A stretch of 64,000 bases of DNA, taken from positions 23,252,899 through 23,316,898 of the forward strand of contig NC_052394.1 of the NCBI RefSeq assembly GCF_009389715.1. Direction: 5' to 3'. The notes beneath the pieces were generated by a model. The model saw nothing but the letters and a program-made list of their open reading frames with translations, searched no databases and had not been told where the DNA came from. Made by a program: the position numbers and the translations under genes. This DNA is from Phoenix dactylifera (Eukaryota; Streptophyta; Magnoliopsida; Arecales; Arecaceae). This document shows positions 1-64,000 of this stretch, one piece after another (the first letter of the stretch is position 1; each line of letters begins with the position of its first letter).

Positions 1-66
1 CTAGGTTATCTGAGCAATTCTGATGAAGTGCAGAAGTTATATGAATCTTATAGAGTGATAATGTAA
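1..66 (+). CDS. Possible C-terminal tail of a gene entering from the left
   Basis: The first 66 bases form an open frame that ends in TAA and reads LGYLSNSDEVQKLYESYRVI plus a final M. Its composition looks protein-like, and it is followed by AT-rich sequence without further coding signal, as a 3' UTR would be. No family is recognised. Twenty-two open codons can occur by chance, so this is a weak suggestion that depends on sequence left of the window. Confidence 0.2.
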   Translation, partial: LGYLSNSDEVQKLYESYRVIM

Positions 67-1427
67 ATTCTCTTCTAACAATGTGATCGACAACAGTTGA
101 CCATGCCTTCAGTTCAAAATGTCATAAAATTTTAAATTTGGACGCACTTGGTAACAATTTTCTGGATGTGACTAGATCTAAAGATCAATGACATTGAAAT
201 GCTGAGTTTTACTTAATGGGATCATTAGGACAGAACGGAGGTGTATGATTCTTATATATGATGAAATTTGTAGAGTCTGCTGTTGTTCGATGACAAACAG
301 AATGGCGAGATGGAAACATATGAAATGGTTGAAATCCAAGCAAACCCTTCTCAAAACTTTGCAGATAAAAACTGAAATTGATGTAAGCTATTGTTATCGA
401 TAATCGAGACAGTCAGGCCTGATCTTAGCCAATAAATGGTTTAAATCCACTAAAGTTTGCTGAAATGGAAGATATGATGATTTGTAAGGGGTTTTAATGT
501 TAACTCTTTCCCTTGAAAGCGATTGTAATCCATATACAGGAAGTTACATTGACATGATGGTTGGGCCCTTGAGTAACATTGACACACTCTACTTTAGTAT
601 TAGATATGCTTGTTAGTGCCTCATGAAAATTATGAGATATCCTTGAGTTTAGTGCCACAACACCACAAGAAATGACATTTGAATGCTGATGTTAAGAACC
701 GAGTTCTTGTAACTCTGGAGCCAGGGTTGTGGGATTCATTTCTTAGTTTGGCATGGCTTCCAGCTGCCTGCCTGCTGTTGTCCTCTTGATTTTCAACTTC
801 AGCCAGTCACGGCGTGAGTGGTGTTATTTGAGATATCATCAATTTGTGAGATTATTAGCATTTGAACATCTAGAAGAGTTAGACAGCTCCCAGGGCATAT
901 CTCATGCGAAAAAAAGTGCATTCTTATTCTAGTTGCATAAATGATGCCATTGTATTGTGCTACCAGGACTCTGCATATTCCCAGGATCCAGTTTTGGTGG
1001 GTAAATTTAAAGAAGTGCAGCGTTGTATCTGTATGAGATACAAATCAGGAAAAGAGCATATGAAGAATATCCAGCCCTTAAATATTCTTGTTTTTCCCTC
1101 TCACCTAATTTTGTCCAAGGTTATTTATTTACATTTAGTAAATCTATCATTAACAGAACTGAATGGCGATGGTAAAAAAAAAAAATACAGCCTCAAATAA
1201 TAGTCGATCCATGGCGGATCCTAGGTGGGTTTACTCCAACCAAGTTCTGAGTTTTCTAATCTGATGAATTCACAGCGTTAAAAGTAAAACATACAGCAGC
1301 CAGTCGACAAAGTATTTCTGCAGAACATTATTAAACCTATATATATAGATGGATCTTTGCATGCTTAGCGAACAGCCTAAACAGAGGAAGACAGTTTTAT
1401 TGTTACACAGCAAGATCTACTGTACTA
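67..1427. other. Intergenic AT-rich stretch
   Basis: No recognisable gene or transposon end is seen. The part nearest 1428 probably includes the 3' UTR and polyadenylation region of the minus-strand lectin receptor kinase. A 98-codon open frame at 904-1200 has no family signature and ends in a poly-lysine run produced by a poly-A tract, so it is not called. Confidence 0.4.
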
Positions 1428-3434
1428 TTAACGACCACCAGGAACAAATGGTGATGAAAATGTTCTGTCTGTGCGATCAGTTGTAGATAGATCTGAGATC
1501 ACAAAATCGTCGAAGCATTCATCATATCCTTGTGCCGAAGTGCTGGTGATGAGAGCATCCGCTGACATAGGAGGGAGGGGAGCATCACCTTCTAAGAACT
1601 GCACGACTTGCCTCATGCTCGGTCTCGCCATGGGATCAGGGTGCGAGCAGAGCAAGCCAAGCGTCAGCACCAGCTCCATCTCCTTCACCACATACTCGTC
1701 TCCCAATACTGGATCCCTGGCCTCCAGAATCGTCCCCGTCTTCCAGCATCCTAGAACCCATTCCACCAGGCCCGGCACCTCCACCGACGGGTGGCATTCT
1801 ATAGGCCGCCTCCCACAGGCAACCTCCAATAGGAAAGCACCGAAGGCGTACACGTCGGAGCTCGTTGTCGCCTTGCCGGTCTTGCTGATCTCCGGCGCGA
1901 GATAACCCAGCGTCCCGACGATATGGGTGGTCTGAGGATTAGTCCCACGAGTGTGTAATCTCGCCAGTCCGAAGTCCCCTAACTTCCCATTAAATTCTGC
2001 GTCAATTAGGACATTGCTGGCTTTGATGTCTCTGTGGATCACCACTTGCTCCCACCCTTCATGGAGATAGTGGAGCCCGGAAGACACGTCCTTGATGATT
2101 TGAAACCTCTGGCTCCAAGTCAATGCCGGCTGCTTTCCTTGGAAGAGGAAGTTGTCGAGGCTGCTGTTGGGCATGTATTCGTATACCAATAGGAGTTCCC
2201 CTTCGCGCCGACAGTAACCAAGTAGCTGCACCAAGTTGCGGTGCCTCAGCCTGCCCATGCTTGCGATCTCAGCAACAAATTCCCTCATCCCTTGCCATGA
2301 TTCGTGAGATATCTTCTTCACTGCAACTTGGGTTGACGAAGAGGGCAGCACACCTTTGTAAACCCGACCGAAACCACCAAATCCGAGGAGGTTCTCTTCC
2401 TTGAAGCCTTTGGTTGCTTTGAAGAGATCCTTATATGAAAACCTATGAGGTCCGTATTCGTGTTCCCAGTCTTCAAGTATCTCTCCGTACTTCTTCCTCC
2501 TCCTCCTCAGAACAAAGAAGATCGCAGCTATGGGGATGAGCAAGAAGCCTGCTGCAGCTAAGGGCAGTGCAATAGTTAGAAGAAGATGAGATTTCTTCTT
2601 GGCGCTCTCTTGGTAAGGAAGTGATGGAAGCTTAGAGAGATTAAGCGGCTGGGCATCTCCGTTCAGGCTAAAGCTCCATCCCAGAATATAATGATGCGAT
2701 GTAGCTGCCCCTGTTGATGCGGAAAAGCCTACATACATGTCATCAAGGAAGACCGACGAGAGATCGACCTTCGAAGACAAAAGGGGAGAAGCAGGTTTAG
2801 GTGCATCGATTGGCGATATCGTAACATCCAGCTGCATATCCATGCCGTCGTACTCGATCCAAACCTGCATTAGGTCTCCGCTGATCAGCTTCAGACTCTT
2901 CGATCCACCACTCTTGCCGTCAAAATATGATACAGGAGATGAATTCACAGATATCAAGTTATTGATATCGATGCCGACATGGTTGTCATTGATGTCGTGG
3001 AAATCCACGGTCATGACAGTGTCGAGCTCGATGGCAAATATATGATTGCTAGAGTTTCCATTATCTGTCGTGTTGAAGAGGCCGAGATGCTGGCTGGGCA
3101 TAGCTCCAGCGAACTCCTTCGAGGGGGAGACAGCGAAAGCCAGGCCATGGCCGCAGACATCTGGATACTCCGGTATCATCGCAAAGACAAACGTAGTACT
3201 GAAGGAAAGAGGCTCGCCATTTGAAGAGTTCTTGAAATGGAGCAGCTCAGGGTGGAAGGCATGACCCAGTCCTGCCTTTGTGTTGTTGGTCAGCATCAAA
3301 AGCCCGCTGGAGGTGATCTGAGCTAAGCCGTTGAGGCTCAAGTTTGCATCGGTGAATCCATGGAAGATGAACTCATTGTCGAAGGAGGCTACCAATTTCA
3401 GTAGAAGGATCACGAGGAGGATCCTGGATACCAT
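1428..3434 (-). CDS. L-type lectin-domain receptor-like kinase, subfamily IV-like
   Basis: This is a single-exon gene of 668 residues starting at the ATG at 3434; the frame extends four codons further but only to a TTG. It begins with a hydrophobic signal peptide (about residues 1-17), followed by a legume-lectin domain (about 18-260), a membrane segment with a basic stop-transfer run RRRRKKYG (about 285-315), and a serine/threonine kinase domain (about 345-620). The glycine loop [11 protein letters not shown], the lysine motif [20 protein letters not shown] and APE are all present, so it should be an active RD kinase. Such proteins sit in the plasma membrane and link extracellular or cell-wall signals to cytoplasmic phosphorylation, often in immunity or stress. 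The sequence around [15 protein letters not shown] resembles the LecRK-IV/SIT group. The ligand cannot be told from sequence. No break is seen, and length and domain order are usual for the family. Confidence 0.93.
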
Positions 3435-6400
3435 GGCTGCATTCAAACATCATAGAAGTATTCCCACTTCTTGCTGGCCTTTATTATCTCTACTGGTTAA
3501 TTACCAGCTAATCGGACTTCATTCTGCCAACTGCTGCTTTACTAGGTCCACACACCGTCCGTGTTTGAAAGAGACTGGAAATTGGATCTCCGAACTGTAA
3601 TTGCACCATTTTTTACTATGCATCATAAAGTGATGTGAAGAACACAGTAGTGGTGGCAGTGGCAGCAGGGCTGGGGCGTGTAAAAGTCGCAGCTGGAACC
3701 ACGGAATGGAGGATTTGGATGAGTTGGTTTAGCATGAGACGAACGCTTGGACTTTTGGGGATCACCAATTTTATGCGTCAGGTCTCTCTCTAAAAAAAAA
3801 AAAAAAAAAAAAAATCATTGATGGCAACCTAGGAAATTAATATTTGAGGACCTACTTTGCCTGACTTTTCTTCGTCTGCAAAAGATTCTTGACGTGAAAA
3901 CAAGGGCAGCTATACATCTTCATCAACGTCATTTTATGAGTAGAAAAACTAGGGCTAACTATTTAGATTTTGGACTATTGGCATATGTGCTTCGAGAAAT
4001 GGTTCATGCAAAGACAGAGTATGGCACGCCTAATGGAAAAAGCGGCCTTTTAACTCGATTCTTCATAAGGTTCAACTCCTGTATGAATAGTATAAGCCCC
4101 AAGCTTCCTCTCATAACTCTCCGAACTTCTTCATAGCAGTTCTGTTTTGTAGCTATTTTCGAAGTAACAAAAAGAAAAGCAACGGTGGGAGCGGAGAGTT
4201 AGAGTCGAAAGAGAGATTTTTCAATTCCTTCGTCATCCAAAATCAAAAAATTGTCAAAATATTTGACTATTTACTCGTTTCAATATAAAGAATTAGTAAA
4301 TCAAATAATAGATAGTACACGAATTGGTTGGGAAAATAGATGAGTTGTTAGCCATAGAATATTATTCTTGGTAGACTTTAACCTAACCAAAACAATAAAG
4401 AAAGATTCAGAGAATTTTGCCCTATTTTTGACGAAGTAAATAGACCTAAGGGCCTTGATCCATATTTTTCTCATTAACGTAAAAGAAACCGATTCTTAAA
4501 TCTCTTTCATACTCATATCACATCGAGGTAATGTAGAAAAAAAAATGTAAAAATTCAATCCAATCTATTGTAATCGATTGTAATATATTGACTAACCAAA
4601 ACACGAGAAGAAAAAAAAATCTGACTTAGTGAATACTGCCAGAGAGAGTCGCAATACCATATGCTAAAAGGAAGAAACTTATAAAATGGCAGTGTGAAAA
4701 CTAAAGAAAATTGCAGCGGTTAAAACATTGCAACCTTCCAAATAGGAAACGGCTAATCCATTGGTATGCCAGAAAGTTACAAAAGTTGTTCCTTTAAACC
4801 AATCTTCTAAAATGAAAAATACTTAAATACCCAAGAAAGATGGTTATATAAAAGTAATATGTTGGAGCTAAATCCTACAGCTTCTTATTTATCGTGGCTT
4901 GAATCTTTTATGGCATATATCGATGCACAAGCTTTTTTTTTAATATATTTTTGGAGAGAGAGAGAATTGTTGTACGATATAATCGAAACCACCACAAGTA
5001 TACGAATGACACAATTATTTCTACGTCCAAGAGAGTAGCTGCTAATCTATCTCATGGCCAGATAGATAAATATAAGGACTAAGTTAGTTGATAGGATTTT
5101 TTTTTTTTTTTGTTTCTACGTCCCTAGACCGTGTCACACAGGCGGGATATGGAGGTACAAAATAAAAATGAAAGAAAGGGATGGGTTTTTCTCGCTTTCG
5201 GCCAGAAGGGCTGCATCCAAGCTTAGATACGGTATGGGGAGGAGGGTATCTTTTGTTCAACTATTTTCAGGTGGGAGTTATCCGGTGGATTGGATTCAAT
5301 AAGGATAGATTCTCCTCAACCACCAATAAGTGCTGAGACTGTTGCGAAGAATAACCAAAGAGCTGCACTGAAATTGGGCAAGACTCGCATTAAATCCGGT
5401 CTTATCATATAGACAGGCTGCCACAAGTTAGCAGCTCAGATGCAAAGTACAGGAGGCCAATCAACTTCAAGAGACGACGACGTCTTTTTTTTTATATATT
5501 TGGACTACGTACAGATAGCTACTGAGGATAGAGAACATATATATTAGTAATCTACGAGAGGCATGATTACTATGGATAGGTACTGAGAATACCAAAATAG
5601 AAAAATTATGATAGACATGACCCTAGTTCAAAAGTATGATAAGTTCATACACTTCATTGACTTAAGACATGAATTCAATTTATTTATTTTTTCTGGTGAA
5701 AACGATTTCAATATTATTAGAAGAAAAGAATTCCAATTGGATGGTCATCTTGTTTTATGAACTTCGGAAGAGTAATGCTAACTAGGCTCCAGGACACATG
5801 CCCCAAGCAAGAGCACATTCGGCTTTCTGGTAGAAATTAAAAGAGCATATAACAACGGCATGCAATTCTGCAATCAAACAAGCACTTGGGGTGAAATGCT
5901 TCATTGAATGGTTCTGTATATCTAAACCATGCAGTTTACTAGAGGAGATGGGAATTAAGATCGATCTCTGAAATCTATAGTGGATTGAGGTAAAGAGAAA
6001 GCTAGCTTGAGTAAGAGAACCAAAGGATAAGTTACATAGCAATGTTTAATTGGCATCATTGAAAAAACAAAAGGAGTAAATTTTCATGAAGAACTTCAAT
6101 TAGCAACATCCCACTTATAAATTACAAAGGGAAAAGAAAGCCTTACTACTAATTATGGTAAAATAGGTCCATGATATAATATCCTACCTTGATCAAGGTT
6201 ATGGGGTTAAGAGTATTTGAGGAGGGTTATCCTATTATGTAGGCAATTACTTACAAATCAAAGGTTTTTTTTAATATTAAAACAACCTCTTCAAAGGCAG
6301 CATAGCCATTCATTTACCGCTGTCTCTATAGAAAATTAAGCGGACCTAATTATGCATGTGGACAGGTTTTTGTACCATATACAATCGTATGATGACTTTC

Positions 6401-6480
6401 TTCCTTCTTGTCTCTTTCGCGGTCGACAAACTTACAAGAAAGACAAATAAATAATTCGGTGGCAGATGGTGTGTCCATTT
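3435..6480. other. Intergenic region upstream of the lectin receptor kinase
   Basis: The part next to 3434 must hold the LecRK promoter and 5' UTR, but no clear TATA box decides a start. The rest is AT-rich with poly-A and poly-T tracts (3793-3813, about 5098-5112) and no recognisable coding sequence. Confidence 0.4.
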
Positions 6481-7159
6481 CTCATCACTCGTCATCCCAT
6501 ACATATGGGTGTGACGTGTCATAATATTTTGAGTTATGCGGACCGGGCCTAGCCGTTAGATCGGGGCCCTTATTACGATGGACACGGACCCAAGGCTTGA
6601 ACCGGAATTGGACCTCCACGGGCCCTCTCCAATGCCGCATTCCAGTTTCCTGCTTTCGTAAAATCGGCAATACGTTCGATCGATCACTCAACTCGCAGAA
6701 ACCTCTTTATCCCGGCTCAAGGTATTTTCTCTTCCTTCTTGCCTTCTCTCCTATTTCTTTTCCCTTCCTTTTTGCATTTATTACAATATTGTTGAGAGAT
6801 GTGTTGTTATTTCTTGAAAACCTCAATTCAGGCCAAAGTATGTTCATTTTAGTTCTGCATTTTTTTTTATTTGTGTTCGTATTTTATGTATTATTGTGTA
6901 ACATTCAACTCAGCTAATAATGAACTAGGTTTATCCATTTGATCGGCCCATATATAAAAGTTGGAAGAGGACATCGAAAAAAAGTAATGTGTGAGAGACT
7001 TCTACATTACATTTGGTAGCGCATGACAAATAGATAACTGTTATTTTAGAATACGATTGATAGAAGGAGACACATAAGAGAGTAAAAATAAGTAAGAAAT
7101 ACTAAGCAACTCACTTTGCTGGATGGGGTGGTTTATCATCTTGGGGATGCCGAAATTCC
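6481..7159. other. Unassigned GC-richer segment, possibly a remnant first exon
   Basis: About 6540-6720 is richer in GC than its surroundings and ends in a donor-like CTCAAG/GTATTT followed by a pyrimidine-rich stretch, as a plus-strand first exon and intron start would. No protein family is recognised in any frame and no downstream partner exon is found before the kinase pseudogene at about 7190. It may be a promoter or UTR remnant or chance. Confidence 0.2.
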
Positions 7160-7580
7160 TTGTTCTGCTCCGCCATTGCAAAGAGGATGAAGAAGAGGTG
7201 GAAGAAAACAGAAGAAATTATTGGTGATCTATTCATCAGGAAGTGTTGCAGTCTTGTAGATGGCTCTGTGGAGAATGGGTGGCAAAGACTTCATAGATGT
7301 TCTCGTTTTCTTTCTTTCTTTCTTTTTTTTCTCGGACGTTTACTTCCAAGGAATACTTCGGGAGTGGCACCAAGTTTGTCGGCCGGCTATTCACGACGAG
7401 GCCCAACAAAAGGGACAGGAGCACCATAGTCGTCAAGGGAGCTATGGGAGCTTAGGGGTTTTCACTATTGGACCGGGCTGGCCCAGGTGGAGGTTTGGCA
7501 TGGTCTGCAAAGGTTTGCTGCCCATCAGCAATAACCAAGTCGCAGTGAAGAAAGTCTCATGGGAATGAAGACAAGGGATG

Positions 7581-7598
7581 AGAGAGAGAGAGAGAGAG
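7581..7598 (+). repeat. (AG)9 microsatellite inside the kinase pseudogene
   Basis: Nine AG units lie exactly where the intact gene encodes the GMREF motif; the reading is GMRERE... then EFIAKI. The repeat evidently grew from the AGAGAG-type codons for Arg and Glu after the copy lost constraint. Confidence 0.85.
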
Positions 7599-7771
7599 TT
7601 TATTGCAAAAATTATAAGCATGGGGGTCGGCTCCGTCGCAAGAACTTGGTGCAGCTCCTTGTCTTGTTGCCCGCCAAACGGAGAGCTCTGACTGGACTAT
7701 GACTTCATGCTTAATGGCAGCCTCGACATGTTCAGTTTGATCGACCCCAATCTATGCTTGACTAGGTTCAA

Positions 7772-8177
7772 AGTTTTTGTTGAAGTATACTGCTTGTTCT
7801 ATTTATATCTTTGTTTTCTATTCCAATTCTAGTTGGAATAGTTTACTTTCTAGTGTTACTTTTAAGACTCAATATATTTCTTTCTTTCGGGGAAGAGAGA
7901 GTGTGCTTTTATAAATATGGAGAACGAGCTAAGTGAACAAATTCTTTTTGGCGGTTGAGAAAGGCATTGGAGGGGTGAGTCTTTTTTTTTATGAGAAAAC
8001 TATTTATTTTGGCTTTTTTTGAATAAATTTATTTTTCTCTTTCATTTTTTTTCTTCCACTTATTTTCTTCTCAAAATTTTCTGCAAATTTATATTTTTAT
8101 TTTTTTGTTATGTTTGTTGTTTGCTCTGGATTGTAGGCCAGCACAATTGATCTATTTCAGATAGTGTGCTGTTCTAC
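7772..8177. mobile_element. AT-rich insertion splitting the kinase pseudogene, perhaps a solo LTR fossil
   Basis: The kinase homology breaks after the codons for LTRF and resumes with FQIIKNV-like sequence about 400 bp later, with TTCAAA on both sides of the gap. The inserted stretch begins near TGTTGAAGTATACTG, has a TATAAATA-like box near 7910 and no coding sequence. A TGTTGA start and internal TATA box suit a solo LTR of Ty1/copia type, but clean ends were not established. It is an old, non-coding, broken remnant. Confidence 0.3.
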
Positions 8178-8344
8178 GCTTTCAAATAATCAAGAATGTG
8201 GCATCTAAGCTTTCTACTTGTACGAGGAATGGGAGCAAGTTGTCAATAAATAGAGACATCAAGGGCGGCAACATTCTAGCACATGCAGAACTTGAGAGAA
8301 TGGTAGGAGGCTTTCGCCTTGCAAGATTATGTGATCACGGGACT

Positions 8345-8563
8345 CAGGAGCGGTTCAATGCATTTGAGAGCCTAAGGCGAACTCATTAAAAGGAGTATTT
8401 TTTCTTTTTATTTTGTATTTAAGACCTTTCCTACAGTGGGGTGGCCTAAGGCGAACTCACTAAAGAGAGCATTTTTCTTTCTGTTTTGTCCTTGAGGCCT
8501 TTCTAAAGTGGACTTTCTTTGGACCAGAGCCTTAGGCGACCGCCTCAGCCTAGGCCGGCCCTG
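8345..8563. mobile_element. Short hAT-like non-autonomous element
   Basis: The left end starts CAGGAGCGG directly after the last recognisable kinase codons, and the right end is CCGGCCCTG, whose complement CAGGGCCGG is typical of hAT termini. Flanking octamers ACGGGACT (8337-8344) and ACAAAACT (8564-8571) agree at 5 of 8 bases, suggesting an eroded 8-bp target duplication. There is no coding capacity. Confidence 0.5.
8371..8519 (+). repeat. Two-copy direct repeat, about 74 bp, inside the hAT-like element
   Basis: CCTAAGGCGAACTCA starts at 8371 and again at 8445. Each copy is followed by similar T-rich sequence and a degenerate CTTTCCTACAGTGG / CTTTCTAAAGTGG end. Confidence 0.7.
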
Positions 8564-8991
8564 ACAAAACTAAACTCCAAACCACGCAAGTGTTTTGTAT
8601 AGCTTTCGCACGCAAGAAGGATCCACCTTCCTTCGCACGAGACCACCATCTGATTGCGCAATTGTTACTTTGAGATCTGTGTTCCACCGATCACATGACC
8701 ATGCTCATGTCTTATAATGCATCCAAACAGCTCCCATCGACGCTCCAAGTCCGATCCTACGATTGCCACATATTTCATAGAGAGCTTGAATGGCCCTTCA
8801 CGTTACCATCTTATCTAGTCGCAGCAAATCAGTCAATCATAAAAGAAAACCCATTTATAAATGAAAGAAAGTACACACAAGTATAGCATAGGTACATAAA
8901 GTTCTAATACGATTACTCCATTAAGTCATTGCTTATATATATATATAATAAAAAAAAGATTATTTGCCAGGCTTCCCGTCAATCACAAAGC
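8564..8991. other. Spacer before the Rubisco activase stop codon
   Basis: No gene is seen. The part near 8992 should be the 3' UTR of the minus-strand Rubisco activase alpha transcript; AATAAA-like A-rich sequence lies at about 8944-8958. Confidence 0.4.
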
Positions 8992-11900
8992 TTAAAGTGT
9001 ATATACGCAGCTTCCATCATCGCTCCTAGCCGTAGGATCGTAATTTTTAGCAGATGGATCGGTGCAGCCTTCTGGAACTGGCACATGGACTTGTTGGGCT
9101 GCTTGGCCTGCACCCAGGTAACAAACAGATAAGCGAAAAGCCCAATCTTATTTGCTGCCTGTGTATATTAAGGAAACAAGAAAAGGCTTTGTTAGCCTTC
9201 AGGAAGGACTAGTCGATCTAGAAGCGAGATGCAAACCTCCCATCAAGGCCCCTAGGATTAGAGTGCTAACCATAGTAATTTCCAGTCTTCATGGCATCCT
9301 GATTGGCATCTCCAAGTGCAGCCTCGCTCATGTACTTGTCCGCCAGCTGCACCCTCTTCACATTATCCTGCTCCATCACCAGCATCTTACCGTACTCCAT
9401 GAGCGTGTCCAGGGTCATCGTAGGCTGCTCAAATGTTGGTGCTCCTTCACGCGAGTTAACAAGCCTCTTTCCAACCTTATCAATTCCAATCTCTGAAATC
9501 CACTTCCTCACTTCATCATCATAGACTCTGGCCCGGAGGGCACCGAAGAAGTCTGCATACAAAGAGAGCAAATATCCATCATTCTTATCATGATTCTACC
9601 ATTTCAGTGCAGTGAAGAAGAGTTATTCCTCCCAACGTGTTCAAGAAGATTAGTGTAGTTTATTGAGATATGATGGTTTTCAAGGGGCTTACCAATGGAC
9701 TGGCCTGGGAAGGCATCGACAAGCTTGATGACATCTTCCTTGGGAACGTTGTCGGTCCTGAATATGCCCTGGCAAACGCCGATACGGTCCTCCCTGGTTG
9801 GCGCCCAGTAGAATTTTTCCATACGACCATCACGAATGAGAGGGGCATACAGGGTGGAGAAGTCGTTCCCAGTAACTATAATGGGGACGCGAGGATTCTC
9901 CTGCTTGTTGTACATGCCAGGGAGCTGCACATTGGTTGGGTTATCGGCGATGTTCATAAGGGTAGCGTTCACCATCTGATTGTTGACAGTATACTGGGTG
10001 GTGCCACCCATCCTTCCTGCTCCTGCATCAAGATCATTGATGAAGAGGCAGCACATCTTCCCCTTTCTAATGATGTCTGCCGCCTCGCGGTATCTTTGCC
10101 TGATCAACTTTGCAGGCTCTCCTGCATTCCCACTCTCCAATTCTCCAGCGCTCATCATGACAGGGCTGAATGGAAGAAGAAGCGAACATCCGGATAAATA
10201 TTGTGAATGGAAAGCAGCAACCACCATAAGATAAGCATTAGGGAGCATTGACTCGATTCTATAGAGGAAGATGTTTCCACAGATGAAGATATCAGAAAGG
10301 AATTCATTCACCATGCAATACATGCATGCATGCATGCATTGCACTTGCTCTCCAAACCGATGAGTGGGTTGGTTATTTGAGTCCTGGTTTTTCCCCCTCT
10401 CCACGTTTGAATTTTGCATGCTGGGAACCAGCAATTCCACGGCGCAGAGAGCAAGGCAATATCCAGTGAAAGTCTTATATGTGGGAATGCATTGAGTGGT
10501 GTGATGTCAAGCATGAACTTGAATCTATATTATAATTCAGCAATTGAAGGAGAGAATCATGTGAGAGTCTAATAGATCATGTTGTTGGTCATCGAGCAAC
10601 TTGAAGAACTAGCTGCATCCTGTCCTCTGATTGCTCGAGGAGATGATGAATGACCAAGCAGAGGGATAACTTCGACCTTGATCGAAGGAGATGGGAATCA
10701 AAGGGCACAATTTAGTGGGATCTCGAGTTCTGACTGTAAATGCTTCATCTGGTCGGGCAATTAGAGAAACCAGAACCTGGATCAGGTAGAAATTTTCTGC
10801 CTGATACAAAGAGATCCTAGATGGTTCCCAGATTCTCTGTGCTAGAATTTAAATTAAAATGGATAGGACGGTATAGGACCAGATGATAGTATGATAATTG
10901 AAGAGAAATTAGAAGGCAACCCAGGTTAGAGAAATAAGACATCTGATGTTACAAGGAACTGGAATCAAAGATTAATGAACTTACCTCAAAGAGAATATCT
11001 GTAGATTTTGTTCGGTTCTATCATCGAGTGAAGATACTATAGATGCAAAACAGAGTTACCACCCAGCTTCAGCATCATGACTAAACCAAGCGACTAGTTG
11101 ATTGATCTCTATAATTAGTTTAATAGATTTAAGAAATCATACTTTGCACATTTCAACTGTGCAGAAATCATTAGAACAAAGGTCCAGAAACAGGAAATAA
11201 AATTCTAATTTCTTGCAACCTGTAACTCAAACTAGAATCACAGAAACAGTCTTCCAATTCATATAAAAAGAGCAATCGACGGATCTTGGAAGACCAATGC
11301 CAAGCACTTATCGAAAGAGGCGGAAAGAAAAGCAAAAAGATGCACGGGGGCAGAACATAAGCAGGAAGAAAGACTCACTTGATCCCCATCTTGGCAAAGA
11401 CGAGTTCGCATTGGAAAGATTTCCCTTGACCCTTGCCACCCCAGATACCCAAGATGAGGGGAATCTGTCCAAAAGCCACCACCAAAAACATTTAGGTCCA
11501 ACCAACAGCAACCGAAACATAAATTAACCTGTCAAATTAGCTGTTTGGTGATACCTTAATGCCAGGCAGGTCCATGAAGTTCTTGCTGATGTGAACCACA
11601 AGCTTGTCCATGAAAGCTGGGGCTATGTAGAACCCATCCACGGTGTTGTCCAAGTTGTACCTGGAAAACCATAATACCAAGATCAGATAAGTATTCCACT
11701 CCTATACATTAATGAACCACGCAGCATCTAAAATATAGAACTAGAGCTCTTTCAGTTCCCTTACTGGCGAAGACCCTGGCTGATGTACTCATAGGAGCTC
11801 ATGACGGGGATGTGGGTGCCATCACCCATGGGAGCTTGGAAGAGGGAATCAACCAAACCCTTCCCTCTGGTGATATCTTGCTGGTCGTCGGATTCATCGA

Positions 11901-12220
11901 ATGCAAGCCCAGCCCATTTGTCCTTCTCGGTCTGCTTCGACTCATCGAGGTCGGCAGCCAAGACCTTGAAAGTGCCGGTGGAAACCTTCCCATGGCTCAA
12001 GCTAGAGCTCACCTTCTTCAAGCTGCTCCCGAAGAAGGCCGAGCTCGGAACCGAAGCTCCCGAGCCAGAGCCATGCAAGCTCAGCTGCACCAAGAATACC
12101 AAAACTACTCAATACAAGAAGTTAACGACAGAAATCATCTGCATGCAAGGTTAAGTCTAATTAAATAGGCAGTACCGGTACTCTGTTAACAGCTCCAACG
12201 GTCGAGACAGCAGTGGCCAT
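8992..12220 (-). CDS. RCA: Rubisco activase, chloroplast AAA+ protein, alpha and beta isoforms
   Basis: Seven exons read on the minus strand: 12220-12176, 12084-11765, 11660-11555, 11464-11379, 10165-9693, 9552-9271 and 9107-8992. All junctions are GT-AG and the frame closes exactly, giving 475 residues (alpha). RCA uses ATP to pull inhibitory sugar phosphates off Rubisco in the stroma. The N-terminus [15 protein letters not shown] followed by a Ser-rich stretch is a transit peptide. Walker A GGKGQGKS is at about 166-173 and Walker B LFINDLD at about 226-232. Exon 7 encodes the redox extension, with Cys in EGCTDP and GSC spaced 19 residues apart, as in the thioredoxin-f-regulated pair of Arabidopsis. 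Reading through the exon 6 donor gives GGT then TAG at 9266, ending a 438-residue beta form. Intron 4 is long (about 1.2 kb) and shows nothing coding. The gene looks intact. Confidence 0.95.
9108..9270 (-). other. RCA: Alternatively retained last intron of Rubisco activase
   Basis: The donor is TATG/GTTAGC and the acceptor GGGTGCAG/GCC. Splicing joins G to GC and continues into the Cys-containing alpha tail. Retention makes the donor itself read GGT TAG, stopping translation three bases into the intron. One gene can therefore give both isoforms, as is known for single-copy RCA genes in other plants. Which form is made cannot be seen from DNA. Confidence 0.85.
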
Positions 12221-12284
12221 CTGGGAGCCGAGGGACGGAAGTGGAGGACGAGAGCTCTGATCTCAACCAGGGAGAGGTCTGCCA

Positions 12285-12502
12285 CTGGTTTGCTCGAGGT
12301 TGAGCAAGGGAGGAGGCTTGTATATATAAGAAGAATATTTGGCTCTGGTTTTTTTAGGTAGTGGTGTGGTGAGGGGAAGTTCTGAAATTTCCATCGCTTG
12401 GGCTCCTGTGGAGCGGCTGTCCAAACCCTGAGGGCCACACGCTGGAGATTAGGCAAGGCGACGCGTGGCAGCTTCGGAGCCTACTGTTGCAGGTCCGATA
12501 AG
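12285..12502 (-). promoter_or_regulatory. Rubisco activase core promoter
   Basis: On the minus strand CTTATATATACAAG at about 12318-12331 is a good TATA box, about 100 bp before the ATG at 12220. A GATAAG core (12497-12502) resembling the I-box of light-regulated genes and a CCACGCGTC sequence near 12460 lie further upstream. Light control is inferred from the gene family. Confidence 0.55.
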
Positions 12503-13381
12503 TTGCGTCCAAACTGGCGTCCCTGCAGGTGGGACCTTGGCTGGGGCAAAGGGGTGGTTTTGGTGCTAGGAAATATCTTCACCACCAATCCATTCTTTAG
12601 GTGTTTCTTAGCCAGGTAAAATAGCCTTTTTCTCCAAATTATGATTCCATTTTTTTGCTGCGTGTGTTCAGATCTTTTTATTTTTTTCATTCTAATCTGA
12701 ACTGGGCTGCCATCTTTTTCTTCTTTTTTTTCTTTTTTTTTTCTTTTTTTTTTGTGTGTATGTGGTGTATGTGGGCATACGTACGCATGCATGCTCCAAA
12801 AAAATGTGAGCGCAATCATTTTTGGATAAACACTAAAGATTACTGCCACCATGTAGGCCAAGAGTGCATACCCCAAAAAAAACATATAAATCATTTTTTT
12901 TTAGTAAATACGGCAATTCATATAGATCCAACACGAGTACATCCAGTCATATCAAAAGAAAGAAAGATCACCATTTTTTTCGAGATACAATAATGGAAGA
13001 GATACTTTTTAATTGATATAAACAAGCTAATGTGCTCACATATATACCAAAGATTAAGGGTAAATACATGCAGTTTCTAGCTCCGTGTCCTCCTTAAAAG
13101 TGAGAATTTTTCGCCCGAGTTCATACATGCATTCCTATTATCAATGTGTTCGTCTCATGGGTTCTCCCATCAACTCTCATCTTATTGAGCTACTTGCGCT
13201 ACGGCCCTCCTCACTGCACCAGTTGACCGCATTCATCTCCACTAAGAGCAGGGAGGAACCATATCTATGAACTGATTGAATTCAAAATATGGAAGAGCTA
13301 GAAAATGGTTATTTCGACTGCACAAACTGCTGTCATTTTGGTAAACACAAATCGCAGCATGGATCTCTCAAATCAGATGAG
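12503..13381. other. Intergenic, T-rich and simple-sequence
   Basis: Pyrimidine tracts (12715-12755) and alternating ACGTACGCATGCATGC sequence are present near 12780. No gene is recognised. Confidence 0.4.
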
Positions 13382-14770
13382 TTTTTTTTTTTTTTGGTAA
13401 AACGGCAATCCATTTCCACTAAATCAAAAAGTACATCCTGCTAAATCAGAGAAAAATAAACAGAGCAACAAATGGGGAACACCAGCTAGACTCGTCCAGA
13501 TGACGTCCCCAGCGTGGCGAGCCACATATGAGGCTACCCAGTCCGCAGCTCTGTTTACCTCACGATACACATGACCAATCTGGACAGCTAGCATCTCCTG
13601 AACTAGTCTGCGGGTATCTCGAATCAATGGGTGGCCGTCACCATATCTATCCACCCCCCGTATCCAGTCAATCACCGTGGCAGAGTCGCCCTTAATGCAC
13701 AGTCTATCAACACCCAGCACACATCTCGCATACCGGATACCCTCCCAAGCAGCTCGTAGCTCCGCCCCAATGACAGTCAAGCCTGGAGTGCTCCGACCAC
13801 CAGCTGCAATCAATCTGCCATACTGGTCCCTAATAACAAAGCCAACTCCTCCCGAAGCTCTATCCATCGCCATACCACCATCAAAATTCAACTTAAGAAA
13901 ACCAGGGGGTGGGGGTACCCAGAAAAGAGAAGCATACCTAGGCGCTGAAACAGCAGAAGAGGTACCCCAAATGTCCCTAGCCAACTCAGATGACGTCGAT
14001 GGAGTCACCAAACAGACCTCCGCTGCCTGGGCCATAGCTCTATCCATAACAATCCTCGGGTGCAACCCTCTCCCCTTGAACAGCCGTCCATTCCTATCCA
14101 GCCATATATGATAGGCCAGATAGGCAACTGCAACCCCAAACATGGCTGTGCTAGATCTCCTGGTGGAGTCCCTCAAGAATTGTAACAAATCCACCACTGA
14201 CTCCCACCTCGAGGGTAGGGCTGCAGATAAACAGCTCCAGATCTGTACCGCCCTAGGATATCGGAGTAAGACATGATGTATGGACTCCTCGAGATCCGGA
14301 CATACCTCGTAATACTGGGTTATCCTTACATCCCTCCTAACTAGAACGCACCTAGTCGGAAGGCAGCCCCAGGATACCTTCCAGAGGAAAAGCGCCACAC
14401 GAGGATGCAACCTCAGCCTCCAACCCGCATCGATCTGTCTGTCTGGCACCCTACTTATCCAAGAGTGAAGATCCCTGGCACTTTCTGCCGGTCGGCTCCC
14501 ATATCAATCTGTCGGGCCCCTCCAGTGATGGAACAGGTAAGGCCAAAACTCTCGCCGCTAACTGCTCTCCAAACGCCTCCCGAATCAGACTCTCATGCCA
14601 CCATCCCTCACCCGGAACAATCAGATCGCAGACCCTAAGCCCCTGTAATCTGTCCGTATCCACCAACGTCGACAAACGACTGATAGGAAAATCCGTCACC
14701 CAACTATCCTCAAGTACATCAATGGAACGTCCATCACCCACCGCCCATCTAATCGCTGGCAGCACCACAT
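13382..14770 (-). mobile_element. 5'-truncated LINE (plant L1 type) with RNase H domain
   Basis: On the minus strand about 14768-14455 reads RWAVGDGRSIDVLEDSWV-type sequence, the region after the reverse transcriptase in plant L1 elements. After a frame break, 14449-13424 carries the zinc-binding region (LHPRVALFLWKVSWGCLPTR) and an RNase H domain (LNFDGG, GAELRAAWEGI, KGDSATVIDWI, NRAADWVASYV). The reverse transcriptase and endonuclease parts are missing. The 3' end is TACC followed by a 14-base A tract on the minus strand (13382-13395). The long open RNase H frame suggests a fairly recent insertion. Clear target-site duplications were not found. Confidence 0.85.
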
Positions 14771-14890
14771 GGGCTCTAACACAAAGCAGCAGAAATTAAA
14801 GCTCCAAAGCAATGGCCACAGAAAGAGTCAGACTAACATACATCCCAGATGCTACGGCTCTGCCAAACAAATTCTTCCATGGCCATTTAT

Positions 14891-15080
14891 TATAGTTGAA
14901 GCAATTTCCATCCATCATCAGATCAAGCTACCAATCCCTTCTCATGATCACAATGTGGAATAAACGCTGCATGAGCAAGTATAATTATAGTTGAAGCAAT
15001 TTCCAATTCCATCAAGATCTAGCTACTAAACCTTTCTCATAGTTGATATGTGGAATAAACTCAGCATGAGCAATTACATT
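14891..15080 (+). repeat. Two-copy tandem duplication, 95-bp period
   Basis: TATAGTTGAAGCAATTTCCA occurs at 14891 and again at 14986. Both copies run on through TGTGGAATAAAC and GCATGAGCAA with modest divergence and small indels. Confidence 0.75.
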
Positions 15081-17290
15081 TAAATATAACAACCAGAAAA
15101 GTTTTCATATATAACACAAAGTGTTAAATAAATACTGCACCAGAAACAAAGTCACCGCACTGGATACAAACAAACAATTGCATGACATTGATTACAGAAT
15201 CTTTATAACAAATTCTGGCCAGTGAGACTATAGACCTCTTACAAGAGAAGCCTGGGTAATGAGACAAGCAACATTGGTTCAGTGATTCATGCTCAGCCAT
15301 GTGGCAACTGGCAAGGGATAATCCTAACATTTTAGAAATAGTATTGGAAATGAAACCTGGAATCCCAAGCCATGAGATTGTTTAAGAAACCTCCAAAAAT
15401 ATTGCTTGAATTTATGCAGTTCAGGCACTTTACCAGTGGGAAAAGCCTAACCCAGAAAATAATCATCATATGTTGGATATATGGTACATAGATCTATTTT
15501 TTTCATATCGAACTTGCCAGCTTAAGTAACTTTGAGCCTGAGAAAACTAGTATCTCCTCAGCCAGAGATTTAGATTAGTGCTTTAAACCCATTGCTTCCA
15601 CTGCTGCTTAGACAGGATCAAAGCTGAGTGTCCCATTGAAAGGGCCAGAACAGCAATACTAAAGCTCATAGAACCTGAAAGAAAAGGAAATTAATTAAAT
15701 CAAGCAAAAGAGTAATGCCACAGCTTTCAATAGCACCTGAGCATCCAAAATATGTTGCTGTTTATAAATCTCCTAAACATGTGCACAGAGGAGTATGAAC
15801 TTGTTCTCCTCATTGCCAACTCGAAGGTTTTGCAGCTTCAAGAGCAAGCACATGTCAATCTCCAAAAAAAGGCTCTTTCAGGCACTTCAACATATAAAGG
15901 ACCTGATAGTTCGGTTCCCAGTTTTCATGTCCGAAATTAATTCTATCAAGACAAAGCAATACTATACTGCTAGAATAAGAAATTCTATGACTAATACTTG
16001 CAAAAAAAGGCTTCACTTATAAGAAGAGGGAGAAAGGGAAAACATATAACTGTAACCAATGAACTCATTCATCAATTTGATTGTTCCGTTCCAGAAAGAC
16101 AAACCCTTGTTTTTTCTTTGTTGAAGGGAGCAAGGAAAACTATAGCCATAGAAAGCTTTTTACCTGAATTATCTAAGTTTTGTAAATCGTTCTTCACTGT
16201 TCATTCATATAATAGACAACATTTGTCTTTCAAATCCTTTCTCGTGACTTACAGGATTGTCTCTGTAGATTTCCGTCCCTTTCTCCTGAAAGCACTTACA
16301 TAGAAAGCCACTCCTAGAAGGCCACTTCAAATAACTCACTATAGATTAAGTGATTTATCTACCACGTATCACTAAATTTAACACATTAGTGTCTTTCCTA
16401 ATACACAAATTTCTCAAGCATTGAACCTTCTCGTCACATAAACACCAAAAGCACATTTTCACTTTGTCCATGCAGTTCTATTTCTACCAGATGTCATTTT
16501 ATCTCACCGATCTATGGTATAATACATCCACGATACTAAGAGAAATTTTCTGTAGGAGGCTAAACTAAAAGATAATAATTAATAGCAAATTCATGGCAGG
16601 CGATTCTTATGCCTTGCAACATAAAATACACTGGTGAATTAGTCATTTTGGAAAATCAATGGTACAAAAACTACTTAAATGCATGACTAATAGTAATATC
16701 ATCTCTGAGAATGATACTAGAACAGTGATATGTCATGTCGTTCTGACATAACAATCAAACAAGCCTCATGCCATAAATGCACACAAACAACAAAGGGGGC
16801 TCATTCACGAAGTCAACTAAACAAAAAGATTATGTTAAGAAAAGTACTCGCAATGAAATGGTTAAAGAGGCGAGATATGGACCCCATGTCAATTGATTTC
16901 AGAAGGAGAATGGGATGAATGTGGAGTTTAAGGGACTGCTTAATTAGAACTGCCAGATATTTCTAATCTTTAGTTCTTTTGATCTTGCTGACCCACACCC
17001 ATGTACCGAACCCATTATCCCGTTCTGAGATGCGAGATGGATCTGGGCGCACAGAGGAGAAGTATTTGGGTCGATCTGAAGGTTTTCCTCTTCTTGACGG
17101 CCGGAGAAGGTCGCGAATCAGGGCGGCGATGGTGGTGGCGGGTACCGGTACAGATGGGAGCAGAGACGCGGGAGAAGAAAGGGCCAAAATAAAAGCTCAC
17201 CGGGGAAAAATAAAAGGAACGAGGAAACCGCACTCACTTTCTGTTACCAAGAAGGCAACTGCCCACCGGGGCCCGCGCCTCCTCGTATGA
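15081..17290. other. Unassigned region, possibly a minus-strand gene with unrecognised exons
   Basis: About 17000-17280 is GC-rich and purine-rich like a 5' UTR or first exon on the minus strand. At about 15690-15600 a minus-strand CTTTCAG/GTTC acceptor precedes a short frame MSFSIAVLALSMGHSALILS ending in TAA. These could be ends of one gene, but no linking exons or known family could be recognised. Confidence 0.2.
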
Positions 17291-17970
17291 GAGTAGTTCT
17301 GAGCTGGATAGAAAACAGTTGATGTGTCGCAATTTTATTGGAGCAATTCCATGCCGCTCCTTGCAAGCTCGAAGAAGTTCTCTAGCACGGGAAGGAGAGG
17401 ACCAGTTCCATTAACAGCAGGATGGTTGAATGCTGAGTTAACCCTCAAATCTTTGTGAGCTTAACTCTCATATGCACAAAATCAACATCCTGAAGCATTT
17501 TGTTCTATTGTTTGTCGGCAATTTTGATTCTTGTTCATAAGTACAGAAAGATTACTTTTTGCTGTGCCAGTTGCATATAATTAAATCGCAATATGTTGCA
17601 ATATTTTAATGATATTTTCCATCTACATTGCGTTGTAGCTCGACACAACCGCAATACGCGGGCATCAAAATCGGTTATGCAAAATTTATGCCTTATCAAA
17701 GCAAGTTATAGAATATAACATCGGACAGTTTAATCTAACATGAACGTAGCATTAGATATGCTGCACATCATCTGAGGATATGGACATGGGTGGCGTGAGG
17801 AGGAGCCTAGCCACCGTTTTGATTTGAATACAGTTATTAAAGTCGTTTACATTTCAACAACTAACCGTTCTCTTTGCCTCACATTATGGAGTTCTTTTCT
17901 CACGACCACAGCCGCAAGAATAGGAGGCTGACTACCTTCCTCCCTCCAAGCCAAATTCCAACCCCCCCTC
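17291..17970. other. Intergenic
   Basis: AT-rich sequence with no recognised gene. The last 100 bases are the upstream region of the small gene at 18037. Confidence 0.4.
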
Positions 17971-17976
17971 CTTTTG

Positions 17977-17984
17977 TTATAAAA
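17977..17984 (+). promoter_or_regulatory. TATA box of the 18037 gene
   Basis: TTATAAAA lies about 55 bp before the ATG at 18037, in a pyrimidine-rich setting (CCAACCCCCCCTCC) usual for plant core promoters. It predicts a start near 18005-18010. Confidence 0.6.
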
Positions 17985-18036
17985 CTCGCAAACGACTTGT
18001 ACCTTCTAGATATCGGAGAAGCTAGAAGCTGCCATC

Positions 18037-18429
18037 ATGGAAAGAAAAATCCCACGAGGAGACGAATCGACGAGATTGAAGGACGCCAGGAAGCCTCCAA
18101 GCAGGCTACAGAAGCAGGCCCCGACGTCCCTCCAGCTCAAGCCTCCCACCAACAAGTCCTTCCCTTGGGAAAACATTCCTTCTTCTTGCGCTCCGATCCC
18201 TTTGCTGTCACCGCTCATCCTTTCTCCCACTCCATTTCCATTCGCCAAGGAGAGAGCGGCAAAGGAGGACAAAGCTGATGTTGAAGATGGGGGTGAGGAG
18301 AGGATGCCGTCGCCGCTGCCACCATCCGGCGGATGGCGCCACCCAGCATTGGCCACGATGATGACGGAACCCGTCACCCTCCCCACTTCCTTTCATTTGC
18401 GGTTCAAGTTGGTGGATTATCTCCAGTAA
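18037..18429 (+). CDS. Small plant-specific protein with PSRLQ and IPLLSPL motifs
   Basis: This single-exon frame of 130 residues begins at the first ATG after a good TATA box and is much richer in GC than its flanks. Residues 21-34 read PSRLQKQAPTSLQL, and residues 54-64 read IPLLSPLILSP. I recall this pairing (PSRLQ..AP..L, then IPLLSPL..SP) from short uncharacterised plant proteins, but I cannot name the family with certainty. There is no signal peptide, membrane segment or zinc site. Most of the protein looks disordered and Pro/Ser-rich. Function is unknown. The opposite strand is also open for about 126 codons, probably as a shadow caused by composition. Confidence 0.6.
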   Translation: MERKIPRGDESTRLKDARKPPSRLQKQAPTSLQLKPPTNKSFPWENIPSSCAPIPLLSPLILSPTPFPFAKERAAKEDKADVEDGGEERMPSPLPPSGGWRHPALATMMTEPVTLPTSFHLRFKLVDYLQ

Positions 18430-21400
18430 GCACCCTACTGAGATTTTTTTCACGTATATTTAATCTCTAATGTGTTGCTTGAGATGGGACGATCTCAAAT
18501 ATCAAAATTGTTGTAAAGGGTAGAGTACCTGAGTGTATAGGTTTACCGATGATGCTCTGCCATTTCTTCTGAAAAAGAAAGGGCCGGGGAAGATGAAATT
18601 TATTACAGATACTAGAATTAAAAAGGACCTCAAATACACCTCGAAATTGGCATATTACTATTGTATTCTTATTTTCTAAAAAAGAAATCTGATAATATAA
18701 CCGGAGATTCCTCCCTTCGGTTTCGTTATCATAGAAACCATCCTCCTTTTGTTAGTTGGGACTTGGGACATAAAAGTATAATCATCAACTTCAGAATGTA
18801 AGAATGTTTAGCAAGAAAACTGTTGAAAATTTATTGGTAGGTGAGCATAGTAAGGGGAATTTTTTTTTTTTTTTTTTGCTGACATGATCATATAGGGAAC
18901 AGGGGAAGATAAGGCTTGATGTTCTTCCAAAGAAAATAGCAAGCGTGTTTATCAGGAAAAAAAAAAAATTCTTTGAACATACAAGAAATGTGGAAATGCT
19001 CAAAGATCCTTTTCTAATTTTTTTTTTTTTTTTTTGGTTGGGGTGAGGGAATGTATGTACACACAGAATCATTTGATTCTTTGATTATTCTCTTAACTAA
19101 GAGCTCATGATCAGCAAAACATATCAAATGTAATTCGCCAGTCAGAACCCCTCCATAAACACATACAATTGCATCTGGGGAACAGGGATCATGAATATCA
19201 GCACCAACAAGTTATCAAGTGATTTCCAAACCCTACTAAGATACAATCATCATTTTCTAAACGCCACATCAAGTACCACCATGATATAAAATGCTAAAAC
19301 CGATTTAACTATTGTTATTGTTAACGGAAAACTAATTTACAATGCTCGATTTAGCCACTTTACAAAGAAAATCACCAAAAGTTCCATGAGCAATGGGAAT
19401 TTTCTTTTTTAATGTCATCTCTAAAGGTATCATGCCTGCGAACTAAAACACCGAGCACGTTATTGGCGAATCCAACTCGGGCCAAACTATAGTTCAACAC
19501 TCATAGCATTTGAACTTCTTGGAAAAAGGGCTCATTGAAAACAAAAATTAAAAGTCCCAACTCCTCAGCAGCCCACAATAAAAGTTAAAATGAGTGTTTC
19601 CAGATGGGCAACTCAAATTGAAAATGCAGCTCTATAGCTTCCCTAAAGAGGGTGACCAGCAAAAAAAAAACATGGTAGGAGAAAATAGCAGGTGAAATAA
19701 AAATGGTGGTAATACAAAAAAGGATAAAATAAAAAATGAAGTCCGGAGTAAAAGGATAAAGGCAGCATCAATTGAGGACAAATTCAATAAAGGACAACTT
19801 AGATGGCTTAGATATACCAAGGGATGCACAACCACACAAGTACCTATGGGTGATTTAATACATTCAAAAAAAATGAAGAGGGAAAGAGGCTGACCAAAAA
19901 TCATATGAGATGAAGTACTAATGAATGACTTGATATTTAAACATCTTTTAGAAAGTATGGGCTAAATCAAACGGAATGAAGGAAAAAGATTCATATAGCC
20001 AACCCAAACTAATTTGGGATTAATGTTTAGTTGAGTTCAAATGGCAGGCAAATGCAAATAACAAGTTTCTACGAGGATGTCAATATAAAAGAAAAGGGTA
20101 GAGTGAAAACAGAAAGTCATAAAGGTTGGCTCAACTGCAGTGCAAAAGCCATGCAAATTTTGTTGCTTCAAAGATGGCAAAATCATGGGATAAAACCATC
20201 AAAAACTACATATTTACTCTCATATGTGATACTAGAGTAGGACAAACTATTGGTAAATATCCAAAAAAACACACACAAAAAAGCAGAAAAAATAGCATTT
20301 TTAAGAAATCACATAAAAATGGCATTCTTTTCCGTGCTTTGTGTGTTATCTGTTCACTGAAATCAAGTCAACATCAGATCTCAGATAGTACTTATTGCAT
20401 ATTCACTTGCTAATTTGGTAGCTTCAGCAGGGAAGTGTACAGGATTCATGCTTAAAGCTTCAGTTCCACCAGATGCTAAAGCTAGTGTCACATTGAAGCT
20501 CAGGCTTTTAAATCTGTAAGAGATTCCAACAATTTGGGACAACTGAAAGCTTATTGCCGAAACATAACAGAATTCTACCCAACATTTTATTTTGTTGTGC
20601 CAAAGCAATGGCTTTCTTGTTGCACTTGGCATTTCATTTGCACTAAAGAAAATATATGCAGATAAAAGCCAAAAATGGTCGGCCCTCTTCATTTTTTTAA
20701 CAAACTTCGAAAATGACATATTGTTATGTTTTCATGCGTCATATTTTTTCATAAGCATGCATTTCTCCCTGACATAGTTTTGTTCTTCACATTAGCATAT
20801 ATAATTTCACCAAATATCCTTCGCAATAACTCCAAATTCAGATTAGACAGTATTTTATGGACACAAACACAAGAATTGGGTCCACACATATCCAAGCATT
20901 GAACTCAGGAAGAGGAAAAATAAAGATACAGGAACGTACAAAAAAGATTTTAACCGAATTACATGTATACTTGAAAATATCATATGCAAGAGAACATGAC
21001 CGGTGATATTCGTTAAGGTCTTTTAGTATATATTGCTCATCAAAACTACTAAATCGGAGAACATCATGTACATTTTATTTAACACGGTTATTTTAATACC
21101 TACGTTCTTGAACAAGCTGAAACATCATTATGGTTGGTTGAATTCATAAATGGAAGGGTACAACCTGCTACCCATCTTCAAATGCCTCAACCAAAGAACT
21201 TGGTTGAGTATCCAAGGTTCTGTTCAATTGCTTTGGACATTAGATAAAGCCCTAGAAAACAGAAGTTCTTACAAAAATCAAATATTCTGGCTGTTTTGAG
21301 GGGTAGGAAAGCTAAACTAATACAAAAAATATGTTTTCCTGATTTGGCTAACCCAGGCAACCAAGAAATTCTACTGTTCCTTTTCTTGGGAAAACTTTTC

Positions 21401-21797
21401 CATTTTCTTTTTCCTTTTCCAAAAAATCTCCAGAGGACTAAACAGACCCAAAGTGTCAAATGAGCACATGATTTATCGATACATATTTGACATGTATCTT
21501 CTAACTATCATAAGAAAATATTTCCTTACAATGAAACAAGGACATTTCTAGTTGTATGCCATGTCAGCATTGGACATGTATCAAAATACTAATACTTCTT
21601 AGTGCTTCCTAAGATAGGTCTTGCAAACATATTTGATGTATCCTTTTTTCTGAATTTAAAAAAAAAAAAAGACTTTGGATACTGTTGGATACACCTGATA
21701 TGCTTACCCAATACCTTCAACAATGAGGGAGAAGGATTTATTTTCTTTCCTCCTTCTTTTTCTTTTCTCTCAATATTTATCATACCAATGTATGCAT
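18430..21797. other. Intergenic, AT-rich with homopolymer tracts
   Basis: Several long A or T runs (18859-18877, 18958-18968, 19019-19036, 21658-21671) and no convincing coding sequence. A minus-strand frame near 20400-20500 looks mildly protein-like but could not be tied to any family. Confidence 0.35.
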
Positions 21798-21814
21798 ATC
21801 GTGTCTAGGGCTGG

Positions 21815-23376
21815 AAGCACTACAAAAAAAGTCTTTTCCGGTGCTTTTCAGAGCCTATACCGATGCTTATAAGCGTCGGTAATTTTGGCACCCACGCTTT
21901 CAAAAGCGTCGCAAAATCGTCGGCAAACTAAAAGTGGAAACTTTTTTTGCTGACGCTTTCAAAAAGCGTCAGTAAAAACCGAAGCTTTGCCAACGCTTAT
22001 AAGCGTCAGGCTCGCTCAGGCCTTTGCCGACACTTATAAGCATCGGCTCTCTTGATTTCTGCCGACGCTTATAAGCGTCGTTATAATTATTTTGTAAAAA
22101 AAATTATTTAAAAACCCTAACCCTAGACAGTCACACAGTGTATTAAAGAAGCCACAGTTATCACATGTATTAAAGAAGCCACATTTTAATTTCATTCGAT
22201 GAATTTCTTGTCATTAAAATGGGGATTGGAGATCTGTACAAGAGCTCGAGGATTGGAAGGGCCACACCACTTCTCCATCCGCATGAGAGAACAACCAAAA
22301 AGATTAAAGAAAACAAAAAGCCAAAGATTTAAGGAAGAAAAATAAGCGAGAAACAGCAAGATGCCAAGATTAGGGCATCTTGGGAGGAGAACACCTCAAA
22401 ACAAAAGCATCGCAAACGCTCCACCGCCCGATCTTTGCTTCCTCTTTTTTCTTATTTTCTCTCCACCCCTGGCTTCGGATTCTTATTTTCTTATTCATCT
22501 CCATCACTATTCCAAATCACTGTCCATGCTATCCATTTCCTTCAACCCTCTCCGCTTCTGCAACCAAAACCAGCAAAAAATTAGAGTTGGGGGAGAAGGG
22601 GTTGGGGGGCTCACCGGAGATGGCCTTGAGGACAGCTTCCTGGGGCAGTCCCTGATCGACCGGAGGCGAGGAAGAAAAAGAGGAAGAGGCGGGGGAGGGG
22701 ACCTCGCCATGGGAGCATCGAAGAGGGAAAACACCATGGAAAACCCTAACCCTAGACGGTCGCACGAGGGAAGGCGAAGAGAAGGAAGAGGCGAGGGCGG
22801 GATGGTGGTGGAGGGAGGGGGACCATGGCCATGGCTCTGAGAGGAGGACGATTTGGTGGATTTGGATTAGAGATTTATAAGGAGGGAGGCGACTGGAGGG
22901 GTTAGGGGTCATGAGGGGAGCGGCTGGAGGGGTTAGGGATCGGGAGGGGGGACGATTAGGATTTATGTGGATGGGGGTGGGGGCCGGGGGTGAGAATGAG
23001 CCTCCGACGACGCTTTATAAAGCGTCGTCTTAGGGGCAATTAAGCCTCCTACGATGCATTTTAAAGCGTCGTCTTGGGGGCAAGATTTGGCCTCCAACAA
23101 TAACATATATATGTGTCATCCTTGGTCCCGGCTCATTAGGACTCCGACGACGCTTTTAAGCGTCGTCTAATCACTTCCCTCTTTCCCCATTTGGCCTCCG
23201 ACGATACTAGTAAGCGTCATGCTTTGCACAACGCTATCTAGCGTCGTCGTAATATCATGCCTGCCAATGCTATTTAGAAGCGTTGGCAAATTTTGGCGTT
23301 GGAGCCAAAATTACCGACACTTCTACCTAGCGTCGGCATATAGATGTCGGGATAGCCAACTTTTTCTGTAGTGAAG
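21815..23376. mobile_element. CACTA (En/Spm) non-autonomous element, 1,556 bp, with AAG duplication
   Basis: The element runs 21818-23373. It begins CACTACAAAAAAAGTC and ends with the complement of CACTACAGAAAAAGTT. AAG precedes (21815-21817) and follows (23374-23376) it, the 3-bp duplication expected for CACTA elements. Both ends carry many subterminal copies of a palindrome related to GACGCTTATAAGCGTC, the kind of array that TnpA-like proteins bind. No transposase is encoded. The middle (about 22350-22980) is a GC-rich passenger. Confidence 0.92.
22110..22980. other. GC-rich passenger sequence inside the CACTA element
   Basis: This part has a gene-like base composition and two copies of an AAAACCCTAACCCTAGAC block (about 22109 and 22741). 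On the minus strand, frames such as DQGLPQEAVLKAISGEPPN are open but not recognised as a known protein. It could be captured host DNA, as CACTA elements often carry, or simply a family-specific core. Confidence 0.4.
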
Positions 23377-23864
23377 TGGGCCAGGTCGGACTTAGGCCCG
23401 AAAGTTTTTGGATAATCCAGGTCTGAGCCCGACCTGAGCCCAGGCCTGAACCCGATCCGAACCTGATTGGGCCAACCTGAATTTACCCATTTGGGCAAAA
23501 AATATGTCTCGCCCGAACCTAATTGAAATTTAACATTTCATAATATTGCTTCACAAGTAAATGAGCTAGCTAAAAATTGAATTTTCTCCTATAACAAAAA
23601 ATAAATGATACATGATACATTATTCTCAGCTAAACCCATTTTAATTTGTCCTTTATTTTCTCATTATTCTTTCTAAATAACAACATACAAAAATAAATTG
23701 ATTCGGATTTAGTCCTTGACATATCCGAGCCCCGCCCGAAAAACAAATGTGGCTCTACATTTAAGCTCAAACCCGGTCTACATTCTTTCGGGCCTAGCTC
23801 GAAGCCCGACCCAACCAAATGGGCCTCGGGCCGGCTCGAGCCCATTTCCAGCCCTAATCGTGTC

Positions 23865-24425
23865 GTGTATACACACACACACACATCTTGCATTGGTATC
23901 CATGCTTCATAGTTTCTTGGTCATCTAAGCTTCAATAATATTTTATTTTTTTTGTTTATGATAGAGTATCATGTAATTTATATTTTCAGCAAGTATTGCA
24001 TAATGAGGAAGCAGGTGACATGCAAATGAGTCTCAAGCTATTGTGACACATTCGGTGGAACAAGATAGTAGGTTTTATTCTATATCGAAAAGTACACTGC
24101 GAAAATAACATAGCATCAAAGATTTCAAGTACAAGTACACAATCTTGTACCGATTTTTTGCCAAAATGGTATGGTACCATGTATGAACACATGGTGCAGG
24201 ACTGTGTACCAATGCAGGAGACCTACCAGAATACTACAGTAACATTCATACTACGTACTGCCCCATTCTGCAGTATTTGAAACCTTGATAGCATTAGTAC
24301 TAAAGCTCACACAAGAGTCATGGTGCATAATTATATGGCAAAGTTACATGTGTAACTTTGCCATATTTTTTGAAAAAATAATCAAATAAATTACATGTGT
24401 AACGCAAAAAGAAGGGAGGTTTTTA
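23865..24425. other. Intergenic spacer
   Basis: A short (AC)n run follows the hAT right flank at about 23871-23884. A small inverted pair around 24340-24360 (CAAAGTTACATGTGTAACTTTG) forms a palindrome. No gene is seen. Confidence 0.4.
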
Positions 24426-25410
24426 CTTGAACACAATGCATCTGGGTCAAATGATCAACGAAGGCAGAGAGCACACTGGCAGAAAAAGCATCTCAGCTGT
24501 TGGGGTCTCATAATCCTCTATTGGCCCTTGATATGGTATACATTAAGGGCATGAACAGTGGTGATCGGTCCAGCAGGTTTCTGGACGGATGACCTCTCCA
24601 CTGTTCCATTTACAGCCCCAGTTTACATCATCTTCGTCTCCCATAGCTAGATTTTTTTTTCTTTTTTCCGCCATGATCAAGCCAAAAGGCCCAAAAAAAA
24701 AAAAAACAAGGAAAAATAAATCTTGTCCGAATAGCCTAGAGAAGACAATTGAAACCCTAAAAATATACCAGATTAAAGAATTTAGCCTTTTCTATCAAAA
24801 AAAGGCATTTACTGGGAAAAATCGTACATACAGATATTACGTGAAAAATCAAAAGACTCGTAGATGGGAAAAAGAAGAGAGAGACCAATAGCTTATCAAG
24901 AAGATACTAATAACCATAAACCACAGCAGATTGACGAAATTTAGCCTTTTTCTGGAAATAAAAAGGTATCCATGCGGATGTTAAACCACAATAATGCAAG
25001 AAAAGGGAATAAAAAGTCATTTTAGTTTCTTTGACTGCAATAGCTTGCCAGAAGACAACTAAAACCCTTAAAGCGGATCGGATTGGAAAATTTAGCCTGT
25101 TTTTGGAGAAAATTAGTGCATAAATAGATCCAACGAAACAAAAAACAAAAATCAAAAGAGGAAATAACATTTTAGTTTCTTTGATTCCAATAGCTTGCCA
25201 GAAGACAAATGAACCCTGATAACAAATTGATCAGTTAAAAAACTTTAACTTATCTTGGAACAAAATGAGGAAGAGGGTTTACCAATGGGAGTTCGTTCAA
25301 TACATTCTCTCCGAACCCGAAATTCACGAACCCGTCGCGCACCTTGCTAATGGCGTCGTCGACAACAAGGATGTAAACAGCGCAGACCCTGATCGCTGTC
25401 TCCAGCGATC
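24426..25410 (-). pseudogene. TFIIA large subunit (TFIIA-L) pseudogene
   Basis: Minus-strand exon 1 (about 25410-25283) reads VYILVVDDAISKVRDGFVNF then GENVLNELPL, matching the conserved N-terminus of plant TFIIA-L (VYI.VI..V..KVRDEFV..G.GE.VLNEL), and ends at a TTG/GTAAAC donor. Exon 2 begins after TCTAG at 24646 and reads LWETKMM, a stop, then TGAVNGTVERSSVQKPAGPI and VHALNV; after a 1-base shift comes PYQGPIEDYETPTAEMLF. In the functional family the stop position is Gln (MMQ). The start ATG is lost, and an in-frame stop, a frameshift and loss of the rest of the protein make it dead. It keeps its intron, so it came from DNA duplication, not from reverse-transcribed mRNA. TFIIA-L normally stabilises TBP on the TATA box. 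Confidence 0.82.
24730..25282. repeat. Diverged tandem repeat, four units of about 150-156 bp
   Basis: Unit starts marked by an AATAGC motif lie at about 24730, 24886, 25038 and 25188. Each unit continues with AGAAGACAA, an AAACCCT-like block, then (A)AATTTAGCCTTTTTCTGG-like sequence, and the later part shares AAAATCAAAAG. The last two units share TTTTAGTTTCTTTGA at their junction. It fills the intron of the TFIIA-L pseudogene. Confidence 0.7.
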
Positions 25411-27753
25411 AACCAACGTCTCCCAAAAGCGGAAGCGGGGGCAGAGAACCTCCGGGAGAGATACGGAGAGCGGAAGATACGCGAATCCGAGCGGATTCGA
25501 GGGTGATATCATAAAGAAACTTGGGGCTTCGTGAGGTCCAGGGTTTCGAGAGCAGTGGGGAAGGAGGGAGAAAAGAGGGGGAGTGGGTTGCGGACGAGAA
25601 ACAGGGTATCGAGGGAAGAATATAAATAAGTTTGCGTCCGGAGGAAACCGTGCCGCGCCGTACGAAGGCCGAAGGGTCGGCGAGAGCCCGGCCCGCGCTC
25701 TAGTCCATATTTTCTAAAAGACCTGCTTTGATAGATGGGCCGGACCGGATGGCGTTCCAGGCTAAACATATTTTAGAGAGGCCACTAATACTGTAGATTA
25801 AATGGCTGTTTACGTAGCCAATCACTATGATGGCACTTTATAGACTCGAAAAAAAGTGTTGACTAGAATATTTCGTGATGTGTTGTTTTCTGATTTTATT
25901 GGATGTGTTCGTACTCATATAGTCTGACTCGTTTGCCTTAGCGCAAAAAACAAAAAACTACTACAGGGCCCAAAGTGGGTATCCTATTTTTCAGGCTACG
26001 CGTAAAAAAAAAAATTTTTTGCAGCTCACACTCGACAGATATGAATACGGCCAACAAGATCGGAAAATAGAAAACTACATACGGCACCGGTACATGTGTG
26101 AAACTTCTATAGACAAAGGGCTAGTATGCGAAATTACTGCACCACCCCTTCTTCTTTTAAGGGCTTTAGTTAGATTCCTATCCATTAAAAATGGGCTTCC
26201 AAGGGGTTCTTGACCGTAGACGAAAGGAGCCAGCGCCATATGGCTGTTTGATAGGGGAGGTGGCGAACGCACCACTATGGCAAATTCACAATTTCATTTG
26301 GATTGGTAGGAAGTTTGACCTCATAAAATGATCCATAATTTTGAATTTATTAGTTAACTATTAACTATTTAAGATACCTAACCATTTAATCAATTGCCAC
26401 ATGGCATATTTAATGCCCACAGTCGAAAGAAAGCTAGGTTTGTCATCAGCATTGTCGCAAAAAGCAGACCTCCCATGTCCCTAACCATCTGCATATATAC
26501 GGCATGCTTTGCATGCCAAGTGGATGGTGAATTTGATGCTCACCTGAAATCCACTAAGAGAACAATCAAAGGAATTATGTCATATAAAGCATACCTCCAT
26601 GTATCCATACCAATGGGTTGATTCTTACTAGATACCATAATTGGGCATGATCTTTAGTATACTTTTGTACATTTTTCCTAGATAAAATTAAATGGATGCA
26701 GTGAAAAGTTAGAATTTTCCATTTAAATTGGGTTAAAATGAGATAATTGTTAAAAAGTCCTCTGAAACCACGATGAATCATTATATTTCATATGGCTAAA
26801 GACATGCATGGTTTAGCTGCATGACCTCAAAAAGAAGGGTAACCATAGACAACCAATCAATGAAATTCTAATTAGGCAATGTATGGAATAATAATTTCAT
26901 TTTCCTTTGAGTATTTTGCTGATATTACAACAAATAAAAGGAGGCAGACATGAATGGGACCGATAATCCAACTCGTGATTTTCCAATTATGCATACCAGC
27001 TTTACTTTTGATGCTGATAGAACTTAATTTTCCTATTAGTTAAGCATCCATAATTAGGCCAATCTTTCTACGTATAAGAATTTCAAAACAAAGAAAAAGA
27101 AGAGTTCATGGTTTTTTTAAAATAAAAAAATCATGTATAATAAAGAGTTCATCATGTAAAATAATCAAGCATCTGATTCGTTCTCTCAATCAGCCATATG
27201 TTATAAAAATATCCAAAGCATTTCAGCGATGGTGACGGCCGGCCATGTGCCGCTTTCGTTCGCAACGCAAACGGAGTCAACCGTCCGGGGCAAACATAAG
27301 AAATATGAATCAGAGAAGGATAACCAATTGGTCTTTCTCAACAAACAGTTGAGAATAACTCCTAACTTACATCTGAATCATGACTAGATTCACCTTTCTT
27401 TGCATAAATACACCATTGGATTACCTACTTTACAGATCTCAAAGCATATGAGCAAATCTCAAAGCAATCTGTGGATGATCCAACGGTGGATTCACAGAAA
27501 GATAAAACCCGTTCTGTTTGAATCAAACTGTGTACAATGGCCCCGAACAAAAAATCAGTGTAGGCTCACAGGCAAACATGAAATCACCCTTTCTATCTAA
27601 GTATAAGCAAGCCAAAGCGTCGATAATTTAGTACTCAAACTTCAGCTAAACTTTGTTCATTGACATCAAGACTTGAACCTGATATCGGTACAGGTTAAGC
27701 CTGGCATGATGCAAGCTTCCATCCAGATGTCAAATAACAACGTCAAGCTAGCC
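25411..27753. other. Intergenic
   Basis: The first 350 bases are GC-rich and may be the former promoter and 5' UTR of the TFIIA-L copy. The remainder is AT-rich with no recognised gene. The 3' UTR of the minus-strand gene at 27754 probably lies at about 27600-27753. Confidence 0.35.
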
Positions 27754-29187
27754 CTATGTTTTGCATGAAACCCGCAAGGACCCACGGCGCTGCTCCCCGT
27801 ACCAGCACACGCAGCTCAACCCAACCAGAACCTCGACGATCGCCGCCTCCGTCTTCTCCAGGTCGGAGAAGTGCAGCGTCTGAAGCATCAGCGCTCTCGG
27901 ACTTGGGTCGAATCGCTGCCTCCAGTCCATGTGCCGCTCTTCATGCCACCGAATCGTGTCACTTGCCACCGGTCCCAGCCATGCCAGTATTCTCTCCACC
28001 GCCTCCTTCCACCCTTGAGCCAACCTTCCGTCCATCGGCCCCCGCTCCTTCCAGCAAGCCCTCAGCTTCGACCTCACCATCGCCCGGAGCCCAGCAGGCA
28101 GCATTTCGTACAGCTCCTCCCTCGCCGCCGCCTCCCCCGCCTCCGGTTCGCCGGAGTTAGACCTTGTCGTCAACATCTTCTCAGCCAGTGCAATCGCGTT
28201 AGCGTATCGCAACGCTAGCCCGGCACCACCCACAGTGTTCGGTGCCGGCTGCAGTAACCTGCTCCAGTGTTTCGGCTCCGATTCTTTGGTGCGGAATATG
28301 GGGCAGGAATTTGGGATAATTAGGTGCTCTACCGCCGGTCTCTCAAGCGGACCTGACGAGTGCTTGGCTGGGAACCGGGAATAGAGTCGTAACTTGGGAC
28401 GGGCCGGAACGAAACTGGCACGAGATGCGCTGGGCGAAACGAGGACCGGCGGCAGCGTCGGTACGAACCGGCCGAAGACGGCGCAGATTCGAGCGAAAAC
28501 GCCGCAGACGGCTTCCAACATGAGGCGGACGGCCTTGTCGAAGCTCTGGTTCCACAGCGACTCCTTCCTCAGCCTCAAGACCTTCTCGCGCTGCGACTTC
28601 AGCTCGAGCTTCACCGACTCCGCTTTGCTCGGCTTCTGCAACGGTATCGGCCCGCTGTACCGGTCCCACTTCCGCTTCGACGACTCCAGCATGCCCAGGA
28701 CCTGCATCTCCTCGTATAATCTCGCAGTCGCCGCGACGTGTCGCTCCATGCTTCTCATCCTTTTCTCGACCCCTTTAAGGCTCACAGGGATCCGGTCAAG
28801 ATAGGCCGAGCCGGCCTTGAGGTTGGCGTAGACCCGGTCGAACCTTTGAGCGAGGGCCCCCTGGCACCGAGAAGCGAGGCGAGAGGCCGCGGCGGCGGCG
28901 CGGTCGAGGTCGGCGACGAATTCGGCACAGGCGAGGCGGAGGAGGAGGGCTTGGTCGGTGGAGTTGAGGTAGGCCACGCCCCGGGAGCGCATCGTTTCGG
29001 ATCGGAGTTTAAGGATTTCGGGATCGGAGAGGGACCGATGGAGCGACACGAGGCTGCACATGGCGCCCGCGGCCTCGAAGGCAAGGATCCCGATACCCGG
29101 GGCCTTCCCCCCGCCGGCCGGTTCGTCGAGCCGGAGGTCGAGGCACTCGCGGTCCGGACCGTTCCGCCATGGCTTCGGCACGACCAT
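27754..29187 (-). CDS. DUF3475 and DUF668 domain protein, PSI (PSK simulator)-like
   Basis: This is a single-exon gene of 477 residues with a true ATG at 29187. The N-terminal part (about 34-90) reads ILAFEAAGAMCSLVSLHRSL and SDPEILKLR, the DUF3475 signature. The C-terminal part (about 315-410) contains NTVGGAGLALRYANAIALAE, ELYEMLPAGLRAMVRSKLR and a tryptophan-rich block ending HMDWRQRF, the DUF668 signature. In Arabidopsis, PSI proteins with this layout promote growth and act with phytosulfokine signalling. The N-terminus is MVVPKPW, without the MGG myristoylation start of PSI1-type proteins, so it fits better with the intronless branch (At3g23160/At5g51670-like). The gene is very GC-rich compared with its flanks, common for intronless monocot genes. 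Biochemical activity is unknown for the family. Confidence 0.85.
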   Translation of the reverse strand: MVVPKPWRNGPDRECLDLRLDEPAGGGKAPGIGILAFEAAGAMCSLVSLHRSLSDPEILKLRSETMRSRGVAYLNSTDQALLLRLACAEFVADLDRAAAAASRLASRCQGALAQRFDRVYANLKAGSAYLDRIPVSLKGVEKRMRSMERHVAATARLYEEMQVLGMLESSKRKWDRYSGPIPLQKPSKAESVKLELKSQREKVLRLRKESLWNQSFDKAVRLMLEAVCGVFARICAVFGRFVPTLPPVLVSPSASRASFVPARPKLRLYSRFPAKHSSGPLERPAVEHLIIPNSCPIFRTKESEPKHWSRLLQPAPNTVGGAGLALRYANAIALAEKMLTTRSNSGEPEAGEAAAREELYEMLPAGLRAMVRSKLRACWKERGPMDGRLAQGWKEAVERILAWLGPVASDTIRWHEERHMDWRQRFDPSPRALMLQTLHFSDLEKTEAAIVEVLVGLSCVCWYGEQRRGSLRVSCKT

Positions 29188-30728
29188 AGACGCGGATATG
29201 TTATTCCGGGATAAGCGGTTGTTTCGGGATCTGTTAACGCTATCGTTGGTGTTTCATTTGGTGGGGTGGCGGCGAGAGGGGAGGCGCGGGGTATAAGAGG
29301 AGGGAGGGAGTGAGGTTGCCGTTTTCTGAGAGGCTTCCCTTGGACGCGCTTTGATACAGTTGGATTACAGGGAATGAACATGGAATGGGAAACGAAGAGG
29401 AGAAGGTCGTGCAAGATGCCGACTGCTTGGCGTTTAACGCCATGTCGCTAATCACTATGAAATGCTTGCTATGATTAAGTTATCTAACCAGGCAGTGCCA
29501 TGTGGTACGTGGTAGATACTTTGTTGAAAGGATAATTTATTCTACGTTTACATGTATATCTTTGCCAAGCCTGTGACTCAGAATTTAAGCGAAGTCTATG
29601 CGGAAGCCTCAAATAGCTTAGGATTGTGACATAGGAAAACGAAATGGCAATAACCAGCGATGGACTTGCTTTTCCTTTCAACCAAAGGGCGATAACCAGG
29701 TAAAGAAATAGCAGCAATCAATCAATCAATTGATGGACTTCTTAAAGCCTTTTTGACTTGTTCATTAAGCAAGGGACTGCCACATTTTCTTGCATACACA
29801 TTACATGCAACACCAGCCGGGAAATTGGGTGGGTACGACTCACTCTTTTTGGTTGATGTAGGAAGGGACTGGGAGGATGAGGTGACTCGGCATGTACACT
29901 GCGTGTGGGGTCCGCGGTTGATGGGCATACGTTGGGAGTTCGGTCAACACAATCTTTGCTTGATTTCTAGCTTTTTCCCTTGGGATTCGCAGCCGGTAGA
30001 GATCGCTTTTGTGAGATCCAAAGAACCTTCCATAAGGGGGGGTATTGTTGTGGTCTGAATTCATCCACTGTTACTGATCAAATTAGTTGACCAGAATATC
30101 GTACAGAGAATCCGATCAAGCTACCAATTTAAGCAATTGATCAAGTTGCCGAACAGAGCAGATGACTATAGCAGGCAATCAAATCATTTGACCTAACCGA
30201 CCGGTCAGACGGACTAACCGCTGTATATTTCAAATTCAAAGCATATCTAAGACTGTTTAAGTCCACACATAATTTACAACCATGGTGAATCAAACAGATA
30301 GCTTGTCTTGTGAGAGTATAGCCAAGTCTGCATGTAAATAATGCAAGAAAACGTTCGACGTAGACTTTTCTATTCTACAGGCTCGGTGAATGCTTCGCTG
30401 AGGGATTTAGAAAGAAAAAAAAAATTGCCAATGGAGAAATTTGCAGTAGAAATTATGACCATCTGATTTCTGATGTTAGCCTATTCTGCAGTAGAAATTT
30501 GTAGTAGAAATTGACCGTGAAGTTCAACGGGAGATTAGCCCATTCTGCATAGGATTTTGGGCGGGTAAAGAATATCTTGTCCCAAACGAAAGCCCGGCTT
30601 GTTATCCACATGCAGGCCCAAAGCTGCTCACATAAACAAATATAAAATAAAACCACCAACTTTACGAAATGAGCCTTTGGTTTCGGATGGCTGACAACAG
30701 TTTCCTCTGTGTTCCAACCTAAGAATCT
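29188..30728. other. Intergenic, including the upstream region of the PSI-like gene
   Basis: The first about 250 bases are GC-rich and purine-rich, as expected for the 5' UTR and promoter of the minus-strand gene. No other gene is recognised. Confidence 0.4.
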
Positions 30729-32303
30729 ATCGGCCCTGTTTGGGGGAGCTGTTGGCAGTAGAGCTGTTAGAAGTAGAGCTGTTGAAAGTAGAGCTGTCTG
30801 AAGTAGAGCTGTTATAAAAAGCTGTTTGTTGTTTGGTAACTACATTCGTAAAGTGCTGTGGTACTTTGTTTTGTGTTTGGTAAACAAACTGAGAAAGTAC
30901 TTTTGTATGACAAAATTACCATAAAGGACATTGCGTAGTATTATACAACAGAACATAATAAAACATAACATAAATTAATACATAAATATACGATATAGTA
31001 TAATATTATTGTAATATAAAATAATATTATGTTAATATAGCATAATAGTAATATAATTATTAGAGTAAATTAATATTTGGTAATTTAACATAATATTAAA
31101 TTATTTAACATAACATATTAATGTATTATGATATAATGTAATATATATTATATTTATAGTATAATACAATAATAAAAGTATAAAATATTATAATTGTTAG
31201 TATAAATTAATTTCTCATAATATAACATAATATTAAATTATTTAAAATAACATATTAATGTATTATAATGTAATGTAATATAATACAATATTTATAGTAT
31301 AATACAATAATAAAGGTATAAAAAATTATAATTATTATTATAAATTAATTTTCCATAATATAACATAATATTAAATTATTTAAAATAACATATTAATGTA
31401 TTATAATGTAATGTAATATAATATAATATTTATAGTATAATACAATAATAAAGTTATAAAATATTATAATTATTAGTATAAATTAATTTTCCATAATATA
31501 ACATAAAATTAAATTATTTAACATAACATATTAATGTATTATGATATAATATAATATGATATTATATTTATAGTATAATACAAAAATAAAGGTATAAAAT
31601 ATGATAATTATTAGTATAAATTAATTTTTCATAATATAACATAATATTAAATTTTTTAACATAGCATATTAATGTATTATGATATAATATAATATGATAT
31701 TATATTTATAGTATCACACAAAAATAAAGGTATAAAATATTATAATTATTAGTATAAAATAATTTTCCATAATAATTTCCCATAATTTACCATAAAATAA
31801 TTTTCTACGGTCCAGGGGCTCTTCTTCGTGGTCCACGCTCGAGGAGGACCTCAGCGTGGGCCGCGAGGTTGATGATAAAAAAAAAAAAATAGATTGATTT
31901 TGGAAGGTATGGAAAAGGATTAAAATTTTTTTCTTCTAAAATGTGGTTCAAGAGATGCATACAAAAATTGAAAAGAAAAATACATTTTCTTACGGAAGGG
32001 AGTCTGACGGCTAGGGTTCTTGGCTCCAGCAGATTTTTAGGTTTATAAAGGGATAGACTATGTAATTATGTTATTTTAATATGGGCATTTTTGTCAAAAA
32101 TACAGCTTTCCGAAAAAGCTGAAACAGCTTCCTCGCAAAAGCTCCAAATTGGAGCTTCCTCCCAAAAGCTGTTTTCAGCTTCCCGCAAAAGCTGAAACAG
32201 CTTTTTGAAAAATTTACCAAACACAGTTTTTCATCTAAAAGTACTTTTGGAGGGCCAGAAAGTGCTTTCTGGCCCTCCAAAAGCTCCCCCAAACAGGGCC
32301 ATC
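30729..32303. mobile_element. Inverted-repeat DNA transposon derivative, 1,569 bp, PIF/Harbinger-like
   Basis: The element runs 30732-32300. The left end GGCCCTGTTTGGGGGAGCT is matched exactly, as an inverted repeat of 19 bases, at the right end; similarity continues a few bases more. ATC flanks both ends (30729-30731 and 32301-32303), a likely 3-bp duplication. The 3-bp duplication and GGCC start suit PIF/Harbinger (Tourist-like) elements, although their usual target is TWA. Subterminal arrays of AGAGCTGTT/AAAGCTG motifs are present at both ends. No transposase is encoded, and the centre is a minisatellite. Confidence 0.75.
31015..31795. repeat. AT-rich minisatellite, 137-138 bp period, at least five units
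   Basis: The anchor TAACATATTAATGTATTAT starts at 31111, 31248, 31386, 31524 and 31662 (TAGCATATTA in the last), a spacing of 137, 138, 138 and 138 bp. Units share blocks such as TTTATAGTATAATACAATAA and TATAATTATTAGTATAAATT. A degenerate first unit lies before 31111. Confidence 0.9.
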
Positions 32304-33240
32304 ATGTCTCTGAGAAAAGAAAGTAGCAGGCCGCAATATGGGACAATCTGGGAGTAAGTATCCCCATACACTGTATTAGATAAGTCCAATGAGGTGTATA
32401 CGGCATCATTGGTTTCCGTTGCAGTTGTTTTGACCCAAAATGTTCAGTCTTAGCATGGTTACCTCCTCCTCTCATTGATGCAGCTAATGGCTCCAAACAT
32501 ACCAAACATGAGATCTCTAAACAATTAATGAATAAAAAAGGGCACGGTCACATTCACACAGCAATATGTCTCTAGCAATTCTTAGAATGATCCTGCAAAT
32601 TAATCTCCTCCAATTTAAAAAAATATAATAATGCAACTATAAGATATGATAATATAGCTAAATTATATAATAAATTCACAAAAGGAAATATTTGCAGCAA
32701 CATTTTCTCCCACAGCATGACCAACCATTTGAGCAAAATGAGGACTCGAGGACAGGAAGAATCCTGTTTCTTTGAAGTAACTCTAATAATCTATATGAAC
32801 TTTAATTTTTCATACCACTATGAGCTGGTCTCTCTCATAACTCTTATTCAAAAAAAAAACTAGCTCAAAAATATTATTTAAATTTTTTGGTTCTATATAA
32901 ATATTTAAAAAAAATTTTCTTCGTTTAAATTTTTAACGTTAAATTAAGAGTTTAAATTTATTCAAAATTAATCAAAAATTTGCACCCACCTCTATCACGT
33001 CTTTTGCACGGGCCTAATCGGAAAACGTTTCAATTCAAGGCATGGATACTTCTGGAGCAATTCATTCATTGAGATGGCCCATGGGGGAGGAGATGAAGAC
33101 TTTTGCCACTTGGATGGAATGGGAGACGGGACAAGCCACCCATGCAGGACAAAGAGTTAGGCCATTGCACGCGATAACTTGGACGGCACCTTGGTTGATG
33201 CCCTATCCGCCAAACGTACAAACTTATTCCCTGGTCCTAC
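32304..33240. other. Intergenic, AT-rich
   Basis: No recognised gene. The stretch 33000-33240 may hold decayed LINE sequence upstream of the recognisable fragment. Confidence 0.35.
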
Positions 33241-33590
33241 GTACTTATGGAATCAAGAACCCTTCATGGTGATGTAGACATCGAGGAAATTTTTCTATGG
33301 TGACCGATTGGATAGAGAAAGGTGATCGATATGGGGATGGTCATCTACTGATTCGTGAGACTCGCAGATTGGTCAAAAAATTGGCCTTCTTACAGGCAGC
33401 ATACGTGTATCGAAAGGCGAATAGAGTTGCAGATTGAATCGTCTTCTATGTTGCTCGGCACTCTAGAGAGTATTTTTGGACTACTGCCACTGAGATTCCC
33501 TCTCCCTTGTATCATTTTATTGTTTCTGACTTGGTAGCTGTACCCATATAAGAGCTATATGAATGCTGCTTTCTACCAAAAAAAAATAAA
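33241..33590 (+). mobile_element. LINE (plant L1 type) 3' fragment, decayed
   Basis: The plus strand reads MVTDWIEKGDRYGDGHLLIR, then KANRVAD and FYVARHSREYFWTT in broken frames. These match the end of the RNase H domain of the LINE at 13382-14770 (VIDWIRGVDRYGDGHPLIRD, NRAADWVASYVARH). It ends CTACC followed by an A run at about 33578-33586, the same 3' terminus. It is heavily truncated and carries stops. Confidence 0.75.
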
Positions 33591-35860
33591 GAACCCTTCA
33601 CGCATACATGCGTGTAGTCAGTGTCGGAAAGCTATAGGGGGGGTTACTTGATTGCACGCATGTAGTCATGCAAGGCCATAATAGGATAAGATTATTTTTG
33701 TGATCAAGTGAAGGCTAAAGAGTACTGCTTGCCAAACAATAATGAAGAAATGGCGGAACCCGAGCTTTGATTTCAAAGCTAATTATCAGTTGTCTCAGGT
33801 TTGATAAGATATCGATATCCATCGATGCTCCAAGTAGCACCTTAATTTCTTTAAAATTTTAGGGAAGTCAAGTAGTGATCCATTAACGGTCGAGTCGCTT
33901 TATTAAATATCAGAGTCCATAAAGCACAGTCTAAGATAAACCCATGGTAGAACATCATTCGATGGGACTACTTGGGATAGAGATGTAGATATCAATCAAT
34001 TTCATGTCCTCCTACTGGAAGCTTCGACAGCTAGAGGAGTCATCCAATCTAGGCAATGGAACTAAAGCCTTAATATTCATCAAGTAGAGGGATTTGGAAC
34101 TCTGATGAATAACATATATTCTACGTTTAAAATATGGTACGAGAGAATCATTTTCCAAAACAAGGTGGTGGAACCCTCGTTGTATTTGAATTAACTGTTA
34201 TCCTAGTCATTCCCGGTATTCCTTAGTCTGCAGGATAACAAAGAATAATTAAACAGTAATGCTTAGAGACCTATATTTGGGCGATATGCGCTTGGAATTT
34301 ATTGGATTCTTATTTGTAAAGAATGAAAGGCCACCCACAGTGTGGACAAGATTTTGTTAATCAGTATTCGAAGTGTGCACTCAAATGGAAACCAAATCCA
34401 TTACATATAACTTAATGGTCACAGAGAGTTCAAATTACGGAAGAGAATATTATGAACTCAGCAAAGTTACTACTTGAAAGAAAAGAATAATCTGAGATTG
34501 CCTGTGATATCATGCTTTATTTCCAAATTAATGATTTTTTTTTCTTTTTGAAATAGAATAATGCTAATTAAGCCAAACAAAGTATTTTTTTATATCGAAT
34601 GGGCTTTAGATACTCCTTCAGAGAAAGAAAAATAAGGTTTTAGGTACTAACTGGAATGGAGGGTGGTTAGTAGGTACTATCATGGGAGCAAAAGTGCTAA
34701 AATAAACAATCTTTCGAATCAAAGTAGGGCTTACAACAACCAAAAAAAAACAAGAAGAAGAATCATCTGACCTAAGAAATCCAAGTTACAAGATATAAGT
34801 CACACGAATTTTTGATCCAAACATTTTATAGATTATGCCAAAAGGTAAATATATTTTAAATCTTAACTCATCCCTACACCAAGGCTGTATAATTATAAAG
34901 ACAAAATTTTATGATTCATGAAAATGAGAGGCAAGATTCTATATGTTTCAGGCCATGAAGGAAGATTGTTAATATACTGCTTTACACAAAATAGAAACCG
35001 CATGATGTGAATAGGAAAGAAGATACTAATTCAAAATCCAAGAACCATCTGCTATTTCAGCCACAGATGACCGAATTTTTACAAACAATGATTTATGGAT
35101 TACATTTATGATAGTTCGACATCGACAGTGCAAGGGAAGGATATGGTCCTTAAATTCTTAGGGCCTCAATTTTAGGTAGACAGAATGCTAAACACATTCC
35201 ATTTCTGATGTTGAACAGTTGAGCATGGCACTAACATGAAACAACCAATTTCAAATGCAAGGGATAGAAGTTGCAAACATTTTACTAGTCTGTGCATTGT
35301 TCGAGAAATTTAAAGTAATACGAAGATGAGGATGGCCAATATTTTGAAACTAAAAAGGAAATCAAATGGAAAGTAGTCCATTCAAACAAAAAACTAACCA
35401 CAGTGAACAACATACTAATACATGCATTGGTGAAGTCAAATCTCACTCTTGGTGAAGTGTTCTTTAACTTATTTTTTTCCTAGCATTGATGAAGTATAAA
35501 CCATGAAGAAGTATTTTTGTAGTAACAAATTCCACCAACAATAGATACACAGCTTAAAATGTTCCAAATATTCGAAAGTAGGCACGCATGCATGAATAGA
35601 GCAAGCAGGCAAAGGTGTTAACAAGCCAGAATAAGAATATCTGGCCAAATGACCTACCTATATGGTTTTGATGGATTTTCAGTTTAATGAACTAAGTTGA
35701 GCGACTGATGCTCTAAAGAAAGCCAATAAATCTGAGAACTACTTACTAGACTGATGCATTTTTGGTGTAACAAGACAAGGATGTACATAATTGAAACAAA
35801 CCACAGGAAATGTTCTTAAAAATTTGAATTCGGTACATATATATATAATCCGAAATCTAC

Positions 35861-35864
<4 letters not shown>
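33591..35864. other. Intergenic
   Basis: AT-rich sequence with scattered homopolymers. I see no gene or transposon ends that I can support. Confidence 0.4.

Positions 35865-35951
<87 letters not shown>
35865..35951. repeat. (AT)n microsatellite, about 85 bp
   Basis: Over 40 uninterrupted AT units. The sequence ATATATAATCCGAAA occurs just before (about 35839-35854) and directly after (about 35944-35958) the run, so the repeat probably grew within a duplicated AT-rich patch. Confidence 0.95.
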
Positions 35952-35953
<2 letters not shown>

Positions 35954-37120
35954 CCGAAAAAAAACATGCAAACGATTGCATGTGAATGCGAACAAACAAG
36001 AACAAGTCCACCGGATACCAAATATATGATAAAGATGCCTGTTGGCTGCAGTACAGTAGTACGTGAACAAGAAAGCTAAGACTCACGCCTACTTGCATCA
36101 AGAAAGAATTAGATTGACGAAGACGCAATTGACTCGAGTCGTGTTAGGTCTTTTCCAGGAATATATCGCCTTTACGTTTCGCCTTTTGTTACAGTTGCCA
36201 ATCTACCTCACTCGAATATAAGAAACAGATGGAAATGGTAATCAACCAAACTCCAAAAAGTAATTGGGTCCTGAGAAGTTGCACCACAAGTTAACACTTG
36301 CACTCATTTACAGAGAAAGTGAGCATCTGTTCCTATTCATTTTCTTAATAGAAATGGTTGATGAGTCTCCATTTGGGTATATATATGCAGAAGGTTTCTT
36401 GTGGCCACCTTGTTTTCTTGAGAAAGAGGGCGTACATAAGACTCGATATCGACGGAAACATAGCATAAGACATGCAAAAGACTCCAAGAGTTGTCAAAAA
36501 AGCCAAGCTATATCAAACACCAATCATCAAAGCCCCACCACAGCCTCCATGCCTATCCAAATTCAAGCTCCTTAACTCCTCGAAATCTCAACCCCACCCC
36601 TTAAAGCTCCACGGAGATGAACCCGACAGGTTCCTCATCTTTCCTCTCTTCCATCGGTCCTCTCAGCCAAGACCACAAAACTGACTTCTTAATTTTTTTT
36701 TAAAAAAAAAGAAAACGGAAAAAGAAAGGAAAAGAAATTCTAAAACCAACTTCTCCTGATCTAGCTTTGAAACCCATCGAATAAAATGAAATAAAATATA
36801 TAATAATAACCAATATAAAGACAGTCGGCTGATCTATAGAATTAAATAGCAAAATAATTAAAGAAGAAGCAGCAGCAGAGAACAACAGACTCAATTGAAA
36901 CTTATACAAAGGCATGGATGGGAATAGAAAATAAAGGTGACATTGCATTGAAACAGTCTAATTCTACAGCAATGCATGCGCAGTTTACAAAATAACACAA
37001 GCATTTAAACAAGCAAACCGAACCAGTGATGATGATAGCATTGATAATGGAAGGAAAGCAATAGAAATATTTTTCCCTTTCGTGGCAAATTATATTTAGA
37101 AAGAGAGAGAGGGACTTATA
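35952..37120. other. Spacer and probable AHL 3' UTR
   Basis: No gene is recognised. About 36700-37120 is AT-rich and probably includes the 3' UTR of the minus-strand AHL gene. Confidence 0.4.
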
Positions 37121-38107
37121 TTAGTAGGACGGTGGAGGACGAGGAGCCGCGGAAGCCCAAGCGCCGAACACCTCGTGTGTCATTTGACCGTTCGGCAGCA
37201 GATTGGGTGGCAGGTTATACAGCGGCGGCATCAACGACGGGTCGGCCGCTGCCGACCCTGCATGAGATGTCTGCTGCGACGCCGATCCGTTCCCTCCCGG
37301 TGGGCTCTGCTGCAAAGCCGCCATTCCTTCCGCTCCCCTCGGTGGCGCCGCCTCCGTCTCCTCGGCCTCCTCGTCCCCGAGCGGCAGCCGCTCGTACATG
37401 GCGTTTGTGAACGTGGCGGCGATCACCATCACCGGTCCCGACGCGACGAGTTCCCCCACGACACTCCCCCCCACCACCTGCCCCTGCCCGCCGGCGAAGT
37501 AGACGGTCAGCCCGGTGGAAACCGTCGGCGAGGGCTCCGGGAGGAAGGCCCCGGACAGGGAAAGGATCTCGAAGCGGCCGTGGAGGGTGACGACGGTCCC
37601 AGGCGGCGCTGCTGGCTGGCGGAGAGTGACGTTAGTCACCACGCCGCTGCCGCTGAGAATGGAGATACCGCGCTGCCGCCGGCGAGCAAACACAGCGACG
37701 GCGTCCATGATGTCGGTCCCGCTAGCGATCTCGAGGACGTGGGATCGGAGGGCGTTCGGGCTCTCCTTGGTGATAATGATAGGCGGCTTCGGCTTGTTCT
37801 TCGATCCGGGGGGGCGGCCGCGGGGGCGGCGTCCAGGGGCGCCGCCGCCGGTGGATCCGCCCTCGGCGACATCGAGGCTACCAGCAGGGGACTGGTCATC
37901 TGCATTGGCGTCGTCGTCGTTGCTTGTGTGGTTGTTGCTGCCGCTGCTGTTGGTGGTGGTAGGGTTAGGGTCTTGGTCTGGGCGGTGAGGACTGAGGTGG
38001 GAATTGGTGGGGTTGCGGAGATGGAGAGGAGAGGCCGAGGTCGAGGAGGTGACGGCCCGGTCGACACCTCCCATGGTCACGCTGCCTGCCCACCACCGGT
38101 TCGCCAG
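37121..38107 (-). CDS. AT-hook motif nuclear-localized (AHL) protein with apparent CTG start
   Basis: Counting from the CTG at 38107, the product has 328 residues. An AT-hook (residues 92-109: [18 protein letters not shown] by motif) is followed by a PPC/DUF296 domain (about 118-240) with [19 protein letters not shown] and the GRFEIL core at 177-182, a type-I AHL. Such proteins bind AT-rich minor grooves, form trimers and regulate growth and chromatin in the nucleus. The family normally begins MANRWWAG; here the frame reads LANRWWAG with CTG in the ATG position, in a strong context (A at -3, G at +4). No in-frame ATG lies upstream before a stop. The next ATG is at 38074 (MGGVDRA). Either CTG initiates, or the 38074 ATG does, or a 5' intron ending in AG at about 38108 supplies another start. 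The gene is GC-rich, otherwise intact, and apparently intronless. Confidence 0.88.
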
Positions 38108-39345
38108 CTTTCCTTCTTTGAGTAGACCAAAGAGAACAACAAAAGCAAGGAAAACTATACTAGTTAATTTTCTGGTCACTTATTTCATTAAAAAAAAAAA
38201 AAAAGCTTTCTGGTCTCTTGGTTATAGCTTGCCGCTTCTGCTACTCTTTCATCAATTTATTTCTCTACCATGTGATATAGATTCCAATTTCTTTTCTATT
38301 CCTTGCTTTCCTGCTAGTATTTCTTCATGGAAGAAACTAAAGAGTTATAGATCCAAGTGCAAGCTTATCATTTCGCTTATCTCTACTTCATTCCAAAATT
38401 TGAGCTCCCCTTAGATTTCCTCTCTTTTCTTGGAGGGATCAAGTTAAACCAGTTGATTAAACCAGATCTCCCAAAATATTCCACCACAATAGAAGGAGAG
38501 CAGGAGAGGAATAAGATTATATTTGATTAGCTGAAAGCCGTCTCTACGAATTGAATCAGACCACGAGAACCCTACCAGTTGCACCCTTAGTAAAAATCCA
38601 AACGTAAAAAGGGAAGAATCATAGCTCAGACTAATTCCAAAACGCACCTTCAAAACTGTAGAGATGCACCGATAATTCTTGAACTGCTGGATCGGGAGTT
38701 TGAAGACTCTGTGTCTCGGCTTTCTTTCAAAAGTAAACCTGTGAAGGCTGTGGCCGTGATCTTTATTTATCCCTGCTTTCTGACTCTACTGCTCGTGGCA
38801 AGTAGAGGATATATATACCACGGCTCTCCCAGGCTGCCGCTGCCGCAGCTGCTACTTCTGCTGTGGCTTAATATCCAGTCATCCCCTCTCCCCCTCTTCT
38901 CTCTCGCTCGCTCTCACCGTTTTGATATGTTATCACCAGCATAAATAATTCATTAATCCTCTTCCCTGGATTACTTATGCTATGCCTCTTAAGCCTTCGT
39001 TTGGATTGTTTGGATGCTGGGATCCTGGTTTTCTCCGTCCATCCTCTCTCTGCAAGTTTATTAAAGGGGGCTGGGGTGGGGGAGTGGGGTAACGTGCGCA
39101 TGGGAAAGTGGGAGGATGGTTGGAACACGTCACCTTCTCGAGTCCGGACGCAGCATCGAGTGGAAGGTCGGAGGCGGAGAGCATCAATTAAAGGACAGGG
39201 CCCACGTCCCTGAAACACTGCTCCCTCCCCAGCTTAGGACAAAATCCTTGATCACCGTTTCTAACCCACCGTCCACTAATACATTTTCTGCACGTATTAC
39301 GCACATTACGTGTGCCTTTTTTAGGGCCATCAACGCCTGTCTTGT
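38108..39345. other. AHL upstream region
   Basis: On the minus strand a TATATATA box lies at about 38809-38818. A pyrimidine-rich tract directly precedes 38108, and donor-like sites (for example GAAG/GTGCGT at about 38647) exist, so a 5' UTR intron is possible. No other gene is recognised. Confidence 0.35.
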
Positions 39346-40783
39346 TTTCTTTAAGGTAAATTATAATTTTGATCCTCTCAATTTTATAAATATTTTTAAT
39401 AATTTTTAATAATTGTTTTAATTAGATCTCTTAATTTTAATAAAATAATTTAATATAATTTTTTTATAGATTTTAATTAATTTTTAATATTAAAAAATTA
39501 GACACGATGCACGCATGGCATTTTTTTTTCTAGCTAACACTAATGTCAGCACACACGATGTAGCATAACTTTGCCAACAATATTTCCAAATTATCTGGCG
39601 ACCAAGAGAAACCCACCAAGATTCCTAAATTACCCCTCCTCAACTCTTTACTTTTTTTTTGTGCTGAAATGGGTATTTCATACATCACGAGTACGAATAC
39701 ACCTAATAGAATCGGCAAATAACAGGTCTCAAAGTGCTCAGGACAACTTCATACATCCGCTTCTCCCCACCCAAAACCCTTACCTCCATCTTAATCCCTC
39801 TTGCTGGATTCTCTTATTTTCGGTGAATCCTGCCTCGCTACCCCCCATGGATGGATCCGCATTCGAGGAGCAATGATAGTCAGAGAAGGCAGCCTGCAGG
39901 TCACCAGCTTCCCCAAGGCCTGCACCACCCACCCGAAAAGCTAAAGAATGAGGACCAGCGCAAGGCCCATGTTGGGAGCTCCACTCCATATGGGAGCTCA
40001 CCTTACTCCTCAACTTTGCCCCCCTCCCGACCGAGCATTCCTTTTCCGGTGGAGATTTTCTTATTGCTATTGCAGTTCTCGTATTTAGTCTTGTATCTAT
40101 TATTTATCAAAAAGTTTTTGGATATTTATGTAGAACTAAAAAAAATCAAAAAAATATGTTTCAGCTAGCTATTTTATGTAAGATCCTAAGTTGTTACAAA
40201 TATAGACTAGAAAATACTGCAGGCCAATGTAGACTAGGAAACATTGCAGCACGAGCTCATTAAGACTGACCATGGGTTGATCATAGAGTTTGTAATTTGA
40301 TTTGAATAAATTTGGACCCTTAGCTTGATGAGAAAGGCATGGCTTAAAATGAGGATAGTATATGAGAATCCATGCGAACATGTATATAATCCCACATCAA
40401 TTATTCACCTACAAAATTTTTAGTACATATACAAGCTAGCCTTGTTCAGTTTTTAGATTGCTTCTCACCATTGCCAATAAGAGGTAACTCTCCTGTTTCC
40501 GTGAGGAGTTCTCTTTGGTGCCTTGTACCAAGAAAGTATAAGTTTTTTTTTACAAAGTTATGCTAAATTTTCATTTATTTACTGATGTTGATATTGGTGC
40601 CAGTAAGGAAAAAAATGTCACATGTGCATTATGTACACCCTTTTGATGCCAGAAATTGATCGGAATTGACCGAAAAGACTATATCAAATCACACTTAAAA
40701 GTTGAGGAACTTAATTAAAAAAACTATTTAAAAAAAATATAAAATTTGGAAGACCAAAAATATAATTTATCTTTTTTCTTTAA
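39346..40783. mobile_element. Candidate Mutator-like element with long degenerate inverted repeats
   Basis: The left arm from 39355 (GGTAAATTATAATTTTGATC) is repeated in inverted form at the right arm near 40560-40774 (complement reads GATAAATTATATTTTTGGTC). Similarity, with indels, reaches about 200 bp inwards, through ATGCACGCATGGCATTTTTT against ATGCACATGTGACATTTTTT. TTTCTTTAA (9 bp) flanks both sides at 39346-39354 and 40775-40783, as expected for Mutator-like elements, though it is low-complexity. No transposase is found. The centre holds an unrecognised frame at 39851-40168 and an LTR-type fossil piece. Confidence 0.45.
40235..40440 (+). mobile_element. Fragment of a short LTR-type (TRIM-like) fossil
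   Basis: This stretch is similar along about 180 bp to 51790-51980, including GATTTGAATAAATTTGGA against ATATGAATGAATTTGGA and the GAGAATCCATG / GAGAATCTATG block followed by TAATCCCACATCA. It has no coding sequence and is a broken, old fragment. Confidence 0.5.
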
Positions 40784-41332
40784 AGAAGTTGCACAATCTA
40801 AAGTGCATTGCGTGACGCCGGCCATAGCGACGCACATCTTTAGCTGGTTACACATCTATCATGTGTCCAAATAAATCATCGTTGGTTGAGTTGTCATGAC
40901 TAAGAAGGATCCTACAAGGTTAGGTTGGACAAGATAAATTAGGATAACGTACTCAACTTTACACAGTTCTAATCCAAACTGAAATTAGTTTGTAATAAAA
41001 AATAAGGTAAGGACTAATAACATAAGGGTAGTAGGAAACATGCAAAATTTATATCATGACACAATTTCTTACATTTTTCAGGCACCATAATGCCCTTCGT
41101 TTGCATATTGTGCTGATCGCTATATTATCCCAGCTAACCTCATAACATAACAAGCGGAATAAAATTATGCCCTTACTATGTTATCTTTATTTTTAGTTTT
41201 ATTCGTGATTTGCATATCGAAGTACACTGATTGATTGGTGCATCTATGATGCTTATCATTGTATATAACTGCAATCAAATCTGATTTTCATATATATTAA
41301 AACAAAAAAAAACTCAAAGAATATTATTATTG
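40784..41332. other. Intergenic
   Basis: AT-rich; no gene or element ends seen. Confidence 0.4.
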
Positions 41333-41797
41333 GCTTGTTTGGTTCGTGGGAAGCATTTTTCCTCCTAAGAATATGATTCCTGAAAAGCATATTCCTAGGA
41401 AGAGAATGCCTGAAAAAGTATTTTTGACATGTTTGGTTGACCATGGAAAAGTGACAGATTTTCAGAGTGCTTATGTTTGGTTGACCATCCACTTTCCTGA
41501 GAAAGTTATGTATAATTCTTATCATACCCTTAATAAAAATTGGGTCTTTGATGCTTATTTAATGCTGAAGGGTCTTTTTGAAAAAAAATAAAAATAAAGT
41601 GATTTCTGACTCATGAAAAAATAACTTTTCCATGTTTCTTATGGAAAAGTTTTTTCCATAAAATGTGGAAATCATATTTCCATGTAAATATAACTTTTCC
41701 ATCTTTCTCCTTTGAAAACTCCAACCAAACAAGAGGCATCTCATTACTTTTTTGTTGACCATACTTTTTTTCTTCTTTTTTCATGAACCAAACGAGC
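41333..41797 (-). mobile_element. MITE, family copy A
   Basis: A 465-bp element begins GCTTGTTTGGTTCGTG and ends CATGAACCAAACGAGC, an inverted repeat of 16 bases with two mismatches. Read on the minus strand it aligns with the copies at about 49150 and 50172, sharing AACTTTCTCAGGAAAGT, the GGTCAACCAAACATAAG block and a second GGTCAACCAAACAT block. There is no coding capacity. The target duplication was not resolved. Confidence 0.75.
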
Positions 41798-42009
41798 TTT
41801 ATATGGCACCCGCTTGTAGAGGAGGTAAAAGGTCGCTGAATAAAGGTGGCGAATAATCTTCGCTACAGCGTGCTCAAATTCGTTTTGGCACCCACTTCAC
41901 CAACCAGCCCCATTGACTTTTGGCGGGTTAAAAAGTTCGTGGCTCGTGGCTGGTCCATAAGCACGAAACTAAGAAGACTTTGCGGAAAGCATGCATCATG
42001 GCTTTGGGA

Positions 42010-42300
42010 TTTTTTTTTGGTATATAAGAAAGGGGCTAAGCACAAAAGAAAAAAAGTTAGACATGTTGAAAGCATGCAGATAAAGGTTGCATTTATACGC
42101 GTCATGTATGAATTATCTGTCCAAAAAAAAAGAAAAAAAACATGCAGATAATATGATCTGTGGCAAACTCGGCAATGAATCTCCTGCTTCCGAATTGATG
42201 TTGTCTTTCCGTGTATAAGTGGCAACCCAATCAGCTACTCTATTGCCCTTACAATAGATGCTACAAGCTATAAAAGAGCCTAAGATTCTGTGGCAATGCA
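42010..42300 (-). mobile_element. LINE (plant L1 type) 3' remnant
   Basis: On the minus strand about 42265-42170 reads KGNRVADWVATYTRKD, the end of the LINE RNase H domain. The minus strand then runs to TATACC followed by nine A (42010-42018), the same TACC-poly(A) terminus as the other two LINE copies. A 57-bp insertion sits inside. Confidence 0.6.
42073..42151 (+). mobile_element. 57-bp poly(A)-tailed mini insertion with 11-bp target duplication
   Basis: CATGCAGATAA occurs at 42073-42083 and 42141-42151. Between them lie 57 bases ending GTCC then nine A, one G and eight A. A poly(A) end with a long perfect duplication is the signature of LINE-driven retroposition of a severely 5'-truncated RNA. 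Confidence 0.65.
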
Positions 42301-43999
42301 GAATCTAGTGCATTTTCAAAATTTTGTATAAATATTCAAGATTTATTTAATATATGTCCAATGTATAAATATATTCTGTATAAATATTTTGAATAAATCT
42401 ACTTCATGAGTCATGAGACAAGGAGTTTTACTTTGATTTCTCTTGGAATTTTAGATTTCACCATCCCACAACCAAACATGGCTAAGGAGGTGGAGGAATT
42501 AGTATCCATCTTATAATACTATGAAAGAGCCTGTTTGGACTTTCGAAGATTCTATCAGTCAATAAAATCTTCAGGCGGCCGGGTCTAATTTGAAGCTCCG
42601 AAGTTCTGATAAAATTGGGAAGATATCGGAAGTTGGATGACTAACTCAGCGATAAGATCAATCTCAGAGAAGCAATTGCTTTCCCATAATAAATAGTATT
42701 ACTTGCTCTACCTTTTATCTACTTCAGCCCATGATTTTGTTTAAACATAGAGACTTTTTGTTGAAGAATCTGTACAAGAATCTGTGCAAGCACTGGCATC
42801 CAAATTAAGAGAGCTTAGACAAGATAAATCAAATGAGCGTAGGAGCAAGAAAAAGGCAACTGTTGAGGACAACAGGAAACCAGCCAATGGATCTTTAATC
42901 CACTGATGAGACATCTATCTTTTCATTGCCGGCACCAGGAGAGGTTTTAATCTCAACTTATGAAAGCTAACACTTCCCACCATTCCTTTTCACCAGAGGA
43001 AAGGAGAAAAAAATCTCAGGCATCCTGGCCTCCGAGGTGGACCAAGTGGAATTCTAGCTAGAAAGTAGAAACGCAAACGCCTGCGGTAGAAAAAGTGGTG
43101 TCTCCGCGTGCAGACGGGAGAAATTCCCGAGGCAGCGAATGGGAGACACGGCAGATGGAATCGGCGGCATCTGCGAGGGGTTTTGCGGAACTCGCAGCGC
43201 AGTCCTTTTACCTTTCCATATGCTGGTTTTTTACCTTATTTTTTTTTAAAAAAAAAAACCTTGGCTGGTTTCAAATATAAACTAGAGTTATTAGAGATAA
43301 GAGAAGTTTGATGGTGGAAAACATTGAGCTTCCAAGTGCATATGAGTTGGTTCATGAATTGGACATAAGGCCATCTATCTCTCTCAAGTTGGTACCCTCC
43401 TCTGTCTAATAGAACCATCTTCTGGATGAAACAAAGTTTCCTGTATAGCAATTGGTTTTGCCATTGTATCTGTGGCTCAAACACATCTAATTCATCCATG
43501 CATTGATGGGGTGATATCAGGGCTTCATTTTTCATCAGGTGTGAAATCAGTGATAGTGGATGCATGAGACCCAGTCTCACCAGCCAAGCTCCTCCAATGG
43601 TGAAGAAACTTAAACAAATTATTAGAGAATGCCTTAATGTTACAATATGATATGAGCTGCTTCCACGTTAGGTTACATTATAACTTAAGAAGTATTCTAC
43701 TCTGAATAAAAATGGCTTCATGTAATTCCAAGAACTGTTTGCATGCTTCTAAAAAGGAAAAAAAAAAAATCCAAGCAGAGCAGTGCAGTTAATGGGCCTG
43801 GCCTAGCTTTAAAAGCTGACCTTGCGATCTTATCTGCCTTGCTTGGGCCGCATCCGATCTTAGAGATTTGCTAAAACAATGACAGGAGTCACAGGATCCA
43901 AGTCCAACTTTAGACAGGTCCGGCCAGTTAAGAAACCCATAGCGTGGGCTCCATTAGGTCATGACCAAGTCCAGTCCTACCCGGCATGTTGATTATTGA
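42301..43999. other. Intergenic
   Basis: No supported gene. About 43070-43210 is GC-richer, with no recognised product. A minus-strand frame at about 43560-43240 stays open for roughly 110 codons but matches no family I know and runs into a poly-A/T tract. Confidence 0.35.
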
Positions 44000-44004
44000 T
44001 CTGG

Positions 44005-44172
44005 GATATTGAATGATTCATCTTCTTTCGCAATATCAATCATTAGATCGTTTAATGGCCGCATCAAGATCTATGCAAGTGGATGGAAGAGAAAGGTTGG
44101 AGTGATTTGAGATCTATGCAAGGCGCGATCCAACAATTGATGTCGTTAAAGAAGATCAATCATTCTTTCACA
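44005..44172. repeat. Imperfect inverted repeat (snapback), arms about 45 bp
   Basis: Left arm TGAATGATTCATCTTCTTTC to TCATTAGATCG (about 44010-44051) pairs with right arm CGATCCAACAATTGATG to GAAGATCAATCATTC (about 44127-44169). The loop is about 75 bp and contains GAGATCTATGCAAG twice in related form. It may be a hairpin-type MITE remnant. Confidence 0.6.
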
Positions 44173-46890
44173 TGAAAGATACAACCCGAACTCTGCACAT
44201 CATAAAGAAAGAGAAATCCAGGCTTGGCCTGATACATGTTGCACAACTCTGATCTACCAGAATTCCTCTCTAAGAGACCAGCACCTGCTATGTTCTAACC
44301 ATTTGCATCCCATGTTATTCGAACAATTGTTTGCTATGGGCTTGTAATTTGGTCAAGCATAAGCATGGAGTAGGATAGTTTCCTCCAATGGATCATTTAC
44401 TTATGCAAGTCTTAAGTTTTGAAATTGTAATGGAAGGCCAAATTAATATTAGTGATGCCATAATTGGATGGTCATGAACTTATAGCTCAGAAGGCTAAAT
44501 GTGCCTATTCGGAAGGGGAGTGTTACTTTAGTGCTCCAAGTGACTCATAGATTTGGAAGGTTTGTATTTTGATTTGTCAGCAGTAACATGTGCAACCTGA
44601 AGGCATCTTCAGTGTTCATACCTAGGATATTTCTCAAAAGAATAGTGTTCTTATTTTCATCAAAAAAAAAAAAGAATAGTGTTCATTTTTTTGATTGGAA
44701 TAAAAAAGAATAGTGTTCTTATCTACACCTAAAGTGGTCTAGAAAAAGAAATAGGAAATGCAACGCACTAATGCTCTCCTGTAAACAATTTTAAGATGGC
44801 ACGGCAACTTATATAAGCTTCATCATCCTAAATATTATCAATATATTTTCGTAACTCCTATTCTTGCAGCCAAAAAACCACCTGTTGCACTGTATAGAGA
44901 ACTCCTGGATAGCCTTCTTTTGGGATAACATCACTTCTGAGGTGAAAAGATTCTTAAGACTACCATAAAAGATATCTTTGAGATAAAATACTAATAGCAA
45001 ACAAAAATGCGGAATTAGTTAAGTAATGTTGTTTGTAAACTTGCGAATTTGGACTCAATAATTGCTTGGATACTTGAATTAACTATTAGGCTGTGGCTTA
45101 TCTACAAGTCTCCTTCCATATGTGAAACATATCACACTTGCTCTAGCCTGAAGGACTATATTCTGTACATGCTGATGAGCTGTACTTGATGCCTACCATG
45201 GTATCGCAAGGTATCAGATAAATATACAGGCCTTTTACTGCATATAGTTTGTATTTGACAGCACAAAACAAACGATCTATATGCATATAATTTTGAAACT
45301 TATACCAATAAAGATTGTTAATGCTCAAAGTTAGGCAGCAAACTAATCCATTACTGCATTTTATCAGTCCCTCTTGTAACATATAGAGTAGGTCGAATCA
45401 ATGTAATCCAAAAAAAAAACAAAGGATCATTGGATTATGAGATACTGAACTTTTTTTAACAACTGGAAGCTAATCTGAAAAATTGTACCTTATCTTGTTT
45501 ATAAATTGCAGTAATGATGATGTTTGACAGGATTGCAGCCATGCAAGTAGAATAAGAACCTGAAGAATCAAGAAAAATTCAGTATTCAAAATGAAATATT
45601 TTCCAAAAATGGGTCTTTAAGTAAAGAAAAAAAAAAGCCCATCTCGGTCGCACCAGATAAGCGAATTACAATACTTATCCTATCCTGGTGATTCTAATTG
45701 CATTAGGAGAATCACACTTGCTGAATGACCCTAGCACATGAACCTATCTCCTGTTTTTAGATAGTTACAGCGTTCAAGGACATGGTAGGAATCATTCATT
45801 TAATATGCATCCCTTTCCGATACAAGAGGTGACCTATAGAAGATTTCCAGATCAATCAAAGGACAAATTGGTGGCAAATAATTTCTGCTGTTTGTTGCCA
45901 ATATAGAGAAAGTTCGCATGGTATCATGTTCAAGAAGTTGAAAAAAAAAGGGAACATTGGTGACAATTGCATGCACACTGCCTCTGAACTTAATCTACAA
46001 CAGAGCCCTGATTTGGATGCCCATGTGTAGAGCACCAACTTGGCAAAACCTTGGTACTATTTCAGTCCCTGACCCCAGACCTAATTGTCTTTAAGCTGGA
46101 GCTTTGAATAAAGTCTTGGAATAGAGTCACCTGGTCATTGTCTGCCTTCTAAAGGAGTAACCATGTGCAAGTCGAAAAGAGGAAAGGAAATGAAGGACAG
46201 AGAGAGTAGGTAATGCTTGGAGCTTTGCTGAAGAATAAATTAATGCTCATGCAGAGGATTGATATATTAAAAATAGGAAGAGATTTCAGGGATATATAGG
46301 TAGTAGCAACAACTAGTATCCCAACAGAATGGGAGAAACCCTGTGAACTTGCAAATTCACCTCAAATACCATAAATAAGGGTAAGAAAATGATGAGAAAT
46401 ATATCAAACACTTGTGTTTCACAATATTTTGAAGCCTTCAGAACTGTGACCATTCTAAGCATGCCCTCACTGTTCATATTTTTCAGGCTGATATAAAATC
46501 GAATTAGGAAAATGAAATGTAAACATAACTGCGTTCGCTCACTTGCTGGTTTTCTTCTTCAGTTCTCAAATTCTAACTCCAGATGAACAAACAAGAGCTA
46601 GCATCCGATTTTACATAAACTAATATATCTCACAAAAAAAAAAAAAACATAAACTAATGGAAACCTAAAAGCAAAGAGGAGTTCCAGCAGCATAAATCCA
46701 TATAGGTAAGTAGGAAAGATCATTCTATCACTATGCATATTTTCCACAAGCGTTGGAGCTATTAAAGAACATATACGTATGCAGTGCCTTTTCTTAGGTC
46801 AATCTTCATCCCTTGTGTGAAGCAGATGGTAATGGGAGAAGCGAACAATACCTTTCTATCTAACAACCAATAAGCAGGCAGCATCCTCTC
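44173..46890. other. Intergenic and downstream region of the first C2H2 gene
   Basis: AT-rich with no recognised gene. GAATAGTGTTC is present three times at exact 34-bp spacing (44640, 44674, 44708). About 46700-46890 is the probable 3' UTR of the gene at 46891. Confidence 0.35.
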
Positions 46891-47466
46891 TCACAAAAAC
46901 TCCTTGAAGCCTGCTGCCGAGACAGTATGAGATGGTTCAGCTGGTACTCCTAGTCGGAGTTCAAGGTCTAATTCCATTGCCGCTGCTCCATAGCCCGACT
47001 GCTCTACCTCTTCTCCTCGCTCGCCGAAGCCCCCCGAAGCGGGACCATCTCCTCGTGATGGCCTCTCGACGAACAAAGGCATCTGCCTCGGCCCACCTTC
47101 ATCGAGGATCCTATTTCCGGGGATGCCTTGTTCATTTGGAGCCATCCATGGCCATGTGGACATGCACCCTCTAATATTATGGCTTCCATGCATCGGCTTG
47201 GATGGGTAGTTCTCAGGGGTCGGAGAATACGAGGGAGCAAACTTGTTGGGGATGTCGAAAGGGAGTGGGCTTTGATTGGAGGGATGTTTTAGCTTGGCTC
47301 TATCCTTCCTGTGGATGTTCATGTGACCTCCTAGGGCTTGGGCATTACAGAAGCCTCTCTTGCAGAAGATGCAGTCGTAGGACCGGCCAGCGTGAGTGCT
47401 CGAGCCACCGTTTTCTCCAGGCTCGGCCATCTCGGGTTCCTCAGAGCTCAGGTCATCGGCCTCCAT
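46891..47466 (-). CDS. One-finger QALGGH C2H2 zinc finger with EAR motif (SUPERMAN/TAC1-like)
   Basis: This single-exon gene has 191 residues, with its ATG at 47466. One C2H2 finger uses Cys32, Cys35, His48 and His52 with the plant QALGGH helix (residues 43-48: [19 protein letters not shown]). The C-terminus carries LDLELRLG, an EAR repression motif that recruits TOPLESS or SAP18-type corepressors. The layout, a single finger near the N-terminus plus a terminal EAR, is that of SUPERMAN-family repressors of floral, trichome or telomerase control; the middle is not conserved enough to name a subgroup. It acts in the nucleus as a likely transcriptional repressor. A related gene lies 8 kb away on the same strand at 55451. 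Confidence 0.88.
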
Positions 47467-48099
47467 CACTGGCTAGGGTTGCCTGAAGAGAGGAGGTGGA
47501 AAGAAGAGCAAGCCTAGAGGTCAACTTATCTAGTAAGGAAGAGTATATCTAGAAAGACATAGAACAGGCAAAGAAGCTCTTTAGAATTTAGATAGTATGT
47601 TAACTATATCTGAAACCTTGATTATTGAATTATAGACTTGGGGTTCTCCATTGCTGCAGGTTCTTACTTTTGTTTGGTTCAAGATGCAGCAAAAATATCC
47701 TCTCTCTAAAAACTCATTTCCTCTAGAGATAGTTCCTATGTTTAGATCTTATTCACAACCCTCCGATCATGTTATCAATATGAACAAGTTGTGAAATTCT
47801 TACCACTAAATTATATTATGGTCGCTAGTGTTATGATGACAAATTTTACCTCATTTTTTTTCAAAAAAATCTTCACAAGTTTCTCCTCTTGGAAAGTTTG
47901 TTTCCAAAGGAGAGGCTTTTGATGGTCTGCTTACTCATACCACGTAGCTTAATTTGCTAGTGTGCATCGATCTGATTATTAGACTATTGTTGCATATAGA
48001 CTAAAAACTAATGAGTGGCGTGGTTTAAGTTTTACCGTTCATACATGAGAACATATGTGTCATCGTTGTTAGGTCAGCAGACCAGCCTAGTTTTATGCT
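47467..48099. other. Upstream region of the first C2H2 gene
   Basis: It must contain the promoter and 5' UTR of the minus-strand gene. No clear TATA box is identified and no other gene is seen. Confidence 0.35.
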
Positions 48100-48562
48100 C
48101 CCTTGAACAGGAGATGGCAATGATCAGATAATGATGAACACCCGGACCGGAAGCTGCCCGCCCGGATGACAAGATCTGATGTCAAAGAGGGGGCCCATTT
48201 CTCGCAGTTCTAAACAATCAATGACCAAAGAAAGAGATGATAAAGGACCAACGACGATCTATGAGGATAAGGAGGAGGAGTAGGAGGAGCTTTCATTGAA
48301 GTAGAGGCAGAATCGAATGATGACGATACAGAGAATGAGACAAAGCCTAAAGGGGAGAGCACTTAGACATTTCACTTTGAATACGGGGAAGTCCGCAGGG
48401 AGGAATTCCTCCGGGCGTATCGTTCAGGAACAAAGACTTCGCCAAATTCTTTTGAGTCCCGGCCCGGTTTTTCCCCACTAACCAATTACGTTACGACCAC
48501 AGAACAAACTTGGTTGACGAACATGGTTTAAAACGTCAGGGGCATTCCTTGATCCAAGATAT

Positions 48563-48775
48563 TCACCTGTGATGAAATCCGAGTTCCTCCAATGCGCGGA
48601 GCAAAAAATAGCGATTGACCGAATCAAATGCTTTTTGGATGTCTATCTTGGTACTACACATCTTCGGCTGCTTGGAATCCTGGTTGAACTTTCTCATGAG
48701 TTCGTGGGACAGGAGAATATTGTCAACAATGCCACGCCCCTTAATAAACGCGGCCATAGTGATCCGGGAGTCCCG
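48563..48775 (-). mobile_element. LINE reverse transcriptase fragment
   Basis: The minus strand reads AAFIKGRGIVDNILLSHELM then KIDIQKAFDSVNRYFLLRAL, the finger/palm part of a plant L1 reverse transcriptase (usual pattern AF..GR.I.DNILL..E and K.D..KAFD.V). Only about 70 codons are present. It abuts the rRNA piece at 48781 directly. Confidence 0.8.
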
Positions 48776-48780
48776 TGTGG

Positions 48781-48829
48781 AAGGGCTCTCGCTCAACGGA
48801 TCAAAGGTACGCCGGGGATAACAGGCTGA
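48781..48829 (+). rRNA. Fragment of mitochondrial 26S rRNA (rrn26)
   Basis: GCTCAACGGATCAAAGGTAC followed by GCCGGGGATAACAGGCTGA matches the highly conserved large-subunit rRNA peptidyl-transferase region, and the form AAAGGTACGCCGGGG is that of plant mitochondria rather than nuclear 25S or chloroplast 23S. Homology stops after CTGA, where the true rRNA would continue with GACTCCC-type sequence. It is a non-functional scrap. Confidence 0.75.
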
Positions 48830-49149
48830 CCTCGTACGAGAACTTGTATAGAGAAGGATTTCCCGCGGCGCAGCAGTTCTTCCATACCAACTGGCATTCT
48901 GAAAAATCCATGAATCGGCAAAGATCGTCGTTGAGAATGGAACAAAAATCATTTCAAATCATTCCCGCGGCAGCCCCAGTGACAGGGTAGCGCTCTTTTT
49001 TTGCCTTCTAGACGACCCTTTCCTCAATTCCATGAAATTTGTGTCTACATTGGATTAATTAGAAAACCACGTAAACCATACAGCTGATTGATTAACTTTT
49101 TCTAAGTTTAGAACACATCAGTCCATTTGTTACAATTATTGGGGGCTTA

Positions 49150-49396
49150 TATAACTCTTCAAAATTTATGTTTTCTTAATACATCTTTGTATTTATACTA
49201 TAATAGGTATTTCATACAACTTTCTCAGGAAAGTAAATGTCCAACCAAACATAAGCCACTCTGGGTTGTGCCACTTTCTTATGGTCAACCAAACATACTA
49301 AAATTATTTTTTCAGACATCATATTAATTCTCAAGAATCATCTTTTCAAAAAAAATATTTCAGTGAGAAAACAATTTTCCCACAAACCAAACAAAT
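49150..49396 (+). mobile_element. MITE, family copy B (truncated)
   Basis: It shares ATTTCATACAACTTTCTCAG, GTCCAACCAAACATAAGCCA and TGGTCAACCAAACATAC with copy A (complement), and the same blocks in eroded form with copy C. It ends CACAAACCAAACAAA like copy C. The left half is missing. Confidence 0.65.
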
Positions 49397-49400
49397 TCTT

Positions 49401-50171
49401 CAATGAACCGTGCAAGTTTAAACAGATGGTGTGCGTATGTATACTGGCCCAAATCATGCAGCTCACACCATCTAGTTGCAGGCCTGGCCCATATACCACC
49501 CCATTATATGATCATCGTCATCATACGGCTAAATGGGCAGCACCCACAAACAACAAAACATAGCACAAAGAGGAAGAGAAAAAGACTCATAAAACAAGAA
49601 AGAGGAAATGTGGGAAGATTTAAGAACATACCAGAGAATTGCCGACGCTAACAAATATTTGTCAAGGATATGAGAAGGCGATCGAGCTGACAAAAATGCT
49701 GTAGAGGAGGGGGAGGTAGACGTCCACTGTGACTTGTTACCTCCATATTAAAAATAAACAACCAAGCCGATAACCAGCATCACTCCTATATTTATAGATG
49801 TGTGTTTGTGTGTGTGTGTGAGAGAGAGAGAGACAGTGAGAGCGAAGGTATTGAATCGACTCTTCCTGTTTCTTTCAACTCTCCAGGTTTCCCGACGACG
49901 ACCTTTCTTGTCTACTTTCACTCTACGTCCGGGAGGCGTCATTGTTGATGTCATCGTCCGGAAGACGAAGAGGGTGGTTTTTTGGCTATATCTGTCATAG
50001 AGGCCAGTCTTCCATTCTCATCTGGATGACAGAAACTAGCGAGTTTTCTTCCCCTTGACCGCGGAGAAGACGGTAGCTCAAATCGGACGGGGTCACAGCG
50101 AATGAACCGATGCCGTGTGCTGACCTTTAATTCAACGGCCGCCAGAATAGAGTGCTCCTTTCTCATTTATA
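49401..50171. other. Spacer with GC-richer middle, no gene recognised
   Basis: About 49840-50160 is richer in GC and has short open frames on both strands, including a basic minus-strand frame, but none matches a family. A (GT)/(GA) microsatellite is present at 49798-49836. Confidence 0.3.
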
Positions 50172-50602
50172 CCTCATTTGGAAGAGAAAGAGAGAAAGTT
50201 TGGTCTTGGGAAAAAGAAAAAAAAAACGTCTAGTTTTCAAGTGAGAAAAAAAATAGCATTCTTATTGGAATGAGATTATCATATTTATTTGAAATAAATA
50301 TAGAGACATGGAAAAGCTACTTTTCCACAACAGTTGGAAATTTGGGTTTTTGATTCAAAAATACCTCTAAGCCATCAAAATTTATGGATAACATCTTTTT
50401 TTTTATTATGAATATAATAAGTATTTCATATAACTTTTTTAGAAAATTAGATGTTCAACCAAATATAAGTCATACTGGAAATTGCTATTTTCTCATGATC
50501 AATCAAAAATACCAAAACTATTTTTTAGATATTATATTTTTAAAGATCATTTTTTTTAGAAAAAAATATTTCAATAAAAAAATTGCAAACCAAACAAGTC
50601 TT
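50172..50602 (+). mobile_element. MITE, family copy C
   Basis: The copy starts near CTCATTTGGAAGAGAAAG and ends GCAAACCAAACAAGTC, matching the ends of copy A read in the other direction. Its internal GTATTTCATATAACTTTTTT and GATGTTCAACCAAATATAAG blocks match copy B. It is the most AT-shifted and so probably the oldest copy. Confidence 0.65.
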
Positions 50603-51070
50603 AAAAATTTTTCTTCTTTATTCTATTTGCTCCGCTTATAACCTAGAGGTTCTATTCTTTTGTAATATTTCGATCGCTCTTGGGTGGCACATTTTTCAGC
50701 CTCCCTTTTACCTTAAAAAAAAATGACATTGTAAAAACTCAACAGTGTGCTTTTTGGTGTTGATGTCAAAAAGAAGAAGGGCAAAAAAAAAAAAAAATGG
50801 TCAGATTGTTGGGTTGGTCGTCCTCTTTTGCAAGCATCTCTCATTGTATCTCGGTTTGGTGCGCTTTATGATATGCATCACCAGTCAAGAGGCAACACAT
50901 GTACAGATATATACACATATGGAGTATATATATATTTTTTGTTTGTTCATACAAATGTAAATTAATAGAAAACATTTCCATGTAACCAAATTTTGTTTTG
51001 AGATTTGAGTGACTAAAGATTTGGAAATTTTGGTATCTTTGCCATGGTGATGATGCTCTTGCTAAGCGCA
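50603..51070. other. Spacer
   Basis: AT-rich with poly-A (50787-50800) and TATATA tracts. No gene seen. Confidence 0.4.
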
Positions 51071-51280
51071 TGAAATGATGCAAATTAAGAAGCTTGAAGT
51101 AGCTTCAACTTTCAACTCTAGAACAAGTGTTTATACTTTATGAAATGATGCAAATTATGAAGCTTGAAGTAGCTTCAACTATCAACTCTAGAACAAGTGT
51201 TTATACTTTATGAAATGATGCAAATTATGAAGCTTGAAGTAGCTTCAACTTTCAACTCTACAACAAGTGTTTATACTTCA
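51071..51280 (+). repeat. Tandem repeat, exactly three 70-bp units
   Basis: TGAAATGATGCAAATTA starts at 51071, 51141 and 51211. The units differ at only a few positions (AAGAAG/ATGAAG, TTTCAAC/TATCAAC, AGAACAAG/ACAACAAG), so the expansion is recent. Each unit contains a short palindrome-like AAGCTTGAAGTAGCTTCAA. Confidence 0.95.
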
Positions 51281-51609
51281 TCATGTACATAGAGAAATTG
51301 GCTACATCTACGATCACAACCACCAAACATTATTAAAACCATTTGGAGTTGCTTACGTGGATATTCATTTGTCGACAACTCTTATTTAGGGCCATCTCTG
51401 TTTCCAAATATTTCTTATATTTTCTTATGACATTCCTCCATGCCACAATAAGTCTTTCTCGACTTTTCTGACTCTTGCAATAGAAACTAAATTACCCCTC
51501 GGTTCTAAAGCCTTGTCAAATCTTTATACTACATATATGCACCATCTCAATTGATCCTCTATCATTTTGATACTCAATTTGTGCAATTATTATAGCTCTT
51601 TTAATACAT
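51281..51609. other. Spacer
   Basis: No gene or element seen. Confidence 0.4.
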
Positions 51610-52070
51610 TATGTGGGGACCCATGTAGGCATATAATTAGTCTCACATTAGCTATATACCAAGCATATATTGGATACTTATACAAGATCAAAGAGCCTGC
51701 ATAACATTTTCTGACTAGTCTTTTTGGTGAGATCCTGGATTATTTCAAATAGTATCAAAGTGGACCCAACTCATGGCTTATGTGGATTAGAGGACTGCAG
51801 CGTGGGTCTATTTAGGTTGACCACGAGCTGATTGTAGTATTTGTAATTAATTTGTGATGCTTATAATTAGATATGAATGAATTTGGATCTTTAGCCTCAA
51901 GAGAATGCTAGAATTTAAATAGGAGGGAGTACATGAGAATCTATGGAGACATCGGTTTAATCTCATATTAACTATGTAGTAGATAGATCATAGACACTTA
52001 TAGAAGACTAAGAAATCTAAATAAGTACACTTTCTAGCTAGTTTTTTTGAATGGGCCTGTGGTTGTTATA
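51610..52070 (+). mobile_element. Short LTR-type fossil (TRIM-like) with two diverged direct repeats
   Basis: Two similar blocks about 100 bp long lie at about 51630-51735 and 51955-52060 in the same direction, both with AGTCTCACATTAGCTAT/AATCTCATATTAACTAT, then GATACTTATACAAGA/GACACTTATAGAAGA and CTGACTAGTCTTTTTG/CTAGCTAGTTTTTTTG. After the first block comes GTATCAAAGTGG, like a primer-binding site for initiator tRNA-Met. The short core has no coding sequence. This suits a TRIM element, old and broken. Confidence 0.5.
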
Positions 52071-53205
52071 CATTCAATATTCTCTCTCTATCCTTCGATC
52101 TAGTTCTACTATACATTCATATTGGTATTCTTATTTTCTCTACAGTAAACTTGTTTTTTAGATACCTACCTTTGAGCCATAAAAAATTATGAGCCTTATT
52201 GTTGTCTTAGAAAATTTCAGATCACGGTAAGTTTCAATACATAATACCTCAAGATCATATCATCATTCATCTAGCCATTTTATTCTTAAATGTACATCGA
52301 GAATAGGCTCAAAGAAATTTATAGGTAGTTGTAGAAAAGATTGAGAAACTATCTTAGCCAAATAAATCACCTATGAACATATATCCCAGGCTGCGGGGAA
52401 GATTTATTTTCTTGAGAGAAACATGTGATTCTCTCTCAGAATACCATAGTATGCTTTAACATATAATTAGAGGGTCTTTTCTTTGTGGATACTGACTTTA
52501 TAAATTTTAAACAACAAATACAAAATCGCTCAATTAAAATTTGAGAATCAACAGCAAAACTTGAATGGAAAATGTTGTTAAGGCCTTTAGCAAGGGGGGA
52601 CCAGAATCCTATGATAAGTATGAGAACTTCTGAGATCCAGAGGCAGGACTTTTTTTTTTTTTTTTGTAGTCTGCTTTTACTAAAAGGATGGAGGTTTCCA
52701 TAAGAAACCTTAAAAAAAATTTAAAGCTTTTAATGAGAATGTTCTAATTTGTATGTTTGCTTGAAGTCTGGGAGGCCTAAGGAGGTTAGCATACATTGAT
52801 TACTGAGGGAACCCATTGTCTTCTTTAATCCAAAACGTAGGAGACTGGTTGTTGGCTGCAATACAGGGACTGAATGAGGAAAGGTCTAAAACGCCAGGAA
52901 TAGATGACCTGTTTAGTAGTAGGTTTTCTGATCTCCAAGTAGCCAACCACTTGATCTTTGCAAATCCATCTTTCACTCAAGAGATGGAAATGTTAAATTC
53001 CTACACTTTCCAACCAGCAGTGATGTACTTCCCTGCACAAGCAGCAATTCTATCCCCAAGTTGAAACAAAATTTAAGATGCCCCTCACATATAAGACTTG
53101 GTATAACTGAAGTATGCCATTACTTTTATCCAACAAATATTGAACAATGCTTCTTATTTTAATTTAAATCATCTATATAGCATCAATGCATATTTGCATG
53201 AGAGA
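52071..53205. other. Intergenic
   Basis: AT-rich. A plus-strand frame at about 52816-53064 stays open for 82 codons without an ATG start or a known motif. No gene is supported. Confidence 0.35.
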
Positions 53206-53283
53206 GGAGAGAGAGAGAGAAGGGGGGGTGGGGGGTGGGAAGAGAAGGAGAGGGAGGGAGGGAGGGAGAGAGAGAGGGACAGG
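53206..53283 (+). repeat. Purine-only tract (GA/GGGA)n
   Basis: About 78 bases are almost purely A and G, with GAGAGA flanks, a G-run core (GGGGGGGTGGGGGG) and AGGGAGGGAGGGAG units. Such tracts can form triplex or G-quadruplex structures. Confidence 0.85.
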
Positions 53284-55450
53284 AGAATCTACTACATACT
53301 ATAAATCGAACAGATATAATAATCCAGTTGTATGTTGTCCAAAACCACTAATAAACAATTACGGATATGATCAGCGTATTTGATTTCATTTATTCTTCAC
53401 TCTTCAGACACTATTAAAAATTTCCAGCTTACATATATATGACGATCCGCAGCACCTCCAAAGCTCCTTGAGACAACCGAACCCCTCTTCACACATCGCC
53501 AGGCACAAATCCTCATTCCCTTTTACTAAATTTTATAACCTTCACCCCCACAAACGACACTCCTCTACCCATGTGCTCTCTCTTGTCACTGCCTGAACAC
53601 TCATATGTACTTCCTTGGATCTCCACTGCCCAACAACCAAGCACAACTAAGACAATACAATGCCAATCCCCTCCTTGTAATGATCCTTTTACACAGATCA
53701 GGGCCCAATCGACCACCATGTTTTGGTCTTTTATCGCTCGTCTCTTACACCAATATGGCAACGAACGCCTACGAAACCTTCTCTGAAATGCTACATCACT
53801 AGATCATTCACAGTTTCCCAGTTAACCCTTCAGGAGGACAGCAAGTATGAGTCATCCTCTTAAATTCCTTTGCAGCCCATTTAAGAGAAAGTTGACGCTT
53901 CATTTGTCACACTTGGCATTTTAGCTATATATATAGATGTACTGAAAGATCGCCAGGTATCGTGCATGTATTCTAGCCCTAGCCTTTTTTTTGGCATGGG
54001 TAAGGTAGGTCTGAATCAGGGGTTTAGGTTTAGGGTCTACAGAAATATAAATACGGGGGTATCCAGTGGGTGATACGTGCAGATAAAGAAACCAAAGGAG
54101 CGTAAAAAGCGGTTGGGGTCATTCCTTGGAGTTTTATAAATGAGTTATGTGTTAATACTATAATGAGATGATTCTGTGAGGCTGGTGGGATTTTTCGGGC
54201 GATGTGGACGTTGAGAAGGGGGAAAACAGAAAGACCAACAGGTAGATTTAAGCTCGGAGAGGAAGGGAGGGAGGGAGGGACGAAAGAGAGAGAGAGAGAG
54301 ATCTGACCCATGCTGAATGCTTAAAAGGGAATCCATGTACTAATTCACCAGGTCTTATATATCTTAAGAGCAAACTCACATGCATGCAGTTCAGTTCTAC
54401 TGCTGGAATGTGTCAGTCAGTTAGTGTAGTAGGCTGGGAAATGAGAAAAAGACAACCTCTCCACTCCCTTAGGCACTTCAAGTCAAGTCAGTCTCCTTCA
54501 TAAGTCTCTCTCTCGCCCCCTCCAACCCCCCTCCCCACACAAGAATCGATCTCTCTCACTGCACTTAGGGTTGAGAATTTTTGGTATGGAAGGTTGCAAT
54601 AAATTCACTTACCATAAGACATCGATGAATTTCCTCGTCTGTGTGGTGAGGTCAAGACATTCACAGGCACATTTAATAACCTACTCACCATGTTCAGCTA
54701 ATGAAAAAATCTGATAACTTCTTTTCAATAGAACACCGACTAGAAGCGGATATGATTATCAGGCCTTGGCTAATTGGTATTCTTTTTTTTCCACTCAAGA
54801 AACATGATTATAAATCATTAGCCCTCAACCCAAAAAAGCAGCAGCTGTGTCACTCAGGTTAATGAGAATAGAGGAAAGAGCTGTTTAAAGTTATATTTGT
54901 AATGAAATGAAATCTTTGACATGCTGGAGAACAACAAAGTATCATTCTAGAAAGACCATTTTTTGGTAAACATCTAGAAAGACCATTTCATTTCAAGCAT
55001 TATATGTCAGAGTTTTCCAAGAATAAGTTTGCTCTATGTATGATGATTAAATGTTAGACTGATCTAATGCAGAGAATGAAAGGACAAATAAACCATCAGC
55101 ATATTACTGTTACGTGTAAGAGTTCATGCAAAACTGGATGTCTTTCTCAAAAAAATGCAAAGTAGATGTCACCATGGTGATAATTAGATGTTGCGAACAG
55201 CTGTACGTTGTGCCATCCAGACAATCTCAAAAGAGGCTGCTTGTTCATAAACTTGAAATTTCATTCTGATATATGGTACCATCAGCGTTATTCTTACAAT
55301 ATTTGAGCACAGATAAATTTAAAGATGCAATCGTTCAATCTGAAGATGACAAAGCCTTTGGCCAAAAGTTGAGAGGAAGAAGAAAGGAAAAGGAGAATAG
55401 AAACTAATTAAGGGTACAGACAGATACAGAAACACGATGGATTTGCAATT
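53284..55450. other. Intergenic and downstream region of the second C2H2 gene
   Basis: No gene recognised. A GGGAGGGAGGGAGG plus (GA)n tract lies at about 54264-54301. TCTAGAAAGACCATTT is duplicated about 24 bp apart near 54950-54985. Confidence 0.35.
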
Positions 55451-56290
55451 CTATTTATCCTTCGGAAGATGTCCGAGCCTAAGTTCAAGATCAAATTCTT
55501 CATCAGGGCAAGGACAAAGTTTGAGAAACTCGGAGTGGAGTTTTTGTTGGCCGTCTGGAGCAACTCCTTTCAAGAAAGAACATGGATCAGTCCGCTGTCT
55601 CTTGCTACTAATGCTCTCCTCCTCATCGTTGCCTGGATTTCTTGAAAACCGAAAGCCTACTTCCCTGAGCTTCAGATTCTCTCTTCCAAGTTTCGATTCT
55701 GGCAAAGTTAGCTGTCGAGCGGTCGTTGGATCTTTGAGGAATTGAGTCGCAGTGAAGAGGGATTTCATTGGATTCTCTTGAACAATGGTCGAAGAATAGG
55801 GAGGAGAAACCAAGGAGTTTTGGCTATTCTCTCTGGTGGATGCTGCTGAAACCCTGGGAGAGACAACTGATGCTATAGCATCACAATTAGGGTTAGGGTT
55901 GCCGTTGCATGCCGGAGAGCCAACCAGCTGGTCCGGATACCATGTGCCTAATGGTGTGCAGGGACTGTGGTGATGATGCTGATGATTGCCATGGCTTTCA
56001 CCGGTGGGACTTGAAGATTGTTTAAGCCTCGCCCTGTCCCTCCGGTGCACGTTCATGTGACCACCAAGTGCTTGGGCTGATCGGAACTCCCGTCGACAAA
56101 AGCTGCATGAATAGGATCTTGGAGGCCAGACACAACCACCCAAGTGGCCTGCAAAGTCCTCCGCAAAGGCCTGTTCTTCCCATGACTCACTGTACAAAGA
56201 GCTGGTGGAAATTTTGTAGATTGAGGAGCCAAAAATGGGTCTCTCAACCGATTTCCTTCGAGTGCACATCCAATTCCTTTTTCGCTCCAT
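55451..56290 (-). CDS. One-finger QALGGH C2H2 zinc finger with EAR motif (SUPERMAN/RBE/ZFP10-like)
   Basis: This single-exon gene has 279 residues. Of two ATGs, 56302 and 56290, the second has the better context (GCCATGG) and gives MERKRNWMC, a typical family start. The finger [20 protein letters not shown] then [15 protein letters not shown] uses Cys62, Cys65, His78 and His82, and is nearly identical to SUPERMAN. A His/Pro-rich stretch follows, then a basic SSKRQR segment (possible nuclear localisation signal), and the C-terminus carries [10 protein letters not shown], an EAR repression motif. It should act in the nucleus as a repressor in floral or lateral-organ development, by analogy with SUPERMAN and RABBIT EARS. 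A (GA)n run at about 56612-56631 lies in its upstream region. Confidence 0.9.
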
Positions 56291-58587
56291 GGCGCTGTGC
56301 ATGGATGAAGAAAAAGGAACCAAGGGAGAGAGAGAGACTTGAGCTTGGAAGAAGTTAGATGTTTGCTGTTGGGAAATAGTTCAAGGAAAGGTGGATATGG
56401 ATGGGGAGGAAAGCATCTCTATCCTAGAGCCATAGATGGGTACGGGAGAATCTGGAGGGTAGGAAAAAGCTTAGCTGAAAAAGTCTTCTCAAGGTAGTTG
56501 GAGTGGTAGGGTTCTTGTATTTTTGGCTGGAGCGAAGGCATACCTAGTTTGAACTACGGTTCACTTTTGTACTATTAATATACAGTTTTGCTCTGATAGC
56601 ATATTGAAAAAAGAGAGAGAGAGAGAGAGAAAAGAATTGTATTTTTTGTTGTCAGTCATAATATATAGGAGCAGCCTTTATATAGAGACTAGGAGGCAGA
56701 CGAAGTTTGGACTAAATTTGGCACAAGCAATCACAAATTCATCAAGGTAAAATTTGATAAGGCCGATTAAGTTTGGCATAATCAATCAATGGACCTAATC
56801 AATTATATGATTTTAAGATTGAAATCGCAAGAAAGTTTATGTTTCCATGAGAAACAAATTGATTTGTTTTAGTACCGGGTGTCTAACATCTTATTATGGG
56901 TAGCTTTAAACACTAAAGCAGGGATTTACAGCCACATTTTCATAACCACGATGGTTGGTTGCTATGGCCCCAATGATCGAACAGCTGAAACAAGGGCCTA
57001 CTTCTAACTACCTAATTGTCACTCTCACAGCTGTTCCTCTTGGACCATTCTTTCTTCAGAAAAGGTTCTCCTTGCACATTACCTTGAGTCTAGTTTTACC
57101 AGGTCATTTCAGATTGATACCCAGTCCACGGCATGCCAATTCTAAAATCATCAGTGTTAGCAAGTGCTGATGACTCAAAATGCAGCCATTAAATGGCAAA
57201 TTATTTATAGTTTATTACTTTGTTCTCATACTTATAATCGGTAAATATTTGAGTACAATCTCGACAATTTCCGGCGGGATGAACAAGCCAGTACTCAGGG
57301 ATTAATTATATGCAGAATTCCACTGAAATAATGTAATACTGCTGTCCTTCCTTCGGCGACGTCTCATTTGTTTTATATAAACGTCCAATCATTCTCTGTA
57401 TTAAAACGACATACATGCAATAAACTAATGAGTAACTTGTGCCACTCAACCTTCATTTATGGGGTTTGTTTTGTTCTCGTAATCTAAATGAGAAGAATGA
57501 TTTAGTCATCTTCGAGGCTGTGTCATTACATTGGGTCAATTGAACCAATTAAATAACCTTGCATTTGTTGTAGTGGTTGTATCTTGTGACCCTTGTCTTC
57601 CCCTTCCTCACTGACTTTTTGAATTTTTTAGCTGTTCACTTAAGTGATTTCGGAAACAACCGTTGATCAAATAGCCATTGTTGATAGTAACAATAAGTAA
57701 TTAAATTATCATAATTACTCACTGTATATCTCAAATAAAAAAAAAAGAATTACTCACTGTACATTGTGGTGATGGAACCGAAGCTTGTGTCTCCTTGGAA
57801 TCTCCAATTAATTAAAAAATGAACAACAGAATATCTGCCATGGCTCCTCAATTAAGGTGCAAGATAGGATGGAGTGAATACTTTGCATCTCAGTTGTGCA
57901 CCCAGCCCTTATCGATTCCAGAGAATTAGAAAAATTACAAGGGCCAAACACTCCCATAAAAGATCAACTTCCACTTCAATGAAGGCCAGCTCCTTGTTCT
58001 TCATGACTAAATATACCAGTTAAATTATCCTCTACTCATAGATTCTATCTAACATGTATTCATTCTCCACTTGTTTTGCGCGAAAGAAGGAAGAAAAGAC
58101 CCTTCTCCTCAAATTTAATCTCCTGATTTCCCTACAAAGAAACATTGATAATGATGAAGGGGACGTGAGACATCAAATGTTACAACTGGTGGCGTGGATA
58201 TGAGAGTAGAGTCGGAAAATATTTGGGCTGAGACATGAAACTGAAACACTGGATGATATATAATGATTGTTTAATAGAATTAGCATAAGAACCAAAAGAT
58301 TCACTATCCCATGTGTACTGAATTCAAAAACATGCCCCTTGAATTCAACCTTTCTTTGTGGGCCTTAAGCGGCAGTATTTTCCATACTTCCCTTAATATT
58401 TTAACTGACCCCTTGGACCCGTATTTAGATATCCTTCGTACTCTGCAACAATCTCAATGAATAACATCCTTCAAAAGGTAGGTTGTATCCACTTTTAGAT
58501 TGTTCGCTTTGAGAGTAGTAGGTAGTGTTGCAGTCCCACCCTTTAAAATAAAAGAGGAAGACTCACACACTCACACAAACACATATG
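56291..58587. other. Upstream region of the second C2H2 gene and intergenic sequence
   Basis: Pyrimidine- and purine-rich tracts near 56300-56640 probably belong to the 5' UTR and promoter. The rest is AT-rich with no recognised gene. Confidence 0.35.
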
Positions 58588-58612
58588 CAGAGAGAGAGAG
58601 AGAGAGAGAGAT
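58588..58612 (+). repeat. (AG)n microsatellite
   Basis: About twelve AG units in a short open frame without known product. Confidence 0.9.
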
Positions 58613-60140
58613 TTAGACCCAGCACGTAGACTTGGCCCATGATAGACGGGGTGCAATATTCCACTTGCATTTACTTTGTCAAAGTCTTGGTATTTTTTCA
58701 GTGTCAGGGTGTTGGTGGTGTCAACGTTGGGGCCTGCCACAAGCTTAAGGATCGAATTCATCTAATTCGTAGGTACCAAAACTCTTAATTAGATTTTGGC
58801 CATTGCTCTTAATTGGATTTACTTTAGCTGTAATGGAAGTCATCGATGCCTATGTTAGGTCCTATACCATTAAATGCCGCCATGTTATCTTCGAGTATTG
58901 CTTCATAATTAACTCAGTTCGTATCTAATCCTTAGATTTTGGTTGCCTTGTTGGATTTTAATAAACTAAAGCTAGCTGTCTCCTTAGTGATAAAAAGATG
59001 TATCATTTGGGAAGTTCTGAATCTATATTTATGTAGAGCTTGTGAATGAAGCATGCAGCATTGCAGCTCATGATGGTGTCACGCCCAATGATTGGTAAAG
59101 TAAAAATTGATGCCCATGCATGTCGCCATACATCATGGATGAGCGGATATAGTGTGTTTAGGAGGCACCCAAGAAACATATAAGCCTCTAACATTGTTTG
59201 CCTGTTTAATTTTTGGGCCGGGTCTGATGTTTGGCCTCCCCTGCCTTTCGTTTCTCTCTTCTTTTTTGTTTTTTACTTTTTTTCTTTCTTTCTTTTTATT
59301 CTCTCTTGTTCTTTTCTAGTTTCCCATTTCATGCTCTTTTTTTTTTTAATTTATCAGTGAAACTTGGGATGGGTTGCCACTGCTTTGCTAAAAATACTAT
59401 CTGAAAACATGCTTTCGGTAGAAAATCACTAAAATGAGTGCAAGAATGATGCTCAATCAATTTTTTTTTATGAAATGCAGATCGGAGTCGTTAATCAAAG
59501 GTTTTTGAATTAGAAAAAAATGAAGAAAACCATTGTTCTATCGAGCGTTTATAATATTCACCACCGAAATCTACTTGTAGATCAACAAATTACTAGAATG
59601 GCTGAATTTTCCTTGAGATATTTTTAACATAGCCTTCAAATAATAGATTGAGCATGGAATTTTTTTAGACTAGTGTTTGTTTATAACGAAAACTTGATTC
59701 AAGTTTCAACTCAAATATCAGAAAATCCATTCCCTTATCTGGCCTCCCATCTGACAGGCTTCTCTTGATATACCATCCGGGCCTAGAGCAGCTTATGAAC
59801 CCTCTATGAGGGCAGCAGGAGCTTCGGGGATCGTAGAATTCTCCTAAATCATCCACCGTCCAATTCAAGAGGGTCATAAACAATATATTCTCCTTGGATG
59901 ACAATCTAATATAGGACAGCAGCCAGGAAAAGATTATGGACAACTTTGTAATTCGGTCCAAGTTTTGGAAGCTATCACCCAGCATAATACAGGCATGAGA
60001 TCATATCAAGATGTTTGGCTGTCATTTTATTTTTCGCCTCGATTAGTTTTCACTCATCTATTGAATACATTAAAAAGGGATCGCACCTTGTTTCTGATCA
60101 CATGTTTTTCAAGATGCTAGAAGTTAACCAAGCCGGTGGA

Positions 60141-60179
<39 letters not shown>

Positions 60180-61402
60180 CTGCTCATATGTTACATTACA
60201 AGCTTACACAGCTTAAGCCACCTTGAACAGAGCAAATGCATACAAAACTTTCATGAAACTTACATGACATGCTCAGATTGATATACAAAAGGGCCAGAGC
60301 AGTTAATTCAATGACATGCATTTCTATTGAAACGTTACTATTTTTACGACCATAATTGAACAGGATCTGCTCTATGCACAGATGTATTCTTTATTGCTAA
60401 AGAGATGGGCAACTCTTATGAATAAGGCTATGTATGGTTGTGATTACAATAAGCATTCATGCTAGGATAAATGGGAAATGTCGCATTAATGCATCTCCAA
60501 TAAATTTTTGCCTGAGAGAATTTCTGGAAACATTGATAACATGCAGCAAGAGGGACGACATCAAGGCCCTACAGCAGCCAGGGCACTGCACAGGAAATGA
60601 TCATACAAACCTGAAAGAGTATAAGGGTCACATCTGCTGCTACCCAGCTAATAACCAATAAGAACCACCAGTGCATGGAATGCTGATATGCGCGTAAGGC
60701 TGTAAATCTCCAATAAAGAGATGCATGTAGATTGCTCAGCTCATTTAGGTTTGCTGTTAATACCTCCTAATTTGCAGGCCTGTCATAGTTAAATGACAGC
60801 AAAGCCTCATTTTTTTTTTCATTTTAAAACATCACTTTCACCATTACAGAGTCATAGCTTCATCTCACATCTAAACTATTCCACAATGGACTGTCACAGA
60901 TTAAAAAAACCCAAGTCTGCCAAATGCCAAGCATCTCCTTAACTTCATCTTGCTTAATACAACCAGTTATGCAGTGAGGAAAACATGTGCGAATACCTCA
61001 TAGCCTTGTGGTCAGGGTATATATCTTCATATAATTTGACTGTTAACCGATACCCAGAACGAAACATAATATATGGACAAATATATAATCTAATTAGTGA
61101 AAATACCAACCAGATGCAAGCCACAGAATAGAATACAGTCAACCAACAAAAGAAAAAGGCCCAACATAAATTTCAGACCACTGCGATTGACAGAATTAAG
61201 TTTGTAAAGCAGCAGGATAACCCACCAACATAAATCTTATTCAAAGCACTCAGTCCCTGAGTTTTGATGGAAAAATAGAAGTAAACATGTCCAAACAAAG
61301 GTGCACTTTGTGATTACCATTACCAGAGACAAATAACTAAAAACAACCTTTGCCCCATGTCAGACACTGGATCTATTGACAGGAAGCAACAAGGAGAAGA
61401 GC
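58613..61402. other. Intergenic
   Basis: A compound (AC)n(AG)n microsatellite lies at about 60139-60178 and T-rich tracts near 59260-59350. The last about 150 bases are the probable 3' UTR of the COX7a-like gene. No other gene is recognised. Confidence 0.4.
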
Positions 61403-61688
61403 TCATTCCTTCTTCCCTATCCCTTGAGACATGTTGTAGATGCCCCGTGCCTGTTTACAAATATAAGAGTAGGTCACAAAAGCCATGAGAGAAACCATAA
61501 AACAAAAGATAAATGTCCAGACATTTACTCACAATGAGAAATGTGGTAGAGGCTGCAAAGGCAAGGGGGATAACAACAGAGGTTATCTTATCATAACGGC
61601 CTTTCAGGTGAGTATGTTTGTGAATGTTCTGGAAGTATTGCTGATGCTTCTTGAGCCTCTCCCTAGGCACAAAAGGTGGTTCTGTCAT
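61403..61688 (-). CDS. Cytochrome c oxidase subunit 7a-like mitochondrial protein
   Basis: Two coding exons, 61688-61533 and 61450-61403, joined by a GT-AG intron (ATT/GTGAGT to TTTACAG/GCA), give 67 residues: MTEPPFVPRERLKKHQQYFQ at the start and ARGIYNMSQGIGKKE at the end. The pattern PF.PRE.L...Q.YFQ.IHKHT.LKG..DK.TSV.IP is that of a small plant protein annotated as cytochrome c oxidase subunit 7a-like (for example At4g21105). A hydrophobic segment (about residues 38-58) spans the inner mitochondrial membrane. It would be an accessory subunit of complex IV. Just before the ATG stands CAAATGCAG/G, an acceptor, so a 5' UTR exon lies upstream; a fitting donor CTCCAG/GTAAAG is at about 63711. 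Length agrees with the family and no break is seen. Confidence 0.85.
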
Positions 61689-63710
61689 CCTGCATTTGGA
61701 GGAAAAAATCGATGAGATATTTCTTGCATCAAAATTTCATCCTTTTGCATACATAGTTTTTACACTCATGGGCCTTGGAGGCTATGAAGCTAATAGCCAC
61801 CCCTCTCCTCCCAACCTTCACCCCCAGAAAAGAAAAAGAACAAAAAAAAGGAAAGACAGTTGGATTAAAAAAGTACATGTTTTTTCGGTACAAAGAAAAG
61901 TATAGGTTTAATATACTCCAGAACCTCAATAAATCCATGAAACTCCTCATACTTCACGTTTGTAGCCATGCAAAAAGGCCACAAAACTGTTCGATGATTT
62001 TGAAGCATGCAGCTACATAAAGCAAAATTCAGCTCCGACCAGGGTTTGGGATAAATATCTGGCTTCATAAGATTGCCGATCAGTTGCAGTTAATAGTTTG
62101 ATTGAAATGTAGAAGTGTGAAAATATTTCACTTAACCAAAGGGACTGCATGAGAGATTATACACTAGTTTTAGGATGGTAAACAAAGCAGATCAACAAGG
62201 AAACAGTATTATTCCAATATAGATAAGTATTAACTTCCATGTCCTACCTATACTTAATCTAAGAATAAGCCTTAACCATTGAGACCTGAACATGATAATT
62301 TAATTAAAGAAAATGGTCAGAGGTTCACAGGCCACAGAAAGCATACGACATCCCTTCCAAATACAGATGACCAAGGTCTAAAGAAAAAAAGGTTGCTTGT
62401 GGGTGCTTAATGCGGAAATGATATACTCCACGCTTCTGATGTGTGGACATGCACACATACACAATCACATACACCACAGGCACACATCCATGCACAGATG
62501 CACGTCCATTCGTACGTATGGATGCATATGTGCATGTGTGCAAGTAAACAGGAAATTGGATTATGTACATTCATATTTATAGAGCTGGCTCAGAAACATA
62601 ATGGTAGAATTTCTTGTAGATGTTCTGGCCCACCTAGCAACAGTCACAGGGGCTCACTTATATATTCTCGTGGAGAGAGAACAATAGTGTTTGCAAGTGT
62701 GTCTACATGCTTGTAGTGGTTCTGTTATGACTCCATTTTACGTTCATTTTTAGGGTATTTTTATGTTGTGATCTGATGATGCAAACTGAAAGCTGGCACG
62801 CAATAAAAGGACCGTAACATGCACACTCCAGGTGCAAAGCATTGTGAGTGTGTTCACGGATGCCAGCGATCAGAAACACAAAATGTATCAGAAGTGCTGC
62901 CAGAATTAAAGAGAATTTGGCGAACAAGGGTACTTATGAGCAAATGTGACATAGAAATAAAGCAAATTGTTAGTAGGTCGCAGGAGTGTAGAGCAAGAGT
63001 AGGACACAATTCCTGGAGCTTGAGAAGATGCAAGAACCTATGTTTCTTCTGCACTGGGAGACAAAATTACATTTGTCTGTCCTATTAGAATTAGGTTCAA
63101 TGACTATTAATTGTATGGCTTTTTAGCCGTTGAATAAAGTTTCAGACTCTTGTCTTTGAAGGCTAAACACTCTCAAAGTGATTATTCAAGGCCTGACCCC
63201 CCTTGAAGTGGTCATTCCAAAATCTGTTTTCTTTTGTTTTATTCTACAACACGACCAGATTCGTATCAGCATACCACTTTTCGATCCATAGGAAATACTT
63301 ATTTAATCATGTAATCTGTAAAGAAATGAGAAACCGTTCATAAGACAGTCTAGAGTCAAGACTATGGCCATGCAAGATCGATATCTGATGGTTGAAATCT
63401 ATCCAATTGCTAAATTTATGCAAGATATACAATATGAGAGATCATATCATAGAAATACATCACAAGACAAAATCGAACTCTAATTTTCTTTCGGTTTTCT
63501 TCGGTCGAAAGAACCAATCATTTGCCATGAGACAGATCGCAGACTCTAATAAACTCATAAACGTCAACGGCATCAAGGACGAAGAGAATAACAAAGCAAT
63601 AACAAAAGAATTTACAAAAGAAAACGCCCAAAAAGCGATCCGATCGATCCCCAGATCTATGGATCTCACGAACCCTAGAAGGTTATTGGCGTTGGGAGTA
63701 CGATCTTTAC
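61689..63710 (-). other. Probable 5' UTR intron of the COX7a-like gene
   Basis: Roughly 2 kb of AT-rich sequence lies between the acceptor next to 61689 and the donor at about 63710, with no coding signal on either strand. A CACACA/ACACAT-rich patch lies at 62445-62545. Confidence 0.5.
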
Positions 63711-63830
63711 CTGGAGACTGGAGGAGACCTTTACGACCGCGCAGGAAGGAAGGTGGGGCGGGGCGCGAGAGAGAAGGCCGAACCGAAAATGAAGAGGAGC
63801 CCTTCAGGTTGAGGCTATAAATTGATTCCG
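63711..63830 (-). other. Probable 5' UTR exon of the COX7a-like gene
   Basis: This GC-rich patch ends, on the minus strand, in CTCCAG/GTAAAG. An AATTTATAG sequence at about 63818-63826 may be the TATA box. It has no ATG in frame with the coding exon, so it is called as leader only. Confidence 0.45.
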
Positions 63831-64000
63831 GTTGGACCGTCCAAACGATCCAAGATTATTCTAGATCATCATCGGTCCTGCATTCGAGGGCCAAGATTTT
63901 ATCTGAGTGCATAAATAAAAATTAAAATACAGCAGCATTTTTCTAATATTTTCTTTGCATACATACCCTCCTAAATATTAGAATTTATATATATATCTTT
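63831..64000. other. Upstream sequence to window end
   Basis: This is the likely promoter side of the COX7a-like gene. Nothing else is recognised. Confidence 0.3.

Follow-up and report, generated by a model that had tools for sequence, protein, structure and literature searches.

The type-I AHL gene in the window, the whole stretch of 64,000 nucleotides of Phoenix dactylifera DNA that was analysed, carries a CTG in a strong initiation context where its translation would be expected to begin, and the long form of the encoded protein very probably starts at this CUG. The same codon is found at the same position in related copies elsewhere in the genome, so that it appears to be long-standing and maintained and not a newly arisen lesion. 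Of the explanations offered by an earlier note on this DNA, that of a true non-AUG start has good backing in the sequence, from the codon context, the lack of an in-frame ATG alternative and conservation among paralogs.

Reading frame, domains and probable start codon of the window gene

The elements of the gene are as follows (window positions, all on the reverse strand).

37121 to 38107: AHL coding sequence from the CTG, 328 codons plus TAA at 37123-37121, with a PF03479 match
38105 to 38107: CTG, putative CUG start codon, with A at -3 and G at +4; identical codon in all 12 WW-type loci identified
38090 to 38104: conserved N-terminal codons 2 to 6 (A-N-R-W-W), with UGGUGG at message positions +13 to +18
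38072 to 38074: first in-frame ATG (ACC ATG GGA), candidate leaky-scanning start of a form 11 residues shorter
38180 to 38182: upstream in-frame TAA, followed by 24 sense codons without ATG up to the CTG
37793 to 37831: AT-hook, from the sequence
37406 to 37747: PCC/PPC (DUF296) domain, Pfam match
38116 to 38647: putative 5'UTR intron, with donor-like GAAG/GTGCGT at 38647 and acceptor-like AG at 38117-38116

From 38107 to 38072 on the reverse strand, the window reads CTG GCG AAC CGG TGG TGG GCA GGC AGC GTG ACC ATG. The earlier note was accurate on the LANRWWAG frame with CTG in the start position (38107-38090), on the near-ideal context of that codon and on the 11 residues lost if the next in-frame ATG (38074-38072) is used. 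It was also right that no in-frame ATG precedes the CTG before a stop is reached: the sequence just 5' of the frame is ATG-AAA-TAA (ATG at 38188-38186, TAA at 38182-38180), after which no stop interrupts the frame between 38179 and the terminal TAA (37123-37121). A near-cognate codon, a strong context and the absence of an upstream in-frame AUG, the features looked for in a non-AUG start, are thus all present in the window gene.

Type-I AHL proteins are defined by one type-I AT-hook preceding a PPC domain. In the 328-amino-acid frame of the window gene, PF03479 matches residues 121-234 (E 1.9e-22), and the AT-hook that lies before it, at residues 93-109, is of type I as judged by eye. The coding part is a single open frame (37121-38107), with a 5'UTR intron possible. 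Judged by these domains, the gene is an intact type-I AHL, an AT-hook and PPC DNA-binding regulator. Arabidopsis AHL15, AHL19 and AHL20, which belong to type I and Clade-A, have the AT-hook, the PPC domain and a MANPWW N terminus with an ATG start. This ATG-initiated MAN.WW N terminus, which is not a published defining feature of the family, was not found among the AHL loci read in the date palm genome, where CTG takes the place of the ATG in all 12 corresponding loci.

An antisense open frame of 341 amino acids lies opposite the AHL gene (37100-38125, forward strand) and is probably a by-product of its GC-rich codons. A long (TA)n run is located at ∼35868-35945, downstream of the gene. Other features of the window, all on the reverse strand, are the following.

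1431 to 3449: legume-lectin receptor kinase (Pfam)
9607 to 10506: AAA/Rubisco-activase-like exon (Pfam)
13427 to 14503: reverse-transcriptase-like remnant (Pfam)
27757 to 29253: DUF3475/DUF668 protein (Pfam)
55454 to 56380: C2H2 zinc finger (Pfam, below the curated cut-off)

The CTG in WW-type AHL loci of the genome

A PF03479 profile search of the 773-Mb genome (2391 contigs) gave 52 matches, the best 30 of which were taken as loci; 28 of these (L001 to L028) are open frames with an AT-hook, and two of them, L013 and L014, had equal scores and N termini and were treated as copies. L035 and L045 were added by DNA similarity from the 22 remaining matches, the other 20 being partial or weak. An LA(N/S)xWW N terminus is present in 12 loci (L002, L003, L007, L008, L009 [the window gene], L011, L015, L016, L017, L021, L022, and L028). 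When the motif was searched as [LM]A(N/S)xWW, the codon before the Ala was CTG in all 12 and ATG in none, and no in-frame ATG was found in any of them between the CTG and the upstream stop, which is 9 to 42 codons away. L028 is apparently frameshifted, its own frame being without a Pfam domain and a partial domain lying in another; excluding it, CTG is found in 11 of 11 apparently intact WW-type genes. L045, a second broken copy, likewise reads CTG.

The earlier note had taken the family to have ATG at this position and the window gene to be a single odd member, with a recent loss of the conserved start as one explanation. For this genome that picture is wrong, since CTG occupies the position in every WW-type locus found, including the closest paralog (L017/L032) and all three of the subgroups described below. 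A single copy identical to the window locus was found, which would be compatible with the ATG having been recently mutated there or misassembled, but this reading was rejected, with a negligible probability, on the grounds that the same CTG is present in 12 loci spread over 11 contigs.

Conservation of the codon was compared with that of other positions. A purine at -3 together with G at +4 surrounds 12 of 12 start CTGs versus 6 of 80 internal in-frame CTGs of the same 12 frames. A single codon is kept across 11 genes (L028 left out) in 2 of 11 invariant Leu columns and in 10 of 77 other invariant columns with multi-codon residues. The invariance of the Leu codon was considered as proof of a CUG start and is not decisive, as 2 of 11 invariant Leu columns are equally constant. 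As a control, the DNA pattern NTGGCNARYNNNTGGTGG, its leading N ignored, was located at 121 places in the genome. Thirty of these were read: six are AHL genes, all with CTG, and the 24 non-AHL places have ATG (9), CTG (5), GTG (5), or TTG (5). Among the matches listed, the further places at AHL positions are the other six of the 12 genes and L045.

The 12 loci form three subgroups. Subgroup 1 (L009, L017, L011, and L015) reads LANRWWxGSVxMGG or MGE, and its in-frame ATG is codon 12 (codon numbers are 1-based). Subgroup 2 (L002, L007, L003, and L008) reads LANxWWxGH(L/F)GLP; an in-frame ATG is first met at codon 32 in L002, but not until codons 97-98 in L003, L007, and L008. Subgroup 3 (L016, L021, L022, and L028) reads LA(S/N)KWWERVDVSA-MAG, with the in-frame ATG at codon 14; in all four members, an out-of-frame ATG that has T at both -3 and +4 occurs 11 nt ahead of it. 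When 27 loci (all but L014) were placed in a tree by their AT-hook and PPC region, the CTG genes fell on one side of a single branch, so that one change of start is needed, although support for that branch is weak (53/78); L028 is on a very long branch.

Several degenerate or divergent relatives were also observed. L045 and L028 (regions of C11:5535454 and C11:6570071) are broken subgroup 3 copies ∼1 Mb apart on one contig, both reading CTG-LASKWW. L048 and L035 are degenerate relatives of the window gene; the alignment of L048 begins ∼100 nt after the window gene start, with length differences of 1 nt and 13 nt. In four loci with a MAGLDLG-type N terminus (L005, L006, L012, and L018), the ATG start looks equivalent to the internal ATG of subgroup 3 (MAGMDSG), which would fit a loss of the CTG-WW segment in these genes. 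Beyond this genome, an alignment of 11 genes (without L028) gave two weak bacterial loci in a genome contig collection and none in viral contigs, and the best PDB match was a bacterial protein (E 0.041).

Sequence constraint also changes at the CTG. Within subgroups, ungapped identity over the 36 nt before and after the CTG is 0.50 and 0.89 (subgroup 1), 0.47 and 0.81 (subgroup 2), and 0.61 and 0.96 (subgroup 3). Between subgroups it is 26 and 61% (1 versus 2), 36 and 47% (1 versus 3), and 33 and 41% (2 versus 3); the contrast is modest in the last two comparisons, and within subgroups conservation increases sharply at the CTG. In codons 2 to 6, subgroups 1 and 2 differ at the third position 32 times, at the second 8 times, and at the first never, whereas second- and first-position differences number 28 and 16 (1 versus 3) and 24 and 16 (2 versus 3) and come from codons 3 and 4. 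The gene pairs behind these identity and codon-difference figures are not independent. Codons 2 to 6 look constrained as protein while the flank 5' of the CTG diverges.

This pattern bears on the possibility that the AUG at 38074 is the only start and that the LANRWW segment, once translated, has become part of the 5'UTR. The context of that AUG (ACC ATG GGA) is strong, and the remaining 16 of the 28 AT-hook loci, which have no WW motif, do have an in-frame ATG before the AT-hook (the true start of L027 is unsure). However, such a segment would not be expected to look constrained as protein next to a diverging flank. Further, three of the four subgroup 2 genes (L003, L007, and L008) have no in-frame ATG until after the AT-hook (∼codon 69), and yet CTG-ANxWW is kept. 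In the window gene the downstream AUG is only 11 codons in; in these three genes, judging by their sequences, it would be unable to give the full functional protein. An AUG-only origin of the window protein is therefore unlikely, and a CUG start remains the preferred reading.

Upstream sequence and the question of a spliced 5' exon

At least two ATGs of any frame are present in the 400 nt 5' of the CTG in all 12 loci, and the window gene has six, from -284 to -81. If those stretches are in the mRNA, scanning ribosomes would meet these ATGs first; should the putative 5'UTR intron (38647 to 38116) exist, splicing would take all six out of the message of the window gene. Out-of-frame ATGs between the CTG and the first in-frame ATG are found in 7 of the 12 loci.

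The earlier note had also proposed that a 5' intron might join another start exon to the frame. Some observations are in keeping with an in-frame ATG supplied in this way. The donor-like site ∼540 nt 5' of the CTG is conserved in an alignment of the window gene with its closest paralog, L032; in subgroup 1, AGs of the upstream sequence are preceded by T-rich stretches; and a 15-mer rich in pyrimidines or T lies no more than 60 nt from the CTG in L008, L016, and L021. When combinations of an ATG, a donor, and an acceptor (GT-AG introns, within 900 nt upstream) were enumerated for the 12 genes, unfiltered combinations were present in all of them, including 11 in the window gene.

Several lines of evidence argue against such an exon. 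First, no ATG occurs in the window gene between a TATA-like stretch (∼38809-38817) and the conserved donor-like site; the TATA-like stretch is not itself conserved in the paralog, and the transcript start is therefore unsure. Second, after modest filters no combination is left in 8 of the 12 genes, the others being L016 (two), L017 (two), L022 (five), and the window gene, whose two combinations both rely on one ATG, at -835, opposite which the paralog has a gap. No candidate was common to the window gene and its paralog, and a conserved spliced ATG exon was not found among the 12 genes over 900 nt. Third, the flank from -40 to -4 is 8 to 43% pyrimidine in the eight genes of subgroups 2 and 3. 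Fourth, type-I AHL genes are described as intronless (PMC4209074). A start exon spliced in from upstream is thus unsupported and very unlikely, somewhat more so than use of the downstream AUG alone.

Downstream RNA structure

Use of weak and non-AUG starts is reportedly increased by a hairpin at about +13 to +17, and hairpins are predicted in AGAMOUS and a tobacco RpoT (PMC2001202). Predicted structure in the AHL genes was compared over +13 to +72, where mean dG is -25.0 kcal/mol in the 12 CTG genes versus -5.6 in 11 ATG AHLs (a set that leaves out L020, L023, L024, L027, and L014, taken as a copy of L013). Against single-base shuffles of this region, mean z was -1.20 for the CTG genes and 0.08 for the ATG AHLs. 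Mean pairing of +13 to +18 is 0.66, 0.80, and 0.88 in the CTG genes (windows to +80, +110, and +150) and 0.56, 0.59, and 0.53 in the ATG AHLs, with overlapping ranges. The first predicted stem begins at +9 to +15 in all 12 CTG genes in the 150-nt window and at up to +36 and +23 in the shorter windows. A hairpin maintained by selection was rejected as an explanation, as synonymous shuffling of the 12 CTG genes gives structure of no lesser strength (mean z, -0.46); it follows from the protein and its codon use. It is possible that the predicted structure nonetheless aids use of the CUG. Rfam gave no matches in the window.

Non-AUG starts in plants and the proposed mode of translation

A CUG start is not without precedent in plants: among near-cognate starts, initiation profiling in plants detects CUG most often (PMC11062462 and PMC8770321), and the Nuphar and tobacco RpoTp genes are described with CUG starts, that of Nuphar advena having been shown by GFP fusions and a CUG-to-CAC change (PMC3022604). 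Like the window gene, RpoTp of N. advena and tobacco is a nuclear plant gene with a CUG start and upstream stops. Unlike the AHL case, which is a set of paralogs, the RpoTp examples are single genes for a plastid-targeted polymerase, and the first downstream ATG lies ∼318 nt away in Nuphar RpoTp compared to 33 nt in the window gene. Arabidopsis AGAMOUS also has a non-AUG start (PMC3022604), but it is a single gene of another family and uses ACG rather than CUG; it resembles the CTG AHLs in its predicted downstream hairpin (PMC2001202).

In the literature searched, no report of a non-AUG start in an AHL gene was found, although an earlier description is possible. Among the search hits, PMC6631971 (IDN2-like genes) and PMC12857756 (which mentions “AHL”) show no such start in their listed entries; “AHL” and “AT-hook” are absent from the main text of two Arabidopsis N-terminal proteomics papers (PMC8770321 and PMC5461538), and “start codon” and “N-terminal” are absent from that of two AHL family papers (PMC4209074 and PMC12958825).

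We propose the following. Initiator tRNA would decode the CUG as Met, giving (M)ANRWWAGSV..., and scanning complexes that skip the CUG could, given the strong context of the AUG at 38074, initiate there by leaky scanning and yield a form without the first 11 residues. This two-start layout would be common to subgroup 1 and would extend to subgroup 3, with a weak-context out-of-frame AUG in between, while the three subgroup 2 genes without an in-frame AUG before the AT-hook would depend on the CUG. The 12 loci of the three subgroups, the WW-bearing AHL clade of this genome, would then have inherited the CUG as their start, and a non-AUG start may limit or tune AHL dose. By comparison, non-AUG main open reading frames with conserved coding sequence in 5' leaders have reportedly been described in Arabidopsis by van der Horst et al. 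(RNA, 2019); they are like the window gene in combining conserved coding sequence with a non-AUG start.

A broader proposal is more tentative, and we consider it somewhat less probable than its opposite: that CUG is the ancestral, selected start of angiosperm WW-type AHLs, kept through several duplications as a translational throttle and, in two subgroups, as a switch between two isoforms, one of them lacking the WW N terminus. In that case a functional N terminus would be missing from many AHL models drawn from the downstream ATG, and the Arabidopsis members would have acquired their ATG later in its place.

The plant genes with a sole non-AUG start in the literature searched are single cases. 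If the CUG start is real, a clade of developmental regulators with a common CUG start would provide a natural set for testing why non-AUG initiation is kept. AUG-only AHL gene models would then be wrong at the N terminus, and constructs made from the downstream ATG may miss the conserved WW segment.
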